Positions 1-64,000 of a stretch of DNA of 64,000 bases are shown here, piece by piece (positions within the stretch are counted from its first letter, which is position 1; each line of letters opens with the position of its first letter). Both the position numbers and the translations under genes were made by a program. Under the pieces are notes generated by a model that saw only the letters and a program-made list of their open reading frames with translations, did no database searches and was not told the origin of the DNA. The DNA comes from an unicellular cyanobacterium SU2 (GTDB lineage: Bacteria; Cyanobacteriota; Cyanobacteriia; Cyanobacteriales; Microcystaceae), in contig NEED01000078.1 of the NCBI GenBank assembly GCA_002110465.1, forward strand, positions 124,001-188,000, given 5' to 3'.

Positions 1-2
1 CT

Positions 3-788
3 TCGGTGATTGAACAGTTAACCCCACAGCAAATGCGCGATTTTCATGGGAACTGGTATCAACCTAAGTCGGTAACGGCGGTGGCGGTGGGTAATCTTCC
101 GGTAGAAGAGTTAGTCGATAATGTGGCTGAGAGTTTTAATCAAATTTATGGGTTGTCTGATCTCGAACAAAATAACTCAAAAGACGGGAAAAATGTTAAT
201 TTTTCTCCTGAAGCTCCTTTTAGCCAAATTGTGCGTCAGGAAGATGAAGATCCTCGTTTACAACAATCTCGCTTCGTGATGATGTGGCGGGTTCCTGGGT
301 TAATTGAATTAGATCAAACCTATGCTTTGGATGTCTTAGCGGTTATTTTAGGACAGGGAAAAGTGTCACGGTTATTTCGAGATTTACGGGAAGATAGAGG
401 GTTAGTTTCCCGTATTAGCGTTAGTAATATGACCCAAGGAATTCAAGGGGTGTTTTATATTTCAGCCCAGTTACCCTCAAAGAATATTTTGGAAGTGGAA
501 CGGGTTATTATTGAGCATATTACCAAAATTAGACAAGAATCAGTCAAAGAAAGCGAATTAAATCGGGTACGGACTCAAGTGGCTAATCGGTTTATTTTTA
601 GCAATGAACGTCCGAGCGATCGCGCTAACCTTTATGGTTACTATTATTCTCAGTTACAAGATTTAACACCAGCTTTGACCTATCCGAGTCGGATGCAATC
701 TTTAACTGTAAAAGATATCCAAAAGGCTGCGCTTGATTATTTATCTCCTGATGCTTATGGTATTACCGTAGTGCGTCCCACTGAATAA
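3..788 (+). CDS. M16 family zinc peptidase, C-terminal part (partial at window edge)
   Basis: The frame is open from base 3, so the gene begins before the window. The roughly 261 visible residues hold the tail of one M16 (pitrilysin/insulinase-type) domain, including QMRDFHGNWYQPKSVTAVAVGN, and then a second domain with the typical GQGKVSRLFRDLREDRGLV stretch. The HXXEH zinc motif of the first domain would lie outside the window, so activity cannot be judged. Such two-domain proteins are processing peptidases, often envelope-associated and often paired with a second M16 gene. The next gene starts 24 bp downstream. The family call is secure; the substrate is unknown. Confidence 0.85.
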   Translation, partial: SVIEQLTPQQMRDFHGNWYQPKSVTAVAVGNLPVEELVDNVAESFNQIYGLSDLEQNNSKDGKNVNFSPEAPFSQIVRQEDEDPRLQQSRFVMMWRVPGLIELDQTYALDVLAVILGQGKVSRLFRDLREDRGLVSRISVSNMTQGIQGVFYISAQLPSKNILEVERVIIEHITKIRQESVKESELNRVRTQVANRFIFSNERPSDRANLYGYYYSQLQDLTPALTYPSRMQSLTVKDIQKAALDYLSPDAYGITVVRPTE

Positions 789-812
789 CTAATCACTGAT
801 CATTGAACTAAA

Positions 813-1682
813 ATGTGGACACAAATTGCTGAACATATTTCCCAAGCCACTCAACAAGAGTTTCAAGTCAAAAAGCAACGTTCTGTTAGTGGTGGTTGTA
901 TTAATCAAGGTTACTCTTTAATCGGGGATAATATCACTTATTTTGTCAAAATCAACCAAGCTTCCCAAGTGGAAATGTTTGCGGCTGAGGCGTTAGGGTT
1001 AAAACAGATGTTAGCCACTGAGACAATTCGTGTTCCTCAACCCATTTGTTGGGGAATGTCTGAAAGGGTAAGTTATATTGTGCTTGAGTGGCTCGAATTT
1101 GGCCGAGGGACTAATCACTCTTGGGAAGAGATGGGGCGAAAATTAGCCCAAATGCACCAGGCTAAAGGGGCTGATCAATTTGGCTGGGATCAAAATAATA
1201 CGATTGGTTCCACTCCTCAGATTAATACTTGGACGGATAATTGGGCAGATTTTTTTGCAGAACACCGTATTGGTTATCAATTGAAGTTAGCAAGACGACG
1301 TGGGGGAAATTTCCCCGATTATACCCAAGTTGTGGAGATGGTTAGGAATTTGTTGGCTGATAGACAACCTCAACCTTCTTTAGTACATGGGGATTTATGG
1401 TCAGGAAATGCAGCCGTAACTGAAGCGGGAGAACCGGTTATTTTAGATCCAGCAACTTATTATGGAGATCATGAAGTTGATCTTGCGATGACCGAACTTT
1501 TTGGCGGTTTTTCAGGGGGATTTTATCGAGGTTACAATGAGGTTTTTCCCCTAGAAGAAGGGTATCAAAAACGGAAAACAATTTACAATCTTTATCATAT
1601 CCTCAATCATTTTAATTTGTTTGGGGGCGGCTATGGTTCCCAAGCTAATCACATGATTCAAAGAATTTTAATGGGTCAGTAA
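813..1682 (+). CDS. Fructosamine kinase family protein
   Basis: A protein of 289 residues with the fructosamine-kinase/APH fold. Visible marks are an N-terminal GGCINQGY loop (about residue 27), the Brenner motif VHGDLWSGN near residue 190 with its catalytic Asp, and the metal-binding ILDPATYYGDHEVDLAM segment near residue 210. It ends with the family's typical YNLYHILNHFNLFGGGYG. The family phosphorylates ketoamine adducts on glycated proteins or free ribulosamines so that they can be removed, which is a protein-repair role in the cytoplasm. It stands 24 bp after the M16 peptidase and 12 bp before the dTMP kinase, so it may be cotranscribed with either. The exact substrate cannot be read from sequence. 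Confidence 0.9.
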   Translation: MWTQIAEHISQATQQEFQVKKQRSVSGGCINQGYSLIGDNITYFVKINQASQVEMFAAEALGLKQMLATETIRVPQPICWGMSERVSYIVLEWLEFGRGTNHSWEEMGRKLAQMHQAKGADQFGWDQNNTIGSTPQINTWTDNWADFFAEHRIGYQLKLARRRGGNFPDYTQVVEMVRNLLADRQPQPSLVHGDLWSGNAAVTEAGEPVILDPATYYGDHEVDLAMTELFGGFSGGFYRGYNEVFPLEEGYQKRKTIYNLYHILNHFNLFGGGYGSQANHMIQRILMGQ

Positions 1683-1694
1683 AACAGAATAATT

Positions 1695-2333
1695 ATGAAA
1701 TCATTGTTTATCGTCCTAGAAGGAATTGACAAAGCAGGAAAGTCAACTCAAGCAGAATTATTAAAAAACTATTTTATTGCTCATCAGCAGCAAGCTGTTA
1801 TTAGTTCTGAACCTACTAATGGACCTATTGGTAGGTTAATTCGTGAAGCTATGCAAAGTAAAATTATTGCCATCAAACAAAAAGAATGTTTTGATGAACA
1901 AATGGCCTATTTATTCGCAGCCGATAGACATTACCATTTGTATAATGATGTAGATGGCGTTTATAAACTCATTAATGAAGACGATAGCCATGTTATAGCA
2001 ACTCGTTATTATTTTTCATCCTTAGCTTATAATTGTAATACTCAAGATGAGTTGAATTTTGTGGCAGGATTAAACCAAAGATTTCCTCATCCTGATGTGG
2101 TTTTTTATCTTGATATTCCTTTAGAAATTGCTTTATATCGGTTAACCAATTCCTCTGTTAAAGAAGTTTATGAAACCGAAGAGAAATTGAGAAAAGTAAG
2201 ACAAAACTACGAGAGTCTTTTTGAAACTTATGACGGAAAAATATTAAAAATAGATGGAAATCAATCTATAAAGACAATACATAAACAGATATTAAATTAT
2301 ATTGAAAAAATGCTTGTTTGTGACCAATTTTGA
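1695..2333 (+). CDS. tmk: Thymidylate kinase (dTMP kinase)
   Basis: A protein of 212 residues with P-loop GIDKAGKST at residues 10-18, a DRH(Y) motif near residue 77 and TRYYFSSLAYN near residue 104, all typical of TMP kinases. It converts dTMP to dTDP with ATP in the cytoplasm. The sequence reads more like the divergent archaeal/eukaryotic-style branch (GIDKAGKSTQ) than a textbook bacterial enzyme, so it may be a second, accessory TMK; another tmk could lie elsewhere in the genome. It is the first gene of a dTMP-supply cluster, 37 bp before the thymidylate synthase gene. That context supports the assignment. Confidence 0.9.
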   Translation: MKSLFIVLEGIDKAGKSTQAELLKNYFIAHQQQAVISSEPTNGPIGRLIREAMQSKIIAIKQKECFDEQMAYLFAADRHYHLYNDVDGVYKLINEDDSHVIATRYYFSSLAYNCNTQDELNFVAGLNQRFPHPDVVFYLDIPLEIALYRLTNSSVKEVYETEEKLRKVRQNYESLFETYDGKILKIDGNQSIKTIHKQILNYIEKMLVCDQF

Positions 2334-2370
2334 GTTATGATCATCCCTTGGTAATCAATAACTATAATTG

Positions 2371-3885
2371 ATGAGAGTAACCCAAATAAATTGTCAATTT
2401 CAATACATTCCTCATTACAAACCCAATCAACTGATCTGTGGTCAGGGACAGACGGCTATTGTTACTGGATGGACAGTTAGACAGTCAGTGGCTAAACATT
2501 TAAACCTAGAAGACTATGCAGTCATTGGCAATTTGTATAGTCCCACTAGGGGAATTAGTCCTTTAATTCGTAATTTATTGGCTAACCCTCATGTTCGATT
2601 TTTAGTCATTTTACAAGCAACAAAAGAAGATAAAAATGCAGGAGGATGTCAATGTTTATTAGATTTTTTAAGACATGGAGTCACTCAAGGGGAAAGTGAT
2701 ACGGGTAAAAAAACTTGGGTGATTAATTCCGAGATTAAAGGTTATATAGATATAGAAATTAGTTTTGATACTTTAGAAAAGTTACGTCAAAATATACAAT
2801 TCAGAGAAGGAAAATCGATTAAAGAAGCAATTAATCTCATTCAAGAATTCAATAAAAATAAAATAGAACCTTGGGGGGAACCGCTAACCTTTCCTCAAAC
2901 GGAAATTACTCCAACGGTTTTACCTGGAGTTAGATATGGTCATCGTATTGAAGGGAAAACTATTGCCCAAACTTGGGTGAAAATCATCCATCGAATCAAA
3001 ACAACAGGAACCATTAGACCAACAACTTATGGACAATGGCAAGAATTAATTGATCTGATGGCTATTGTAACCGATGAACCCCTAGAATTTTATTTTCCTG
3101 AACCTAATTATTTACCAATTCAAAGAAACTTTATTCAAGATTATATTGGACAAATATTAGATGATGCACCCCAAAAAGAAGGGGTTAAATATACTTATGG
3201 ACAACGGTTAAGATCATGGTTTGGAAGAGACCAAATTGAACAACTTATTAATAAATTAGCAGGCGATATTGACTCATCAAGAGCCGTGATGTCATTATGG
3301 GATGTGAAAGATTATGAAGATAATGATAGTCCTCCTTGTCTTAATCATATTTGGGTGAGAATTGTTGATAATGAATTATCTTTAACAGCTACCTTTCGTA
3401 GTAATGATATGTTTTCTGCTTGGCCAGCTAATGCAATGGGATTAAAATTTTTGCAGCAATATATCAAAGAAAAAATTCTTGAAAAATCTAATTATAATCT
3501 GACTTTAGGTCCTTTAATCATTATTAGTCAAAGCGCGCATATTTATAGTGATTGTTGGGAACACGCACAACGAGTTATAGATACGGAATACAATAAAATA
3601 AATCAGCAAAGAAATTTTGATGATCCCAGTGGTAGCTTTTTAATTTCTATTAAAGATAATCAGATTATTGTTGAACATTTAACCCCAGGTTCAGGAGAAG
3701 TTGTTAATTGTTATTCAGGTAAAAATGCTCGGAAATTATATCAGACAATCGCTTTAAATTGTCCTGGTTTACAAATTGAACACGCGATGTATTTAGGAAC
3801 AGAGTTACAAAAAGCAGAACTATGTTTAGTTAAAAAATCAGATAGTTATCAACAAGATAAACCCCTAACTCTGTCAAAAAAATAA
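2371..3885 (+). CDS. Thymidylate synthase (ThyA-type) with MtrA/DUF4346-like N-terminal domain
   Basis: I start it at the ATG at 2371 (504 residues). Residues 1 to about 180 resemble the DUF4346/MtrA-like domain (pattern AVIGNLYSPTRGISPLIRN followed by LLANPHVRFLVIL). The C-terminal half is a ThyA-type thymidylate synthase. PPC places the nucleophile at Cys323; exactly 20 residues later is RSND (Arg343, Asp346), and Asn354 sits where E. coli Asn177 selects dUMP over dCMP. SAHIY (His390, Tyr392) matches the dUMP-binding His207/Tyr209. The spacing equals E. coli ThyA (Cys146, Arg166, Asp169, Asn177), so catalysis of dUMP to dTMP looks intact. The His usually following Cys is Leu here. The folate donor and the role of the N-terminal domain are unknown. 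Confidence 0.85.
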   Translation: MRVTQINCQFQYIPHYKPNQLICGQGQTAIVTGWTVRQSVAKHLNLEDYAVIGNLYSPTRGISPLIRNLLANPHVRFLVILQATKEDKNAGGCQCLLDFLRHGVTQGESDTGKKTWVINSEIKGYIDIEISFDTLEKLRQNIQFREGKSIKEAINLIQEFNKNKIEPWGEPLTFPQTEITPTVLPGVRYGHRIEGKTIAQTWVKIIHRIKTTGTIRPTTYGQWQELIDLMAIVTDEPLEFYFPEPNYLPIQRNFIQDYIGQILDDAPQKEGVKYTYGQRLRSWFGRDQIEQLINKLAGDIDSSRAVMSLWDVKDYEDNDSPPCLNHIWVRIVDNELSLTATFRSNDMFSAWPANAMGLKFLQQYIKEKILEKSNYNLTLGPLIIISQSAHIYSDCWEHAQRVIDTEYNKINQQRNFDDPSGSFLISIKDNQIIVEHLTPGSGEVVNCYSGKNARKLYQTIALNCPGLQIEHAMYLGTELQKAELCLVKKSDSYQQDKPLTLSKK

Positions 3886-3934
3886 AGTTATAATGCTACA
3901 ATAATTATTAGGAAAGACAATACACCTTGACTAA

Positions 3935-4393
3935 ATGAGAGCAAGTCAAATGAAATTAGTTAAAAGTCTTTATGAAACAGATTTTAATCTTTGGTTAGAA
4001 GAAAATGTTAAGTTGCTTAAACAACATCAATTAGAGCAATTAGATATTGATAATTTAATCGAAGAACTTGAAGCAATGGGAAGAAGTGAGAAAAAAGGAT
4101 TTCGTAGTAATTTAGAACAATTACTAATGCACCTTTTAAAATGGAAATATCAGTCAAATAAACGGACAGGTAGTTGGGAACGATCTATCCTTGAACATCG
4201 GAATAGAATTTTAGAAGACCTAGAAGATAGTCCGAGTTTAAAACTTTACTTTGATGAGGTTTTCGATAAGTGTTATCAAAATTCTAGAAAATATGCCAAA
4301 GCAGAAACTGGTTTACTTCTCAACACTTTTCCAGAAGTTTGTCCCTTTACTAAGACTCAAATTTCAACCCCTGATTATCTTCCTAAAGATTAA
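3935..4393 (+). CDS. DUF29 family protein
   Basis: A protein of 152 residues matching the DUF29 family, which is very common and multicopy in cyanobacteria. Diagnostic features are the opening SLYETDFNLWLEENVKLL, the LDIDNLIEELEAMG core, LLMHLLKWKYQ and a C-terminal FPEVCPFT. The function is unknown; the predicted fold is mostly helical and soluble. It lies between the thymidylate synthase and a decayed deaminase gene and probably has nothing to do with nucleotide metabolism. An alternative start is the ATG at 3950, which would give MKLVKSLYE and better match the family N-terminus. Confidence 0.85.
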   Translation: MRASQMKLVKSLYETDFNLWLEENVKLLKQHQLEQLDIDNLIEELEAMGRSEKKGFRSNLEQLLMHLLKWKYQSNKRTGSWERSILEHRNRILEDLEDSPSLKLYFDEVFDKCYQNSRKYAKAETGLLLNTFPEVCPFTKTQISTPDYLPKD

Positions 4394-4419
4394 AAAAATC
4401 ACTATTTATTATTTTGATT

Positions 4420-5280
4420 ATGACTATTCTAAGTGATCTAGATATTAAAAGAGAACTAGGTGTAAATATTTATGTTTACCCTTATAAAGCCAAAAATCTT
4501 AAGGGAGCTAGTTATAATTTAACCGCTAGTAAATTAGCTTGGAATTTATCAACAAAAAAAGTATTTATGATCCTGAAAATAATAAAATTATTATCAAACC
4601 TCATATAACTGAATTAATAGAAACCCATGAAACAATTTGGGTATCTCAAAAAATTGCTGGAACTTATTACTCGCGAGTTAAAGAAGTCTCACAAGGAACT
4701 GGACACATTAGCACAACTCTTGATCTTAACTATACTTGGATGTTCTCTTATTTCTTTACATAATCATAGTGAATCAATTATTAAAATCGAACCTGAAACT
4801 ACTTGTTTTGTTACCATCATTTTTCAATATTTACATACACCATAAACTGGAGAACGAAGAGGAAATACTTCAGGAAGAAGAGACTTATTTACTACACTTG
4901 GAATACAATTAAATAATGAAGAAACAGAATTTCTTGATCAAGACTTTATGAATGATAAAGATGCACTTCTTAGAAAACTATCAGAATCTGAATATTATAA
5001 AGAAATATCAATAAAACGCACTTAAGAAGAAAAATTAAACAATAATAAAATTCAAAATACTTTGAGAAGACGTTCTTTTAAAAAATTCTATTTTGTCTTA
5101 GGTTTGTTACTTAGTTTTTTGATAATATTTGGATTTTCACTGAATACACAATCAAAAAATTTTGCTTCTCAAAACTGGTATAATATGGCAGTCAAGGTTA
5201 TTGAATCAACAACCCCGACTGTAGTTTTTGCATTAGTAACTTTAATAGTTGTTGATATTGAACCTAGAAATCAAGAATGA
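4420..5280 (+). pseudogene. Decayed dCTP deaminase-like gene with C-terminal membrane segment
   Basis: Read across frames, this region gives a dCTP-deaminase/dUTPase-superfamily protein: MTILSDLDIKRELG, KGASYNLTASKLAWNL, then in a shifted frame SIYDPENNKI, AGTYYSRVKEVSQGTGHIS and TTLDLNY, then in a third segment LGCSLISLHNHSE. The first shift lies in the A run at 4554-4560 (loss of one A fits). The second lies near 4735. In-frame stops follow at 4843-4845 and 5023-5025. The same frame then continues (ETEFLDQDF, later FYFVLGLLLSFLIIFGFSL) into a tail with one membrane segment, ending at 5280. The gene cannot make a full-length product. It sits inside the dTMP cluster directly before dut. Confidence 0.75.
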
Positions 5281-5312
5281 TTCTAGAACAAAGTCAAGAT
5301 ATAGGCAAGAAA

Positions 5313-5741
5313 ATGAAACTTAAAATAATCAAACTAAAAAAACAAGCAATAACTCCTAAATACGAACATGAAAATGATTCAGGACTTGATTTAATATCCA
5401 TAGAAGATGTAGAAATAAAGTCAGGACAAAGTCAACTAATTAAGACAGGAATTTCTATTGAATTACCTCGGAATACCGAAGCGCAAATACGTCCAAGAAG
5501 TGGACTAGCCTTAAAACATCAAATCACTGTTTTAAATACACCTGGAACCATTGATGAGGGATATCGAGGAGAAATTGGCGTTATTTTAATTAATCATGGG
5601 AAAACATCTTTTCAAATCACCAAAGGAATGAGAATTGCTCAAATGGTTATTGCTCCAGTCATTCGAGTTAAAATTGAAGAAGTAGATAGTTTAAGTGATA
5701 CAATCAGGGGAAAAGGAGGCTTTGGATCAACTGGAGTTTAA
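5313..5741 (+). CDS. dut: dUTP diphosphatase (dUTPase)
   Basis: All five trimeric dUTPase motifs are present: [13 protein letters not shown]; a motif 3 reading [17 protein letters not shown] with the catalytic Asp and Tyr; [10 protein letters not shown]; and C-terminal [10 protein letters not shown]. It hydrolyses dUTP to dUMP, protecting DNA from uracil and feeding thymidylate synthase. I prefer the ATG at 5313 (142 residues, opening MKLKIIKL like other family members). The upstream ATG at 5277 overlaps the stop of the preceding pseudogene frame (ATGA) and would add 12 residues. It is part of the dTMP cluster, 81 bp before the dCMP deaminase gene. Confidence 0.93.
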
Positions 5742-5822
5742 CATAATTAATAAGTAATTGATTATGAAGAGTGACCACTTTAAAAGTAGAATAAACTAAA
5801 AAAATTAATGATAATTTAGCTA

Positions 5823-6371
5823 ATGACAATATTAGAAGAAAAACGACCAACCTGGGATGAATACTTTTTAATGATCGCTAAACTCGCAGCGACGAGATCA
5901 ACCTGTTTAGCGTTTCCTGTCGGTGCAGTTATTGTCAAAGATAGACAAGTATTAGCCACAGGATATAATGGTTCCCCATCAGGATCAGTCCACTGTACCG
6001 CCCAAGGATTTTGTTATCCTGAATTGAGTAGCTGTGATGCTTCTAGTAGTTTACCATCCCGTGCCGTTCATGCAGAAGCAAATGCGATCGCCCAAGCAGC
6101 CAGACACGGAATTTCTACGGATGGTTCAATCATTTATGTTACCTTAGAACCCTGTATTTCTTGTCTGAAATTAATTATTTCTGCGGGGATCAAAAAAGTT
6201 TTTTATGAAACCAATTTTAATAGTGGAGAAAAACTTTTAGTCAGAGATTCTTTTATTAAAGATGGTTTAGTAAAACTCACTCAAATTAAATTGTCTGAAG
6301 AAATGGCAAAACGCGCCTCATTTTTTCTCTTAAACCCGACATCAATTGCTAGAGAAAAACTAGAAACCTAA
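5823..6371 (+). CDS. dCMP deaminase (ComEB-type cytidine/deoxycytidylate deaminase)
   Basis: A protein of 182 residues with the zinc-dependent deaminase signature: HAEANAI near residue 80 and EPCISC near residue 108 supply the His/Cys/Cys zinc ligands and the catalytic Glu. The extra Cys and His residues in VHCTAQGFCYPELSSCD fit the second, structural zinc site of dCMP deaminases. The reaction is dCMP to dUMP, the substrate of thymidylate synthase. Together with dut, the TS gene and tmk it completes a local route to dTDP. In cyanobacteria similar proteins are often annotated only as cytidine/deoxycytidylate deaminase, so dCMP specificity is inferred from the family and the neighbours. Confidence 0.87.
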   Translation: MTILEEKRPTWDEYFLMIAKLAATRSTCLAFPVGAVIVKDRQVLATGYNGSPSGSVHCTAQGFCYPELSSCDASSSLPSRAVHAEANAIAQAARHGISTDGSIIYVTLEPCISCLKLIISAGIKKVFYETNFNSGEKLLVRDSFIKDGLVKLTQIKLSEEMAKRASFFLLNPTSIAREKLET

Positions 6372-6528
6372 GCAATCATAATATTATGATATTCAATATC
6401 ACATTAATTTAAAAAGTTTTAATCAGCCAAGATAATATATTAAAATATATTGAAATTAAATCCGAAGATCTTGTAAATAATATTTCTCTATCTTCAACGT
6501 TAAATTCAAACCAGAGAGAAACCCTACC

Positions 6529-7578
6529 ATGACTATTTTATTAGCTGGAGATATTGGCGGAACGAAAACAAATTTACGTTTAGTGAACTCAGAATCTTCT
6601 GATAATAGAAATAATTTACCGCAGCAAACAATCCTGTATGAAAAAAAATATCCCAGTCAAAAATACTCGGATTTAGTGCCAATGGTAGAGGAGTTTTTGG
6701 CAGCAGCAACTGAGAACATAAACCAACAAATTAAAGTAGAAAAAGCCTGTTTTGGGATCGCAGGTCCTGTGGTGAATAATACCTCAGAATTAACCAATTT
6801 AAGTTGGTCTTTAGACGGCGATCGCCTACAGAAAGATCTATCTTTGACTAAAGTTACCTTAATTAATGACTTTGCTGCCATCGGCTATGGAATTTTAGGA
6901 CTAACTTCTGATGATGTTTACACCTTACAAGACATCAAACCCGATCCTCAAGCCCCCATCGCTGTTTTAGGGGCGGGAACTGGTTTAGGAGAATGCTTTT
7001 TAGTCCCTTCACCCCAAGGAAATCCTCGTGTTTTTGCCACAGAAGGATCTCACGCTGATTTTGCCCCTCGTTCTGCCCTAGAATTTGAATTACTTAACTA
7101 TATTTGTGAAAAATACAACTTAGAACGGGTATCGGTAGAAAGAGTGGTTTCCGGCATGGGAATTGCCACTATTTATCAATTTTTACGCGATCGCTACCCC
7201 GATCAAGAATCAGCAACATTAGCCCAAATCTATCAAACTTGGCAAGAGGAATCAGACAAAAATATTGATTTATCAGCAGAAGTCTCTAAAAAAGCGATGG
7301 AAAAAGACGATCCTTTATGTCAGCAAGCAATGCAAATGTTTGTTGAAGCCTACGGTGCAGAAGCAGGTAACTTAGCCCTCAAGTTACTGCCCTACGGTGG
7401 ATTATACGTCGCTGGTGGCATTGTGGCCAAAATCTTACCCCTGATGCAGCAAGGAGACTTTCTCAAAACATTTCAGGCTAAAGGACGAATGGAAACTTTA
7501 TTGACAAAAATACCTGTCTATATCGTTCTAAACCCCCAAGTAGGATTAATTGGTGCGGCTTTATATGCTGCGAGATAA
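6529..7578 (+). CDS. glk: Glucokinase
   Basis: A protein of 349 residues of the bacterial Glk family (PF02685 type). Visible are the phosphate-binding DIGGTKTNLRL at residues 8-18, FGIAGPVVNN, the catalytic-base motif LINDFAAIGYG near residue 110, VLGAGTGLGE, EGSHADFAPR near residue 178, and VAGGIVAKILP toward the C-terminus. It phosphorylates glucose to glucose-6-phosphate with ATP, feeding glycogen mobilisation and the oxidative pentose phosphate pathway. It is followed 52 bp later by proB, with which it has no obvious functional tie. The ATG follows an AT-rich leader containing AGAGAAACC. All key motifs are intact. Confidence 0.93.
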   Translation: MTILLAGDIGGTKTNLRLVNSESSDNRNNLPQQTILYEKKYPSQKYSDLVPMVEEFLAAATENINQQIKVEKACFGIAGPVVNNTSELTNLSWSLDGDRLQKDLSLTKVTLINDFAAIGYGILGLTSDDVYTLQDIKPDPQAPIAVLGAGTGLGECFLVPSPQGNPRVFATEGSHADFAPRSALEFELLNYICEKYNLERVSVERVVSGMGIATIYQFLRDRYPDQESATLAQIYQTWQEESDKNIDLSAEVSKKAMEKDDPLCQQAMQMFVEAYGAEAGNLALKLLPYGGLYVAGGIVAKILPLMQQGDFLKTFQAKGRMETLLTKIPVYIVLNPQVGLIGAALYAAR

Positions 7579-7630
7579 ACCAGACAAGAGTAGAGAAAAA
7601 GTGGAGATTTCAACTATTAACTATTAACCA

Positions 7631-8767
7631 ATGAAACAAACCCTTGTTGTAAAAATTGGGACATCAAGTTTAACTCAACCCGAAAGCGGACAACTAGCCT
7701 TATCCACCATTGCTGCTTTAGTAGAAACCCTTACCCAGTTGCGACAAATCGGCCATCGAGTAGTTTTAGTTTCTTCTGGTGCGGTAGGAGTCGGGTGTAG
7801 CCGACTTAATTTAAAAGAACGCCCCAAAAAAATGGCCTTAAAACAAGCAATCGCCGCCGTTGGGCAAGGTCGTCTTATTCGGGTCTATGATGACCTGTTT
7901 ACCACCCTAGGACAGCCCATTGCTCAAGTTTTGCTGACACGACGGGAATTAATTGAACGAAGCTGTTATGTCAACGCTTCTAATACCTTTACATCCTTAT
8001 TTGAATTAGGAGTGATTCCCATCGTCAATGAAAATGATACTGTTGCGATCGAAGAGTTAAAATTTGGCGATAATGACACTCTATCTGCCCTAGTAGCCAG
8101 TTTAATTCAGGCTAATTGGTTATTTTTATTAACCGATGTTGATCGACTGTATTCGGCTGATCCTCGCCTAGTTCCCGATGCCCAACCTATTAGCTTAGTA
8201 AATGCCCAAGAATTTGCCCAATTACAAGTTAAAGCAGGAGATAAAGGGTCTCAATGGGGAACAGGAGGCATGGCAACCAAACTAACGGCAGCACGACTAG
8301 CCACCAGTGCTGGGGTGAGAACCGTGATCACCCACGGACAAAAACCAGAGAACTTACTCAAAATTTTACAAGGAGAAGCGATCGGGACTCAATTTGAACC
8401 CCAACCGTCCAATGAAAATGCCCGCAAACGCTGGATCGCCTATGGGTTGCTCCCTAGTGGGAAAATTTATCTCGATCAAGGAGCAATTCGAGCAATTTGT
8501 CGCCAAGGAAAATCTTTATTAGCGGCAGGAATTACCAAAGTCGAGGGGCAATTTGAAGCGTCTGACGCGATCCAATTATGCGATCAACAAGGACAAGAAG
8601 TGGCTAGAGGAATTGTCAATTACAGCAGCTTAGACATTGAAAAAATTAAAGGACATCACTCGGATAAAATTGCTGATATATTGGGTTATGGCGGTGCAGA
8701 AACTATTGTTCATCGGGATAATTTAGTCATCCAAGAAGGCAGAAAAATGCGTAAAACTTTGACTTAA
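7631..8767 (+). CDS. proB: Glutamate 5-kinase
   Basis: A protein of 378 residues. The amino-acid-kinase domain spans about residues 1-255 ([10 protein letters not shown] at 6-15, [30 protein letters not shown] near 135-152). A C-terminal PUA domain follows from about residue 275 ([25 protein letters not shown]). It phosphorylates glutamate to gamma-glutamyl phosphate, the first and feedback-controlled step of proline synthesis. The two-domain length matches the usual enzyme. proA is not next to it here. The leader carries a short TTAACTA heptamer repeat just before the ATG. No anomalies. Confidence 0.95.
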
Positions 8768-8973
8768 ACTTGATTAACGGTTAAGGTATCACAAACGATA
8801 AAGTAGTAAAGTAAGTAGATTAGCACAAATCAACACCAGTTGGTAATAAGTTATGATCAAATTTAGAATACTCGTTTTTTTAAGACTGAAGTCCTAACTA
8901 AGAACTTTTCGGTTTAACGTTTAATTATGCTTACTTACTTAGAAACAAATAAAACAACCGCTCCTTGAGATCA

Positions 8974-9753
8974 ATGACCCAATCTGTTAAAAATAATAAC
9001 TTTTCTTTCCCTTCTGAAGATAATCCGATCATCATTGCTCAAGATGTAGAAAAATGGTACGACAATAACTTTCATGTTTTGCGGGGGGTTAGTCTTCAGG
9101 TGAACCCCCAAGAAGTGGTGGTCATTATGGGACCGTCGGGGTCAGGGAAATCTACTTTTATTCGTACTTTTAACGCCCTAGAACCCTATCAAAAAGGCAG
9201 TATTATCATTGATGGGATAAAACTTTCCCATGACCTGAAAAATATTGAAACTATTCGCCGAGAAGTGGGAATGGTGTTTCAGCAATTTAATCTATTTCCC
9301 CACCTAACGGTTCTTCAAAACGTTACTTTAGCCCCGATCTGGGTTCGTCATCAAAAGAAAGAAAAAGCAGAAGCAACTGCCATGCAATTACTCGAAAAGG
9401 TGGGTATTCTTGAACAAGCCCAGAAATATCCCGGTCAGTTATCAGGGGGACAACAACAACGGGTGGCGATCGCCCGTGCATTAGCCATGCAGCCTAAGAT
9501 TATGTTATTTGATGAACCCACCTCTGCGTTAGATCCAGAGATGATTAAAGAAGTATTAGACACCATGCGCAGTTTAGCTGTGTCGGGGATGACGATGGTG
9601 TGTGTCACCCATGAAGTGGGGTTTGCTAGAGAAGTAGCCGATCGCGTGGTCTTTATGGATGGAGGTAAAATTGTTGAAGTGGCGACCCCTGAAGACTTTT
9701 TTAATAATCCTCAAGCGGAAAGGTCTCAACAGTTTTTGTCTCAGATTTTGTAA
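8974..9753 (+). CDS. Amino-acid ABC transporter ATP-binding protein (GlnQ/HisP type), orphan
   Basis: I start it at the ATG at 8974 (259 residues). It is a canonical polar-amino-acid ABC ATPase: Walker [10 protein letters not shown] near residue 50, Q-loop [17 protein letters not shown], signature [16 protein letters not shown], Walker [14 protein letters not shown] and the switch His in CVTHEVGFA. It would energise import of an amino acid such as glutamine or glutamate at the plasma membrane. No permease or binding protein gene adjoins it (proB upstream, a beta-barrel protein gene downstream), so the partner must be encoded elsewhere. The substrate cannot be stated. Confidence 0.9.
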
Positions 9754-9919
9754 GCAAGCCTAAACCTCCTTAATTTGATTCATTAAGCCTAGATTCAATG
9801 GTTTTTTCTCTTAAATTTGCAGAATTAACATCAACATTTACATCGAGTTCATGAGAACATTTTTCAGTTTTTTGTAGGTAACTATAATAAGAATCTGCTT
9901 AAATTGTTTGACAGACACA

Positions 9920-11254
9920 ATGTTTACTTTATCTTCTTTATCTTCTCTATTTCTGTCTTGTTTTCTATTTACTGGAATGGGTTGGGTTGCTTCTCCTACA
10001 TTGGCGATGAAACCACAAGCTTTCGGTTCAAAAGATCTTGAAGAACTTAATAAAGCAAATTTTTTTGATGGTTATTATGATCAGAGTTCCTCAACAAAAT
10101 TTCAAACTAATCAATTCATAGTTGCTCAGGAAAATACCATTTTAAATCAAAATAATTCAATTGAAGATTATATCTATTTAATTAATCAAATAAATGACCC
10201 CCAAGTCAAAGGTGAGATGCTGCTTAATTTATCAAAAAAATATTTTAAATCTGAGAAATTAGAACTTGCTTTAGAGACATTAAATCAAGCATTAGAAGTC
10301 ACTAAAACTGTTGAAAATAATTCCTCAAAAGTTTGGTTGATTACCAAAATTGCTGCGATATATATAGAAAACAAAGATCTAGAAACTGCTTTAAATATAT
10401 TAGATAATGCTTTAGAAATATCGAAAGAAGTGACTTCTCAGGCAATTCAAGGAAGTTTATTAATTGATTTAGCCAATAAATATCAACAAATTGGCAAGTC
10501 AGAACAAGCACAAATTATACTCGCAGAAGTCAAAACCATAATTGCAGCAATTGAAAATCCTCCTTCTAGTTTTCCCTTTCAACCTCTCCCTTTTACCGCC
10601 AAAACTAGATTTGGCACTAATTTCTTTTCATCTAAAGATACCAATGCTAACTTTACCATTGGAGTTGATGCTAGTAAACGATGGGAAACGGAAGAAATTG
10701 ATATTGATTTTCAGTTTCTTAATAGCTATGATGATAGTAGAGACTCTAACGAAAAAAATAGAGTTGTACTTGACCTGGTAACGGAATATAAGTATTACTT
10801 TAATGAACCAACCTATTTCTTTGGGAATGTCGCTTATTTACAAGATGATTTTAGTAGTAATGAAAGTAAAGTAAGCTATTTTACAGGAGTTGGATTTAAT
10901 CTATGGCAGGGTTCAAATTCAGATGAAATGTTAAATATGCAATTGGGAATTGGAGATTTATTTCAAAATAATACAATTCGCAACCGAAATGCTCCTTTCC
11001 CCGTTTTTCAATACACAGTTAGTTTCAAAAATGTCTTTTTAACAGATTGGAAATTTGAACAATACTTTATTCTAGAAGTACCTGTTATAAACACCGCTAA
11101 TTATTTTGGCGATTCTCGTACGGTTTTGAAAATTCCAGCTATTAATAACTGGTCTATTTTTAGTGATTTGACTTTTAGATATTTTGGGATTTCCGAATTT
11201 CAGGAACCTAATTTATCAACCCGCTTTATCGGAGGGATAGAATATGAATTCTAA
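9920..11254 (+). CDS. Secreted TPR protein with C-terminal DUF481-like outer-membrane barrel
   Basis: I start it at the ATG at 9920 (444 residues). It has a signal peptide of about 30 residues (FLSCFLFTGMGWVASPTLAM). A helical repeat region, residues ~80-210, reads like TPRs (AIYIENKDLETALNILDNAL). The C-terminal ~230 residues alternate polar and hydrophobic positions, start near RFGTNFFSSKDTNANFTIG and end GIEYEF with a terminal Phe, as in outer-membrane barrels. The barrel resembles DUF481 (YdiY-like) proteins, whose function is poorly known. A periplasmic TPR arm attached to an outer-membrane barrel is my reading of the architecture. It stands alone, flanked by an ABC ATPase gene and thrS. 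Confidence 0.7.
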   Translation: MFTLSSLSSLFLSCFLFTGMGWVASPTLAMKPQAFGSKDLEELNKANFFDGYYDQSSSTKFQTNQFIVAQENTILNQNNSIEDYIYLINQINDPQVKGEMLLNLSKKYFKSEKLELALETLNQALEVTKTVENNSSKVWLITKIAAIYIENKDLETALNILDNALEISKEVTSQAIQGSLLIDLANKYQQIGKSEQAQIILAEVKTIIAAIENPPSSFPFQPLPFTAKTRFGTNFFSSKDTNANFTIGVDASKRWETEEIDIDFQFLNSYDDSRDSNEKNRVVLDLVTEYKYYFNEPTYFFGNVAYLQDDFSSNESKVSYFTGVGFNLWQGSNSDEMLNMQLGIGDLFQNNTIRNRNAPFPVFQYTVSFKNVFLTDWKFEQYFILEVPVINTANYFGDSRTVLKIPAINNWSIFSDLTFRYFGISEFQEPNLSTRFIGGIEYEF

Positions 11255-11429
11255 AGATTATTTTTGGCTATTACACACTAAGGTTAGGACAACTTAAATC
11301 TCTTGTTGTTCATTCTAAATTCTACATTCTACATTCTTAATTCTATATTCTCCTATACTTTCCATTCCTCAATTCCAGATACACAATAAACTAGATTAAG
11401 AAGCATAGAAAAGAAAGAGTAGAAAGTAA

Positions 11430-13262
11430 ATGGTTAAACAGCCAACGGCTAACCCTGAAGCATCCCAGGACGCAACCCCCATAAAACTTCCCCGTACCAG
11501 CGAGTCTGATAAACTCAAACGTATTCGTCATACCACCTCCCATATTATGGCCATGGCGGTGCAAAAACTCTTCCCCAAGGCGCAAGTAACTATCGGACCG
11601 TGGACGGAAACAGGGTTTTATTACGACTTTGATGTTCCTGAACCCTTCAGCGAACAGGATCTCAAGGCCATTAAAAAAGAAATGGTCAAAATTATCAAAA
11701 AAAAGCTTCCTGTTGTCCGAGAAGAAGTTACCCCAGAAGAAGCCAAAAAACGTATTACCGACCTCAAAGAACCCTACAAACTCGAAATACTAGAAGGACT
11801 TGAACCCCCCATTACCCTCTATTATTTAGGGGATCAATGGTGGGATCTGTGCGCGGGTCCCCATGTGGAAACCACGGGAGATATCAACCCCAAAGCATTT
11901 GACTTAGAAACCGTAGCGGGTGCATACTGGCGAGGAGATGAAACGAAAGCGCAACTACAACGCATCTATGGAACTGCGTGGGAAACTCCCGAACAACTGG
12001 CCGAATATAAACGACGCAAAGAAGAAGCTTTAAAACGGGATCACCGCAAATTAGGTAAAGAATTGGGGTTATTTATCTTTTCTGACCCTGTTGGCCCAGG
12101 TTTACCCCTGTGGACTCCCAAAGGGACTATTATTCGGTCTACCCTTGAAGACTTCCTTAAACAAGAACAACTTAAGCGAGGTTATCTTCCGGTTGTCACC
12201 CCTCATATTGGACGAATTGATCTCTTTAAAATTTCGGGTCACTGGCAAAATTATAAAGAAGATATGTTCCCTATGATGGCAGAAAATGCCGAGGAAGCAG
12301 CGCAAGAAATGGGGTTTGTTCTCAAACCGATGAACTGTCCTTTCCATATCCAAATTTATAAAAGTGAGTTACGTTCCTACCGAGACTTACCCATCAGGTT
12401 AGCGGAATTTGGCACAGTTTATCGGTATGAACAGTCGGGAGAATTAGGAGGGTTAACCCGTGTTCGAGGGTTTACTGTTGATGACTCCCATTTATTCGTA
12501 ACTCCTGATCAATTAGACGCAGAATTTCTCAATGTGGTTGATTTAATTCTCACCGTTTTTAAGAGTTTGCAACTGAAGAATTTTAAGGCCAGATTGAGTT
12601 TTAGAGATCCTGATTCTGATAAATATATTGGGTCTGATGAAGCTTGGGAAAAATCTCAAAATGCTATTCGTCGCGCCGTACAAACCTTAGAAATGGACTA
12701 TTTTGAAGCTCCAGGAGAAGCGGCTTTTTATGGTCCTAAATTAGACTTTATTTTCCAAGATGTTTTGGAACGAGAATGGCAATTAGGAACCGTCCAAGTT
12801 GATTATAATTTACCCCAACGGTTTGAATTAGAATATGTTGCTGAAGATGGAACCCGTCAGCGTCCTGTGATGATTCACCGTGCGCCTTTTGGCTCTTTAG
12901 AACGGTTGATTGGTATTCTAATTGAAGAGTATGCCGGAGATTTTCCCTTGTGGTTAGCACCCATTCAAGCGCGTATTTTACCCGTTAGTGATGTGCAGTT
13001 AGAGTATGCGAAAGAAGTCGCGAGTAAAATGCAACAATTAGGGATTCGTGCAGAAGCAGATACATCAGGAGAAAGACTCGGTAAAATGATTCGTAATGGG
13101 GAGAAACAAAAGATTCCTGTTATGGCAGTTGTAGGGGCAAAAGAAGTAGAGTCTAATAGTTTGAGTATTCGGACTCGTGCTTCGGGAGAATTAGGAACAA
13201 TTGCGGTTGATGAGGTGATAGAAAAGTTGAGCCAAGCTATCACGAATCATACCAATTTCTAA
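11430..13262 (+). CDS. thrS: Threonine--tRNA ligase
   Basis: A protein of 610 residues. It carries the class II editing domain (RHTTSHIMAMAV, the HxxxH pair, near residue 33; DLCAGPHVETTGDI near 140), the catalytic core with zinc ligands in PMNCPFHIQIY, DDSHLF and MIHRAPFGSLERLIG, and the C-terminal anticodon-binding domain (LPVSDVQLEYAKEV). It charges tRNA-Thr and hydrolyses Ser-tRNA-Thr. No N-terminal TGS domain is visible before the editing domain, so it is about 30 residues shorter than E. coli ThrS; cyanobacterial enzymes of this length are known. A palindromic repeat follows the stop. Confidence 0.95.
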   Translation: MVKQPTANPEASQDATPIKLPRTSESDKLKRIRHTTSHIMAMAVQKLFPKAQVTIGPWTETGFYYDFDVPEPFSEQDLKAIKKEMVKIIKKKLPVVREEVTPEEAKKRITDLKEPYKLEILEGLEPPITLYYLGDQWWDLCAGPHVETTGDINPKAFDLETVAGAYWRGDETKAQLQRIYGTAWETPEQLAEYKRRKEEALKRDHRKLGKELGLFIFSDPVGPGLPLWTPKGTIIRSTLEDFLKQEQLKRGYLPVVTPHIGRIDLFKISGHWQNYKEDMFPMMAENAEEAAQEMGFVLKPMNCPFHIQIYKSELRSYRDLPIRLAEFGTVYRYEQSGELGGLTRVRGFTVDDSHLFVTPDQLDAEFLNVVDLILTVFKSLQLKNFKARLSFRDPDSDKYIGSDEAWEKSQNAIRRAVQTLEMDYFEAPGEAAFYGPKLDFIFQDVLEREWQLGTVQVDYNLPQRFELEYVAEDGTRQRPVMIHRAPFGSLERLIGILIEEYAGDFPLWLAPIQARILPVSDVQLEYAKEVASKMQQLGIRAEADTSGERLGKMIRNGEKQKIPVMAVVGAKEVESNSLSIRTRASGELGTIAVDEVIEKLSQAITNHTNF

Positions 13263-13268
13263 GGTTAT

Positions 13269-13287
13269 GGGTGGGCATTGCTCACCC
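13269..13287. repeat. Palindromic GGGTGGGC-ATT-GCTCACCC element after thrS
   Basis: An eight-base stem (one G-U pair) with a three-base loop, seven bases after the thrS stop. The same sequence theme recurs at 13943-13961 (degenerate) and 29781-29797, so it is an interspersed repeat that may double as a terminator hairpin here. No long T run follows. Confidence 0.55.
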
Positions 13288-13306
13288 TATAATTATGATT
13301 GAATCA

Positions 13307-13492
13307 TTATGGTTTATCTTTTTTACAAGAAGTTGTTAAATTTTTATTCGATGACAAGTTTACTACTGTTCTTCCACTTTTTTCTTGTCTTTTTTGCCAA
13401 TCTTCAAACATAGAATCTAAATCATAGTTAAAAGATTTAGCGTGTTCTTCTCTAAATTTATGAATTTCATCTAAAATTTCATCTTCCCACAT
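13307..13492 (-). CDS. Small protein, probable partner of the broken PIN toxin gene
   Basis: A protein of 61 residues starting at the ATG at 13492 (MWEDEILDEIHKFREEHAKS). The N-terminal ~45 residues resemble a family of short, charged helical proteins found next to PIN-domain genes in cyanobacteria. Its start lies two bases after the stop of the interrupted PIN-domain reading frame on the same strand, which is operon-like spacing. A role as antitoxin or accessory partner is inferred only from that position. The C-terminus (NLTTSCKKDKP) looks non-conserved. With its neighbour disrupted it is probably functionless as a toxin-antitoxin module. Confidence 0.55.
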   Translation of the reverse strand: MWEDEILDEIHKFREEHAKSFNYDLDSMFEDWQKRQEKSGRTVVNLSSNKNLTTSCKKDKP

Positions 13493-13494
13493 TG

Positions 13495-13790
13495 TTAACA
13501 ATCTCCTAAGAGTTCATAGGGAGTACAAATAACAGGTAATTCATATCCCAAATCAGCACTAATTTGAGCCAACTTTTTTTGAATGTGAGCATTGGCGATA
13601 TGTTTACAGTTCCATGTTATAGTCATTTCAATTAAAAGTGAGACACCTGCTGCTTGTAATAATAGTCTTCATAGCTCAATTTTTGTATCATTCTTATTTG
13701 AAATGACTATAACAAGTAATCTAGCCGGTGGACAATTGCTGCTGTAATGTGAACCGTATCGTCAGAAGCTATAGAAAATTAAAAGAGTGC
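13495..13790 (-). pseudogene. PIN-domain toxin gene (VapC-like), truncated and interrupted by a MITE
   Basis: Reading the minus strand, 13790-13712 encodes SDDTVHITAAIVHRLDYL and 13617-13495 encodes TWNCKHIANAHIQKKLAQ, then ISADLGYELPVICTPYELLGDC and a stop. The 94-bp element at 13618-13711 separates them. Removing it with one TA copy joins the halves in frame as DYLLTWNCKHIANA, the conserved C-terminal segment of PIN toxins. The N-terminal ~100 residues are missing: an in-frame TAA precedes the fragment, and a second MITE copy lies immediately upstream. The toxin cannot be functional. Confidence 0.8.
13618..13711. mobile_element. MITE, 94 bp, copy 1 (IS630/Tc1-like termini, inside the PIN gene)
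   Basis: The element begins TATAGTCATTTCAA and ends with the exact reverse complement, giving perfect 14-bp terminal inverted repeats. The outer TA on each side fits a TA target duplication, as used by IS630/Tc1-mariner elements. It is too short to encode a transposase, so it would be mobilised in trans. The in-frame junction predicted on excision supports the boundaries. Confidence 0.85.
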
Positions 13791-13884
13791 TATAGTCATT
13801 TCAATTAAAAGTGAGACACCTGCTGCTTGTAATAATAGTCTTCATAGCTCAATTTTTGTATCATTCTTATTTGAAATGACTATA
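13791..13884. mobile_element. MITE, 94 bp, copy 2 (identical to copy 1)
   Basis: Base-for-base identical to the copy at 13618-13711 and in the same orientation, 79 bp downstream. It has the same 14-bp terminal inverted repeats and flanking TA. Identity implies recent insertion or local duplication. It lies at the point where the PIN reading frame is lost. Confidence 0.85.
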
Positions 13885-13989
13885 TCATAAATAATAGTAA
13901 TTTTTAATAGTTTTGTGGGTCATGTTCATCTATTTTAGTAATGGGTAAGCATTGCTCATCCTAGTTTATTTATTTCACTCATTTTTTTT

Positions 13990-15195
13990 ATGGATCTTTC
14001 TCCTGTTATTCAAATTATTCCTGCACTTATTGGATTGATTATTTCTGCATTAATTTTTTCGTATTTTTTTTCCAAAAATAACCAGAACCGAAAGGGGATT
14101 ATTTGTTCAACTTTATTTTTTCTTGTTTCCCCATTTTTATTTCAAATAACTATTGAACATCAAAAAACAGTAAAAGAATTTTTTACTGATTATAAAGACG
14201 TATTTAGCTTCCCATTTATAACAGTTCTTGCAACAGCACTAGGTATATTATTGGGTAATACTATGCTGCGGTTAGTAGCTCAAAGAAAAGAACAAAAAGA
14301 AATAGCAATTCTTTTTATTAATATAATTGACGCTCAAATAAAATGTATGGGGTTTATCAATAGATATTTGAGTAACTTGAGTGAGCAAAATAGAACTTCA
14401 ATTGAATATATAAGAATATATCTCTCTGAATTGAGTGAGCAAAATTCTTTTGAAACAGCATTTAGAAAAATAGGAATTTACTCTGAAACGGAAATAGATC
14501 TAATTTCGCGTTATTCTACAGAGTGTAAACAGTTAATTACTTATATCAAGAGACTTCTGTTATATTGTGAAACTAGAGAAATAGAAAATGGTCTCAATCT
14601 AACATTAAGATTGCAAATAGTAAAAATTTCTCTTGTAATGACGATTTTGTTAGGATATTTATGTTTAATTCAAATGTCAACGTTTTATTCTTCAGAAAAA
14701 ATGAATGAGTATCAACAACAATTTCAACATGATTTTATTGAAATACTAAATGAATTTAATTCAAGTGTACCTGCCATTATAAACCAAACATTATATCAAG
14801 ATTTTAGAAAAAGAATAAACTTACTAAAAGATAAGTCAACAAAAATTATTAATCCTCAAATCGAACTAGATAGAAATATGTATATTTGCATTATTCAAAT
14901 TGATTTAGAAACGATTAATCAAGTATGCAATACTAATTTTATAGAACCATCTGAGGTACAAAATATTAAAGATTTCTCTTCCTGTTCTACGATTCATAGA
15001 TTACTAAGCAGTGATCTAAATATTGTCTCTTTTCGAGAATCTGAAGAAGACACTCGACAAAATGCAAGAAGACATCTAAATAGTATACTATCTGAAAGCA
15101 TGAGTATTTATGGAATCCCAATTGATGACACTCATATTGAAAATTTATTTACTCAATTAACCAAAAAAGTAGAAAATATTTCACCTTGGAACTAA
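13990..15195 (+). CDS. Hypothetical membrane protein
   Basis: I do not recognise this 401-residue protein. It has three hydrophobic segments in the first ~105 residues (PALIGLIISALIFSYFF, STLFFLVSPFLFQI, ITVLATALGILLGNTMLRL) and one near residues 215-230 (LVMTILLGYLCLIQMSTF). Hydrophilic helical stretches follow, including two imperfect copies of a YLSNLSEQN/YLSELSEQN motif near residues 125-150. The C-terminal ~170 residues look soluble. The DNA is very A+T-rich, like the rest of this accessory patch. It sits between the MITE/toxin remnants and an antitoxin-like gene. A defence or regulatory role is possible but unsupported. Confidence 0.6.
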   Translation: MDLSPVIQIIPALIGLIISALIFSYFFSKNNQNRKGIICSTLFFLVSPFLFQITIEHQKTVKEFFTDYKDVFSFPFITVLATALGILLGNTMLRLVAQRKEQKEIAILFINIIDAQIKCMGFINRYLSNLSEQNRTSIEYIRIYLSELSEQNSFETAFRKIGIYSETEIDLISRYSTECKQLITYIKRLLLYCETREIENGLNLTLRLQIVKISLVMTILLGYLCLIQMSTFYSSEKMNEYQQQFQHDFIEILNEFNSSVPAIINQTLYQDFRKRINLLKDKSTKIINPQIELDRNMYICIIQIDLETINQVCNTNFIEPSEVQNIKDFSSCSTIHRLLSSDLNIVSFRESEEDTRQNARRHLNSILSESMSIYGIPIDDTHIENLFTQLTKKVENISPWN

Positions 15196-15340
15196 AACTA
15201 AAAGTATTAGTATCGATTTAGGAGAAGGATATTGTTTAATTGTATTTTATTTAGAGTCTTTGCATTGGAGTAATATGACACTTTACTGTAAAAACAAGGC
15301 TAATTAAATTAGTAAGAAGAAAGAGATTAACCCAAAAATT

Positions 15341-15739
15341 ATGACCCTAACCATTAATAAAGATATCTACAGTCAACTATTAGTTAAATTTCAACCAAAA
15401 GTCATTGAAAATGAAGTAGAGTATCAGGAGTATAGCAATATTCTCCTAGAACTGATGATGAATACTAACAGAAGTTCAGAAGAAACAGCAATACTAAAGT
15501 TAATTGCTTCTTTAATTAAAGAATTTGACGAAAAGCAAGAGCAACCGAAACCTGCTACTCCCCATGAAATTTTACAACATTTGATGGAGGAACATAATAT
15601 GAGACAAGTTGATTTAGTTGATAAAATAGGGTCTAAAGGCGTTGTTTCGGAAGTGGTTAATGGAAAACGTTCTATTAGCAAATCTCAAGCTAAAACGTTA
15701 GCCGATATTTTTAATGTATCTCCAGCATTATTTATCTAG
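15341..15739 (+). CDS. HigA-like antitoxin / XRE-family transcriptional regulator
   Basis: A protein of 132 residues. The C-terminal half is a helix-turn-helix of HigA type: HLMEEHNMRQVDLVDKIG, then VVSEVVNGKRSISKSQAKTL and NVSPALF. The N-terminal ~65 residues (MTLTINKDIYSQLLVKFQPK) match the extended N-domain of cyanobacterial HigA antitoxins. It should bind and repress its own promoter and neutralise a HigB RNase. No HigB-type gene lies directly upstream or downstream; only an unassigned ~38-codon reading frame (GTKTKSISIDLGEGYCLIVF) at about 15190-15307 precedes it. It is therefore probably an orphan antitoxin. Confidence 0.75.
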   Translation: MTLTINKDIYSQLLVKFQPKVIENEVEYQEYSNILLELMMNTNRSSEETAILKLIASLIKEFDEKQEQPKPATPHEILQHLMEEHNMRQVDLVDKIGSKGVVSEVVNGKRSISKSQAKTLADIFNVSPALFI

Positions 15740-15756
15740 AAATAATCTAGAGAATA

Positions 15757-17406
15757 CTATTTGACTAACTTTCGTAACCATTTCCATAATTGACCTCCTA
15801 ATTTTTCTAGCCAGGAAATAATTAGGTCAAGCCATTCTAAAATGTACTCCAAAGGATGTTTAACATACCCTGTTGGTTTAGCTTCAGTTTCAATCCAATC
15901 TGGTGATATTTCCCTAGAATAATCTTTTAAATCAGCTTGAGGTTTCCCTTTTTTTAGAGAGGAAGAAGGCGCGGAAACTTTCGTAACAGACTTCTGTTTT
16001 TGTTGAACCTTAGAGATCGATTTAGCAACAGGTCTAGGCTTCTTCTTTGTTTTTGAATTATTCTGGCGTTTAAGCGGATTTTTAAGGCGTTTTTTCAAAG
16101 ATTTAACAGGGTTAGTCGGTAACTTAGACGCTTGCGGTAAAGCCAAAGGAGAAGGGGGTGACTTCTGGGATACATTAGAAGTCGTTTCTTCTACATAAAG
16201 ATCATCCCAAGATAACCAAGGATCATCAATTTTTTCATTGGTTAAGTCAGCTTCAGGTAAATAAGAATTAGAAGATGAAGAACCAGACTTAAGGGTTTTG
16301 ATTGATTGCTGTGTATTTAATTGAGGATTAGCAGTATTATCCCCAAAAAAGTAATCAATAGCCGCAAAAATTAACATTTTTATTTGAAAAGGATTATCCG
16401 TCTCTTCTCTTAAAGATTGATGAGTCTGTTTCTGTAGTTTTTGTCCAAAATTTTTAACGGGTTTAACGACAGATTGAATTAAATATTTTTGAGATGATTT
16501 AGTGTTTTTTTGGGGAGAAGATGATGCTTTTAACCTGCTTGCTGAAAGGCGATTAATGGATGGATTGGTTTTGGAGGATAATTGTTTTGATTGAGAAGAT
16601 CTATATAAATAGTTAGTTGCCCTTTGAATAACCCCTTCAAGATATGGAGAATTAAAATTAGATGATGGTAATCTTGAAACTAAACTATTGACTGGCTGAG
16701 ATCTGTTTGTAACGTCTAAAGAAGATTCTCCGAATAAATTAAGTGTCGTTGCGACTGGACTTGTTTGCATCCATCGCATTCCTTGCCAAAACCAGCGCAC
16801 TGGCGGTAAGACATTTGGGGAATTAGTTGAAAAACTAGGAATAACACCAGGGGTGATGCGAGACTGGGTTAATTGTAATCGACGATCATACCAATAGTTC
16901 GCTGTTTCGACTTGAATACGCTTTTGCAGAATTTTTTGTTGACTAGGAGAAAGAAGATCAACCGTTTGATTGTTGGAATTGACTAAAACCAAACAATGGT
17001 TATCTACAACACTGGCAATTCCTTGAATTATAAACTTAGCAGTCAAATTACTGTCATCAGTTTCAGTTTCAGTTTCTTGATTTCTTGACAGAGAGTTAGA
17101 CGGGGTTAACCAAGGTTCAATTTCTTCTAAAACTTTATTTAAGGGGCGATCGCTAGTTAAACGAACTGAAGAGACTTCTCCAGAGGGTAAGGAAATTTGT
17201 TCAACGGTTTGTCCCAATTGCCGTCGAACCGTTCGTCCGGCTTGTACCAACAAGTACAAGGGATAAATCAGCATTTGCGTTCCCCACTCAGCCGCAACCT
17301 TTAGATGTCGGGTAACACGACCTAGGCGATCGCGTAACCCCACTGATTGACGATTTAGGAAGTTAAAAAGTTGGCTTTTATAGGGACGATTAGAAGGAGA
17401 AGGCAT
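15757..17406 (-). CDS. Conserved cyanobacterial hypothetical protein
   Basis: I cannot assign a function to this 549-residue protein. The N-terminal ~220 residues look folded (RLGRVTRHLKVAAEWGTQML, VRWFWQGMRWMQTSPVATTL). The middle is low-complexity Ser/Asn/Gln/Lys sequence. A Lys/Arg-rich stretch (KSLKKRLKNPLKRQNNSKTK) is followed by a Trp-rich amphipathic C-terminus (YILEWLDLIISWLEKLGGQL). A peripheral membrane or nucleic-acid association would fit the composition, but this is speculation. It is convergent with the HigA-like gene (17 bp between stops) and starts 111 bp before the end of rfbB, on the same strand. Confidence 0.6.
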   Translation of the reverse strand: MPSPSNRPYKSQLFNFLNRQSVGLRDRLGRVTRHLKVAAEWGTQMLIYPLYLLVQAGRTVRRQLGQTVEQISLPSGEVSSVRLTSDRPLNKVLEEIEPWLTPSNSLSRNQETETETDDSNLTAKFIIQGIASVVDNHCLVLVNSNNQTVDLLSPSQQKILQKRIQVETANYWYDRRLQLTQSRITPGVIPSFSTNSPNVLPPVRWFWQGMRWMQTSPVATTLNLFGESSLDVTNRSQPVNSLVSRLPSSNFNSPYLEGVIQRATNYLYRSSQSKQLSSKTNPSINRLSASRLKASSSPQKNTKSSQKYLIQSVVKPVKNFGQKLQKQTHQSLREETDNPFQIKMLIFAAIDYFFGDNTANPQLNTQQSIKTLKSGSSSSNSYLPEADLTNEKIDDPWLSWDDLYVEETTSNVSQKSPPSPLALPQASKLPTNPVKSLKKRLKNPLKRQNNSKTKKKPRPVAKSISKVQQKQKSVTKVSAPSSSLKKGKPQADLKDYSREISPDWIETEAKPTGYVKHPLEYILEWLDLIISWLEKLGGQLWKWLRKLVK

Positions 17407-17516
17407 AGATCTTTTGAGTAGCTAACCTCAGTTGCTTTTCATTATGCCTGAAAGTTGTCTTAACAGAACTGTTAGTTTTTAATTTTCGAGAAAGACGGTC
17501 ATCCCATTGATAAAAA

Positions 17517-18602
17517 TTAGTTTCCGTATACTTTTTGGTAATATTCCTGATATTCTTGCGATAATAAAGGTTGCCACCAATCTTGATTATCTAAATACCA
17601 TTGAATTGTTTTTCTCAACCCTCCTTCTACTGTTTCTTGAGGAGTCCATCCTAATTCTGTTTTAATTTTGGTGGCATCGATAGCATAACGACGATCATGG
17701 CCGGGACGATCTTTGACAAAGGTAATTAACTGTTTAGCCGGTTTAATAGGTAAGTTTGGGGCTAATTCATCCATTAAGTCACATAACATAGTAACTAAAT
17801 CAATATTTTTAACCTCATTATTTCCGCCAATATTATAAGTTTCTCCTGGTTTTCCTCTCTTAATCACTGTTTCTAACGCCGAACAATGATCCCCCACATA
17901 TAACCAGTCTCTGATATTTTGTCCATCCCCATACACAGGTAAAGGTTTGCCTAAAAGGATGTTAATACACATCAACGGAATTAACTTTTCAGGAAAGTGA
18001 TAGGGTCCATAATTATTAGAGCAGTTAGTAATAATTGTTGGCACATTATAGGTATGATAATAAGCACGAGCTAAGTGATCGCTACCCGCTTTTGAAGCTG
18101 AATAAGGACTATTGGGGGCATAAGGGGTTGTTTCTGTAAAAGCTGGATCATCAGGCTCTAAACTGCCATAAACTTCATCAGTAGAAACATGAAGAAACCG
18201 ATAATTTTCTGGTTTACCTTGGTCATGCCAATAGTGGCGAAAACTTTCTAATAAAGTAAAGGTTCCGATCACATTCGTTTGAATGAAAGCATCAGGACCA
18301 AGGATCGACCGATCCACATGGGATTCGGCCGCAAAATGGGCAACAGTATCAATGTTTTCTGCTTTGAGTAACTTATCAATTAGGGGGCGATCGCCTATAT
18401 TCCCCTCAACAAATTTAAAGTTTTCCTGACCTTCTAAATTCCCTAAATTTTGACGGTTTCCTGCATAGGTTAAGGCATCGAGAACAATGACGCGATCGCT
18501 CGAATAATTGTTACACCAATGGTGAACAAAATTAGAGCCAATGAACCCTGCACCGCCTGTAATTAATATATTCTGGGATTGTTTGGTTGACAAGTTTGAC
18601 AT
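17517..18602 (-). CDS. rfbB: dTDP-glucose 4,6-dehydratase
   Basis: A protein of 361 residues of the extended SDR family. NAD-binding GGAGFIGSN lies near residue 16, followed by [21 protein letters not shown], the [15 protein letters not shown] catalytic Tyr-xxx-Lys, [19 protein letters not shown] and [11 protein letters not shown], all typical of RfbB/RmlB. It converts dTDP-glucose to dTDP-4-keto-6-deoxyglucose, the second step of dTDP-rhamnose synthesis. It is the last gene of the minus-strand group rfbD, sulfotransferase, rfbA-like, sulfotransferase, rfbB, whose products would supply and decorate an envelope or exopolysaccharide. Confidence 0.96.
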
Positions 18603-18667
18603 TTACAATAAACCCTTTTTTCTCACTGTTTTAGTGACTTAAATTTACTTGAGTGACTTTCAACTTC

Positions 18668-19678
18668 TTACCAAAAAGCTTGATTTGATATTAATTGAAA
18701 TGCCGCCGTCTTTTCCACAATTGCCATAATGCCTTTTTGTTGCTCAGATGATAATTGAGTTTTCCATTTATCCCGTGAGACTTTTGGATCTCTGAAGACA
18801 CTAAAATAAGGATTAATGAAATTTCCCTCATAGCGATTTCGATTCCCGTTAGAGGTTCCTTGAGTAGTTTCTTCCAGAAAATTCTTTGATTCTGGGCCTA
18901 ACTCTAAGCCAAAATGATTAAATACTTTTTTATAAACCTCGAATGGTTCTTCCGTAAGATGTTCATAAACCACAAGCAATCCGTTGAGTTGAGATTGACA
19001 GGTTTTCACACAAATTTCCACATCAACTGCCCAAAGTAAGGACTCTTGCTCATAAATCGTTAAATTATCTAGCTTAGTAATATATTCTTCTGCCCATTCT
19101 AGTTGGCTTTCAACTAAAAGATTTTTGAGGATTACACGTCTTCCATCAGGCATCAAAGATTCATTTTGTCCTCGAATTCTTGAGGCAATCACCCCACAGG
19201 GATGACGAATGAGATAAACAATAGGGATATTAGTTTCTTCTAATAAGTTAACTAACAACTTAACAAGAGAAACTTCTTTAAAAACAATCATCGGGGAGTT
19301 TTGTGGGGTATATAAATACCTAAAAATATCAGCAAAAACTTTTGTTTTACGGGCTAATGGGTATATTAGCTGTTGCCCTTTTGATGAACGTCTCTCAAAG
19401 TTTTTCTTAAAGTAAGGGGGCTTGTCTACAGATGGGGTAGCTGGTAGTAAAGCTTCATAGAGACGGGATAAATCTTCTGAGGAAAAAGGGCTAGATTCAA
19501 TTTTGTGTCTAATCTCCTTCAAGGCTTTATTGCTGCTACTAGATTGTAACCGATGAAATGGCTCAAATCGATAAGCAATATCAGGGTGACTCGATATCAC
19601 TGAGCCTAACCAGGTTGTCCCACTACGTCCACCACCAAATATTGCGCCTAATTTCTTCACATTTGTTTGATTAGTCAT
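18668..19678 (-). CDS. Sulfotransferase family protein
   Basis: A protein of 336 residues. The N-terminal AIFGGGRSGTTWLGSVISSH is the PAPS 5'-phosphosulfate loop, and the segment around residues 155-170 (PIVYLIRHPCGVIASRIRGQ) is the 3'-phosphate-binding motif. The RxNRYEGNFI stretch near the C-terminus fits the last conserved block. It should transfer sulfate from PAPS to a hydroxyl acceptor. It lies between rfbB and the rfbA-like gene, with 36-65 bp gaps, all on the minus strand, so a polysaccharide acceptor is a reasonable inference. No signal peptide is seen, consistent with cytoplasmic modification of precursors. Confidence 0.85.
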   Translation of the reverse strand: MTNQTNVKKLGAIFGGGRSGTTWLGSVISSHPDIAYRFEPFHRLQSSSSNKALKEIRHKIESSPFSSEDLSRLYEALLPATPSVDKPPYFKKNFERRSSKGQQLIYPLARKTKVFADIFRYLYTPQNSPMIVFKEVSLVKLLVNLLEETNIPIVYLIRHPCGVIASRIRGQNESLMPDGRRVILKNLLVESQLEWAEEYITKLDNLTIYEQESLLWAVDVEICVKTCQSQLNGLLVVYEHLTEEPFEVYKKVFNHFGLELGPESKNFLEETTQGTSNGNRNRYEGNFINPYFSVFRDPKVSRDKWKTQLSSEQQKGIMAIVEKTAAFQLISNQAFW

Positions 19679-19714
19679 CTATTTTCAGTCTGTACAAATT
19701 ATCTGGTTTCGAGG

Positions 19715-20788
19715 CTAAACTAATTCAATTTGGGAGTCATCTCCTACCATAAATCGCAGGGCTTTTGGACGCTGAGGGGCAATTTCTACCTTAGCACGTC
19801 GTCCGATTAAACTATCGACAATTCGTTGATGAATTTCTAAAATTTTTGCATCTTTTAATAAAACACTATGTTCAATATCAGCATCAATTAACGTGACTCC
19901 ATCCCCCACACTTGTATAAGGACCAATAAAGGAATTTTCAATGTGGCAATTTTCCCCAATAATCACCGGCCCGCGAACGGTGCTATTAATAATTTTTGAG
20001 CCTTTGTTGACATTGACTCGACCGATAATCTGACTTTTTTCATCAATTTCACCGCCAACTGATATTTGTAAATTGGTATCTAATATGATCCGATTGGCTT
20101 CGAGTAAATCATCTTTTTTCCCTGTATCTAACCACCATCCTTGAAGTTGAACAGATTCTACTGTTTTTTGGCTATCAATTAATTCCTGAATTGCGTCAGT
20201 TATTTCTAATTCTCCCCGTGCTGATGGTTGGATAGATGCAATGGCTTTATGGATAGAGTTCGAGAAAAAATAAACCCCAACTAACGCTAAATTAGAGGGG
20301 GGATGTTTGGGTTTTTCTAGAAGTTGTAAAACTCGTCCTTTTTCATCTACTTTAGCCACTCCAAATGCAGTAGGATTACTGACTGTTCGTAGTAAAATCA
20401 GAGCATCGAGGTGTTGCTGTTTAAACTTCGTCAAGAACGGGGAAAGATTATCTTGAATTAGGTTATCTCCTAGATACATAATGAAAGGAGAGTCCTCTAA
20501 AAAAGGTTGGGCAATCTTAACCGCGTGAGCTAACCCTAGGGGTTGGTCTTGAAGAATATAGGTGATTTTTGCTCCAAAGCGATCGCCATTTCCTGTGAGT
20601 TGTTGAATTTCTTCTCCTGTTTCAGGACTAATAATAATACCAATATCTGTAATTCCTGCTGCTACAATCGATTCAATTCCGTACCAAAGAATAGGTTTAT
20701 TAGCAACAGGAACGAGTTGTTTGGCTCCCGTATAGGTTAGAGGACGTAACCGTGTTCCTTTACCGCCGGAAAGAATTAGTGCTTTCAT
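19715..20788 (-). CDS. Glucose-1-phosphate thymidylyltransferase, long (StrD/RfbA) type
   Basis: A protein of 357 residues, longer than the ~290-residue E. coli RmlA. The N-terminal nucleotidyltransferase domain has LSGGKGTRLRPLTYTGAKQL at residues 6-25, MYLGDNLIQ and the sugar-binding EITDAIQELI/WWLDTGKKDDL. The C-terminal ~110 residues form a left-handed beta-helix (INSTVRGPVIIGENCHIENS), as in the long StrD-like branch. It couples dTTP and glucose-1-phosphate to dTDP-glucose, the first step of the rhamnose pathway. The rfbB and rfbD genes in the same cluster support this over a UDP- or GDP-sugar role. Confidence 0.92.
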   Translation of the reverse strand: MKALILSGGKGTRLRPLTYTGAKQLVPVANKPILWYGIESIVAAGITDIGIIISPETGEEIQQLTGNGDRFGAKITYILQDQPLGLAHAVKIAQPFLEDSPFIMYLGDNLIQDNLSPFLTKFKQQHLDALILLRTVSNPTAFGVAKVDEKGRVLQLLEKPKHPPSNLALVGVYFFSNSIHKAIASIQPSARGELEITDAIQELIDSQKTVESVQLQGWWLDTGKKDDLLEANRIILDTNLQISVGGEIDEKSQIIGRVNVNKGSKIINSTVRGPVIIGENCHIENSFIGPYTSVGDGVTLIDADIEHSVLLKDAKILEIHQRIVDSLIGRRAKVEIAPQRPKALRFMVGDDSQIELV

Positions 20789-20832
20789 AATTTACCTTTA
20801 AAAAACCCTGTTACTTGTTTCCTTTTTACCAC

Positions 20833-21651
20833 CTAAGCAATTTTAGCATTTTCAGGCATACTCCAAGCATCAACTTGTCTATTTATGAGGTTAAATAAAT
20901 TTTTGTTTTCCTCTTCGTAAGTGTTGTATAGACGTTCGATGGTCTTTTGACTGACAGATACTTTATAAGGGTTTTTGCACAATCTGCTATCGATTTTCAT
21001 GATGCTTGGTCTGACAAACGAAGGCATATAGTATGCTAAACTCATTCCCAACTGAGATTGATTATGTTTATGGATTCTCTCTTTGGTGTTAGCAAATTCA
21101 AAGTTTGAATCAACTCCTAAGAAATTGCAAGTTTTTTCTAAAGCAAGATTTGGATCGACTTCAATGTCTTCTTCGTTAATCAAAATTAGAACTTTTTCTG
21201 GGTTAAAATATTTGAAGTATGACATTAATTGTTGATAATAAAAGCCTCGATCAAGTATCGTTGTTTTCGGATCAAAAATGATCTTATCGTAATCTTTAGA
21301 AGGAGGCACAAAACCTTGTCTAACCAAATGATTAAGATGAGATAAGGCGCGGGTGACTGGATTTTTGAGAACCAGAATTGATTTAATATTAGGGAGATAT
21401 TTTTGAATAATTTCGTGTTTGTTTGTCTGATAAATGTATTCAGGGGTTTTTTCTCCGATCGCTATCGAATTTTCCCCTTCTACAAAATGCTTTTCGTACC
21501 AGTGAATTCCTTGGTTAAAGTTTTTTTCTCTATCAAAGAAGTGGACTTCAGAACCAGCCAGGAATATTTGGGGATGTTGCTGTAAATTTCTACCCAACCA
21601 GGTTGTCCCTGCCTTTTGCGCTCCAATAATCAGAAAATTAGGTAAGCTCAT
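20833..21651 (-). CDS. Sulfotransferase domain protein
   Basis: A protein of 272 residues. FLIIGAQKAGTTWLGRNLQQ at the N-terminus is the PAPS-binding loop, and KSILVLKNPVTRALSHLNHL near residue 95 matches the 3'-phosphate motif with its conserved Arg-xxx-Ser arrangement. It resembles the heparan-sulfate/Stf0-like group more than the neighbouring sulfotransferase at 18668, so the two are not simple duplicates. It lies 44 bp upstream of the rfbA-like start on the same strand. Two distinct sulfotransferases within one rhamnose cluster suggest a sulfated polysaccharide product. Confidence 0.87.
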   Translation of the reverse strand: MSLPNFLIIGAQKAGTTWLGRNLQQHPQIFLAGSEVHFFDREKNFNQGIHWYEKHFVEGENSIAIGEKTPEYIYQTNKHEIIQKYLPNIKSILVLKNPVTRALSHLNHLVRQGFVPPSKDYDKIIFDPKTTILDRGFYYQQLMSYFKYFNPEKVLILINEEDIEVDPNLALEKTCNFLGVDSNFEFANTKERIHKHNQSQLGMSLAYYMPSFVRPSIMKIDSRLCKNPYKVSVSQKTIERLYNTYEEENKNLFNLINRQVDAWSMPENAKIA

Positions 21652-21774
21652 TCAGTTTTCCCTTAATTAATTATTGTTATCTTTCGGTTTAAGTTCCTAA
21701 AGTTTATCACCCTAGGTATTCCTCAATTGAGACTATAGGGATTATAAATTATTTGCTGTTCTTCCTACCAGCAG

Positions 21775-22665
21775 TTAGTTAAACTGATCTAGATAAAGCT
21801 CCTTTAACATTTCGATTAAAGCTTTGCGCCAATGGGGGGGATAATCCCCTAACAGACCAGCCGTTTTTTGGGTTGAAAGAACAGAATAAGCGGGACGCTT
21901 AGCGGGGGTTGGATACTCAGCAGTTGTAATCGGATCTACTTGATTAACCTTGAGGGGAAAACCGATTTTTTCTGCTTCCTCAAAAATCGTAACCGCTAAA
22001 TCATACCAGCTTGCTACCCCACTATTAGTAAAGTGATAAATGTCGGCTGTATTCGTTAAATCTAGAGTTAATAATAGTTGAGTAATTGCCTCAGCAATAT
22101 TTTTTGTCCAAGTAGGAGTTCCCACTTGATCAGCAACTACCCGCAGTTTTTCTCGGTCTTTTCCTAACCGTAGCATGGTTTTCACAAAGTTCCCTTTGCC
22201 ATAACTTCCATAGACCCATGCTGTTCTCAAAATAGCATAGCGATCGCTGTGTTTTTTGATTCCTTCTTCTCCTGCGAGTTTACTTTGGCCGTAAACACTG
22301 AGGGGATGGGTCAGATCATCTTCGATATAGGGAGTATTTTTTGTGCCGTCGAAGACATAATCTGTGGAAACATGAAAGAGAAAAGCACCGAGTTTTTTAG
22401 CTTCTTCGGCCATAATGGCAGGGGCAACCCCATTAACTGCTATAGCAATTGCTGGTTCACTTTCGGCTTTATCAACGGCGGTATAAGCTGCCGCGTTAAC
22501 AATTACATCAGGCTTAATTTCTTGTATTCCCTGACGAATTTGCTCGGGTTGGGTTAAGTCTATGGTTTGACGGTTCACACCAACGACTTCTCCCATGGTC
22601 CTTAGAGTATGTTTTAACTCCTGACCCAGTTGTCCATCCGTTCCAATTAAGAGTATTTTTGACAT
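21775..22665 (-). CDS. rfbD: dTDP-4-dehydrorhamnose reductase
   Basis: I start it at the ATG at 22665 (296 residues, MSKILLIGTDGQLGQEL). Visible are the NAD(P)-binding GTDGQLGQ, NAAAYTAVDKAESEP, STDYVFDGT, the catalytic YGQSKLAGE and RTAWVYG. It reduces dTDP-4-keto-rhamnose to dTDP-L-rhamnose, the last step of the pathway. The 3,5-epimerase gene rfbC, needed for the step before, is absent from this window and must be elsewhere. It is the first gene of the minus-strand polysaccharide group. Confidence 0.94.
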   Translation of the reverse strand: MSKILLIGTDGQLGQELKHTLRTMGEVVGVNRQTIDLTQPEQIRQGIQEIKPDVIVNAAAYTAVDKAESEPAIAIAVNGVAPAIMAEEAKKLGAFLFHVSTDYVFDGTKNTPYIEDDLTHPLSVYGQSKLAGEEGIKKHSDRYAILRTAWVYGSYGKGNFVKTMLRLGKDREKLRVVADQVGTPTWTKNIAEAITQLLLTLDLTNTADIYHFTNSGVASWYDLAVTIFEEAEKIGFPLKVNQVDPITTAEYPTPAKRPAYSVLSTQKTAGLLGDYPPHWRKALIEMLKELYLDQFN

Positions 22666-22734
22666 CAGGTTTAAGTTGGGCAAGTCTTAACTCCAAATTG
22701 TATATGGGATGGGAGGAATTTTGAAGAGTCTCCT

Positions 22735-23490
22735 TTAAAATTGTCTATCTTTTGGGAGTTTCCAGTAACTCAAGTTCCACTTTTTTCCTGAGACAACCAC
22801 TGCCCCTTGATAGTTTGGGTGAGGAGTCCAAGAGGAGATAGTCCAGTGTAATTGGCATTGATGGTTGGGAACGTTAATCAATTGTAGGGGAGGACCGAGG
22901 GAGACTTCCACTTGCTCTAACCCTCCACCAATTCCCTCTCCTGTGGCTTTTAAATAGGCTTCCTTGGCTGTCCAAAGTTGAAAAAAGCTTTTTTCGAGGT
23001 CAGGGTAAGCTAGGAGGCTAATTTTGGCATATTCTTGGGCAGAGAAAAATCGTTGGGCTAATCGTTTAGCATCTGGCATCCTACGAATATATTCAATATC
23101 TACACCAATGGGGCGATCGCGGGTTATTCCATAAATGGCTAATTCATGGGAATGGGAAAGATTAAACTGTAAATAATTTCCCCCTAATGTCTCAACTAAT
23201 TGTGGTTTTCCCTGTGAACTATAGGTAAATTCAATTTCTTGGGGAGGGATAGTTAAGTATCGACTTAATATTATTTTTAGGGTACTTCTAGCAGCAATGA
23301 AGCGTCGTTGATGTTCTTCAAAACGAAATCTTTTTGCTTTTATTTGTTCTTCTTGATTGAGAATTTCAAAGCATTTCTTAAGTTGTAAGTCAGAGATTTC
23401 TAGGTTCTGTTTCCAGATATGAACATCCGAATAATCTAAGGTTAAGTCATCAGGAGAATTAAGCCACATTACATCATTCTTGAAAGTCAA
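22735..23490 (-). CDS. 4'-phosphopantetheinyl transferase (Sfp/HetI type)
   Basis: A protein of 251 residues with the Sfp-type magnesium-binding motifs GVDIEYIRRMPD near residue 125 and FFQLWTAKEAYLKATGEGIG near residue 168, plus the N-terminal FRFEEHQRRFIAARSTLKII. It moves phosphopantetheine from CoA to carrier proteins. Cyanobacteria typically encode one such broad enzyme (HetI-like) that serves fatty-acid ACP and any PKS/NRPS systems. It lies 70 bp upstream of rfbD on the same strand; no secondary-metabolite genes are nearby. An internal ATG at 23466 is a possible alternative start. Confidence 0.9.
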   Translation of the reverse strand: MTFKNDVMWLNSPDDLTLDYSDVHIWKQNLEISDLQLKKCFEILNQEEQIKAKRFRFEEHQRRFIAARSTLKIILSRYLTIPPQEIEFTYSSQGKPQLVETLGGNYLQFNLSHSHELAIYGITRDRPIGVDIEYIRRMPDAKRLAQRFFSAQEYAKISLLAYPDLEKSFFQLWTAKEAYLKATGEGIGGGLEQVEVSLGPPLQLINVPNHQCQLHWTISSWTPHPNYQGAVVVSGKKWNLSYWKLPKDRQF

Positions 23491-23503
23491 GAAAACTAAA
23501 TAT

Positions 23504-24598
23504 TTAAGCCACTGACAGATAAAAGGTAAAAGTACTTCCTTTCCCTAACTCGCTAGTGACTTCTATTTTTCCTCCTTGTAATTCTACAAGACGGCGAGTA
23601 ATCGCTAAGCCGATCCCTGTGCCTCCAGAATACCGCGATCGGGATTTATCGGCACGCCAAAATCGTTCAAATACATAGGGAATATCTTCGGATTTAATGC
23701 CAATTCCGCTATCGATAACGGCAATAAAAACCCGATGGCGATCGCGCCAAGCTTTCACGTTAATACTCCCTTTTTCGGTGTAACGGATAGCATTTCCTAA
23801 TAAGTTGACTAAAATTTGTTCTGTGCGATCGCTATCAGCTAAAACCGGGGGCAAATCATCGGGACACTCTAAGTTTATGGTTGGACCATCGTCAAGAATT
23901 TGATCGGAAAACTTATCGACTAATGTTGTTAAAATTGGTATTAGGTTAAGGGGTTTAAGACTAATAGATAAATACCCGGCTTCTACTTGAGAAAGTTCTT
24001 GAAGATCTTGAATTAATCTTTCTAAGCGTTTTGTCTCTTTAATTAATCTTAGATAAAGTTCTGGGGAAGGAGCAATCGAATTATTGGCTAATTCTTCTAA
24101 GTATCCTCTAACCACTGTTAATGGTGTTCGTAATTCATGGGTCATATCTCCAACTAATTCTCTGCGCCTTTTCTCAACATTTTCTAAACTACTCGCCATA
24201 TAATTAAAGCTTGTTCCCAATTGGTTTAACTCAGGAATATCAGTTTCTGGCATCCTTTCTTGTAAGTTTCCCTCAGCTAATTTCTCAGTAATTTCTTTCA
24301 TTTTATTTAGAGGCTTCATAATGCGAAAAGATAACCAATAACTGAGTAGTCCGGCAGCACTTCCCCCAAAAATAACTGACCAAATTGCACTATTATCCCA
24401 AGCCTTCTCAAATCCTTTTACCAAATAAGTTCTAGCTGAACGAACGGTAAATAATCCTCGCTTTTCTAGTTGTTCTAAACGCAAAACAAACATTCTAGGA
24501 GAGGAAAATTTGGCAATTAAAATAAAACTTCCTAATCCTACCACCATAACCAACAAATGGGAGAACAATAATCGCGTTTTTAGACTGGGTTTAGTCAT
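23504..24598 (-). CDS. Sensor histidine kinase (HAMP, HisKA, HATPase)
   Basis: A protein of 364 residues. Two membrane segments (about 12-27 and 70-88) flank a short periplasmic loop of ~45 residues. HAMP follows (SFRIMKPLNKMKEITEKLAE), then HisKA with GDMTHELRTPLTVVRGY (phospho-acceptor His near residue 154), then HATPase with NLLGNAIRYTEKG, DSGIGI and GTGIGLAITRRL. All kinase boxes are intact, in contrast to the kinase-like protein at 55171. It is the partner of the response regulator ending 36 bp upstream on the same strand. The BaeS-like layout suggests envelope-stress or metal sensing, but the stimulus cannot be read from sequence. Confidence 0.92.
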   Translation of the reverse strand: MTKPSLKTRLLFSHLLVMVVGLGSFILIAKFSSPRMFVLRLEQLEKRGLFTVRSARTYLVKGFEKAWDNSAIWSVIFGGSAAGLLSYWLSFRIMKPLNKMKEITEKLAEGNLQERMPETDIPELNQLGTSFNYMASSLENVEKRRRELVGDMTHELRTPLTVVRGYLEELANNSIAPSPELYLRLIKETKRLERLIQDLQELSQVEAGYLSISLKPLNLIPILTTLVDKFSDQILDDGPTINLECPDDLPPVLADSDRTEQILVNLLGNAIRYTEKGSINVKAWRDRHRVFIAVIDSGIGIKSEDIPYVFERFWRADKSRSRYSGGTGIGLAITRRLVELQGGKIEVTSELGKGSTFTFYLSVA

Positions 24599-24633
24599 AA
24601 ATTGAACTCATCTTAATTGGTAAAAATAGTTAT

Positions 24634-25338
24634 TTATTCATCTTCAAATTTGTATCCCACCCCAACCACAGTTTTAATAAAAGTTGGATTGGCTGCATCG
24701 ATTTCTATTTTTTTCCGCAATCTTCTTACATGAGTATCCACCACTCTTTCATCCCCAAAAAAGTCATTACCCCACAATTTTTCGATCAATTGAATTCGAC
24801 TCCAAACTCGCCCAGGATAACTCATGAATGTTGACAATAAATTAAATTCTAAGGTGGTTAATTCTAGGGGCTCTTCTGATTGATTTTCTAATCTTCTAGT
24901 CGCAATATGACGTTCTAAATCGAGGGTAAAATGTTGAGTTTGGTAAAGTTTATTAGATTGTCCTCCGTGACGCAAACTACGGCGAAGTAAAGCCCTAACC
25001 CTAGCCACTAATTCTATGGGACTAAATGGTTTAATCAGATAATCATCAGCCCCGGTTGACAAGCCAATCACCCGATCTATTTCTTCTCCTTTAGCGGTTA
25101 ACATCAGAATGAAAGGATCTTTAGAAGTAGCCGTTTGACGAATGTGGGTGCAAACTTCTAGGCCATCTAATTTAGGTAACATTAAATCCAGAATAATGAC
25201 ATCAGGTTGCCGTCGTTTAAATACCTCTAAAGCGGTCATTCCATCCCCAGCAATTTGACAAATAAAAGATTCTCTTTCTAGAGTTTCTAGAATTAATTGA
25301 GCAATGTCAGGATCATCTTCAACAATTAAAATATTCAT
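24634..25338 (-). CDS. OmpR-family response regulator
   Basis: I start it at the ATG at 25338 (234 residues, MNILIVEDDPDIAQL). The receiver domain has the acidic pair EDD, phospho-acceptor Asp in VIILDLMLPKLDG (near residue 51), LTAKGEE and the LIKPFSPIEL Lys. A winged-helix DNA-binding domain follows (TTLEFNLLSTFMSYPGRVW, VVDTHVRRLRKKIE). It should activate or repress transcription when phosphorylated by the kinase encoded directly downstream. It starts 35 bp after the pyrB stop on the same strand; whether pyrB is part of the operon is unclear. Confidence 0.94.
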   Translation of the reverse strand: MNILIVEDDPDIAQLILETLERESFICQIAGDGMTALEVFKRRQPDVIILDLMLPKLDGLEVCTHIRQTATSKDPFILMLTAKGEEIDRVIGLSTGADDYLIKPFSPIELVARVRALLRRSLRHGGQSNKLYQTQHFTLDLERHIATRRLENQSEEPLELTTLEFNLLSTFMSYPGRVWSRIQLIEKLWGNDFFGDERVVDTHVRRLRKKIEIDAANPTFIKTVVGVGYKFEDE

Positions 25339-25372
25339 CAGGATCAAGTTCACCTAAAACGTTAACAACTGA

Positions 25373-26356
25373 TTAACTATTGAGGGTTCCAAGTAAGTAG
25401 AGTAAAGCCATGCGAACGGCGATACCACTGGTTACTTGTTGTTGAATTAAACTAAACTCTCGATCATCCATTAAATCTGAACTAATTTCCACGCCTCGGT
25501 TAACCGGACCTGGGTGAAGTATCTTAACCTGAGGATGACATAATTTAAGGCGATCGCGGGTAATGCCATAGCGTTGATGATACTCTCGTAAACTCGGCAA
25601 TAAATGAGCGGTCATTCTTTCTTGTTGTAACCGCAACGTCATCACAAAATCAGCCCCCCTTAAAGCTGGTTCTAGATCCCAATGTAAGAATAATTGATCC
25701 CCCGGTAATTGGGTGGCCATTTGAGTAAAAAATTGGGGAACTAATGTCGGTGGGCCAACCAAATGAACTTGGGCCTCGGCCTTAGTCAAACTCCAAATAT
25801 TAGAACGGGCAACCCGTGAATGTAAAATATCTCCTACAATGGCAATTTTTTTGCCTTTTAAAAGGTCTACTCTAGGGTTATCACTATCGAGTAAACAACA
25901 CAAGGTAAATAAATCTAATAACCCTTGGGAGGGGTGTTCATGTTGGCCATCTCCCCCATTGAGGACACAAACCCCTGTTTCTAGTCGATCCATTTCTGCG
26001 GCGATCGCCTGGGGAACACCGGCTTGTTTATGGCGAATAACCATAATATCGGTTCCCATGGCCAAATAGGTTTTAGCGGTATCTAAAATGGTTTCTCCCT
26101 TGCTTAAAGAAGAACTTCCAGGAGAAAAATTAAGAATATCGGCCGAAAGACGTTTAGCAGCCAATTCAAAACTACTACGAGTTCGGGTAGATGGTTCAAA
26201 AAACATATTTGTCACCACCTGTCCTTGAAGGGCCGGAACTTTTTTGGTGCGTCGAGATAACACTTCCCGAAAACTAGAGGCAGTTTGTAGAAGGATATCG
26301 TATTCGGGTGCTACCCAGTCAGCTAACCCTAAAATATGATGTCGAGTCCAATTCAT
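25373..26356 (-). CDS. pyrB: Aspartate carbamoyltransferase catalytic subunit
   Basis: A protein of 327 residues with the carbamoyl-phosphate motif [18 protein letters not shown] near residues 52-69, [17 protein letters not shown] near residue 135, [13 protein letters not shown], and the substrate loop [10 protein letters not shown] near residue 280. It condenses aspartate and carbamoyl phosphate in de novo pyrimidine synthesis. No pyrI regulatory gene is adjacent, as is usual in cyanobacteria. The upstream stretch contains a CCGTCTT/AAGACGG inverted repeat about 30 bp before the ATG (near 26382-26398), which could be a hairpin in the leader. Confidence 0.95.
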
Positions 26357-26811
26357 CAGAAATTTTGGCTCTGAAACCCCGTCTTTTGAAGACGGCTTTA
26401 TGTTTCTATGTTAGATGGTTAGTGACCCACCTGACAGATACAAATAAAAAGCCTAACGTTAACCTTTGTCAACTATAGTAATGGCGTAGAAAAATCTCTA
26501 GACCAGAATAAGAGAGTGGGTCCAGGGCTATAAATATTCCTTGAATCAACAAAATGGCAATCATTAAATTTGTAGATTTACCAATCTTTTTGAGATAATC
26601 TTCTTTAGCAGAAGCTTAACAAATTATGTTTTAAAGGGTTAGGTTTACCCGTTGCTTTACTAGGATCTAGATGTAACATTTCTTTAAGCAATTGGCAAAG
26701 AGTCTCAGGGAGCTTTTTATTTTTATTACTGAGTTCTTTAGCAATCAACCAAGTTTTTAATTATCTAAGGTGTTACTATATTTTATTGTAGCGTTAATGA
26801 AAGTTAAGAAA
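26357..26811. other. Intergenic region with a possible gene remnant
   Basis: This 455-bp stretch lies between divergent pyrB and the DUF427 gene. A CCGTCTT-TTG-AAGACGG hairpin lies near 26382-26398. On the minus strand an open stretch of about 51 codons at 26757-26605 (KTWLIAKELSNKNKKLPETL and on to HNLLSFC, then stop) has protein-like composition but no start codon and stops upstream, so it may be a gene remnant. I do not recognise it. No RNA gene is apparent. Confidence 0.4.
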
Positions 26812-27096
26812 ATGGCATCAGCAACTTGGAATGGAGTAATATTAGCTCAAAGTGATAACTGTGAAACTGTCGAAGGGAACTACTATTTTCCCCCTGACTC
26901 TCTTAATAAAGAGTATTTCAAAGAAAGTGACAAAAAAACCACTTGCTTTTGGAAAGGGGAAGCTAGTTACTATACCATTGAAGTAGAGGGACAACAGAAT
27001 AAAGATGCTGCTTGGTATTATCCTAATCCTAAAGAAAAAGCCAAAAATATTCAAGGATATGTTGCTTTTTGGAAAGGAGTTAAAGTAGAATCCTAA
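26812..27096 (+). CDS. DUF427 domain protein
   Basis: A protein of 94 residues starting at the ATG at 26812 (MASATWNGVILAQSD), which matches the usual family start; the ATG at 26797 would add five residues. It has the conserved DUF427 signatures EGNYYFPPDSLNKEYF, TTCFWKGEASYY, DAAWYYPNPKEKAKNI and VAFWKGVKVE. DUF427 proteins are small, single-domain, soluble proteins widespread in bacteria with no settled function. It is a single-gene unit, 106 bp before the membrane methyltransferase gene on the same strand. Confidence 0.9.
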   Translation: MASATWNGVILAQSDNCETVEGNYYFPPDSLNKEYFKESDKKTTCFWKGEASYYTIEVEGQQNKDAAWYYPNPKEKAKNIQGYVAFWKGVKVES

Positions 27097-27202
27097 TAGT
27101 TTCATTATCATGTTTGATGAGGGTACAATCCCTCATTAGCCAAGGCCGTTATGAGCAAAATTTTTAAGTTTTGATTAATCCTAAGAATTTAAGTTATTAG
27201 TC

Positions 27203-27973
27203 ATGGAAAAATCTCAAGAATTAACCAATAATAAATTTGGAAGAATTGCCGCTTTCATTTACGGAATAATTAGTTACATTATCTTTTTTTTTACCTTTCT
27301 CTATTCTATTGGTTTCATTGGTAATATTGTGGTTCCTAAATCCATTGATGCTACTCCTCAAAGTCCTTTACCTGAAGCATTAGCAATCAACCTTAGTTTA
27401 TTAACTATTTTTGCCCTTCAACATAGTGTTATGGCACGACAGGGATTCAAAAGTTGGTGGACAAAGATTGTTCCGAGACCTATTGAACGTAGCACCTATG
27501 TTTTATGCTCTAGCTTAGCTCTAATCCTATTATTTTGGCAATGGCAACCGATGGGAATAATTGTCTGGAATGTCCAAAATATAACAGGACAGATCATCTT
27601 ATTTTACTTGTTTGGTTTTGGCTGGTTTTTGGTCTTAATTAGTACCTTTTTAATTAACCATTTTGATTTGTTTGGACTACGACAAGTTTACCTCTACCTT
27701 CAAGGGAAAGAATACACCCATCTAGAGTTTACCACCCCTAGCTTATATAAATTGGTTCGTCATCCTCTTTATGTGGGTTGGTTTTTCGCCTTTTGGATGA
27801 CCCCAAAAATGACCGCAGCGCATCTTTTATTTGCTATTGTGACGACCATTTATATTCTAGTTGCCATTCAATTAGAAGAAAGAGACTTAATTTCCATTCA
27901 TGGGGAAGACTATGAAACTTATCGTCGTCGAGTTCCCATGTTAATTCCTTTCTTAAAACAGAAAGAAAGTTAA
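27203..27973 (+). CDS. NnrU/isoprenylcysteine-methyltransferase-like membrane protein, MddA type
   Basis: A protein of 256 residues with five to six membrane segments. The C-terminal block [20 protein letters not shown] and the [20 protein letters not shown] tail are typical of the NnrU/ICMT methyltransferase superfamily. The internal [19 protein letters not shown]-like stretch (residues ~73-92) and PIERSTYVL fit the methanethiol S-methyltransferase (MddA) branch, which makes dimethyl sulfide from methanethiol and SAM in the membrane. The MddA assignment rests on remembered family resemblance; a generic membrane methyltransferase is the fallback. It stands alone, convergent with der. Confidence 0.65.
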
Positions 27974-28057
27974 GAATTGAGATTAGTATTAATTTCTCCC
28001 TTACTTAAACTTTCTATCGTTATATATATGAGGTCAAATTACTCATCACACCTATTT

Positions 28058-29416
28058 TTACACTTTAGTTGCTCGGTTAACGGTTTGTTCGAGATCCCGA
28101 ACCTTTTTCCCTCTCCATAATAAACGAATCGGAGTCCCAGGAAACCCTAATTGTTGACGAAATTGACCTTCAATATAACGGCGATAGTTATCATTAAATC
28201 GTTTAGGATCATTGACAAATAAAGCAATGGTTGGAGGTTGACTCGATACCTGAGTTCCATAATAAATTTTGCCCTGTTTTCCTTGACGAGTGGTAGGGGG
28301 AGAATGCCAACTGACTGCTTCTTGCAAAACCTCATTAATAACAGCCGTACTCACGCGACGACGGTGTTCTTCTGCCGCACTTTTGACTAAATTAATAATT
28401 TTTTCAACTCGTTGACCTGTCACCGCACTCACAAAAATTATGGGAGACCACTCCATAAAATAGAGGCGAGAAAATACCCTTGTTTTATAGTCATAAATGG
28501 TGTAGGAATCCTTATCTATTGCATCCCATTTATTAACCACAATAATAGCAGCACGACCTTCATCAATAATTCTGTCTGCTAATTTTAGATCTTGATCCGT
28601 TACTCCATCAATGGCATCAACAACAAATAACACAACATCAGAACGCCGAATGGCTTTAAAAGCACGATTAATACTAAAAAATTCCGCCCCATACGCTACA
28701 TTTTTTTTACGACGAATACCTGCCGTATCAATTAACCGATAGCTTTGTCCATTTCGTTCAACTACCGTATCGATCGCGTCTCTAGTCGTTCCCGAAATCG
28801 GACTGACAATGGCTCGTTTTTCTCCTAAAAAAGCATTTAAAAGACTAGATTTTCCCACATTGGGACGGCCAATAATGGCTACATTAATTTCATTGGCTTC
28901 GGTCAACTCTTCGGGAAGGGGAAGATAAGTAATTAACTCATCCAAAAGTTCCCCTGTGCCGCTACCATGAATTCCCGAAATGGGATAGGGATTTCCTAAT
29001 CCTAATTCCCAAAATTGTGCTGCTTGAATAATTCCTTGTTCAACTGACTCACACTTATTGACAGCTAACAAAACAGGAACAGATTGTTGACGTAACCAAC
29101 TAGCAATTTCATGATCTCCTGCGGTAGGTCCAGTTTGACCATCTACTACGAAAATAGCCGCACTTGCTTCACTTAAAGCGGCCATCGCCTGTTCTCGAAT
29201 TAACGGCAAAAATTCCGTATCGTCTTCAAATACTAATCCGCCTGTATCTACTACCTGAAAGTCTCGATCTTGCCAAAAAGAGGGGCGATAGGTGCGATCG
29301 CGGGTGATTCCTGGTTGATCATGGACAATGGCCTGTTGATCCCCCGCGAGTCGATTAACCAGGGTTGATTTGCCTACATTAGGTCGTCCAATAATGGCAA
29401 CAATAGGAAGTGGCAT
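28058..29416 (-). CDS. der: Ribosome-associated GTPase Der (EngA)
   Basis: I start it at the ATG at 29416 (452 residues, [18 protein letters not shown]). It has two tandem Era-like GTPase domains: the first with GRPNVGKST and DTGG, the second from about residue 172 with [29 protein letters not shown] and NKWD. The C-terminal KH-like domain is present ([20 protein letters not shown]). Der acts in 50S ribosome assembly and is essential in most bacteria. The double-GTPase layout is unique to this family, so the call is secure. The gene is monocistronic in appearance. Confidence 0.96.
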
Positions 29417-29833
29417 AATTTTTCTCTCAATCAAAAATAAACAATCGCTGATAACTCTTTTGTCGAGTAGATCCTCTAGTTATCGTCTTAAATCAACTTG
29501 AAGAGGGGTCAAGGGTCATTTGATTGTGAGGATGCTACTCTTTTTAATCCTATCTTAAAAGTTACTTATCTCCCATTATTGACATCAACACTTATTAAGT
29601 ATTTTTAACATCAATTGTTAAGTAGGTGAAGATCAATAAATGAAGGTTTGTAGTAAGCTCTTTAGAGCAAGAAAGTGTTGCATTATCGATGCTCAAGCCC
29701 GTACTCCAAACTTTTATATTTTGAGTTTTGACCCTGATTATGCCTAAGCACTTATCCGTCTAACTTTAAGGTAAGAAAATGGTGGGCAATGCCCACCTAG
29801 ATTCAGCATCACAAATTAAGTGATTAATTGACT
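29417..29833. other. Intergenic region between der and the TPR gene
   Basis: This 417-bp stretch holds upstream sequence of der (minus strand) and the downstream side of the TPR gene. A perfect palindrome GGTGGGC-AAT-GCCCACC lies at 29781-29797; on the minus strand it is followed by ATTTTCTTACC and could end transcription of the TPR gene. I see no RNA gene or coding remnant in the rest. Confidence 0.5.
29781..29797. repeat. GGTGGGC-AAT-GCCCACC palindrome
   Basis: A seven-base perfect stem with a three-base loop, belonging to the same family as the elements at 13269 and 13943. It lies 37 bp past the stop of the minus-strand TPR gene, a position consistent with a terminator, though the T run is weak. 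Confidence 0.5.
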
Positions 29834-30646
29834 TTATTTCAGATTCAAAAACTTATCTAAAGCAACGATCATTTGAGGAGGCCAACGACGAATATTTGTT
29901 ACCCAATCTAAATCTTGATAACGGTTATCCATCCCCACTGCTGCCACCCAATTACTTTCGGCTTCTCCTTGCTTTCCTAATTCCCATAAAACAGCCGTTA
30001 ATGCCGCCCGCATATCAGGAAACATGGGGTATTTTCGGACAATCTTTTGCATCTGACTTAGGGCTTCTTGGGGGTTTCCTAATTGATAGAATGCTAGGGC
30101 AACATTGGCTTTTGCAAAAGCAAAATTAGGATCAATTTCTACTGCTTTTTGATAGTCTTTTAAGGCTTGTTGCCAATTACCTAAACCCCCTTGGGCATTA
30201 CCTCGATTATTGTAGGCCATGGCATCATTGGGATCAATTTCTAAGACTCGGTTATAGTCGGCGATCGCGTCTTGATATTTTCCTAGTCCTTCTAAGGCGG
30301 TTCCTCGATTAAGATAGGGATCAGGTGCATTTGGGGCTAATTCAACCGCTTGATTGAAGTCGGCGATCGCTTCATCTAATTTATTCTGACTAACACGAGC
30401 ATTTCCTCGATTACTCCATACTGCCGGATTTGTGGGAAATTCTTCAATTAATTGAGTCCAATAGGTTTCGGCTTGGGAAAAATTTCCTTTTTGCGTTGCT
30501 TCAAAGGCTTTTTGGGCAATTTCTTCCCCCCGTTCTAATTGTTCTTGAGTAATGGACGGAATAGGGGTTTCTTGGGCTAAAACGCTAGGAACAGCCCCAA
30601 ACCACAGTAAAAGGATACTGAATAAGGTTAACAGTGTGTGGATCAT
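29834..30646 (-). CDS. Secreted TPR-repeat protein
   Basis: A protein of 270 residues with a signal peptide (LLTLFSILLLWFGAVPSVLA, cleavage near residue 24) followed by at least four tetratricopeptide repeats (NPAVWSNRGNARVSQNKLDE, APDPYLNRGTALEGLGKYQD, DAMAYNNRGNAQGGLGNWQQ, NFAFAKANVALAFYQLGNPQ). The C-terminal ~60 residues are also helical. TPR proteins are scaffolds; export suggests a periplasmic or thylakoid-lumen location. Similar cyanobacterial proteins have been linked to photosystem assembly, but nothing here shows that role. It is 32 bp downstream of purE on the same strand. Confidence 0.85.
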   Translation of the reverse strand: MIHTLLTLFSILLLWFGAVPSVLAQETPIPSITQEQLERGEEIAQKAFEATQKGNFSQAETYWTQLIEEFPTNPAVWSNRGNARVSQNKLDEAIADFNQAVELAPNAPDPYLNRGTALEGLGKYQDAIADYNRVLEIDPNDAMAYNNRGNAQGGLGNWQQALKDYQKAVEIDPNFAFAKANVALAFYQLGNPQEALSQMQKIVRKYPMFPDMRAALTAVLWELGKQGEAESNWVAAVGMDNRYQDLDWVTNIRRWPPQMIVALDKFLNLK

Positions 30647-30678
30647 TACAGATTTCTAGTGATAGTATTTTTTACCTA

Positions 30679-31215
30679 TTATGACTTCTGTTCCATTTTT
30701 TTTAAATAGTCTTCATAGCGTAACTGTTCGAGTTCTTCTTGCTTATCGATGACCATTTGTGTTAAATTCTGCCGATATTCCTGGACTTGCTTCAGCAGTT
30801 TAGGGTTATGGGAGGCTAAAATTTGAACTGCTAGCAGTCCCGCATTTTGGGCATTGCCAATGGCGACGGTGGCGACGGGAATACCTCTAGGCATCTGTAC
30901 GATCGAATAAAGGGAGTCTACCCCCTGTAAATGACGGGTGGCAACGGGAACGCCAATGACGGGAAGGGGAGTTAAAGAAGCCACCATCCCTGGTAAGTGT
31001 GCCGCCCCCCCTGCACCAGCAATAATTACTTTAATACCCCGTTTATGGGCATTTTGGGCGTATTCCACCATCCTTTCAGGAGTACGATGAGCAGACACGA
31101 TCGCAACTTCATAAGCAACCCCAAAGTCTTCACAAATGGCGATCGCACTTTTCATAGTGGGTAAGTCGGAATCACTTCCCATAATGATGCCTACGAGGGG
31201 AGAAGGATTAGTCAT
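30679..31215 (-). CDS. purE: N5-carboxyaminoimidazole ribonucleotide mutase
   Basis: A protein of 178 residues with the PurE class I signatures [16 protein letters not shown] at residues 9-24, SAHRTPERM and [18 protein letters not shown], and the [20 protein letters not shown] block. It interconverts N5-CAIR and CAIR in purine synthesis. purK is not adjacent. A short TAGTTGATAGT-type repeat lies upstream of the start. The window also contains larB, whose C-terminal domain is related to PurE; motif content and length clearly separate the two. Confidence 0.95.
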
Positions 31216-31373
31216 AATAGTTGATAGTTGATAGTGAATAGTTGATCAGGTAAGTCTATAATCCCTACCCTAATATTTTGACAGTTTAACGTACCTAAAC
31301 CCGTGTTAAACTTTATGTAAATATATAAATATTGATATTTAGAAAAATCGAAAATAGTCATTAACAAAAACTA

Positions 31374-32540
31374 ATGCTCAAAAATACTAGAATTATTAAT
31401 GCTCAAATTCCTGGGAGTCAAGAAAAGCAGCAAGTTTCTATTAATTCCCAAGGGATTATTGAAGGCATTTCCCCGATGAGAACGGAATCATCCTTGAACT
31501 CAAATAAAATGATTTTAGATATTCAAGAAGATTGGTTGTCATTAGGCGGAATTGATTTACAAATTAATGGCGGGTTAGGATTAGCTTTTCCTGAAATTGG
31601 AGAAAAAGATTTACCTATATTACAAAAAATCTGTGATTTTCTCTGGCAAGAAGGAGTTGATGGATTTTGTCCAACTATTGTTACGACATCAATAGAGAAT
31701 ATCAAGCGATCGCTCTCAATTATTGACCAATTTATGACTCAACAAAAAGAAAGTGATCATACAACAGCAAAAGTTTTAGGGATTCATTTAGAAGGACCTT
31801 TTCTTAACCCTCAAAAAAAAGGGGCGCATCCGGCACAATATCTATTAACCCCTAGTGTAGAAACGGTAAAATCAATTTTAGGAGATTATGCCCATCGGGT
31901 TAAAATTATAACCTTAGCCCCCGAATTAGACCTGACTAATGAAGTTATTCCTTACTTAAAATCAATCGGAATTATTGTTAGTTTAGGTCATTCCCAAGCC
32001 ACAGATCAAGAAGCCAAAAAAGCCTTTGAATTAGGGGCATCAATGGTTACTCATGCCTATAATGCTATGCCACCTTTACACCATCGTCACCCTGGATTAT
32101 TAGGGGAAGCGATGATTAACAAAAATGTCTATTGTGGGTTAATTGCTGATGGTCAGCACGTTTGTTCTACTATGATAGAAATCCTACTGCGATCGAGTTA
32201 TTATGACCGAGGAGTTTTTCTGGTTAGTGATGCCTTATCCCCTATTGGTTTGGGAGATGGAATTTATCCTTGGGATGAGCGAACAATTGAAGTTAACAAT
32301 GGAACAGCACGGTTGCCTGATGGAACTTTATCAGGGACAACTTTGCCTTTATTAGTAGGGGCAGAAAATTTAGTCCAATGGGGAATTTGCGAGGTAGAAA
32401 CTGCCATTAGCTTAGCAACAGAATCTCCTAGAAAAGCCATTAATCTTGCAGGGATTTCCCCAGGACAACCAGCTACTTTATTGCGGTGGCATTGGAACCA
32501 AAGTGATAATAAACTAACTTGGGGAAGATTAAAGGAATGA
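31374..32540 (+). CDS. nagA: N-acetylglucosamine-6-phosphate deacetylase
   Basis: A protein of 388 residues of the amidohydrolase superfamily. Active-site motifs are visible: HLEGPFLNPQKKGAHP near residue 138 (Glu metal ligand), VSLGHSQAT near residue 204, THAYNAMPPLHHRHPG near residue 225, ADGQHV and LVSDALSP with the catalytic Asp. It removes the acetyl group from GlcNAc-6-P in amino-sugar recycling. The TIM barrel is flanked by the usual beta-sandwich strands at both ends. No nagB is adjacent. An alternative but unlikely reading is another amidohydrolase of similar length. Confidence 0.93.
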   Translation: MLKNTRIINAQIPGSQEKQQVSINSQGIIEGISPMRTESSLNSNKMILDIQEDWLSLGGIDLQINGGLGLAFPEIGEKDLPILQKICDFLWQEGVDGFCPTIVTTSIENIKRSLSIIDQFMTQQKESDHTTAKVLGIHLEGPFLNPQKKGAHPAQYLLTPSVETVKSILGDYAHRVKIITLAPELDLTNEVIPYLKSIGIIVSLGHSQATDQEAKKAFELGASMVTHAYNAMPPLHHRHPGLLGEAMINKNVYCGLIADGQHVCSTMIEILLRSSYYDRGVFLVSDALSPIGLGDGIYPWDERTIEVNNGTARLPDGTLSGTTLPLLVGAENLVQWGICEVETAISLATESPRKAINLAGISPGQPATLLRWHWNQSDNKLTWGRLKE

Positions 32541-32681
32541 TGAATGATAACTTTCTTGAAAGTTCCTTGCCGAGTATTTTTAAGAATTGATTGCCTGATT
32601 CCATACTCCGATTGATAAATTGAAATATTACTTGTTAACGTTTTTTTCCTTAAAAGAGCGTTACATTGCACATTATTTTTT

Positions 32682-32843
32682 ATCAATAAACTCGAAGAAA
32701 CTTATCAAGTTTGTGGGAATCTTTTAGGCTTAAATTTAGATAAGGAGGAAATTATCGAGTCAGGAATTAAAAAGAAGATTTTCGAGCAACTTCGTACCTT
32801 GAAAACTGCTAAAATTGCTGAAGTAATGACAACATATTATTGA
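32682..32843 (+). pseudogene. Possible C-terminal gene remnant downstream of nagA
   Basis: An open stretch of 53 codons without a start reads INKLEETYQVCGNLLGLNLD, then KEEIIESGIKKKIFEQLRTL and TTYY before the stop. Its charged, helical composition is protein-like, but I do not recognise the family. It overlaps the end of convergent ndhM by a few bases. It may be the tail of a lost gene or chance. Confidence 0.3.
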
Positions 32844-33193
32844 TATTTCCCTTCAGTTTCTGGACTTTCCATTTTAGGCAGTCCCATACTATAGTTAAGA
32901 ACGCGACTTTTGAGATTGTAGCTAATATCCCCTTTTTGTAGCAGATCACGAATAAAATGCTCTAAGCTTGAACCAATACGACGGAGATTATAGTCAGTTA
33001 AATCTTCGCCACTGTAAGATTCCACCAAAGCATCAAATTTTTGATATACCTGTTGCAGTGAATCTTCACTCCAATTAAACTCATTATCGGGATCGATATC
33101 GAGGGTTAACACATTATCACTAGGAACCAGTTCACTATTGTTAACTTCAGCCGTATACAGACGAACGTGACGAGTAGTAGACTTTAAGAGCAT
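32837..33193 (-). CDS. ndhM: NAD(P)H-quinone oxidoreductase subunit M
   Basis: A protein of 118 residues matching NdhM along its length: [54 protein letters not shown] and [16 protein letters not shown]. NdhM is an oxygenic-photosynthesis-specific peripheral subunit of the NDH-1 complex and is needed for cyclic electron flow and respiration at the thylakoid membrane. The last ~10 residues ([11 protein letters not shown]) extend beyond the usual core. It is a single-gene unit on the minus strand. This gene by itself points to a cyanobacterium or plastid lineage. Confidence 0.95.
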
Positions 33194-33400
33194 AGTCTTG
33201 AATGAAATAATAAAGTTGACGACAATTAAAGATTATTAGTCATTAACTCTCGATATTAAGCTTAGTGCTTGTTTGAAGTTATTTTAACGAATTACCAATT
33301 CTTGCGTCAATATTTTTGGGGTTATTCCTAGAACTGGTAAGGACTTAATCATCTTAAGCCCTTACAAAGTCACTGAGTTACAAACTAACAGATGTAGAGC

Positions 33401-33913
33401 TTATTTACTTCCAGCTTTGACGCATTCTTCCACGAGAGGGAGTACCGCGTCAATATCCTTCCAGCCGAGAATTTCTGTGACCTTTTTCTCTAAATTCTTG
33501 TAGGTACGGAAAAATTCAGCAATTTCATCTAGCCGATGAGGAGCAATATCTTTGAGGGATTTAACCTGAGTGTAACGGGGATCTTTATCGGGAACACAAA
33601 GAATTTTTTCATCGCGATCGCCACCGTCTATCATTTCTAACAGACCAATAGGACGAGCAGCAATTACGCACCCTGGGAAAGTTGGTTGATCCATTAACAC
33701 CATTCCGTCTAGAGGATCGCCATCATCGGCTAAGGTATTGGGAATGAATCCATAGTCGTAGGGATACTGTACCGACGCATAGAGGACGCGATCTAGGGCA
33801 AAGGCATTGAGATCCTTGTCAAACTCGTACTTGTTTTTACTACCTGCGGGAATTTCAATCAAAACGTTGATTAAACCAGGTTTAGGTTGGGCTGGAATGA
33901 GGGATAAGTCCAC
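33401..33913 (-). CDS. ppa: Inorganic pyrophosphatase (family I)
   Basis: I choose the GTG at 33913 (170 residues, [20 protein letters not shown]): a GGAGAG Shine-Dalgarno lies five bases upstream and the resulting N-terminus matches other cyanobacterial enzymes. A longer frame opens at 33937. The signature [27 protein letters not shown] and the metal-binding [13 protein letters not shown] are intact. It hydrolyses pyrophosphate to phosphate, pulling biosynthetic reactions forward. The length fits the bacterial hexameric class I enzymes. Confidence 0.95.
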
Positions 33914-34175
33914 GAACTCTCTCCAAATGCTATACACAATAAATTCAAGCTAACAAGCCCTAAGAAACTCTTCTAAAGGGTTGCAAAAGGGAAGATTAAG
34001 GCGTTCCCTAGCACCCCATTCTACAACGAAGATGAAACATATTTGAGGAGGGAAGTAAACTCACCCAAGTTTGGGTTAAGCAAAGGCTAATTTTTGAGAA
34101 ACATCAAAAGCAATTTGTATTAATCAAGGCCATCAATAGCCATGAATGAACAGGGCTTACTTTTTGTCTATCGTG

Positions 34176-34721
34176 TTAATCTTCTAACAAAATCTGAGGA
34201 AGTTTAGCGATCGCTCTTTTAAAAGGTTGTATATCGTTAGTCACTCTCACTAAAACTAATGCTCCTTGGACTATCATTAGGGCGTCTTCGGCTTTTTGTC
34301 TAGCGAGTTGGGGTTCGACTCCTGTTTCTTGGACAACCTTTGTCAGAAGAGTAAGCCAATGATTGAGAAACTGTTCTAACTGTTGATGAAATAAATCATT
34401 CGCTTCTCCTACGGACATTACTGAAAGAAGACAGGGCATTTGTCCGCAGTCGTAAAACTCGTCTAGACTTTGACTCATAGCTTGAATACGCTCTCTTGGT
34501 GGCTTGTCTGACTGCAAAGAAGTAAAAACATTTTTATCAAGCCAATTAGCAATATAGTCTAAAACCGCTAACGCCATTTGTTCTTTTCCTCCTTGAAAAT
34601 AATGGTAAAGACTCGCTTTTTTTAAGCCAGTAGCCTCCGATAATCGGGATACGGTAGCCCCCTCATAGCCGTAATGTCGGAAGACGAAGACGAGTTGGCG
34701 AATGACTTGTTCTTTAGACAT
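34176..34721 (-). CDS. TetR-family transcriptional regulator
   Basis: A protein of 181 residues. The N-terminal TetR helix-turn-helix reads GYEGATVSRLSEATGLKKAS followed by LYHYFQGGKEQ (residues ~18-48). The C-terminal ligand-binding half contains two Cys residues in YDCGQMPCLLS near residue 92, a feature of the LmrA/YxaF-like group. It is divergent from the alpha/beta hydrolase gene; the 247-bp gap holds three copies of a CGAACGTTCG-type palindrome, one just upstream of this gene and two before the hydrolase. It most likely represses both itself and the hydrolase until a small ligand binds. Confidence 0.9.
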   Translation of the reverse strand: MSKEQVIRQLVFVFRHYGYEGATVSRLSEATGLKKASLYHYFQGGKEQMALAVLDYIANWLDKNVFTSLQSDKPPRERIQAMSQSLDEFYDCGQMPCLLSVMSVGEANDLFHQQLEQFLNHWLTLLTKVVQETGVEPQLARQKAEDALMIVQGALVLVRVTNDIQPFKRAIAKLPQILLED

Positions 34722-34755
34722 TTTCTATTTATGGTTGAGTGCTTTCTTATTTTAC

Positions 34756-34765
34756 CGAATGTTCG
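34756..34765. promoter_or_regulatory. Putative TetR operator, site 1 (before the regulator gene)
   Basis: CGAATGTTCG inside TTACCGAATGTTCGTTTAA, 35 bp upstream of the regulator start. It differs at one base from the perfect palindrome at 34931. Its position fits autoregulation. Confidence 0.6.
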
Positions 34766-34900
34766 TTTAAAAATATACCTGTTGTCATTAGAACTCATTT
34801 TCAGAATTTGATTCCCTACATCTTTTTGAGTCAAAACCCTAGGAAACCTAGACAGGGCAAAGCTTTTACATCAAACTAAACTTTAGGTTTGACTTTCTAC

Positions 34901-34910
34901 CAAACGTTCG
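34901..34910. promoter_or_regulatory. Putative TetR operator, site 2
   Basis: CAAACGTTCG followed by GTAAAG; same core AACGTTCG as site 3 and the same downstream taAAG extension. It lies 58 bp before the hydrolase start. Centre-to-centre distance to site 3 is 30 bp, about three helical turns. Confidence 0.65.
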
Positions 34911-34930
34911 GTAAAGTGAGAATAGCAAAA

Positions 34931-34940
34931 CGAACGTTCG
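34931..34940. promoter_or_regulatory. Putative TetR operator, site 3 (perfect palindrome)
   Basis: CGAACGTTCG is a perfect 10-bp palindrome followed by ATAAAG, 28 bp before the hydrolase ATG and close to its AAGGAG ribosome-binding site at 34956-34961. Binding here should block transcription or its initiation. Confidence 0.65.
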
Positions 34941-34968
34941 ATAAAGTAGTATCTTAAGGAGATTGATC

Positions 34969-35847
34969 ATGGCTACCTTAAACCCTGTAATGCACAAAAC
35001 CATTGAAATTGATGGACAAGATATTTTCTATCGTGAAGCGGGAAACCCCAACGCCCCAACCCTCCTTTTATTGCATGGGTTTCCCACGTCCTCTCATATG
35101 TTCCGTAACCTCATTCAGGTTCTAGCGGACGAATTCCACCTTGTTGCTCCAGATTATCCAGGTTTTGGGGCTAGTTCCATGCCAAAAGTGGATGAATTTG
35201 AATATAGCTTTGATAATTTGGCAAATATTATCGAAAAATTCACCATCAAATTGGATTTACAATCATACTTTCTTTATGTGATGGACTATGGCGCACCAGT
35301 AGGCTACCGTCTAGCAACAAAGTATCCTCATAAAGTATTGGGGCTAATTGTGCAGAATGGGAATGCTTATGAAGAAGGGTTACGGGATTTTTGGCAACCG
35401 CTAAAAGCTTACTGGCAGGATAAAACCCCCGAAAATGCTCAAGTATTGGCGGATAATTTTCTCACTCTTGAAGCGACAAAGTGGCAATATACGAATGGTG
35501 TTCGTAACCCAGAAGCTATTGCTCCTGATAATTGGTTCCATGACCAGTATTTACTAGATCGTCCTGGCAACCAAGAAATTCAATTAGAACTGTTTTACAG
35601 CTACCGGACTAATCTTCCCCTCTATCCACAATGGCAAGAGTATTTCCGTCAGTTTCAACCTCCCACCCTCATTGTTTGGGGCAAAGGTGACTACATCTTT
35701 CCTGAAGAGGGAGCGCATCCTTACAAGCAGGATCTGAAAAACATTGAATTTCATATTCTAGATACAGGACACTTTGCTCTAGAGGAAGATTTAGAGACCA
35801 TTGCTAACTACATTCGTAACTTTGCTCGTTCCAATAGCTCTAAGTAA
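34969..35847 (+). CDS. Alpha/beta hydrolase with Asp nucleophile (haloalkane dehalogenase/epoxide hydrolase-like)
   Basis: I start it at the ATG at 34969, seven bases after AAGGAG (292 residues). The oxyanion motif [13 protein letters not shown], the YPGFGAS turn and the nucleophile elbow VMDYGAPVG are visible. The elbow places Asp106, not Ser, as nucleophile, which is the arrangement of haloalkane dehalogenases and epoxide hydrolases. The catalytic His is H268 in [10 protein letters not shown], and an acid probably lies in WGKGDYIFP. The TetR regulator transcribed divergently and the operators imply inducible expression by a small molecule, perhaps the substrate. The substrate is unknown. 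Confidence 0.85.
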
Positions 35848-35855
35848 TACCTTCT

Positions 35856-35883
35856 CCACCCAACTGCTAGACGGTCTGGGTGG
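35856..35883 (+). terminator. Hairpin after the hydrolase gene
   Basis: CCACCCA at 35856-35862 pairs perfectly with TGGGTGG at 35877-35883, 9 bp after the stop codon. The following bases are pyrimidine-rich but lack a true T run, so termination is likely but not certain. Confidence 0.5.
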
Positions 35884-35961
35884 AACTTCCTTCTTCGCAA
35901 CAAGACATTTTTGCTCGTAGATATTTACCTCTACAATAAGTGATAATTATCCTATTGAAAG

Positions 35962-36681
35962 TTAGGAAAATCCAAATAAATTTTTTCTATTTTTCTTAGC
36001 TTTATTTAACTTACGTTTAAATCCTACTCCAAAGGCTAAGGCTGTTCCTGCCCCTAGAATACTTAAAGGTTCTGGAACTGGAGTGGCAATTAAACCCATT
36101 CCCAGTTCCTCACCTGCATTAGAATTATCTAGAACTTCAGCCCTTGTGCGAGTAAAAAAGGCAACATCTAAGTGTGGCCTAGTCCCTCTTGTAAACCCTT
36201 CAGGTAAATCAGGAAACTCCGAAGCCCAGTCTGTTAAGTGTACATGAGGACTCGGATCATTATCATTGGGGAATAAGTCAGCCACAGAATCGGGCTTGGA
36301 AAAGAAATTAACTCCTTGGGTTCTTATCCCACCAATACTAATACCATTCGGTTCATTCCACTCTCCTGTTTGCAAAATTTGGTTCGTATTAGTATCAAAA
36401 TTGAAGTTAAAATCAGAAGATGTGTGATTATTGAGGAATTCCTTAAAAACATTACCATCGGGATCAATAAAAGCAATGTTAAATGAGTTTAAATCTTCTT
36501 GGCGGACAATTCCATCACCATTAACTTGGTTTTCATCATAGCTAAAACTTCCTTTTAATTGATAGCCTAAAGTTTGCCCAGTCCAATGTAGGTTAAAGGT
36601 AATTGCGTTTGCTGAATCAGGAGTTAATAGACCTAAACTTAAAAAAGTTACTGTCAACAAACCAATACTTTTTTGAGTCAT
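35962..36681 (-). CDS. PEP-CTERM sorting-domain protein
   Basis: I start it at the ATG at 36681 (239 residues), preceded by GGAGAT; the longer frame to 36834 lacks a convincing start. A signal peptide (IGLLTVTFLSLGLLTPDSANA) is followed by a beta-rich domain with ITFNLHWTGQTLGYQLKGSF and a His/Asp-rich middle. The C-terminus has the PEP-CTERM signal: VPEPLSILGAGTALAFGVGF then a basic tail. Such proteins are exported and processed by an exosortase, and in cyanobacteria are linked to envelope or exopolysaccharide. The exosortase gene is not in the window. The specific function is unknown. Confidence 0.85.
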   Translation of the reverse strand: MTQKSIGLLTVTFLSLGLLTPDSANAITFNLHWTGQTLGYQLKGSFSYDENQVNGDGIVRQEDLNSFNIAFIDPDGNVFKEFLNNHTSSDFNFNFDTNTNQILQTGEWNEPNGISIGGIRTQGVNFFSKPDSVADLFPNDNDPSPHVHLTDWASEFPDLPEGFTRGTRPHLDVAFFTRTRAEVLDNSNAGEELGMGLIATPVPEPLSILGAGTALAFGVGFKRKLNKAKKNRKNLFGFS

Positions 36682-36869
36682 TTTTAACTTATCTCCAAAA
36701 GCCCTATTCGATTTTGACTCTAAAGTTCTAGCAAATTTATTTGAGGGGTTCAACAGACAACCTGTCAAACTTATTCTGAGTACAATTATGCTCGACTTTA
36801 TCGTTTTGCTCTTCAATTTATAGACGATTTTCACTCACCAGCCAACTTAGGTTCTTATCTTCCCATTCT

Positions 36870-36978
36870 CCTATCTTTGCCATGGGGGATTTATAAAGTC
36901 GGACTCAATCAAGTGATAGTGGCTGCTGCTGATGGAGCGTTAGCTGCAAGTCAAAGGATTGCAGATTGCCGATTGTAG
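36870..36978 (+). pseudogene. Frameshifted C-terminal remnant of a thioredoxin-reductase-like flavoprotein
   Basis: One frame gives PIFAMGDL, the NAD(P)/FAD-binding turn of thioredoxin-reductase-like enzymes; the next frame continues KVGLNQVIVAAADGALAASQ, the adjoining conserved helix. In intact proteins these segments follow each other directly, so a frameshift lies near 36890. Nothing recognisable remains upstream. This is a short fossil. Confidence 0.6.
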
Positions 36979-37170
36979 ATTGTACCCACGACTGAAGTAC
37001 GTGGGCTTGGGAGGGTTGATTGTAGATTTAAGACGGGCGGCTTAAAGGTTGGAAATAATTCCGACCCCGCGCCCTCATTTATTGTTGATTGTTGAGGGAA
37101 GATTTTAGATTTACCAATGCCGAAATAAATGGCTTGTTCTCATTCAATCTGCAATCTACATTCTCCAATC
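36957..37170. repeat. Inverted-repeat-bounded element, about 214 bp
   Basis: The left end (36957-36982, GATTGCAGATTGCCGATTGT...) and the reverse complement of the right end (37145-37170) share an imperfect ~26-bp sequence built from GATTGCAGATTG/GTAGATTG units. The interior contains a CCCACG/CGTGGG hairpin near 36988. No coding capacity is apparent. It looks like a miniature repeat or MITE. Confidence 0.45.
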
Positions 37171-37774
37171 TTTCTGTCAGATTTTGCGGGATAAGTACCA
37201 AGGCAAAATTATTTGTGTATTTTTTGTTCATTTTTCAAGGTTCGTCGTCAGGACTTTAGTCCGATCACATCAGTCCTAAAGGGCTCGCTACAAACATACA
37301 ATTAATTTTGCTTACCTACTTATACGCCGTAGTGAGAGTTTTAGAAAAGCTGCCCCAAAAGTTAATGTCTAGTTTAATTGGGTTTATTAAGACATGACAA
37401 GGATCACACTTGAGACGTGATGCTGACTACTGACTTAATCAGTTTTGCTGGGCAATAATATTTATAGGATTCAAAAAGCGGGTGCATAGCAGAATATCGG
37501 GTTAGGAGTTGACTATGATCAATAACTAACCCAGTTTTTTTGAGATTTAGCGATATTTTTCCTCTAGATCATTCGAAATTTAGTTTTTTTAGGTTTCATG
37601 ATGCTTACTTGCTTATTTTATAGTTTTCTCAACTTTGTTAAATCAACAAGCATTAGAGATCTCTATTTTCAGATTCAAGATAAAATTTAGGAAGGTTGAG
37701 CCTGGCTAATTTTCCTCTAACAATCCTAGCCAGACAAACTGGTTAATCGAGTTGAATCTAAAGATAAGTAAATT
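37171..37774. other. Non-coding region before the 2TM gene
   Basis: This ~600-bp stretch contains an AGGACTTTAGTCC...AGTCCT interspersed-repeat motif near 37250-37290 and otherwise AT-rich sequence leading to the gene at 37775. I see no ORF, tRNA or obvious hairpin terminator beyond that motif. Confidence 0.4.
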
Positions 37775-38272
37775 ATGTCAGCCTCTGACGTACAACCCCC
37801 TGAGTCCTACCGTCCAGATGAGGTTCAAGAAATTCTTCATCTGGCGATCGCTCGCAAAACTGATGGGTCAGAATTGTCCAGAACTCAATTGTGGGAAATT
37901 GCCACCGAATTAGATATTGACGCCGATTCCCTCAAAGCCGCCGAACTCGATTGGTTAAAAGGCAAGATAATTGAACGTAAGCGACAAGAATTTGACCATT
38001 ATCGGCAAGCACAATTAAAACAAAAGGCGGTTCGCTATGCCATTATTAATGGGTTTCTATTAATGATCAATTTTATTAGTGCTGGCACAATATCTTGGTC
38101 TTTATATGCCCTGTTAATCTTAGGATTACCCCTATCTCTAAATATCTGGAAAACCTTTCAAACAGAAGGGGAAGCTTATGAACAAGCTTTTCAACGTTGG
38201 AGTCTCAAAAAAGAGATGAAAGAATCCATTTCGAGTCTTTGGAATAAGCTTAAAAAAGCATGGCAAACTTAG
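37775..38272 (+). CDS. 2TM domain-containing protein
   Basis: A protein of 165 residues. The N-terminal ~70 residues are soluble and helical (YRPDEVQEILHLAIARKTDG, QLWEIATELDIDADSLKAAE), resembling the SHOCT-like helical domain often joined to 2TM proteins. Two membrane helices follow (residues ~85-125, INGFLLMINFISAGTISW and YALLILGLPLSLNIW), then a charged C-terminus. The function is unknown. It precedes a GTPase-like membrane protein gene by 79 bp on the same strand; both could act at a membrane. Confidence 0.75.
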   Translation: MSASDVQPPESYRPDEVQEILHLAIARKTDGSELSRTQLWEIATELDIDADSLKAAELDWLKGKIIERKRQEFDHYRQAQLKQKAVRYAIINGFLLMINFISAGTISWSLYALLILGLPLSLNIWKTFQTEGEAYEQAFQRWSLKKEMKESISSLWNKLKKAWQT

Positions 38273-38351
38273 CCAAGACAACCAGAACCACAAGGGGAAA
38301 TTCACCAGAGAAGGTACAATTAAGGCAAGGATTGCACACAAGGAATTAACC

Positions 38352-39770
38352 ATGGGGACAAAAGTCAATAAGCCAATTCTCGTAGTGGGGATCAGTATTT
38401 CATTCGTTTTGTGGTTGTGGGACAGTTTTAATCAACAAATTATCAACCTAGGAGAATGGGGACTACTAGGGGCGATCGCTTTAGGATCAGGGTTTTGGTG
38501 GTGGCAAGGACAAACAAAAGTCCATCGTTATCCATCCCCAGTGGTCAGGTTGACGGAACAGTCGGTTCAAGATGTACTGACTCAAGTAGATTTAGCCATC
38601 GAAACTCTAGGGACTGAAGGACAAAATTTAGATATTTCTGGTTTTAAGCAACAATTAAGCCAATTATCTCTCGGTTTTGACCGTCAGGAACTAACCATTG
38701 CTTTAGCAGGTGGCAATAAGGTTGGGAAAACAACGTTAAAAGAAGTTTTATTAAACCAGACTCTATCTGATAAGATTACTTTGCTCGAAACAGAGTCCTT
38801 ATTTAAAACAACAGAAATTCCTGAAATTCAAGCTGATCTCATTGTGTTATTGATAACTGGAGATTTAACTAATTCTCATTGGGAATTTTTGCAAAAATGT
38901 CATCAAAATTATCAACGATTTATTATTGCATTTAATAAACAAGATCAGTATATTCCAGAAGAAAGATCTATAATCTTAGAACAAGTACGGCAACGATTAC
39001 AGCCAATGGCATCCCCTTCAGATATTATTGCTGTTAGTGCTGCTCCCCAAGTTTTAAAAGTTCGCAAATACGAGGAAACAGGAATAGTCAAAGAATGGAC
39101 AGAACCTCAATCTCCTGAGATTAAACAGTTGAGTGATCGCTTAAAAGTTTTGCTAGAAGAAGACAGTAAAATGTTAGTTTTGGGAAGTATTTGGCGTGAG
39201 GCAATGTCTCTGAAACAACAAGCAAAAGAACAACTTAATAGTATCAGACGCGATCGCGCTTTACCTTTAATAGAACAATATCAGTGGATTGCCGCCGCAA
39301 CGGCTTTTGCCAATCCTGTCGCCGCCTTAGATTTATTGGCTACCGCAGCTATTAGTTCTCAAATGGTATTAGATTTAGGGGAAATTTATCAACAGAAATT
39401 ATCCCTTTCTCAAGGTCAAGCGATTTCAGGAAATATCGGTAAATTAATGGTGAAATTAGGGTTAGTTGAACTATCGACTCAAACCATTGGTAGCTTACTC
39501 AAAAGTAACGCTGTTACCTATGTCGCCGGCGGCACAATTCAAGGGGTAAGTGCTGCTTATTTAACCCGTTTAGCCGGATTAAGTTTGGTAGAATATTTCC
39601 AAGACCAAGATATTAATTCATCTAGACAAGAAGGGATAGACTTAACTCAAATTCATCAAAAAATTAAGCAGGTTTTTGAACAAAATAAACGGAGTGCTTT
39701 AGTTCAAAGATTTATTCACCAAGCCTTACCCCATTTACCTCAAAGTCATGGAAATACCTCAACTGTCTAA
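38352..39770 (+). CDS. Membrane-associated P-loop GTPase with DUF697-like C-terminus
   Basis: A protein of 472 residues. Two membrane segments lie near residues 8-22 and 36-50. A P-loop GTPase domain follows with GGNKVGKTTL (about residue 117) and a G4-like NKQD (about 195); the switch regions are poorly conserved. The C-terminal third is hydrophobic and Ala/Gly-rich (AATAFANPVAALDLLATAAI, YVAGGTIQGVSAAYLTRLAG), matching DUF697 (YcjF-type) proteins. These are thought to act at membranes, but their role is unsettled. The start follows AAGGAATTAACC. Alone it cannot be assigned a process. Confidence 0.75.
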   Translation: MGTKVNKPILVVGISISFVLWLWDSFNQQIINLGEWGLLGAIALGSGFWWWQGQTKVHRYPSPVVRLTEQSVQDVLTQVDLAIETLGTEGQNLDISGFKQQLSQLSLGFDRQELTIALAGGNKVGKTTLKEVLLNQTLSDKITLLETESLFKTTEIPEIQADLIVLLITGDLTNSHWEFLQKCHQNYQRFIIAFNKQDQYIPEERSIILEQVRQRLQPMASPSDIIAVSAAPQVLKVRKYEETGIVKEWTEPQSPEIKQLSDRLKVLLEEDSKMLVLGSIWREAMSLKQQAKEQLNSIRRDRALPLIEQYQWIAAATAFANPVAALDLLATAAISSQMVLDLGEIYQQKLSLSQGQAISGNIGKLMVKLGLVELSTQTIGSLLKSNAVTYVAGGTIQGVSAAYLTRLAGLSLVEYFQDQDINSSRQEGIDLTQIHQKIKQVFEQNKRSALVQRFIHQALPHLPQSHGNTSTV

Positions 39771-39879
39771 GGATTAGAATCCATCAAAACTAATCAAAAA
39801 ACTCTCGATTAAGTATTTATAGTCGAGTTTTAAAGAATCAAAGTATTCATTCTATATATTACTAGCTAAAAATTTAACT

Positions 39880-40929
39880 GTGTCAAACGTTAATCTCGAT
39901 AAAGATCCTTGGTTAGCTGTTAATCTATCGATGTTTTTTCCAGGCATTGGACAACTTTATGGAGGGAATTTATGGAGGGGAATTATTTTTCTGGGGGGAC
40001 AGAGTTGGTTACTATCAATGGCGTTATGGAATATTTTTGCAGCTAGAGGAAATACGGTTAACGGATTATTTTATTTAGGTATTTCGGTGATTATTTACTT
40101 AGTTAATATTCTAGATAGCCATCTTGGGGTTTATCTTCCACGAACAGGATATATTTCAGAAAAAATCCCTAGGAAACATAAAAATGTTTGGTTTGCTGTC
40201 TTTGTATCCCGAGTTTTACCTGGTTTGGGACATCTTTATCTACAAAAATCTATCATTGGTTTAGGGTTATTAACCGCTAGTCTTTTATTCCTTAAATTGG
40301 ATGATATTTTTACCCCGCTACTAATAATTACCCCCCTCTTGACAGCGATCGCTACCTATCACACCTATATTGTCTTTCCCCGTAGCCATAGTGATTTTCA
40401 ACGTTCTCTGATAGCTACGATGGCAGGTTTCGTCTTTTTCGTCAGTCTCCTTAGCAATTATTTCCCCCAATGGCTTGATCAACGATTTGAACAATTCATA
40501 ATTCCGAGTGAATCAATGCAACCGACGTTACAAGTTGGAGATAGGGTGTTTGTGGAAAAATCCCCTGATTATGTCCCTCAAAATGGAGATATTGTGGTTT
40601 TTACTCCATCAGAAGCTATTAAAGAGACTGATCCTGAATTTGCTGATTATTATATTAAGCGAGTGATTGGTATCCCTGGAGACGTTGTTTCTGTAGATAA
40701 TCAGAGAGTTTATGTCAATGATCGCCCCTTGAATGAACCTTATATTGCTGAACCTCCTCGATATGAATTTAGCCCTCAGTTCATTACTAAGAATAGTTAC
40801 TTAGTTTTGGGAGATAATCGAAATAATAGCCTAGACTCCCATTTTTGGGGATTGTTACCCAGAGAGGTGATTGTGGGAAAAGCCTATAAAATTGGTTGGC
40901 CTCCCAATCGTATTCAATCGTTGAAATAG
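39880..40929 (+). CDS. lepB: Signal peptidase I with extra N-terminal membrane domain
   Basis: A protein of 349 residues (GTG start). The C-terminal ~170 residues are a type I signal peptidase: IIPSESMQPTLQVGDRVFVE with the catalytic Ser, YYIKRVIGIPGDVV with the catalytic Lys, and GDNRNNSLDSHFWG. The N-terminal ~175 residues hold several membrane segments, with two repeats of a FPGIGQLY/LPGLGHLY pattern, like small TM2/DUF5683-type repeats. Ordinary LepB proteins have one or two anchors, so this is a fused form. It cleaves signal peptides at the plasma or thylakoid membrane. Active-site residues are intact. Confidence 0.9.
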   Translation: MSNVNLDKDPWLAVNLSMFFPGIGQLYGGNLWRGIIFLGGQSWLLSMALWNIFAARGNTVNGLFYLGISVIIYLVNILDSHLGVYLPRTGYISEKIPRKHKNVWFAVFVSRVLPGLGHLYLQKSIIGLGLLTASLLFLKLDDIFTPLLIITPLLTAIATYHTYIVFPRSHSDFQRSLIATMAGFVFFVSLLSNYFPQWLDQRFEQFIIPSESMQPTLQVGDRVFVEKSPDYVPQNGDIVVFTPSEAIKETDPEFADYYIKRVIGIPGDVVSVDNQRVYVNDRPLNEPYIAEPPRYEFSPQFITKNSYLVLGDNRNNSLDSHFWGLLPREVIVGKAYKIGWPPNRIQSLK

Positions 40930-40963
40930 TTGATAGTTAATAGTTCAAAGGAAATCTCAGACT

Positions 40964-41734
40964 ATGAATCCAGATGCACTTCAGTCTCTTTTGCAAGCGA
41001 TCGCTACCGGAAAAGTTACCCCTGATCAAGGGTTAGAAAAGCTCAAACATTTTAGTTTTGAGTCTATTGATGAGTTTGCCAAAATTGACCATCATCGTCA
41101 TCTCAGAACAGGATTTCCTGAAGTAATCTGGGGACCTGGAAAAACCCCTGAACAAATTGCCCAAATCATGCTGACCATGGCGCGTCATTCTTCGACTGTT
41201 ATGGCAACTCGTATTGAAGCAATGGTGGCTGAACAACTTCAAGATCAAGTGCCTAATCTTATTTACTATCCAGTGGCTCGTATTTGCGCCCTGAAGACTT
41301 CTACAATTCCTTCAATGACTGGGATAATTGGGATTCTCACGGCGGGAACGGCAGATTTACCGGTGGCTGAAGAAGCGGCGGTCACTGCCCAACTGTGCGG
41401 GTTTAAGGTTCAACGGTTGTGGGATGTCGGAGTAGCAGGAATTCATCGTCTGTTGAGTCACCGTGAGTTAATTAATCAAATGGATGTGTTGATTGTGGTG
41501 GCTGGAATGGAAGGGGCTTTACCCAGTGTTGTAGCTGGTATGGTGGATTGTCCCGTTATTGGAGTTCCTACGAGTGTTGGCTACGGGGTGAGTTTTGGTG
41601 GCGTTGCCCCCTTACTAACTATGCTCAATTCCTGTGCCGCAGGTATTGGGGTCGTTAATATTGATAATGGGTTTGGGGCCGCAATTTTAGCAGGACAGAT
41701 TTTACGGACAGCTATTCGGCTAACCCATAAATAA
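40964..41734 (+). CDS. larB: Nickel pincer cofactor biosynthesis protein LarB
   Basis: A protein of 256 residues. The N-terminal ~110 residues include FAKIDHHRHLRTGFPEVIWG and the Lys/Gly region used by LarB to bind NaAD; the C-terminal half is PurE/AIR-carboxylase-like (GILTAGTADLPVAEEAAVTA, VVAGMEGALPSVVAGMVDCP, PTSVGYGVSFGG). LarB carboxylates and hydrolyses NaAD in synthesis of the lactate-racemase pincer cofactor. larC, larE and larA are not adjacent; in cyanobacteria larB is often found without them, so a wider role is possible. It starts 34 bp after lepB. Confidence 0.9.
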   Translation: MNPDALQSLLQAIATGKVTPDQGLEKLKHFSFESIDEFAKIDHHRHLRTGFPEVIWGPGKTPEQIAQIMLTMARHSSTVMATRIEAMVAEQLQDQVPNLIYYPVARICALKTSTIPSMTGIIGILTAGTADLPVAEEAAVTAQLCGFKVQRLWDVGVAGIHRLLSHRELINQMDVLIVVAGMEGALPSVVAGMVDCPVIGVPTSVGYGVSFGGVAPLLTMLNSCAAGIGVVNIDNGFGAAILAGQILRTAIRLTHK

Positions 41735-42036
41735 GCATTTTTGTCAAGTTAGTACAAATCAACTTTTATAAAATCAGTTGTTCGATAAATCAGGTAAAAT
41801 CCTCTCTAGCAGTTTCAACTTACGATTTCATAAAGGTTGGAAGACTGTTTTTTTAGATGTAGTTATAATTATGGCAACTATACCACTGTATAAATATGAT
41901 ACCAAATCCCTCAAACGTTGTAAATACGTTGAAGAAAATTTTATATTTGAGGAGGCAACTTAATTAAAACTTAAGATTTTATATTTGATTTTTAAATATT
42001 TTATAAAACTATTAATAATAAAAGATTATGAAGTAT
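41735..42036. other. Intergenic stretch after larB
   Basis: A weak reading frame of 61 codons at 41778-41963 (ending TKSLKRCKYVEENFIFEEAT) has no recognisable family and I do not call it a gene. The rest is A+T-rich sequence leading into the sucrose-phosphatase remnant. Confidence 0.3.
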
Positions 42037-42220
42037 TCAACAGGGACTGTTTCAAGTTTTAACGATACTCCAAGGAGAAGAACGGGGTATTATTGTTGGC
42101 AATGCTAAAATAGAACTATGTCAATGGTATCAACAGAATCAAAGTCCTTTTCGTTACTTTGCTAAAGGTAATTATGCAGAAGGAATCTTAGAGGGATTAA
42201 CCCATTTTGGCTTTTTTTGA
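42037..42220 (+). pseudogene. C-terminal remnant of sucrose-phosphate phosphatase
   Basis: The open frame encodes about 55 residues: QVLTILQGEERGIIVGNAKI, then ELCQWYQQNQSPFRYFAKGN and YAEGILEGLTHFGFF before the stop at 42218. RGIIVGNA, EL-QW and GILEGL-HFGF are the conserved end of the HAD-type sucrose-6-phosphate phosphohydrolase (SPP). The N-terminal ~190 residues with the catalytic DxDxT are missing. It is a gene fossil. Whether a complete spp exists elsewhere cannot be seen. Confidence 0.7.
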
Positions 42221-42369
42221 ATTCTTGAAAATAGATAATAAAACGACAAAAATGAGGGGAATAACTAACAACAGAAAAAATCAAAGGCTAGTTAATTAAG
42301 AAAAAATTAGTTATCAATAAAATTATCGGATGTATTGATTCATATTCATGAAATAGTTAAAAATATATT

Positions 42370-43017
42370 GTGCTTAGTTATCTCAAAGGAAACCCTGTTG
42401 AAATCATCAAAAACACACCCAATAAAATCCTGCTAATTTTAGAAGTTAATCAAGTGGGTTATGAAATGCAAATTGTATCAAGATTTGCCAGACAAATAGC
42501 CCAAAATAAACCAGAAACCATTCAAATATTTACCCATCTACAAATCAGAGATGAGCAGCCAATTTTATATGGATTTGCCACTGCCGCCGAACGAGAATTA
42601 TTCCGTCAATTAATCAGTGTTAGTGGCATTGGCCCACAATTAGCGATCGCCTTAATTGATACCTTGGGATTAGAAGAATTAGTGCAAGCCATTGTTAATG
42701 GCAATATTAGGACTTTATCTAAAACCCCAGGAGTCGGACAAAAAACTGCCGAACGCATCGCCTTAGAACTTAAAACAAAACTCTCTCAATGGCGAAAATT
42801 ATTGGGGATCACCTTACCGTCTACATCAGCACTTCCCTCTTTAGAAATTTTAGAAGATGTAGAGATGACTTTATTAGCATTAGGTTACACCAATGAAGAA
42901 ATTAATCAAGCTGTTTCTACTCTCAGTCAAGACAATCAAATGTTAAAGAATACCAAGGGAGAAGAATGGATCAGAGAAGCGATCGCTTGGTTAACTCAGC
43001 AGGAAAAACATCGCTAA
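42370..43017 (+). CDS. ruvA: Holliday junction branch migration protein RuvA
   Basis: A protein of 215 residues (GTG start; MLSYLKGNPVEIIKN). Domain I is an OB fold (residues 1-65), domain II has the tandem helix-hairpin-helix motifs (LISVSGIGPQLAIALID and LSKTPGVGQKTAERIALELK, residues ~75-135), and domain III (residues ~155-215) is the RuvB-contacting helix bundle. It forms tetramers on four-way junctions and loads RuvB. The linker between domains II and III is short. The gene is convergent with the antiporter gene (13 bp between stops). Confidence 0.95.
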   Translation: MLSYLKGNPVEIIKNTPNKILLILEVNQVGYEMQIVSRFARQIAQNKPETIQIFTHLQIRDEQPILYGFATAAERELFRQLISVSGIGPQLAIALIDTLGLEELVQAIVNGNIRTLSKTPGVGQKTAERIALELKTKLSQWRKLLGITLPSTSALPSLEILEDVEMTLLALGYTNEEINQAVSTLSQDNQMLKNTKGEEWIREAIAWLTQQEKHR

Positions 43018-43030
43018 TTTTTGTGATCCA

Positions 43031-44674
43031 CTACAACTGTTTCACTAAAGTTCCTGCCGCTTCTTTAGCTGCATCCCGAAAAGGTAACAAGACAAGAGCA
43101 GCCCCCGCATCCTTAAGAATTTCCATCTCACGAAGGGTATGACTCGTTAAGGCAATTTGTCCTTGAAATTGTTGATGTTGTAGGGTGTGGAGTAAGGTTA
43201 GTCCGATCCGTTGTCCTGGTAAGGTACTGACAACCCATCTCGCCTCATTTAAAGGTAAAGTCCCCGCAAATTCAGGATCTTCCGCATCTCCATAAAACGC
43301 TAATACCCCTTCGTTACGCCAGTTTCGTACCAATTCCGGGTCAAAATCAACCCCTAAAACCTGTAATCCCTGTTCTTGTAAATGAACTAATAAACTACCG
43401 CCATAACGTCCCAATCCAAATAAAATAACATCAACCGGAGGAATATCTACCTTATCTAAATTTCCTAATTTCTGTTGAGAATGGGGGATTAATCTTTCTA
43501 AGTGAGATAATAGGGGAGCCAGCCATTCATAAAGAGTATGAGAATCAATGATCATATAAGTAGACACCCCCATCGTAATTAATCCTACCAGGGTAATCAA
43601 CCCTAAAATATTCTCATTAATATGGCCTAATCCCACCCCTAAACTCGCTAAAATTAAAGAAAATTCGCTAATTTGTCCAAGGGAAAAACTGGTAATAGCA
43701 CTGGTATATTTACGATAGCCCATCATACTCATTAAGACCATTATCATCAGGGGTTTTCCTAACAAGACAAAAATTGAAAAAATTACCGCCGGAATAATCT
43801 CTAAGGCTAAATAATTGACATCAATGTGAATACCTAAATTAATAAAGAAAAACAGTAACAAAAAATCCCGTAAACTGATTAACCGCGCCCCCAAAGTAAC
43901 CCGATAATGGGTAGAAGCTAGGGATATTCCCGCAATAAACGCCCCCACTTCCTTGCTAAACCCTAACCCATCTCCCAAAGCAGCTAGAGCCATCGCCCAA
44001 GAAATGGCAAAGATTAATAATAATTCCGTCGAATAAGCAACGGAATGGAGTAACTGGGGTAGCACATAACGAGTCAGCAAAGCTACTACCAGTAAAAACC
44101 CTCCCCCTTTAAGTAATACCATCAAAATTTCTTGCCCTAAAGAGACTTCAGAATTGCTACTAAAAGCTGTTAAAGCAATCATGACAAGAACTACCACAAT
44201 ATCTTGAACAATCAATATCCCTAAAGCAATTCGTCCGTGTAAGGCATCAATTTCTCGTTTATCAGACAGCAACTTAACGATAATGATGGTACTTGAAAAA
44301 CTGAGAGCAATGGCAACATAAAAGGCTGAGATTGTCTCTAGGTTCAAAGAAATGGCAATTAAATAGCCTAACCCTCCTGTGATTAAAATTTGTCCAACCC
44401 CTGTGATAATAGCCACCAGTCCCACAGCACGAATTTCGTGGGGATCAAGTTTTAACCCAACCACAAACAATAATAAAGCAATGCCTAATTCAGCTAATAA
44501 CTCCACTTCATCGGTGGCAGTCCCTAACCCTAACCCCGCAGGACCGACCGCAATACCTACGATAATAAACGCCATAATTAACGGTTGACGCAGCCACACA
44601 GCCAATGCCCCGATCCCTGTAGCGATCGCTAAAATACAGGCAATTTCTGAAAATATACTATTGAAAGTGATCAT
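43031..44674 (-). CDS. CPA2-family cation/proton antiporter with RCK (TrkA-N) domain
   Basis: A protein of 547 residues. Twelve or so membrane segments span residues ~5-380 and include the CPA2-typical GPAGLGLG, GIALLLFVVGLKLDP, ALSFSSTIIIVKLL, FGLGRYGGSLL being the start of the cytosolic part. The C-terminal ~150 residues form an RCK/TrkA-N Rossmann domain (VILFGLGRYGGSLLVHLQEQ, VDFDPELVRNWRNEG) that should bind NAD(H) or ATP as a gate. It is of the KefB/KefC-like or Slr0753/NhaS-type group; K+ or Na+ export in exchange for H+ is inferred. It is divergent from the pentapeptide-repeat gene. Confidence 0.88.
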   Translation of the reverse strand: MITFNSIFSEIACILAIATGIGALAVWLRQPLIMAFIIVGIAVGPAGLGLGTATDEVELLAELGIALLLFVVGLKLDPHEIRAVGLVAIITGVGQILITGGLGYLIAISLNLETISAFYVAIALSFSSTIIIVKLLSDKREIDALHGRIALGILIVQDIVVVLVMIALTAFSSNSEVSLGQEILMVLLKGGGFLLVVALLTRYVLPQLLHSVAYSTELLLIFAISWAMALAALGDGLGFSKEVGAFIAGISLASTHYRVTLGARLISLRDFLLLFFFINLGIHIDVNYLALEIIPAVIFSIFVLLGKPLMIMVLMSMMGYRKYTSAITSFSLGQISEFSLILASLGVGLGHINENILGLITLVGLITMGVSTYMIIDSHTLYEWLAPLLSHLERLIPHSQQKLGNLDKVDIPPVDVILFGLGRYGGSLLVHLQEQGLQVLGVDFDPELVRNWRNEGVLAFYGDAEDPEFAGTLPLNEARWVVSTLPGQRIGLTLLHTLQHQQFQGQIALTSHTLREMEILKDAGAALVLLPFRDAAKEAAGTLVKQL

Positions 44675-44837
44675 AAAGATTTTTAATTTTCATTGTATAG
44701 TCTCAAGATAACTCTATATGCCTTTCGGATGATTGTTGAGAAGCTATCCTAAAATAACCCAATTGGGTGAGGTTTTCATCCCTTTATATTTCTTATATTA
44801 GTAATAGAAAGAAAACATTAGATGAGGAGTAAAAATT

Positions 44838-45284
44838 ATGAAACGGAACATTTTAGTCACTCTAGCGATCGCTACTCCCCTCATGTTAGCGAGTCCAGTC
44901 CTGGCAGGAAATCCAGCCCATGTTCAACAATTATTAGAAACGAACGAATGTATGGGATGCGACCTCTCCAATGAAGATTTAAGATATGCCCATTTAATTG
45001 GGGCAGACTTAAGAAATGCTGACCTTTCAGGAGCAACTTTAATTGAAGCCAACCTCGAAGGGGCTGATCTGACCGAGGCTAATTTGAAAGGGGCAAACCT
45101 CATGGGTGCAATGGTTACTAATGCTAGTTTAAATAAAGCTAACTTAGATAATGTGAACTTCACCCAAGCCAAGATTTATGATGCTGATGTTACAGGTGCA
45201 TCAATGAACAACTTGGATATCACTAACGCTCAAATCTTTAATACAGGTATTGGAATTGGTGGAGAAGATCCTGAGTTGGATTAA
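44838..45284 (+). CDS. Exported pentapeptide-repeat protein
   Basis: A protein of 148 residues. A signal peptide (ILVTLAIATPLMLASPVLAG, cleavage near residue 24) precedes a mature region with a Cys pair (ETNECMGCDLSNEDL) and about 14 A(D/N)LxX pentapeptide repeats (LIGADLRNADLSGATLIEAN and on to ITNAQIFNTG), which would fold into a right-handed quadrilateral beta-helix. This length and N-terminal ECxxCDL are typical of thylakoid-lumen pentapeptide proteins of cyanobacteria; the biochemical function is unknown. GAGGAG-like bases (ATGAGGAG) precede the ATG. Confidence 0.88.
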   Translation: MKRNILVTLAIATPLMLASPVLAGNPAHVQQLLETNECMGCDLSNEDLRYAHLIGADLRNADLSGATLIEANLEGADLTEANLKGANLMGAMVTNASLNKANLDNVNFTQAKIYDADVTGASMNNLDITNAQIFNTGIGIGGEDPELD

Positions 45285-45324
45285 TTAAAAGCAATGAGTT
45301 TGAATCAACCGTTAACAATTGTTT

Positions 45325-45344
45325 CCCACAACTTTGTTAGTGGG
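45325..45344 (+). terminator. Hairpin after the pentapeptide-repeat gene
   Basis: CCCAC at 45325-45329 pairs with GTGGG at 45340-45344, 40 bp after the stop. No long T run follows, so it is a weak terminator candidate. Confidence 0.4.
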
Positions 45345-45354
45345 AGATATTTGG

Positions 45355-45392
45355 AAAAAAAATCACCGCTATATTGCCATAACAATTAGCGG
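45355..45392 (-). terminator. Rho-independent terminator of the 45431-45718 gene
   Basis: On the minus strand, CCGCTA pairs with TAGCGG, and inside it ATTG pairs with CAAT around a six-base loop (45366-45392). The hairpin is followed three bases later by eight T residues (the A run at 45355-45362 on the plus strand). This is a canonical intrinsic terminator about 40 bp past the stop. Confidence 0.8.
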
Positions 45393-45430
45393 CGAAAATC
45401 TTAAACGCGAACAATGGCTAATTTTCGGGG

Positions 45431-45718
45431 TTAGGTGTGAGAAGAATCCCCATGACCTGGACAAGGAAGGGCAGAAATAGAACGATCTAACCAACCAACC
45501 GCTTGATTTAGATGATCTAGGGCTTCTTGAGGTTGATCTTTAAGCAAAAAGACCAAGGCAGAAGCAATATGCTGCTTAGCTTGAGCTTTACGATTATTTT
45601 TGAGGCGATGCCAATCATTGGGAGTGATGGCGAGTTGCTCAGCTAAGGCTTGGACAAGTTCTAAAGAATTAACAGTTTGATCTTGTCCAGAATGAGAAAC
45701 TTGGGTAATTTGAGACAT
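45431..45718 (-). CDS. Conserved small cyanobacterial protein
   Basis: I start it at the ATG at 45718 (95 residues, MSQITQVSHSGQDQTVNSLE). The central part (QALAEQLAITPNDWHRLKNN, ASALVFLLKDQPQEALDHLN) is helical with a repeated-helix feel. It ends AVGWLDRSISALPCPGHGDS. It matches a small family seen mainly in cyanobacteria (DUF6439-like as I recall it), with no known function. A longer upstream frame exists but its extra residues look like untranslated sequence. A strong intrinsic terminator follows it. Confidence 0.75.
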   Translation of the reverse strand: MSQITQVSHSGQDQTVNSLELVQALAEQLAITPNDWHRLKNNRKAQAKQHIASALVFLLKDQPQEALDHLNQAVGWLDRSISALPCPGHGDSSHT

Positions 45719-45899
45719 AGGAAGTCTAGGGTTTAGAATTAGGGAGCATAGAATTAATGCGCTGTGGGTCAACAAAAGGCAAAAGTTAATCAAATAACTG
45801 GTTTAATGATGATTTGAGCTATTTGACCTGGCCTTAATTTCTAAATACTGACAACGCACATTGCTATATCTTTTAGTTTAACCAACAATTGACCCTAGT

Positions 45900-46289
45900 A
45901 TGTCTCAATCTGAGCCAAAGCAACCCGAAGGGGAGTTTGAAGAGTTTGAAGCGGTGCTTCATGATACAGAGCGATCGCTCCTAGAACTCAAAGAACGCTA
46001 TGAACAAATTTGCCAAGCAAAGCAACGCCAAACAGAAATTCAAGCCTCTTTGCTCGAAATTCCCTTTCAGGAAAACTTTCCCTCCCCTCGCTTAGAGAAA
46101 CAATTACAAAATCTACAAGAAGAATTACAAGAATTATCGATTATATTAGAAAGTAGGTTGCTTTCTGATGAGGAAAATCAAGGATTACTGTTGGCTCAAG
46201 TATTATTTATTGAAGTTTTTTGGCAGGTTGTCCGTTTCGGCGGTGTAGGCGTTATCTTAGGATGGTTATTAAAAACTTGGGCTGGTTAA
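45900..46289 (+). CDS. Small coiled-coil protein with C-terminal membrane segment
   Basis: A protein of 129 residues. Residues ~15-95 are charged and helical with heptad character (LHDTERSLLELKERYEQICQ, LEKQLQNLQEELQELSIILE), suggesting a coiled coil. The last ~30 residues are hydrophobic (VFWQVVRFGGVGVILGWLL), a likely membrane anchor. I do not know its function; similar proteins occur across cyanobacteria next to rnc. The stop is followed directly by TTAATAG heptamer repeats and rnc, so cotranscription with rnc is likely. Confidence 0.7.
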   Translation: MSQSEPKQPEGEFEEFEAVLHDTERSLLELKERYEQICQAKQRQTEIQASLLEIPFQENFPSPRLEKQLQNLQEELQELSIILESRLLSDEENQGLLLAQVLFIEVFWQVVRFGGVGVILGWLLKTWAG

Positions 46290-46322
46290 TTAATAGTTAA
46301 TAGTTAATAGTTAATAGTTAAT
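46290..46322. repeat. Short tandem heptamer repeat (TTAATAG)n before rnc
   Basis: Four to five consecutive copies of the heptamer TTAATAG/TAATAGT fill the gap between the preceding gene and the rnc ATG. Shorter copies of the same unit occur before proB (7607), purE (31216), larB (40930) and apcC (57995). This is a short tandemly repeated repetitive sequence of the kind known in cyanobacteria. Confidence 0.75.
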
Positions 46323-47019
46323 GATGGCTACATTTCCTCGGTTTAAAAATCAAGCGTTATTAGATTGCGCTTTAACCCACCGTTCCTACGTTAACGAACA
46401 TCATGACATTATAGAAGATAATGAACGTTTAGAATTTTTGGGAGATGCCGTCTTAGAATTTGTTGTCAGTGAAGAACTCTATCAACACTATCCCGAATTA
46501 AGTGAAGCACAACTGACTCGTTTACGGTCAAAATTAGTTGACGAACCTCAATTAGCTCAATTTGCTAAGGTGTTAGGCTTAGGAGAATTAATGTATCTCG
46601 GACAAGGGGCGATCAAAGATGGGGGAAGACAGAATCCCGCTTTATTGAGTGATACCTTTGAAGCCATAATAGGAGCATATTTTCTCGATGCAGGGATAGA
46701 AGCGGTACAAAAATTTGTGCGATCGCTATTTAAAGAGGCAATTGATAATCTAGTTATTCCTGAGTCCAGAAAAGTTTCTAGTAATATTGTTGATGTCAAA
46801 AATCGCCTTCAAGAATGGGCATTAGCTAACTACAAAAAAGTCCCTGAATACTTTTTAATTAAAGAATCGGGACCTGATCATGCCAAAGAATTTATTTTCG
46901 GGGTACGGATTAATCATCAATTATTAGGCACAGGAAAAGGTCGCCGTAAACAAGATGCTACTAAAGCCGCAGCCCAGGATGCTTTAAATAAATTATCAAT
47001 CTTTAAGCGATTAGAGTAA
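46321..47019 (+). CDS. rnc: Ribonuclease III
   Basis: A protein of 232 residues. The catalytic domain carries the signature NERLEFLGDAVLEFVVSEEL (residues ~38-57) with the acidic metal ligands, and a later DTFEAIIGAYFLDAG with the second Asp/Glu pair. The double-stranded-RNA-binding domain follows at ~160-230 (DVKNRLQEWALANYKKVPEY, GTGKGRRKQDATKAAAQDAL). It processes rRNA precursors and other double-stranded RNAs. Two ATG codons in tandem begin the frame, immediately after the heptamer repeat, with no clear Shine-Dalgarno. Confidence 0.95.
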   Translation: MMATFPRFKNQALLDCALTHRSYVNEHHDIIEDNERLEFLGDAVLEFVVSEELYQHYPELSEAQLTRLRSKLVDEPQLAQFAKVLGLGELMYLGQGAIKDGGRQNPALLSDTFEAIIGAYFLDAGIEAVQKFVRSLFKEAIDNLVIPESRKVSSNIVDVKNRLQEWALANYKKVPEYFLIKESGPDHAKEFIFGVRINHQLLGTGKGRRKQDATKAAAQDALNKLSIFKRLE

Positions 47020-47048
47020 ATTATATGAGTTTTCATACGTTAGCGGGT

Positions 47049-47936
47049 TTACAAAGTAGGATTTTGAGAAATTTTTAAATTAATAATAGAAAGGACGAGA
47101 ATAACTAAAAATAAGATTAATCCCATGGTACAAGCATAATTAATATCTAAATCCTGAAACGCTCTTTCATACAAATAATAAACAACCGTTTTAGAACTAT
47201 TTCTTGGACCCCCTTGGGTCATGATATAAATTTCTTCAAACACTTTAGTTGCTGCAATAGCCGAAATGACCCCAACTAATAATAAATAAGGACGCATCAA
47301 AGGGATGGTTATATCCCAATGTTTTCGCCAACCATCTGATCCATCAATCGCAGCAGCTTCATATAATTCATGAGGAATTGATTGTAGTCCCGCTAAATAA
47401 ATAACCATGTAATAACCTAGTCCTTTCCAGATAGTAACTGCCATGACACTGAAAATAGCGATTTGAGGACTTGTTAACCAAGGAATTCCTTCAGAAAATC
47501 CCAATTGTTTAAGAAATTGATTAAGTAACCCATTAGAAAGATAAAGGGCTTTCCAAGCAATACCAGCAACCACCATAGAAATAACAACAGGAGTATAAAA
47601 AGCCATCCGAAATAAACTAATTCCTTTAAGTTTTTGATTCACTAAGATGGCTAATATTAGAGGGAAAATGACTAGAATAGGAACAACAACTATTAAGTAT
47701 AAAAAAGTGTTTTGCAGGGTTTTCCAAAAAACAGGATCTTTAGCGAGACGCTGAAAATTTTCTAAGCCAATCCACGTTGGGGCTTGGGTTATATCATAAT
47801 CATATTGGGTAAAACTTAATGCAAAAGCTTGTAAGGCAGGAAAAAAAACAGTTATACCCAGCATCAAAAGAGCCGGCAATAAAAATAAATAAGGGATTAT
47901 TTTAGGCGGAATGTTTAAAGCAATTTTAACGGTCAT
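47049..47936 (-). CDS. Sugar ABC transporter permease (MalF/UgpA type)
   Basis: A protein of 295 residues with six membrane segments (YLFLLPALLMLGITVFFPAL at the N-terminus; the last near residues 265-285) and the cytoplasmic EAA loop ELYEAAAIDGSDGWRKHWDI followed by IPLMRPYLLLV. It would be one of two permease subunits of a carbohydrate importer of the CUT1 group. The second permease, binding protein and ATPase are not adjacent, which is common in cyanobacteria with scattered transporter genes. The substrate cannot be stated; glucosylglycerol or trehalose uptake are known roles of relatives. Confidence 0.88.
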   Translation of the reverse strand: MTVKIALNIPPKIIPYLFLLPALLMLGITVFFPALQAFALSFTQYDYDITQAPTWIGLENFQRLAKDPVFWKTLQNTFLYLIVVVPILVIFPLILAILVNQKLKGISLFRMAFYTPVVISMVVAGIAWKALYLSNGLLNQFLKQLGFSEGIPWLTSPQIAIFSVMAVTIWKGLGYYMVIYLAGLQSIPHELYEAAAIDGSDGWRKHWDITIPLMRPYLLLVGVISAIAATKVFEEIYIMTQGGPRNSSKTVVYYLYERAFQDLDINYACTMGLILFLVILVLSIINLKISQNPTL

Positions 47937-48008
47937 GGTCTGATATAATTACCAATTGAACAAACAACATTAATGGTTAAGTAGCGTAGTCCTATAGCAC
48001 CTAATTAT

Positions 48009-48404
48009 TCACGCTCTATTATCTTTCTTGATTGAAGCTGATTGATGTAATATTAATCGATTTCCTGCGGGGTCATAACCATAGATTTCCTTTCCGTGGG
48101 AAGCTGTTGTCATAGAGTTAGATAAGGTTCCCCCTAATGAATTTAAGTAGGCGATCGCCGCTTCTAAATTCTCTACTTCTAAACAAAGACTCATACTACT
48201 CCCAACAGAGTTTCCAAACTCTTCTTGATGACTCAATTGAGGATAAAAAATGCCTAATCGTAGTCCAGAAAACTGAAATTCAGCATAACGTTGAGGAAGA
48301 TAGGGATTAGGAGATTTAGCTAAAAGTTGCTGATAAAACTCAACCACCGCATCAAAGTTTACGGTGGCAATAGTAACGAATGCTGTCTGATAGTTTAAAG
48401 CCAT
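48009..48404 (-). CDS. VOC (glyoxalase/bleomycin-resistance) family protein
   Basis: A protein of 131 residues with the vicinal-oxygen-chelate fold: paired beta-alpha-beta units YQTAFVTIATVNFDAVVEFY and LEVENLEAAIAYLNSLGGTL, and the C-terminal GYDPAGNRLILHQ that normally supplies a metal ligand. Of the usual metal ligands a Glu appears in AEFQFSGLRLGIF and another in LCLEVENLE. The reaction is unknown. The start overlaps the stop region of map by one base, so the two are translated as a unit. Confidence 0.8.
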   Translation of the reverse strand: MALNYQTAFVTIATVNFDAVVEFYQQLLAKSPNPYLPQRYAEFQFSGLRLGIFYPQLSHQEEFGNSVGSSMSLCLEVENLEAAIAYLNSLGGTLSNSMTTASHGKEIYGYDPAGNRLILHQSASIKKDNRA

Positions 48405-49165
48405 TAATCTGGTAAGGTGAGAATTTCCACCCCTGTTTCTGTCACCGCTAGAGTATGTTCAAATTGGGCTGACAGTTTGCCATCTTTCGTAATTGCTGTC
48501 CAACCATCTTTTAAAACCACCGCTTCCCAGGTTCCTTCATTAATCATCGGTTCAATGGTAAATACCATCCCTGGACGAAGACGTTTTCCTTTCCCTCGCT
48601 GGCCAAAGTGAGGAATTTGAGGAGGAGTATGGAAAATATTGCTAACCCCGTGGCCGACAAAATCTCTAACCACAGAAAAACCGTGAGGTTCAGCATATTC
48701 TTGAATCGCTGCCCCAATATCCCCAATTTTTGCCCCAGGTTTCACCGCCGCAATTCCTCGCCTTAGACATTCTTCGGTGACTTCTACTAATTTTCGGGCT
48801 GTTGGGGAAGGGGTTCCCACAAAAAAAGTACGGGATGTATCACCGTGATAGCCATCAAGAATGGGCGTAACATCGATGTTGATAATATCTCCGTCTTTAA
48901 GAATTTGCCTAGCATTGGGAATTCCATGACAAATCACTTCATTAATGCTGGTGCAAATTGATTTAGGAAATCCATGATAACCTAATGGCGCGCTGGTAGC
49001 GTTGTGGGCTTTTGTCCAGCGTTCAGCCTCATCATTCAGTTGTAAAGTGCTTACTCCTGGTTTGACCATTGGGGCTAGATGGTCTAACAATTGGGCTGCT
49101 AAACGTCCAGCCCGCCGCATTTTTTCTATTTCCCGTTTTGATAATAGGGTGATTGTTTCTCCCAT
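48404..49165 (-). CDS. map: Type I methionine aminopeptidase
   Basis: A protein of 253 residues. The metal ligands of MetAP type I are visible: NIDVTPILDGYHGDTSRTF (two Asp), VGHGVSNIFHTPPQIPHF (His), FTIEPMINEG (Glu) and AQFEHTLAVTE (Glu). It removes the initiator Met from nascent proteins. The N-terminal zinc-finger extension of some cyanobacterial MetAPs is absent (this protein starts MGETITLLSKREIEKMRRAG). It may be one of several map genes. The downstream VOC gene overlaps its end. Confidence 0.95.
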   Translation of the reverse strand: MGETITLLSKREIEKMRRAGRLAAQLLDHLAPMVKPGVSTLQLNDEAERWTKAHNATSAPLGYHGFPKSICTSINEVICHGIPNARQILKDGDIINIDVTPILDGYHGDTSRTFFVGTPSPTARKLVEVTEECLRRGIAAVKPGAKIGDIGAAIQEYAEPHGFSVVRDFVGHGVSNIFHTPPQIPHFGQRGKGKRLRPGMVFTIEPMINEGTWEAVVLKDGWTAITKDGKLSAQFEHTLAVTETGVEILTLPD

Positions 49166-49344
49166 CCGTTTGATTCAGTGATTAAGGGTTAATGTAGATC
49201 TTCTTGTTAATGATTAAATCTTCTGTTTTATAGTAACATCTTTTTGAACAAGAGTCATTATTTGATAATTTACAGTAAACAGAGAAAAGATTCTTCTGAA
49301 TCATTTAGGACAGTTTTTTTGAGCAATAAAAATCAAGAAGTTTG

Positions 49345-49815
49345 TTATTTACTAGCCTCCCCATCAATTTCATTTTCATTATCTGACATAAATATTTCCT
49401 CAACCTTTATCATTAATTTTACCTGATGTTCAGTATTATTTTCAGCCCAAAATTTAGAATTAGGTTCAGTTGTTTCATAACTGAGTTCTAGGGGTTTACC
49501 CAAAACACAACTGTAACTGCGAAAATCATCACCGCATCGGATAGCACTTTCTCCTGAATTTACCGTAACCGTCATTTTTAAAGCTGGTGGATCGATTTTA
49601 ACTGATTGTCTAGATCCTTGAGATAACACAGTTAAAGGATATGTTGTGAGAGAGTGTTTTTCCTCTTCTAATTGAGAAATTGTTTCCCCTTCTGATAGGT
49701 TATCCGCTTTGGCTTGTGTTGGAATCCCGAAATTAATCAACAGGACTAATAATAAGAGTATTAGTATTGGAAAAAATTTTGCCAATTTCTCTTTATAACT
49801 TGTTTTAATTAACAT
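49345..49815 (-). CDS. Exported hypothetical protein
   Basis: I do not recognise this 156-residue protein. An N-terminal signal peptide or anchor (FFPILILLLLVLLINFGIPT, then QAKA, cleavage near residue 37) precedes a small beta-rich domain (PPALKMTVTVNSGESAIRCG, SCVLGKPLELSYETTEPNSK) with two Cys residues that could form a disulfide. The C-terminus is acidic (EEIFMSDNENEIDGEASK). A periplasmic or lumenal location is inferred. It is divergent from rpsB. Confidence 0.65.
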   Translation of the reverse strand: MLIKTSYKEKLAKFFPILILLLLVLLINFGIPTQAKADNLSEGETISQLEEEKHSLTTYPLTVLSQGSRQSVKIDPPALKMTVTVNSGESAIRCGDDFRSYSCVLGKPLELSYETTEPNSKFWAENNTEHQVKLMIKVEEIFMSDNENEIDGEASK

Positions 49816-49975
49816 TATGTTAATAGTTTTTTTTGTTTATTACTTTACTTAAGAACAGTAACAGATATTACTCAAGAAGAGCAAACCCGATGTTTTATCC
49901 GCTTTGATTGAAAATTAAGCTGTTAAATGTGATATGCTAGATAGGCTGTATAAATATCGCACATTCAGGACTTCG

Positions 49976-50001
49976 GGTGTTTCTAGTAGAGAAATACACC
50001 T
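49976..50001 (+). promoter_or_regulatory. Hairpin in the rpsB leader
   Basis: GGTGT...TTCT pairs with AGAA...ACACC (one small bulge) about 40 bases before the rpsB ATG; the AGGAG ribosome-binding site follows it. Ribosomal-protein leaders often carry autoregulatory structures, and this may be one. Confidence 0.4.
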
Positions 50002-50038
50002 GGATGGAGGATAAACCCGAATCAGGAGAAAATTACAA

Positions 50039-50881
50039 ATGTCAGTTGTTTCGCTCGCAGAATTGCTAGAGTCTGGGGTTCACTTTGGGCATCAAACCCG
50101 CCGTTGGAATCCCAAGATGGATCCTTACATTTACACGGCTCGGAATGGGGTTCATATTATAGATTTAGTGCAAACCGCCCAATTAATGGAGAATGCTTAC
50201 GAATATGTACGCACCTCTTCGAGCAAAGGAAAGCGGTTTTTGTTTGTTGGAACCAAACGTCAAGCAGCCGGAATTATTGCTCAAGAAGCCTCCCGTTGTG
50301 GAGCAAATTATGTTAACCAACGATGGTTAGGGGGAATGCTTACCAACTGGGAAACTATCAAAACCCGAGTGGAACGCCTCAAAGAATTAGAGTCCATGGA
50401 AACCAATGGAAATCTGGCTCGTCGTCCCAAGAAAGAAGGATCAATGTTACGGCGAGAACTAGGGAAACTCGATAAATACCTCGGTGGGATTAAAACCATG
50501 CGTAAACCCCCCGATGTCGTAGTAATTGTTGATCAGCGACGAGAATATAATGCTATTTCTGAGTGCCAAAAATTAGGAATTCCCATTATCTCTTTACTTG
50601 ATACGAACTGTGATCCAGACTTTGCTGATATTCCTATTCCGGCTAACGATGATGCTATTCGTTCGATTAAGCTGATTCTTGGTAAATTAGCCGACGCGAT
50701 TTATGAAGGTCGTCACGGGGAACTTGACTCTCAAGCAGATTATGAAGAGTTTGACGAAAACCTCGAAGGTGGTGATTATGACGACTATGATGACTACGAG
50801 GAAGAACAGGATGACACACAAACAGTAGACGAAGGAGAAACTACAGCTCAAACGACTCAAACCACAAACGAAGAGGAGTAA
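50039..50881 (+). CDS. rpsB: 30S ribosomal protein S2
   Basis: A protein of 280 residues. The S2 core spans residues 1 to ~228: [40 protein letters not shown], and [21 protein letters not shown] strongly acidic C-terminal tail of ~50 residues ([20 protein letters not shown]) rich in Asp, Tyr, Glu and Thr extends beyond the usual end. S2 binds the 30S subunit with S1. It forms the normal rpsB-tsf pair, but the 474-bp spacer is unusually long and rich in inverted repeats. AGGAG lies 8 bases before the ATG. Confidence 0.97.
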
Positions 50882-50910
50882 ACTGATCTGCCAACGGTTC
50901 TAAGTTGACC

Positions 50911-51304
50911 GAATGTCTCTCATAAATATTAGACATTCCCCCATCCCAACTCGATAACCTGCGATCGGTATTAGGAGTTGGGAAATCTTCAAAATGGTTC
51001 CAAGTTATCCATCGTCTGGTTTAAGTTAAACTCAGGTTAGATAAAATAACCCCTACTCAGTTTCCTTATGGTTCAAGAGAAATTGTCAGGTAGAACTTGT
51101 GATAGGATTCTAAATAGGTTGAAAACACCTACTGAGGGTCACTCAACAAGTTAAGCCCAACACCTGAACCGACAGGGTAATTAGGAACGATGATTAGGAG
51201 AACCTAATCAGCCTGGGAATCCAAATATCGAAACACCAATTCGATGGAACGGATGTAGCAGCAGTAATGTTGCTGAGAATCTAAGACGGCAACGACAGTT
51301 AGAT
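50911..51304 (+). ncRNA. Candidate structured RNA in the rpsB-tsf spacer
   Basis: The spacer holds an unusual density of perfect inverted repeats. GAATGTCT (50911) pairs with AGACATTC (50931). CCCAACTC (50945) pairs with GAGTTGGG (50975). CAGGT (51087) pairs with ACCTG (51162), enclosing AACTTGT (51094)/ACAAGTT (51146), which in turn encloses hairpins TAGGT/ACCTA (51115-51131) and TGAG/CTCA (51133-51145). TGATTAGG (51191) pairs with CCTAATCA (51203) around an AGAA loop. ATCGAA (51227) pairs with TTCGAT (51240). CAGCA (51259) pairs with TGCTG (51271). ATCTAA (51279) pairs with TTAGAT (51299). No coding frame spans it. It may be a leader controlling tsf or a separate RNA; I do not recognise the family. 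Confidence 0.55.
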
Positions 51305-51355
51305 CTTAGCGGTTCAAGTCATTATAGTTAATAGCATTAGGAACATAAAGTTAAC

Positions 51356-52159
51356 ATGGCGGAAATCTCAGCAAAACAGGTTAAAGAGCTTCGAGAAAAA
51401 ACAGGTGCTGGCATGATGGATTGCAAAAAAGCACTCCGAGAAAACCAGGGCGACATGACTAAGGCCACAGAATGGCTACGGCAAAAAGGGATCACCTCAG
51501 CCGAGAAAAAATCTGGACGACAAACAGCAGAAGGATTAGTGGAAAGTTATATTCACACGGGAGGCCGCATTGGGGTTCTCCTAGAAGTTAACTGTGAAAC
51601 TGACTTTGTTGCTCGTCGGGATGAATTTAAAGATCTTGTTCGCAATGTGGCTATGCAAATTGCCGCCTGTCCTAATGTGGAATATATTCAAGGGACAGAT
51701 ATTCCAGAAGCCGTCATCGCTAAAGAAAAAGAAATTGAGATGGGGCGGGATGATTTAGGCAATAAACCCGACAACATCAAGGAAAAGATTGTTCAAGGGC
51801 GTATTGACAAGCGAATCAAAGAATTATCTTTGATGGATCAACCTTATATTCGGGATCAAAGCATTAATGTTGAAGAGTTGATCAAACAAACCATTGCTCA
51901 ACTAGGGGAAAATATTCAAGTCCGCCGTTTTACCCGCTTTGTTCTTGGAGAAGGGATTGAAAAAGTAGAAAGTGACTTTGCCAAAGAAGTCGCTGAACAA
52001 GCTGGTCAAATAACTTCGGAACCTGAAGCTAAAACAGCGGAAAAGGTTGAAGACGTTTCTCCTCAACCCGAAGCTTCTACCAAAACGGAATCAACTCCCT
52101 CTCCTAAAACGAATACTTCCCAAAAGCCTCCCGCTAAAAAGAAGAAAAAGAAAAGATAG
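51356..52159 (+). CDS. tsf: Elongation factor Ts
   Basis: A protein of 267 residues. The N-terminal UBA-like motif ([20 protein letters not shown]) and the [38 protein letters not shown] blocks are canonical. The dimerisation/core region is shortened, as in cyanobacterial and Thermus-type EF-Ts, and runs to [17 protein letters not shown] near residue 205. The last ~55 residues are a low-complexity Thr/Pro/Glu/Lys tail ending in a lysine run. It exchanges GDP for GTP on EF-Tu. An intrinsic terminator follows at 52187. Confidence 0.97.
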
Positions 52160-52186
52160 TTTTCTTTGTGCATAAATTCTTTGTAA

Positions 52187-52228
52187 AAGGCGAAAGTTTA
52201 GCAAGATCAAGCTCTCTTTTGCCTTTTT
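52187..52228 (+). terminator. Intrinsic terminator of tsf
   Basis: AAGGCGAAAG (52187-52196) pairs with CTTTTGCCTT (52216-52225), with one G-U, and is followed by T residues. It lies 28 bp after the tsf stop and fits a rho-independent terminator of the rpsB-tsf unit. Confidence 0.8.
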
Positions 52229-52286
52229 CTTATTAATCGTTGAACTAAGTAAACCATTAGTATAGTTATTAAATCAATTATAAATT

Positions 52287-53168
52287 ATGGCCAAATCTCT
52301 CCAACAAATCAGACAAGATCTGGCTGATTTTGAAGAAAAAACAACGCAACTTTCTCTTGAATTAAATCACCTTTATCGTAATTACTTAGAAGCTTTAAGT
52401 CAATCTATTAAACAACAATTAATCTTAGCTTGTTATCATATTTGTACTCAGATTTATCCTGAGAAATTTTTAAAACTGTCTTTTAGTAAAAGAGAAAAAC
52501 TTCAAAATAATTTACGCCAATTAGGTCAAGGAATTCAAGAACAACTTTTATCTTATTTAACCCCTCGTTCTTCTACTCCTCAAGCAACAATTACGGAACA
52601 ACTTTTGTTTCAATTTTCTCAGTCAGAGGAACCCTCATTGGATGTAAATAAGTCAGAAGTAGATTCAGAATCTAAAGCCTTTAACATAAAAAATCCTGAA
52701 GAATTAGTCAACTGGTGTAAAACGATAGAAGAGGGAATTGATGAAACTTTAGAAAGCCTTTCGCAAAAAGCCAACAATTACTTACACCAAGCTCAAATTA
52801 TCCCTCCTAACTTACCCCCTCAGTTATTAGAGATGGCTTTACAAGCTGAAGAAGGTAGACTATCGGCAGGAGGAACACCTAACATTATTAATTTATTAGT
52901 GGAAACTAACAAGGACAAACAGAAGAAAGAACAACAAGAACAACAAGAACAACAAGAATCTGATTCACAGGTAACTAAATTTTCGGCAATTCATTTAAGA
53001 TTATCAGACATCGTTTTTCCTAATCCCACCTTAAGCATAGAACGCAAGGAAATTCGTAAGCATTTAGAAAAGTTAAAAAAAATGCGCCAAAGCTATCATC
53101 AAACTCAAAGAGAATATGCAACAGCAGAAGCTGAAACGGCATGGCGTTCTAGTTGGTATCAGGATTAA
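52287..53168 (+). CDS. Helical cyanobacterial hypothetical protein
   Basis: I do not recognise a functional domain in this 293-residue protein. Residues 1 to ~105 are predicted helical (QQIRQDLADFEEKTTQLSLE, HICTQIYPEKFLKLSFSKRE). A linker with Pro/Ser leads to a second helical part (KNPEELVNWCKTIEEGIDET, PPQLLEMALQAEEGRLSAGG). A Gln/Glu run (KKEQQEQQEQQE, from a GAACAACAA repeat at 52928-52957) precedes a third conserved part (LRLSDIVFPNPTLSIERKEI). The protein is soluble. Similar ones occur in many cyanobacteria. It is a single-gene unit. Confidence 0.65.
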   Translation: MAKSLQQIRQDLADFEEKTTQLSLELNHLYRNYLEALSQSIKQQLILACYHICTQIYPEKFLKLSFSKREKLQNNLRQLGQGIQEQLLSYLTPRSSTPQATITEQLLFQFSQSEEPSLDVNKSEVDSESKAFNIKNPEELVNWCKTIEEGIDETLESLSQKANNYLHQAQIIPPNLPPQLLEMALQAEEGRLSAGGTPNIINLLVETNKDKQKKEQQEQQEQQESDSQVTKFSAIHLRLSDIVFPNPTLSIERKEIRKHLEKLKKMRQSYHQTQREYATAEAETAWRSSWYQD

Positions 53169-53463
53169 GTTTTGGTAAATTGGTAAAACACAAATTGGTG
53201 ATTTTTCCCCATACCCCTGTTACTGAACTTGTGGAAGTACGCCCTGCCTCAATTTTAAGCTGGTTGTCACCCTGTGAACGGCTCAGCGGTTCGGAGTTCG
53301 GCGAGGCTCACTCGAGCCGCTGAGCGGAAACTGAACCTTGTCGAAGTTCACCATCGAAGCCTTTAATATGGAGGGCAGCTGAGATGTTAAATCCCTCAAA
53401 GTCACTCACAACAAGGTTGTTCATTCTAAATTCTGCATTCTAAATTCTAAATTCTGCTACAAC
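53169..53463. other. Intergenic repeat-rich region
   Basis: This 295-bp gap holds a G+C-rich inverted repeat: GCTCAGCGG (53281-53289) pairs with CCGCTGAGC (53317-53325). Two related CTGAACTTGTGGAAGT/CTGAACCTTGTCGAAGTT stretches lie near 53223 and 53331. Tandem ATTCTAAATTCTG units fill 53417-53458; a similar ATTCTAAATTCTACATTC stretch lies at about 11314-11350. No gene is apparent. Confidence 0.55.
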
Positions 53464-55152
53464 CTAACTTTTTTTATCGATAAGATTGTTGATTTTTTCC
53501 TGAGCCATTAATGCAATGACAGAACGCAAAAAAAACAAACTAAATAATCCTGATAATCCAAAGCTAATAAACGCAAATTTAATATATATGGTGGTCACTA
53601 AAAGAGAAGCTGATAACAAAGTAAATCCAGTTAAGCAAGCATAAATTAAACACTTAATCCCTATGTGTATAAGTTTTAGTGTTCTTTCGCTTTCTAAAGA
53701 ACGAATCCGAAATTGTAGTTCTCCTTGCTCAATTTTTTGGGTTAATTCTTTAATTAATTTATCAGTTGAGTTGGGTTTTTGCAACGTATTTTTAACAAAG
53801 TCTTTGGCTTGTTGTGCTATGGCACTAACAACTGTTCCTTGTCCATTACTTAAGGCAATACTCTTGACAAAAGGTTGACTTGCTGCTATTAAATTATACT
53901 GAGGATCTAAGGCGCGAGCAATACCATCAAGGGTTGTTAAAGATTTAAGAATAAATGTCATTTGAGGTGGTAAACGAAAAGGTTGTTGTTTAAACATTAA
54001 ATATACTTCATCACTAATCACTTCAAATGCTTTAACATCCACAGGTTTATCTCGAAAATTTTCCAAAAGAAAGGCAATAATTCGTCTGACAGAACTCATA
54101 TCTTTTAGCGGTTCAATCAATCCCATATAAACTAAGGTTTCAACCACTTTATCTGTATCTTTTTTTAAAACAGCAAAAAAGGTTTGAACCATCTGATCTT
54201 TAGCCATTAGTTTAACTTCTGCCATGGTGCCAAAATCATAAAAAATCAACTCTCCCCGTTGACTGACAGCCATATTTCCAGGGTGAGGGTCAGATTGGAA
54301 AAAACCATCGATTAATAATTGTTTTAAGTAGGAACAAATTCCCAGTTGAATGATGCGATCTAAATTAATACCGTTAGCTTCTAAACTCGCACGATCATCA
54401 ACCTTAATTCCTGGGAGATATTCTAGGGTTAAGATCCTTTTAGTCGTATATTTCCAATAAATTTTAGGAATTTTGATTTGAGGATAACGTTTGAAATTTT
54501 CTCGAAATCTATCGGCATTTTTCCCTTCATTGATATAATCTATTTCTTGAAATAAAAGCTCAAAAAATTCTTCGTAAATTGCTTCAATATCGTATTTTTT
54601 AAACCGAGAAAGATATCGATTAAGTAAACGAGTTAAACGATGTAAAACCTCAAAATCTAAATTAAAAATTTTTTCTAATCCAGGCCGTTGAACTTTAACA
54701 ACAATGTCTTGTCCTGTATATAATTTAGCACGATGAACTTGTCCGAGACTGGCAGAAGCAAGGGGAATTGATTCAAACTCTTTAAATAACTTATCTATTG
54801 ATTTACCTAATTCAGTTTCTATGACTGCGATCGCCTCATCTGAACTAAAGGGAGGAACTCGATCTTGTAGTTGACTAAGTTCTTGAATATACTCTAAAGG
54901 AATGAGATCCGCACGGGTGGAAAGAGACTGACCAATTTTAATGAATGTTGGTCCTAATTCTAATAGTTTTTTGACTAACCATCGGGCGCGTTTATGTCTA
55001 CGCTTAGGGGAATTATTGCGAACGAATTTATCCCATCCTAACCCTATAATAAATTGAAAAGTAACCCCAAAAATCTCCCATTGGCGAATCAGAGGAGAAG
55101 GTTGAAAGCGTTGCCAGCGTAGGGAGTTAGACGATACCCTCTGAGTTAGCAT
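53464..55152 (-). CDS. ABC1/AarF/UbiB-family protein kinase-like protein
   Basis: A protein of 562 residues. The atypical-kinase signatures are present: LGPTFIKIGQSLSTRADLIP (the KxGQ motif, residue ~72), PLASASLGQVHRAKLYTGQD (the Ala-rich loop, residue ~152), QEIDYINEGKNADRF, FFQSDPHPGNMAVSQRGELI (catalytic loop) and FYDFGTMAEV (the DFG-like motif). Two membrane helices close the protein (residues ~500-550). Relatives act in plastoquinone/ubiquinone metabolism or membrane lipid homeostasis. Cyanobacteria have several paralogues, so I give no symbol. It starts 18 bp after the stop of the upstream kinase-like gene. Confidence 0.9.
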   Translation of the reverse strand: MLTQRVSSNSLRWQRFQPSPLIRQWEIFGVTFQFIIGLGWDKFVRNNSPKRRHKRARWLVKKLLELGPTFIKIGQSLSTRADLIPLEYIQELSQLQDRVPPFSSDEAIAVIETELGKSIDKLFKEFESIPLASASLGQVHRAKLYTGQDIVVKVQRPGLEKIFNLDFEVLHRLTRLLNRYLSRFKKYDIEAIYEEFFELLFQEIDYINEGKNADRFRENFKRYPQIKIPKIYWKYTTKRILTLEYLPGIKVDDRASLEANGINLDRIIQLGICSYLKQLLIDGFFQSDPHPGNMAVSQRGELIFYDFGTMAEVKLMAKDQMVQTFFAVLKKDTDKVVETLVYMGLIEPLKDMSSVRRIIAFLLENFRDKPVDVKAFEVISDEVYLMFKQQPFRLPPQMTFILKSLTTLDGIARALDPQYNLIAASQPFVKSIALSNGQGTVVSAIAQQAKDFVKNTLQKPNSTDKLIKELTQKIEQGELQFRIRSLESERTLKLIHIGIKCLIYACLTGFTLLSASLLVTTIYIKFAFISFGLSGLFSLFFLRSVIALMAQEKINNLIDKKS

Positions 55153-55170
55153 AAAACTTAAAGATTGCTA

Positions 55171-56574
55171 CTAAAATGATGATTGAGGAAGAATTAATCT
55201 CACCACAATTATACAGTTTTCAGGGTTATCTGTTGATTCTTTAGTTATCTCAATTTTGCCTTTCAGCAATTCTACCAGTTCTTTAACAATAGTTAACCCC
55301 AAGCCAATACCTGGAATTCCATTATCAATTACCCATTGTTCTCGATAGAATGGCTCAAAAAAATCTCTCAAATGTTCCCGACAAAAACAAGGACTTAAAT
55401 TTTTAAGGGTAATTACGGTTTGGGAATGATCGTGAGAATTTTGTCGCGTGATATTCAGAAAGACAGACGAATGTGGGATAGAAAATTTTTCGGCATTTTT
55501 GAAAAGTTCGAGTAAAATCTGTCTCAGATGATTAGGGTCTGTATCAAGTTCCCAGGCAGTTGAGTTAAACCGAGTTTGTGACTCTTGAGGATCATCAAAG
55601 CTAATCTCTAGAGTCAAAAATTGACGTTTATTATTTTTTTTTTGTTGTTCCCACGTTGTGATTAACTCTTCTATGAAAGCTCGAAGATTGACTGAAGTTG
55701 GATTGAGGGTTAATTGTTCGGATTTTAAAATTTTTAGTTGTAAAATTTCTTCATTGATTCCATTGAGTTTGCCCCATTCTTCCTCTATAACATCTAACCT
55801 TTTTTGAAGAACATCGTGAGGAAATTCTTTGTGACGCAACATCGTAATTCCCATCTTAATACTCGCTAAAGGATTACGGGTTTGATCACTCATGATAGTA
55901 ATAATATTATGAATTAGCTGTTTATTCCATTGCAGTTGTTGATCAAGCTGTTTCCGAGTTGCCTGCCACCAAAGTTTGAGAATGGGATTCTCTTCTAATA
56001 CTTTGGGAATACGAGTTAAAGACAAATTACTGTCCATGGTGTTATCTGTTAAATTTTCAGTAGCAGATAGTTTAAGTTCAAGCAAATGGCAAGCGATCGC
56101 CACTGAATTTTCTAGATTTTTTAACAATTCTTTTTCTTTAACTGTCCATTGATAGGGATCACTTTTTGCTAATACAATAATTCCATTGACTTTTCCATGA
56201 AATGTAGTTCCTATTCCCAAAAGTGACCCGACTAAAATATCCCGAAACCTTTTACTTAGTATCTTATCAGTTGCTTTAGATAAGTTAGCTATCGCCCCTA
56301 TATTTGGCTTTTGAGTTAACTTATTGACCCAAGGTTGAGACATCAACTCTGGTAGGATATCTGAAGGAATTCGAGGTATATCTTTAGCTGTCCAGCTAAC
56401 AAACTCAAACGATTGTTGCTCATCCATCCCAACAATAATTAGGCAACGATCTCCAGATAAAGATTCTCCCAAAATACGAGCAACGTCCGACAGCATTCCC
56501 ATTGCATCAGGAATTGTTTGGATGGTATTCATAATACGTTTTTCTAAATCATAGAAACTTTTCTTATCGGACAT
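55171..56574 (-). CDS. GAF-domain histidine-kinase-like protein lacking the phospho-acceptor histidine
   Basis: A protein of 467 residues. A GAF-like domain occupies ~20-165 (GESLSGDRCLIIVGMDEQQS, VNGIIVLAKSDPYQWTVKEK). A HisKA-like helical hairpin at ~220-270 reads IMSDQTRNPLASIKMGITML: Asp stands where SHELRTPL has the His. The HATPase domain has the N-box LLELFKNAEKFS and a G-box with GIGLGLTIVKELVELLKGKI, but the G1 Asp motif reads QWVIDNGIPG. It is soluble. It could signal by ATP binding or dimerise with another kinase rather than autophosphorylate. It probably forms an operon with the ABC1 gene downstream. Confidence 0.8.
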   Translation of the reverse strand: MSDKKSFYDLEKRIMNTIQTIPDAMGMLSDVARILGESLSGDRCLIIVGMDEQQSFEFVSWTAKDIPRIPSDILPELMSQPWVNKLTQKPNIGAIANLSKATDKILSKRFRDILVGSLLGIGTTFHGKVNGIIVLAKSDPYQWTVKEKELLKNLENSVAIACHLLELKLSATENLTDNTMDSNLSLTRIPKVLEENPILKLWWQATRKQLDQQLQWNKQLIHNIITIMSDQTRNPLASIKMGITMLRHKEFPHDVLQKRLDVIEEEWGKLNGINEEILQLKILKSEQLTLNPTSVNLRAFIEELITTWEQQKKNNKRQFLTLEISFDDPQESQTRFNSTAWELDTDPNHLRQILLELFKNAEKFSIPHSSVFLNITRQNSHDHSQTVITLKNLSPCFCREHLRDFFEPFYREQWVIDNGIPGIGLGLTIVKELVELLKGKIEITKESTDNPENCIIVVRLILPQSSF

Positions 56575-56898
56575 TTTCCTAGTACACTATTTCTAGAGAT
56601 TATTGGATTGATGGCCAGGTGATAAAAAATTATTTATCCCTGACGAATAACTATTGTCTATTCTGTAGGACGTAAAGACATTTGGAAATACTCTTTGTAA
56701 ATATTGTAGGAATCCTTAAAGCAAGAAGGTCTCTACTATTCTCCAATTTTACTGCGATGGGAGGAAAACTCTCTGTTTAGAGTCGGGGAGAACCGAACAA
56801 AATAGGCTTAAGGACTTTGCTACTCTAGACTAAAGGATAATATTATAGGTAAAATCTAAAATCTTTTTTATTTGTGACCACCTAGGAGATTTCTGTTA
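56575..56898. other. Divergent intergenic region between the kinase-like gene and dnaJ
   Basis: This 324-bp stretch should contain the promoters of both divergent genes. I see only A+T-rich sequence with partial inverted repeats around 56770-56800 (CTCTCTGTTTAGAG). No gene or RNA is recognised. Confidence 0.35.
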
Positions 56899-57909
56899 AT
56901 GGCTTCAACCGACTATAAAGATTACTACGCCATCTTAGGAGTTAATAAAAACGCCAGCGCTGAGGAAATCAAAAAAGCCTTCCGGAAGTTAGCTGTCAAA
57001 TATCATCCTGACAGAAACCCTGGGAATCAACAAGCTGAAGAAAAGTTTAAAGAGATTAGCGAAGCTTACGAAGTTCTATCAGATCACGAAAAGCGGCAAA
57101 AGTATGACCAATTTGGTCAATATTGGCAACAAGCAGGTCAAGGAGGCTGGCCTAATGGTCGGACTAATGTTGATTTTGGCGGCTTTGACTTTAGCCAATA
57201 TGGTAACTTTGATGAATTTATCAACGAATTATTAGGTCGCTTTGGAACCCCTGGGGGAACTAAGACAGGAAGTTATAGCTATCGAAGCACGACAGGGAGA
57301 CAGCCAGGATATAGTGATTTTGGGGGGTTTTCTGATATGGGTGGGTTTGGCAATCAAACCTCTCAAACTCCTGTGGCTGATAGAAGTGCGACCCTACGTC
57401 TCACCTTTTCTGAAGCCTTTACTGGCGTGCAAAAACGCCTCAATTTAGGCAATGAAGTGATTGATGTTCGTATTCCGGCAGGGGCAAAAACAGGTAGTCG
57501 GGTACGAGTCCGAGGAAAGGGCTCAATCAATCCCTACAATCAGCAACGGGGAGATTTGTACCTCAATATTGAATTGATTTCCCATCAGTTTTTTCAATTT
57601 GAGTCAGATAATCTCGTCTGTGAGGTTCCCATTACCCCCGATGAAGCCGTCTTAGGTACATCGATTGAAGTTCCTACCCCTGATGGAATGGTGACGGTGA
57701 AGATTCCTCCAGGAATCCGTTCGGGTCAATCTTTACGCCTACGAGGAAAAGGCTGGGTTCTCCCTAAAGATGGAAGGGGCGATCAATTGGTCAAAATTAT
57801 TATTGATACTCCCCAAAGCCTAAGTGCAACAGAACGAGAATATTATCAAAAAATTAGTGCTAATCGCACCTATAACCCTCGTCATAACTTAAAAAACGTA
57901 CGTCTGTAA
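56899..57909 (+). CDS. DnaJ-type co-chaperone (CbpA-like, no zinc finger)
   Basis: A protein of 336 residues. The J domain (residues ~6-70) has [10 protein letters not shown] with the Hsp70-stimulating HPD. A Gly/Phe-rich linker with many GGF and GSYS elements runs to ~160. Two beta-sandwich substrate-binding domains follow ([60 protein letters not shown]). The CxxCxGxG zinc-finger repeats are absent, which puts it in the type II/CbpA class. It works with DnaK to remodel or deliver proteins. TAGGAGATTTCTGTTA precedes the ATG. Confidence 0.93.
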
Positions 57910-57926
57910 TAAGATCATGATAAGAA

Positions 57927-57965
57927 GGTCAGCAAGTTTGAATCCTAGACCCCAACTCGCTGACC
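57927..57965. terminator. Bidirectional hairpin between dnaJ-type gene and apcC
   Basis: GGTCAGC (57927-57933) pairs perfectly with GCTGACC (57959-57965), extended inside by AGTT/AACT. It lies between two convergent stop codons (57909 and 58036), so it may end transcription from both sides. Strong T runs are absent. Confidence 0.55.
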
Positions 57966-58035
57966 CTCATTAAGCATTTGGTGAGAATAGTACCTAATTA
58001 ACAATTATTAACTATTCTCTATCAACGATTAACTA

Positions 58036-58239
58036 TTACAGAAGACCAGTATTAGTCCCTTGCTTACCAGTAGCTAGTTCTACTTTGACGATTTTACCGC
58101 CCATTTTCATAATGCGCTGTTGTTCCCGAAACCAATTATCGTAAGGAACTAATTTAGTAAAGTAGGTATTCTGTAATTCGCGTTGAGTCCGAATCCGAGT
58201 TTGGCTAGGGACACAAGCTGTCACTTTAAACATCCGCAT
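58036..58239 (-). CDS. apcC: Phycobilisome core linker, 7.8 kDa (allophycocyanin-associated)
   Basis: A protein of 67 residues, starting at the ATG at 58239 after AGGAGAA. It is a near-canonical ApcC: MRMFKVTACVPSQTRIRTQR, YFTKLVPYDNWFREQQRIMK and IVKVELATGKQGTNTGLL. It is the small linker that sits within allophycocyanin trimers at the end of phycobilisome core cylinders. It is the third gene of apcA-apcB-apcC on the minus strand, 240 bp after apcB. The gap contains GGTTCGGGAAGTC/GACTTCCCGAACC-like pairing (58425-58440) that could attenuate readthrough and lower linker dosage. Confidence 0.97.
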   Translation of the reverse strand: MRMFKVTACVPSQTRIRTQRELQNTYFTKLVPYDNWFREQQRIMKMGGKIVKVELATGKQGTNTGLL

Positions 58240-58479
58240 GGGTGAAGTTCTCCTAAAATTAATCAAAAAATTTTGAAGGGAAAAGCTTTCGAGTAACCAA
58301 TCGCTTAAGGTTCATCCAACCTCTAAATATAACAAAGGTCGGGAGTCTTTGAGTCAATACTAGTTCGTCAAAACCCATCTTTAGCCTCTAAAGATTAAGC
58401 CTTTAACCAGCTAGCACTCACCCTAGACTTCCCGAACCTCCAATGGACAATTCTTAATTGATTGCCAACATTAGCCGTT

Positions 58480-58965
58480 CTAGCTTAAGCCAGAGCAAAT
58501 GTAGTCGAAATAAACACCCATTTCTTTACCAGCATCAGCACCAACTAAACCAGCAGTGACTTCTTTCATTGCTTGAATAGCTTGAACAGTGCTAGAGATA
58601 GGAACCCCTAAAGAATTGTAGGTTTCTTTTAATCCGTTGAGAACCCGCTCATCAAGGATAGAGGGATCGCCAGCTAACATACCATAGGTGGAGTAGCGCA
58701 GATAATAGTCGAGATCACGGATACAAGCCGCATAACGACGAGTGGTGTACATATTGCCACCAGGACGGGTGACATCAGAGTACAACAAGGACTTAGCAAC
58801 AGCTTCTTTAACGATCGCTGCAGCATTGGCACTGATAACGCTAGCCGCGCGAACCCGAAGTTCACCAGTAGCAAAGTAGCCTTTGAGTTTGTCCATAGCA
58901 GAACCATCAAGGTACTTCCCTTGAACGTCTGCCGAATTGATTACAGAGGTAATTGCGTCTTGCAT
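58480..58965 (-). CDS. apcB: Allophycocyanin beta chain
   Basis: A protein of 161 residues with the phycobiliprotein globin fold. The chromophore Cys lies in [20 protein letters not shown] near residue 81, and the conserved Asn at the beta chromophore site is in [24 protein letters not shown] (N71/72). The opening [20 protein letters not shown] is typical of ApcB. It pairs with ApcA into (alpha-beta)3 trimers of the phycobilisome core, which pass light energy to the photosystems. It lies 91 bp downstream of apcA on the minus strand. Confidence 0.97.
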
Positions 58966-59056
58966 AATTGTGCTTCCTTAATCTTGCTTAGTCTTCAAAA
59001 GTCTTACGAATTAATGGGAAAACCTGAGGTAAAACGAATTTTTAAAAGAACTCGTC

Positions 59057-59542
59057 CTACTGCATGGCACCGATGACGTAATCGAAGTAAGAACCAGCTT
59101 CAGCCGCATCATCAGCAGACATCATGCCTGTAGCTACTTCTTTCATTTCACGAACGCTTTGAGCAACAGCACCGATGTCAGTTCCCAAAGATTTGTACAT
59201 TTCTCGTACACCCACTAAGCCGATTTCTTCGATGGGGGTAACATCGCCAGAAACAACTCCGTAGGTGACTAAGCGAAGATAGTAATCCATATCCCGCAGA
59301 CAGGTAGCGGTCATTTCTTCGCCGTAAGCATTGCCACCAGGAGAAACGATATCGGGACGCTTTTGGAACAAGCGATCGCCAGCTTGTTTAACAATGCTTT
59401 CACGCGCACCTGTTAAGGTTTCTGCAATACGTAGACGGGCTGCACCACCGGTAACAAAAGCTTTAATTCTATCTAGTTCACCGGGGCTGAGGTAGCGGGC
59501 TTCCGCATCAGCATTCACGATTGACTTCGTGACAATACTCAT
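59057..59542 (-). CDS. apcA: Allophycocyanin alpha chain
   Basis: A protein of 161 residues, [20 protein letters not shown] to [10 protein letters not shown]. The phycocyanobilin-binding Cys is in [20 protein letters not shown] near residue 81. It forms the core trimers with ApcB. A GGGAGGA Shine-Dalgarno lies about 9 bases upstream of the ATG, consistent with very high expression. It heads the apcABC unit; apcE, common upstream of apcA elsewhere, is not here, its place being taken by a divergent PHP gene. Codon choice looks less A+T-rich than in the neighbours, as expected for an abundant protein. Confidence 0.97.
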
Positions 59543-59847
59543 TGATGGATTCCTCCCAAAAAAAGAAATTTAGATCCTGTTAAGCTGACATTATCAAATT
59601 GAAAACGGCAGCTTGGGTGTCTTTAAATTAATATGTTGCCTAGCAACCTGACCCAATCATTTTCAGGCATTGTGTAGACATTCGTTGTAGTTGCTTAACA
59701 CTTTTTTACATTTTATTCAGAAAAATACGTTGGGTTATTAGTCTAATTAGTTCAGCTAAACTACTACAAAGCACATTCCTGTTTAAGCAAAGAATTGTTA
59801 TCCTAGATGTAACAATTTGCAATATTTTTCCAGTCACGACACCAACT
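59543..59847. promoter_or_regulatory. apcA promoter/leader region
   Basis: This 305-bp gap separates divergent apcA and the PHP gene. On the minus strand the apcA leader contains a small hairpin GTTGC-TAG-GCAAC (59635-59647). The strong ribosome-binding site at 59553-59559 is the only other clear signal. Promoter boxes cannot be placed with confidence. Confidence 0.45.
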
Positions 59848-60540
59848 ATGGTTGTATCAATGTCAACTCAGCCATCAGCCCAGGATACTGAGGCACTTAA
59901 GGAAGTTTGGCAAACCCTCCACCGTGAGAGTTGCCCCTATGACTATAACTTCCATATGCACACCATCCACTCTGATGGACAACTAAAGCCTTTAGGATTA
60001 ATTGCACAAGCAGTGGCTATCGGTCTCAAAGGGATGGCAATTACAGACCATCATTCTATTAACGGTTACCAAGTGGCGCAAAACTGGATTGATGAAACTC
60101 GCCAACACCATCCTCACGCCCCTCTTCCCCATCTTTGGACTGGGGTTGAGATTACGGCTAATCTACTCGATACTGAAGTTCATATTTTAGGTTATGGGTT
60201 TGAGCCGCATCATCGTGCGATGAAGCCTTATCTCCAAGGAACTGCTCCTGAAGGCACCTTAGCCTTAGCTAGTCAGATTATAGACGCTTTCCATCAAGCA
60301 GGTGGCTTAGCAATATTAGCCCACCCTGTCCGTTATAACCGTTCTGAGGTTGAGCTTATTCAAGCTTGTGCTGATTTAGGAATTGATGGAGTAGAGGCTT
60401 TTTATGCTTATGGTAACCCGAAACCCTGGGAAGCCAGCCCCAAACAAACTGAACAAGTTTTAGGGTTGAGTGAGGTTTATGGGTTATTTAAAACCTGTGG
60501 TACTGATACCCATGGTTTGAGTTTACTTCGACGAATTTAA
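59848..60540 (+). CDS. PHP-domain phosphoesterase
   Basis: A protein of 230 residues with the PHP metal-binding pattern: NFHMHTIHSDGQLKPL (H-x-H, residue ~32), AITDHHSINGY, GVEITA, LAHPVRYN and a closing FKTCGTDTHG (D-x-H). The family includes nucleoside 3',5'-bisphosphate and 5'-3' oligonucleotide phosphatases (TrpH/YciV type), which recycle pAp or trim RNA ends. At 230 residues it is shorter than YciV (~290), lacking the insertion subdomain seen in some relatives, although all metal ligands appear present. It is divergent from apcA. Confidence 0.85.
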   Translation: MVVSMSTQPSAQDTEALKEVWQTLHRESCPYDYNFHMHTIHSDGQLKPLGLIAQAVAIGLKGMAITDHHSINGYQVAQNWIDETRQHHPHAPLPHLWTGVEITANLLDTEVHILGYGFEPHHRAMKPYLQGTAPEGTLALASQIIDAFHQAGGLAILAHPVRYNRSEVELIQACADLGIDGVEAFYAYGNPKPWEASPKQTEQVLGLSEVYGLFKTCGTDTHGLSLLRRI

Positions 60541-60837
60541 AAATAACAGGCAATAGGCAAGAGGAAACTAACAAATTCTAAAATAGCTTGTTGAGTTCCT
60601 AAGCCTAATTTTTCTATCTAAATATTTCTTTGTCCCTAAGCTAACATGATGATTCTTATTGGTTCTAACGTTACACACCATGAGAAAGACTGATTTTTGA
60701 TCGCAGCCCATTTTTCTTTAGTCTAAGCTTTAACCTCTTGAGAACTAATAATTTGAACGTGGTCGAAAAATTTCCCCAGTTCCAGATTAACAGTAGAATA
60801 GGAGACGGTCTACTAAGCATGATGAAGGAGAAAAACT
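60541..60837. other. Upstream region of petG
   Basis: This 297-bp gap contains no recognisable gene. It should hold the petG promoter; an AAGGAG ribosome-binding site lies at 60825-60830. Confidence 0.35.
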
Positions 60838-60954
60838 GTGATTGAACCCTTATTGTTAGGAATTGTTTTAGGATTGATCCCGATTACCTTAGCTGGTTTA
60901 TTTGTTGCAGCTTATTTGCAATATAAGCGCGGTAATCAACTCAATCTCGATTAA
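60838..60954 (+). CDS. petG: Cytochrome b6-f complex subunit 5 (PetG)
   Basis: A protein of 38 residues, too short for ordinary ORF lists: it starts at the GTG at 60838 ([20 protein letters not shown]) and ends [23 protein letters not shown] ribosome-binding site lies seven bases upstream. It is a single membrane-spanning subunit at the periphery of the cytochrome b6f dimer and is needed for assembly and stability of the complex in thylakoids. The sequence is essentially that of PetG in other cyanobacteria and plastids. Confidence 0.95.
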
Positions 60955-61078
60955 TTAAGCTTAGATCTTGCACCTGATCTTGAAAACCCCATTTTGAACC
61001 GAATATCAATCGGGTTTGCTCCCTTGCACTAATCAATTTTGTTTGACTTGTTGAGGACGGTGCAAGATCTCAGTAAAC

Positions 61079-61570
61079 TTAGTTTTGGTTATCTTGGCTT
61101 GATCTCTCTAATTCATTCCAAAAATCGCAGCTTAAAGCCCAGTTTCCCTTTTTCTCAATAATAGCCTGGCGGCCTAATTTGGGTGAGTGAATTAACTCGA
61201 TATCTAAATAATCTAACGGTCGATAAGAGAGTCGTTGCGCCCATTCAATGGCCGTAATACCTGGGAAGACTTCTTGCCCTTCCCAATAACGTTCGGGATA
61301 TAATTGCTCAATTTCTTGAAGTGTCAGACGATATAAATCTAGGTGATATAGAGGTAAACGGCCTTGAGTGTATTCATTAACCAGAGTAAAAGTAGGACTA
61401 ACAATGGGATCTGTAATACCCAACCCTTTGCCAACTCCCTGCACTAAAGTCGTTTTTCCCGAACCTAAGTCTCCTTTTAGCAAAATCGCCGTTCCAGCAG
61501 GTAAGAAGATTCCTAATTGCTGTCCTAACCTTTGAGTTGCTTCTTGATCGGGTAACTCAATAATTACCAT
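61079..61570 (-). CDS. tsaE: tRNA threonylcarbamoyladenosine biosynthesis ATPase TsaE
   Basis: A protein of 163 residues. The P-loop ILLKGDLGSGKTTLVQGVGK lies near residue 31, followed by the family's SPTFTLVNEY (switch), LYHLDLYRL and EWAQRL. It is the ATPase partner of TsaB-TsaD in making the t6A37 modification of ANN-decoding tRNAs; it is essential in many bacteria. It is encoded 9 bp after the stop of the YvcK-like gene on the same strand, so the two are likely cotranscribed. Confidence 0.95.
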   Translation of the reverse strand: MVIIELPDQEATQRLGQQLGIFLPAGTAILLKGDLGSGKTTLVQGVGKGLGITDPIVSPTFTLVNEYTQGRLPLYHLDLYRLTLQEIEQLYPERYWEGQEVFPGITAIEWAQRLSYRPLDYLDIELIHSPKLGRQAIIEKKGNWALSCDFWNELERSSQDNQN

Positions 61571-61579
61571 GGATTCAAA

Positions 61580-62956
61580 TTACTTGTTACTATACCAACG
61601 AAACAAAACTCGAGCCAATCGCTGGGGATTATGGCTAACCTTAGCAGTGATAGGATCTTCATCCATGACGTTGGCTAAAATCATACGACAGCCTAATTTA
61701 GCCACCTCTTCACGATCCGGAAAAACAGGATGACAGTTTTCTAGGGCGTAACGTTTTAAAGCATTGGGGGAAGGGGGTTGACGCTGAATTAGAACCGCAT
61801 CAAATAACCGTTGACTACAAACACGATCAATTGCTTTTAAATGATCGCTAACGGTATACCCATCCGTTTCCCCCGGTTGAGTCATGATATTACAAACATA
61901 GATACGAGGAACTTTAGCTTTAATCAAAGCTTCTCTAATTCCTGGAACCAAAAGATTAGGAATCAGACTGGTGTACAAACTCCCAGGTCCGATGATAATG
62001 TAATCAGCATCCTTAATCGCATTAATAGCTGCAGGTAAAGCAGGAGGATTAGCTGGAATAGAGCCAATACGTTCAATTTTTCCCCCAGCTTCTGTAATAT
62101 TGGATTCCCCTTCGATAAACCGTCCATCGGTCAATTCTGCCCAGAGACGAACGTCACTTAAGGTCGCAGGTAAAACCTTACCCCGTATGGCTAAAACCTT
62201 TGAACTAGCAGCGATCGCCTGTTCCAAGTCTCCCGTGATCTCTGTTAAAGCCGTCAGAAATAAGTTGCCAAAGCTGTGGCCGATCAGTCCATCCCCTGCT
62301 TGAAAGCGATATTGAAACAATTCGGTTAAGAGTTTTTCTTCATCAGCCAAAGCAGCCACACAGTTACGGATATCTCCTGGAGGAAGGACTCCAATTTCCC
62401 GTCTCAGTCGCCCTGATGACCCCCCATCATCAGCAACAGTGACAATGGCGGTCATGTTACTACTGTATTGTTTGAGTCCTCGTAGTAGGGTAGAAAGGCC
62501 AGTTCCTCCCCCAATGGCAACGATTCGGGGACCTCGGTTGCGGCGACGATGGGCTAGGAGGCGATCAACAAGTTCTTGATCTCCTTCTGGATTAAATGCT
62601 TCGGTAATTGAACCGACAGTACGACTTTGCCCCCATAATAGCAAAAATACCCCTAGAATAATCGCTAATGGACCAGAGATATAACTTGGAATATAAGTGG
62701 TAAGTAATTCTAGTAGCTTCGAGATAAATTCTAATAAGCGATACACAGGGGTTAACTTCAAGAATACCGCTAATCCTAAGAAGGTTAACATTAGACCAGT
62801 GATACTGATGAGCAACCAGCGTTTGACTAAAAGGCCAGGGGATAGCCATTTAAACCATCGGTTGACTTGTTTGGGGGTATTTTGGCCAACAGTTGCCCAT
62901 TTTCGCTGTTCTGATTGGATTTTGTGTATGGCCTGTTTTATAGGACTCTTGGACAT
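61580..62956 (-). CDS. YvcK/CofD-like protein (putative gluconeogenesis factor)
   Basis: A protein of 458 residues. Two membrane segments lie at ~48-66 and ~90-110 ([37 protein letters not shown]). The CofD-like fold follows from ~140: [52 protein letters not shown] and [20 protein letters not shown]. YvcK proteins bind UDP-sugars and influence cell-wall growth and central carbon metabolism; a catalytic role like CofD's is not established. The N-terminal membrane region is found in cyanobacterial members. It is followed by tsaE. Confidence 0.92.
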
Positions 62957-63144
62957 AGGATAATGACCAAATAAATCGTAATTTTTTTAATGCTAATTTA
63001 AGCACTTTCTCAGGATGTTAGCATCAAATAGAAGACTCCTTTACTTTTCACTCTCAATGAAACAGCAAAAATGACAGGTTGAGTTATCCTAACTTCTCAA
63101 CAAGATAAGTAATCATCCTCGCCATCTTTGCCCTAGAAACTGGC

Positions 63145-63999
63145 TTAAATTTGCCCATCAAGCCACCTTAAAAGTAACTGATTGACCTGATGGGGGGTTT
63201 CATCGTGGGGACAATGACCAGCGTTATTAATGGGATAAAATTGCGTATTTTGTCTTTGATTTGCCCGTTCTTGATAAATATTTGCCCCTGTAATGGGAGT
63301 CCAAGGATCATCGGTTCCCCATAAGACTAATAAGGGTTGTTCAATCTGAGGTAATAATTCTTGAGGAGAAGGTCCTGGAGGGGCGGTTAATACAGAGGCA
63401 AAAACTTGTTGTGCGCCAGGATCACACGAAGGTTGATAAAGGAGATCCACTAATTCGTCAGTGACGGCATTGCGATCGCGGTAAACTTGATACAATGTAC
63501 GACGAATACGTTGTTTTTGACGAATACTATTAAAGATAAATTTACCGGTGATTGGGGAATTCACTAATTTAGCAAAAGCACCCATAATTAGTCTTAGGGG
63601 AAAGTTTAGTTCTTCTGGACGATGATTTAATCCTCCAGCACAATTAATTAATACCCCACCTCGACTAATTTTAGGATAGGTGGCCATCAACCTTAAACTA
63701 ATTAATCCTCCAATAGAATTCCCCACAAAAACCGTGGGTTCATTGATGTGGGTTTCCCAAAAGTCCTTGATTTGTTCGCACCACAGTTCTACTGTGTAAT
63801 CGAGTGGGGGTTTATCTGAGCCTCCAAATCCTAATAAGTCTAGGGCATAAACTCGATAGTTGTCCTGGGCAATAACAGGAATATTTTTCCGCCAATGGCC
63901 AATAGATGCCCCAAAACCATGAATCAGAACGATAGGCTGTCCTTTTCCTTGAACAGTATAGTTAATGCGGTGTCCTTCCCACGTCCAAGTAAATGTCTC
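63145..63999 (-). CDS. Alpha/beta hydrolase (partial at window edge)
   Basis: The frame is open to the window end, so the N-terminus lies beyond. The 284 visible residues include VLIHGFGASIGHWRKNIPVI, ALDLLGFGGSDKPPLDY, the nucleophile elbow VFVGNSIGGLISL with a catalytic Ser, and the acid/His pair in LLVLWGTDDPWTPITGA and NAGHCPHDETPHQVN. It is an ordinary Ser-nucleophile hydrolase of the haloperoxidase/esterase group, in contrast to the Asp enzyme at 34969. Related cyanobacterial proteins are annotated as chlorophyll-metabolism (pheophytinase-like) hydrolases, but the substrate here cannot be stated. Confidence 0.85.
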   Translation of the reverse strand, partial: ETFTWTWEGHRINYTVQGKGQPIVLIHGFGASIGHWRKNIPVIAQDNYRVYALDLLGFGGSDKPPLDYTVELWCEQIKDFWETHINEPTVFVGNSIGGLISLRLMATYPKISRGGVLINCAGGLNHRPEELNFPLRLIMGAFAKLVNSPITGKFIFNSIRQKQRIRRTLYQVYRDRNAVTDELVDLLYQPSCDPGAQQVFASVLTAPPGPSPQELLPQIEQPLLVLWGTDDPWTPITGANIYQERANQRQNTQFYPINNAGHCPHDETPHQVNQLLLRWLDGQI

Positions 64000-64000
64000 T

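Follow-up and report, generated by a model that had tools for sequence, protein, structure and literature searches.

A probable stand-alone TnpB guide-RNA copy of IS200/IS605-type origin in front of tsf in a unicellular cyanobacterium

Stand-alone omegaRNAs have reportedly been found for IscB, and the RAGATH-18-derived reRNAs of IS607 TnpB are said to be structured RNAs linked to that protein; unlike the latter, the RNA described here is matched by no Rfam family. Among IS200/IS605-type elements, IS608 has TCAA as a cleavage motif. The guide RNA of TnpB (omegaRNA or reRNA) is encoded over the tnpB 3' end together with the right end of the element, according to part of an account of ISDra2, of the IS200/IS605 group (PMC10097598). 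The RNA that we describe from the spacer between rpsB and tsf resembles it in that 26 of 71 members of its family lie over a tnpB 3' end and right end, in its multi-stem scaffold and in a guide position that immediately follows the right end. Set against the same partial account (PMC10097598), it departs in having no tnpB with it, a presumed promoter of its own and a host gene directly downstream; besides, the target at tsf is TCAT-like as opposed to the TTGAT TAM of ISDra2. Non-autonomous IS200/IS605 elements of the PATE/MITE kind, as far as they are covered in part of PMC7290912, are likewise short, with a transposon-type end, no transposase gene and multiple copies elsewhere, yet the tsf element is single and orthologous within its lineage, comprises a structured RNA with a presumed promoter and has no recognised left end. 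A looser likeness links it to TldR guide RNAs, as portrayed in a portion of PMC13418256, since a TnpB-derived guide RNA may here too be in host use; however, its neighbours are rpsB and tsf, no nuclease-dead tnpB-like gene is adjacent, and no target was found. The rpsB sRNA of Rfam (RF01815) belongs to the same operon, but its weak match (21.6 bits at a cut-off of 40, E 0.14) lies in the rpsB leader at 49958-50032 and not in the rpsB-tsf spacer. A search of the open-access literature met no published description of the spacer RNA, although we do not claim its absence from print.

We propose that a stand-alone copy of a TnpB guide RNA, of non-autonomous IS200/IS605-type origin, very probably lies before tsf. 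An element with its own promoter and an omegaRNA/reRNA, and with neither tnpA nor tnpB, would have entered the tsf leader at a TCAT-like target, in an ancestor of the genome studied here (G000) and four relatives of the same genus (G001, G002, G003 and G005). Transcription would begin just downstream of an extended -10-like motif and cross the right end into tsf, and the element would by now act for tsf mainly as a promoter and a structured 5' leader, rather than as a working guide RNA. The odds that promoter and leader are its present role appear to us evenly balanced, and we lean slightly towards the explanation as a whole, origin and role together. If it is true, the leader of an essential gene has taken in a transposon guide RNA.

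The rpsB-tsf spacer and its features

In the window (the whole stretch of 64,000 nucleotides that was analysed), rpsB (50039-50881) and tsf are co-oriented on the + strand and leave a spacer of 474 nt (50882-51355) between them. An earlier note had described this spacer, with sequence and coordinates as we find them, as what looks like a multi-helix structured RNA, crossed by no protein frame and, by its motifs, not RNase P RNA, tmRNA or 6S. Indeed, no ORF of at least 40 aa lies inside it, and Rfam returned no match anywhere in the window at gathering thresholds and five at E <= 10, all under their own cut-offs. The structured region is real: the + strand folds at -135.1 kcal/mol, compared with -107 (sd 6.56) in 100 shuffles, none of which was as good (z -4.28), and for the - strand (z -2.60) 2 of 100 shuffles were as good. 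The fold density, said to far exceed that of other intergenic regions, turned out to be unusual but not unique, as the 250-nt segment 51061-51310 (z -3.67) ranks second among 256, with one of 255 evenly spaced segments across the 64 kb beating it. As for single helices, the tetraloop hairpin TGATTAGG-AGAA-CCTAATCA was located at 51191-51210, whereas the two helices thought to enclose a multi-branch junction find no support: CAGGT/ACCTG is lost in all four relatives carrying the element, and, of AACTTGT/ACAAGTT, the first half falls in the promoter-like block that precedes the conserved RNA and the second is altered in G002 and G003 (alignments judged by eye).

The features are collected in Table 1. 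The hairpin that follows rpsB is probably native to the spacer and outside the insert, and the second one may be the left end of the insert or a later addition. No left end with a hairpin was found to be shared among the copies.

Table 1. Features of the rpsB-tsf spacer and the gene downstream, in positions of the window
Feature	Position	Strand	Basis or remark
Hairpin GAATGTC...GACATTC after rpsB	50911..50938	+	relatives with and without insert have hairpins at the same place (by eye)
Second hairpin CCCAACTC...GAGTTGGG	50945..50982	+	only in G000; gap in the alignment of G001, G002, G003 and G005
Stretch conserved in relatives, to the presumed transposon right end	51032..51317	+	blastn blocks begin at 51032-51043 in four relatives; left boundary uncertain
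Presumed promoter block (18 nt), extended -10-like TG-A-TAGGAT at 51100-51108	51095..51112	+	identical in 5 of 5 orthologues
RNA core (model R1)	51124..51221	+	R1 match, E 5.1e-20, itself a seed row
Core helices H1, H2, H3	51133-51136/51142-51145, 51163-51166/51173-51176, 51191-51198/51203-51210	+	covariation, 67 distinct rows
Helices H4 (51227-51232/51240-51245) and H5 (51259-51263/51271-51275)	51227..51275	+	judged by eye from sequence and alignment
Right-end signature: GAATC 51277-51281, hairpin H6 51281-51286/51304-51309, TTCAA 51313-51317	51277..51317	+	common to tnpB-overlapping and solitary members
Presumed guide position GTCATTATAGTTAATAG, in the tsf leader	51318..51334	+	inferred from where omegaRNA carries its guide
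tsf (elongation factor Ts), downstream gene	51356..52159	+	ORF

An RNA family at tnpB ends and in solitary copies

Matches to the spacer were found in 10 of 59 genomes searched at the DNA level, the own genome included, tsf homologues being present in all 59. Four same-genus genomes (G001, G002, G003, G005) carry orthologues in the spacer itself, and further matches lie directly upstream of prk (G004, G006) or over a tnpB 3' end (G023, G033). A covariance model, R1, was built from eight aligned copies, none of which overlaps tnpB. RNAalifold gave this eight-row seed a weak consensus (-2.78 kcal/mol) with pairs unlike those recognised by hand, and three helices were therefore named by hand, from loci L008 and L001, and then tested by covariation. 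At E <= 0.001, R1 returned 72 matches in 24 of 98 genomes; among the 71 examined for overlap with tnpB (tblastn, E <= 1e-5), the 26 mentioned above cover the 3' end of a tnpB gene on the same strand and 45 do not. In a class-wide sample of 388 genomes, 15 held matches, and 6 of the 14 places examined coincide with the end of a long ORF whose tail looks TnpB-like by eye. Direct blastn with the spacer RNA aligned 48 nt at 85% to L007 and L042. Judged from these matches, the spacer RNA is homologous to RNA over the tnpB 3' end, as expected of an omegaRNA. R1 thus models a cyanobacterial RNA family that Rfam 15 failed to recognise at eight loci, seven of the R1 family and one with another scaffold.

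In an alignment fitted to R1 (73 matches in 67 distinct rows, mostly transposon copies, and thus informative on the family rather than on the tsf copy alone), 85.6% of H1-H3 cells are paired as against 67.2% in shuffles. The covariation score of these helices is 0.448, compared with 0.159 (sd 0.009) when shuffled and at most 0.126 with partners slid, and 16 of their 20 pairs show changes on both sides. The family hence has a conserved base-paired scaffold, which bears out the multi-helix RNA of the earlier note; the five tsf-leader copies were judged by eye, with H1 (shortened) and H2 partly broken in the relatives and H4 and H6 mostly kept. A pseudoknot between GAA 51217-51219 and TTC 51313-51315 could form, similar to that in ISDra2 as partly laid out in PMC10097598.

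On the downstream side of the core, GAATC recurs in many members, followed by a hairpin that varies in sequence and by TCAA, after which the flanks are unlike. Searched for with a pattern that was devised after seeing the sequences, this signature occurred in 21 of 24 tnpB-overlapping copies (two of the 26 were left out for short flanks) and in 30 of 41 solitary ones (four of 45 left out), with a shuffled mean of 0.6 in either set; its misses include four tsf-leader or prk copies (L017, L018, L019, L020). By this anatomy, the right end with its hairpin and TCAA-like motif is of the IS200/IS605 type. A TGnTAnnnT motif, likewise devised after the fact, was present within 60 nt upstream of 37 of 44 solitary copies (one left out; shuffled mean 4.8) and upstream of 4 of 24 tnpB-overlapping copies (two left out; shuffled mean 1.1).

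Outside tsf, the first copies looked at were seven solitary ones that lack a left end. Six of them (L018, L019, L021, L022, L038, L040) are followed by a co-oriented ORF that starts 52-90 nt after the core, a rule that the seventh, L023, fails. Left ends are present in six other copies (L024-L027, L039, L041), none of which has a co-oriented ORF within 100 nt. In the prk leaders, the related core ends 52-54 nt before the gene; these copies, L018 (G004) and L019 (G006), are 72% identical to each other and lack the TCAA right end. Four same-genus genomes (L293 in G000, L294 in G002, L214 in G005, L194 in G004) have a more diverged relative some 600 nt upstream of an rne-like gene, judged to be RNase E/G by the protein's appearance rather than by a family search. 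A different mini-element, unlike in scaffold and endowed with a left end (L244-L250, L129, L226), occurs in several genera as near full-length solitary copies of about 80-87% identity, one of them on contig C15 of the window's own genome.

The insertion site among relatives

Of the 50 genomes available for the family, 45 were examined for their rpsB-tsf spacer; 34 of these have no insert and 11 carry one, of several scaffold kinds. The insert-free spacers measure 33-154 nt in 31 genomes and 209-216 nt in G013, G014 and G021, where no right-end signature is seen by eye. TCAA closes ten of the 11 inserts immediately ahead of the tsf leader, and G003 has lost this end. The element-free junction reads TCATGTCA in G010, G014, G029, G064 and G066 and CCATGTCA in G006, and differs in others; empty relatives carry GTCATCATAG or GTCAACATAG at the presumed guide position. 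G008, with a spacer of 91 nt and no visible insert, has GTGTCAAGATA. By this comparison the element is an insertion with element-free sites in relatives.

The kind of insert found in the window is that of G000, G001, G002, G003 and G005. A second kind occupies the spacer of G004, where it matches the right ends of the tnpB loci L154-L156 at 82-89% over 141-146 nt, and that of G059 (71-77%); a third is found in G061 and G068 (98.7% over the last 152 nt), and further kinds in G033 and G023 were not traced to a tnpB. Aligned in this way, one tsf site is occupied by at least three scaffold kinds, and with several omegaRNA-like inserts at one site, host use versus selfish retention becomes testable. 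At accC, two sub-families of element end at the same junction (L040 in G070, L205 in G066).

Conservation and competing explanations

Between G000 and G001, G002 or G005, the last 330 nt of the spacer are 84-86% identical, compared with 63-66% at fourfold sites of rpsB and tsf; against G003 the values are 75% and 58%. Element and leader (85-86%) are as conserved as tsf itself (85-86%) in the former three, where the spacer after tsf reaches 65-75%, and for G003 the three figures are 74%, 83% and 65%. Over the core, the rne-upstream copy is 71-72% identical between G000 and G002 or G005, versus 83% for the tsf copy. Among G001, G002 and G005, by contrast, the spacer (87-89%) barely exceeds fourfold sites (81-86%), and between these and G003 it lies at their level (76-77% versus 74-78%). 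These four genomes are of 2.5-3.1 Mb, those of G000, G004 and G006 of 4.6-5.2 Mb. Matches to the TnpB domain family PF07282 number 23 in G000, 37 in G006 and 22 in G004, with one each, interrupted by stops, in G001 and G005 and none in G002 and G003. If the explanation holds, element-free, intact and decaying states all occur among relatives, some of them without a TnpB match.

The origin from a stand-alone TnpB guide RNA is supported by the homology of the family to tnpB 3' ends, the covarying helices, the right-end anatomy, the element-free sites and the conservation above fourfold sites, and the promoter and leader role agrees with the invariant promoter block, the location ahead of tsf and, again, the conservation. 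Speaking against this explanation, scans of the spacer for -35/-10 promoters and for terminators found nothing, the relatives drift near the fourfold level, H2 is broken and H1 shortened, and the prk copies have no right end. Some of these points would suit a functionless relic, conserved by chance or through read-through with tsf, as would the loss of the right end in G003; yet G000 compared with its relatives stands far above fourfold sites, the next spacer and the rne-upstream copy, and we regard a relic as rather unlikely. Similarly unlikely, in our estimate, is a working trans-acting guide RNA, with which TnpB of the genome would use GTCATTATAGTTAATAG to cut insert-free alleles and so keep or spread the element. 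The 23 PF07282 matches of G000, its preserved scaffold and right end, the presence of several elements at the same site and a drift that is nearest the fourfold level where TnpB is absent or stop-interrupted would all agree with such a guide. It would, however, need a TnpB with a matching scaffold, and R1, which is not fully sensitive, recognised no tnpB-linked one in G000, either at the 9 of 23 TnpB loci examined or genome-wide at E <= 10, where it returned three places: the spacer, the copy upstream of the rne-like gene (E 0.006) and one within another ORF (E 0.63). None of the PF07282 matches of G000 is on the contig of the window. In G006, a weak R1 match (E 0.08) overlaps a TnpB ORF.

An old autoregulatory leader of tsf, or an independent sRNA of the host, with no tie to transposons would account for position, orientation and structure, but we consider it highly improbable, as the insert is absent from 34 of 45 family spacers and homologues lie before prk, upstream of the rne-like gene, elsewhere and at tnpB ends, the last of which already contradict it. 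The autoregulatory leader of the earlier note is not supported as an ancient trait; its tsf leader or separate small RNA may fit the present role, the transposon origin having been missed. Bolder, and to our mind very doubtful, is a scenario in which housekeeping leaders (tsf, accC, prk, rne-like) would repeatedly gain stand-alone TnpB-type guide RNAs and cellular TnpB-like proteins would use them as a network on host gene starts, the same nucleotide receiving more than one scaffold kind at tsf and at accC.

We also looked for a further genomic target of the presumed guide. Besides the guide itself, G000 holds one place with one mismatch (contig C82, no TCAT before it) and nine with two, and the reversed control pattern gave two; as the search pattern is A+T-rich, these places are unconvincing. 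Finally, about 40-45 nt of the spacer at 50993-51042 recur at 82-85% identity in G006, upstream of a psaM-like gene, and in G000, upstream of another gene (loci L011, 1501-1545, and L012, 1501-1540).
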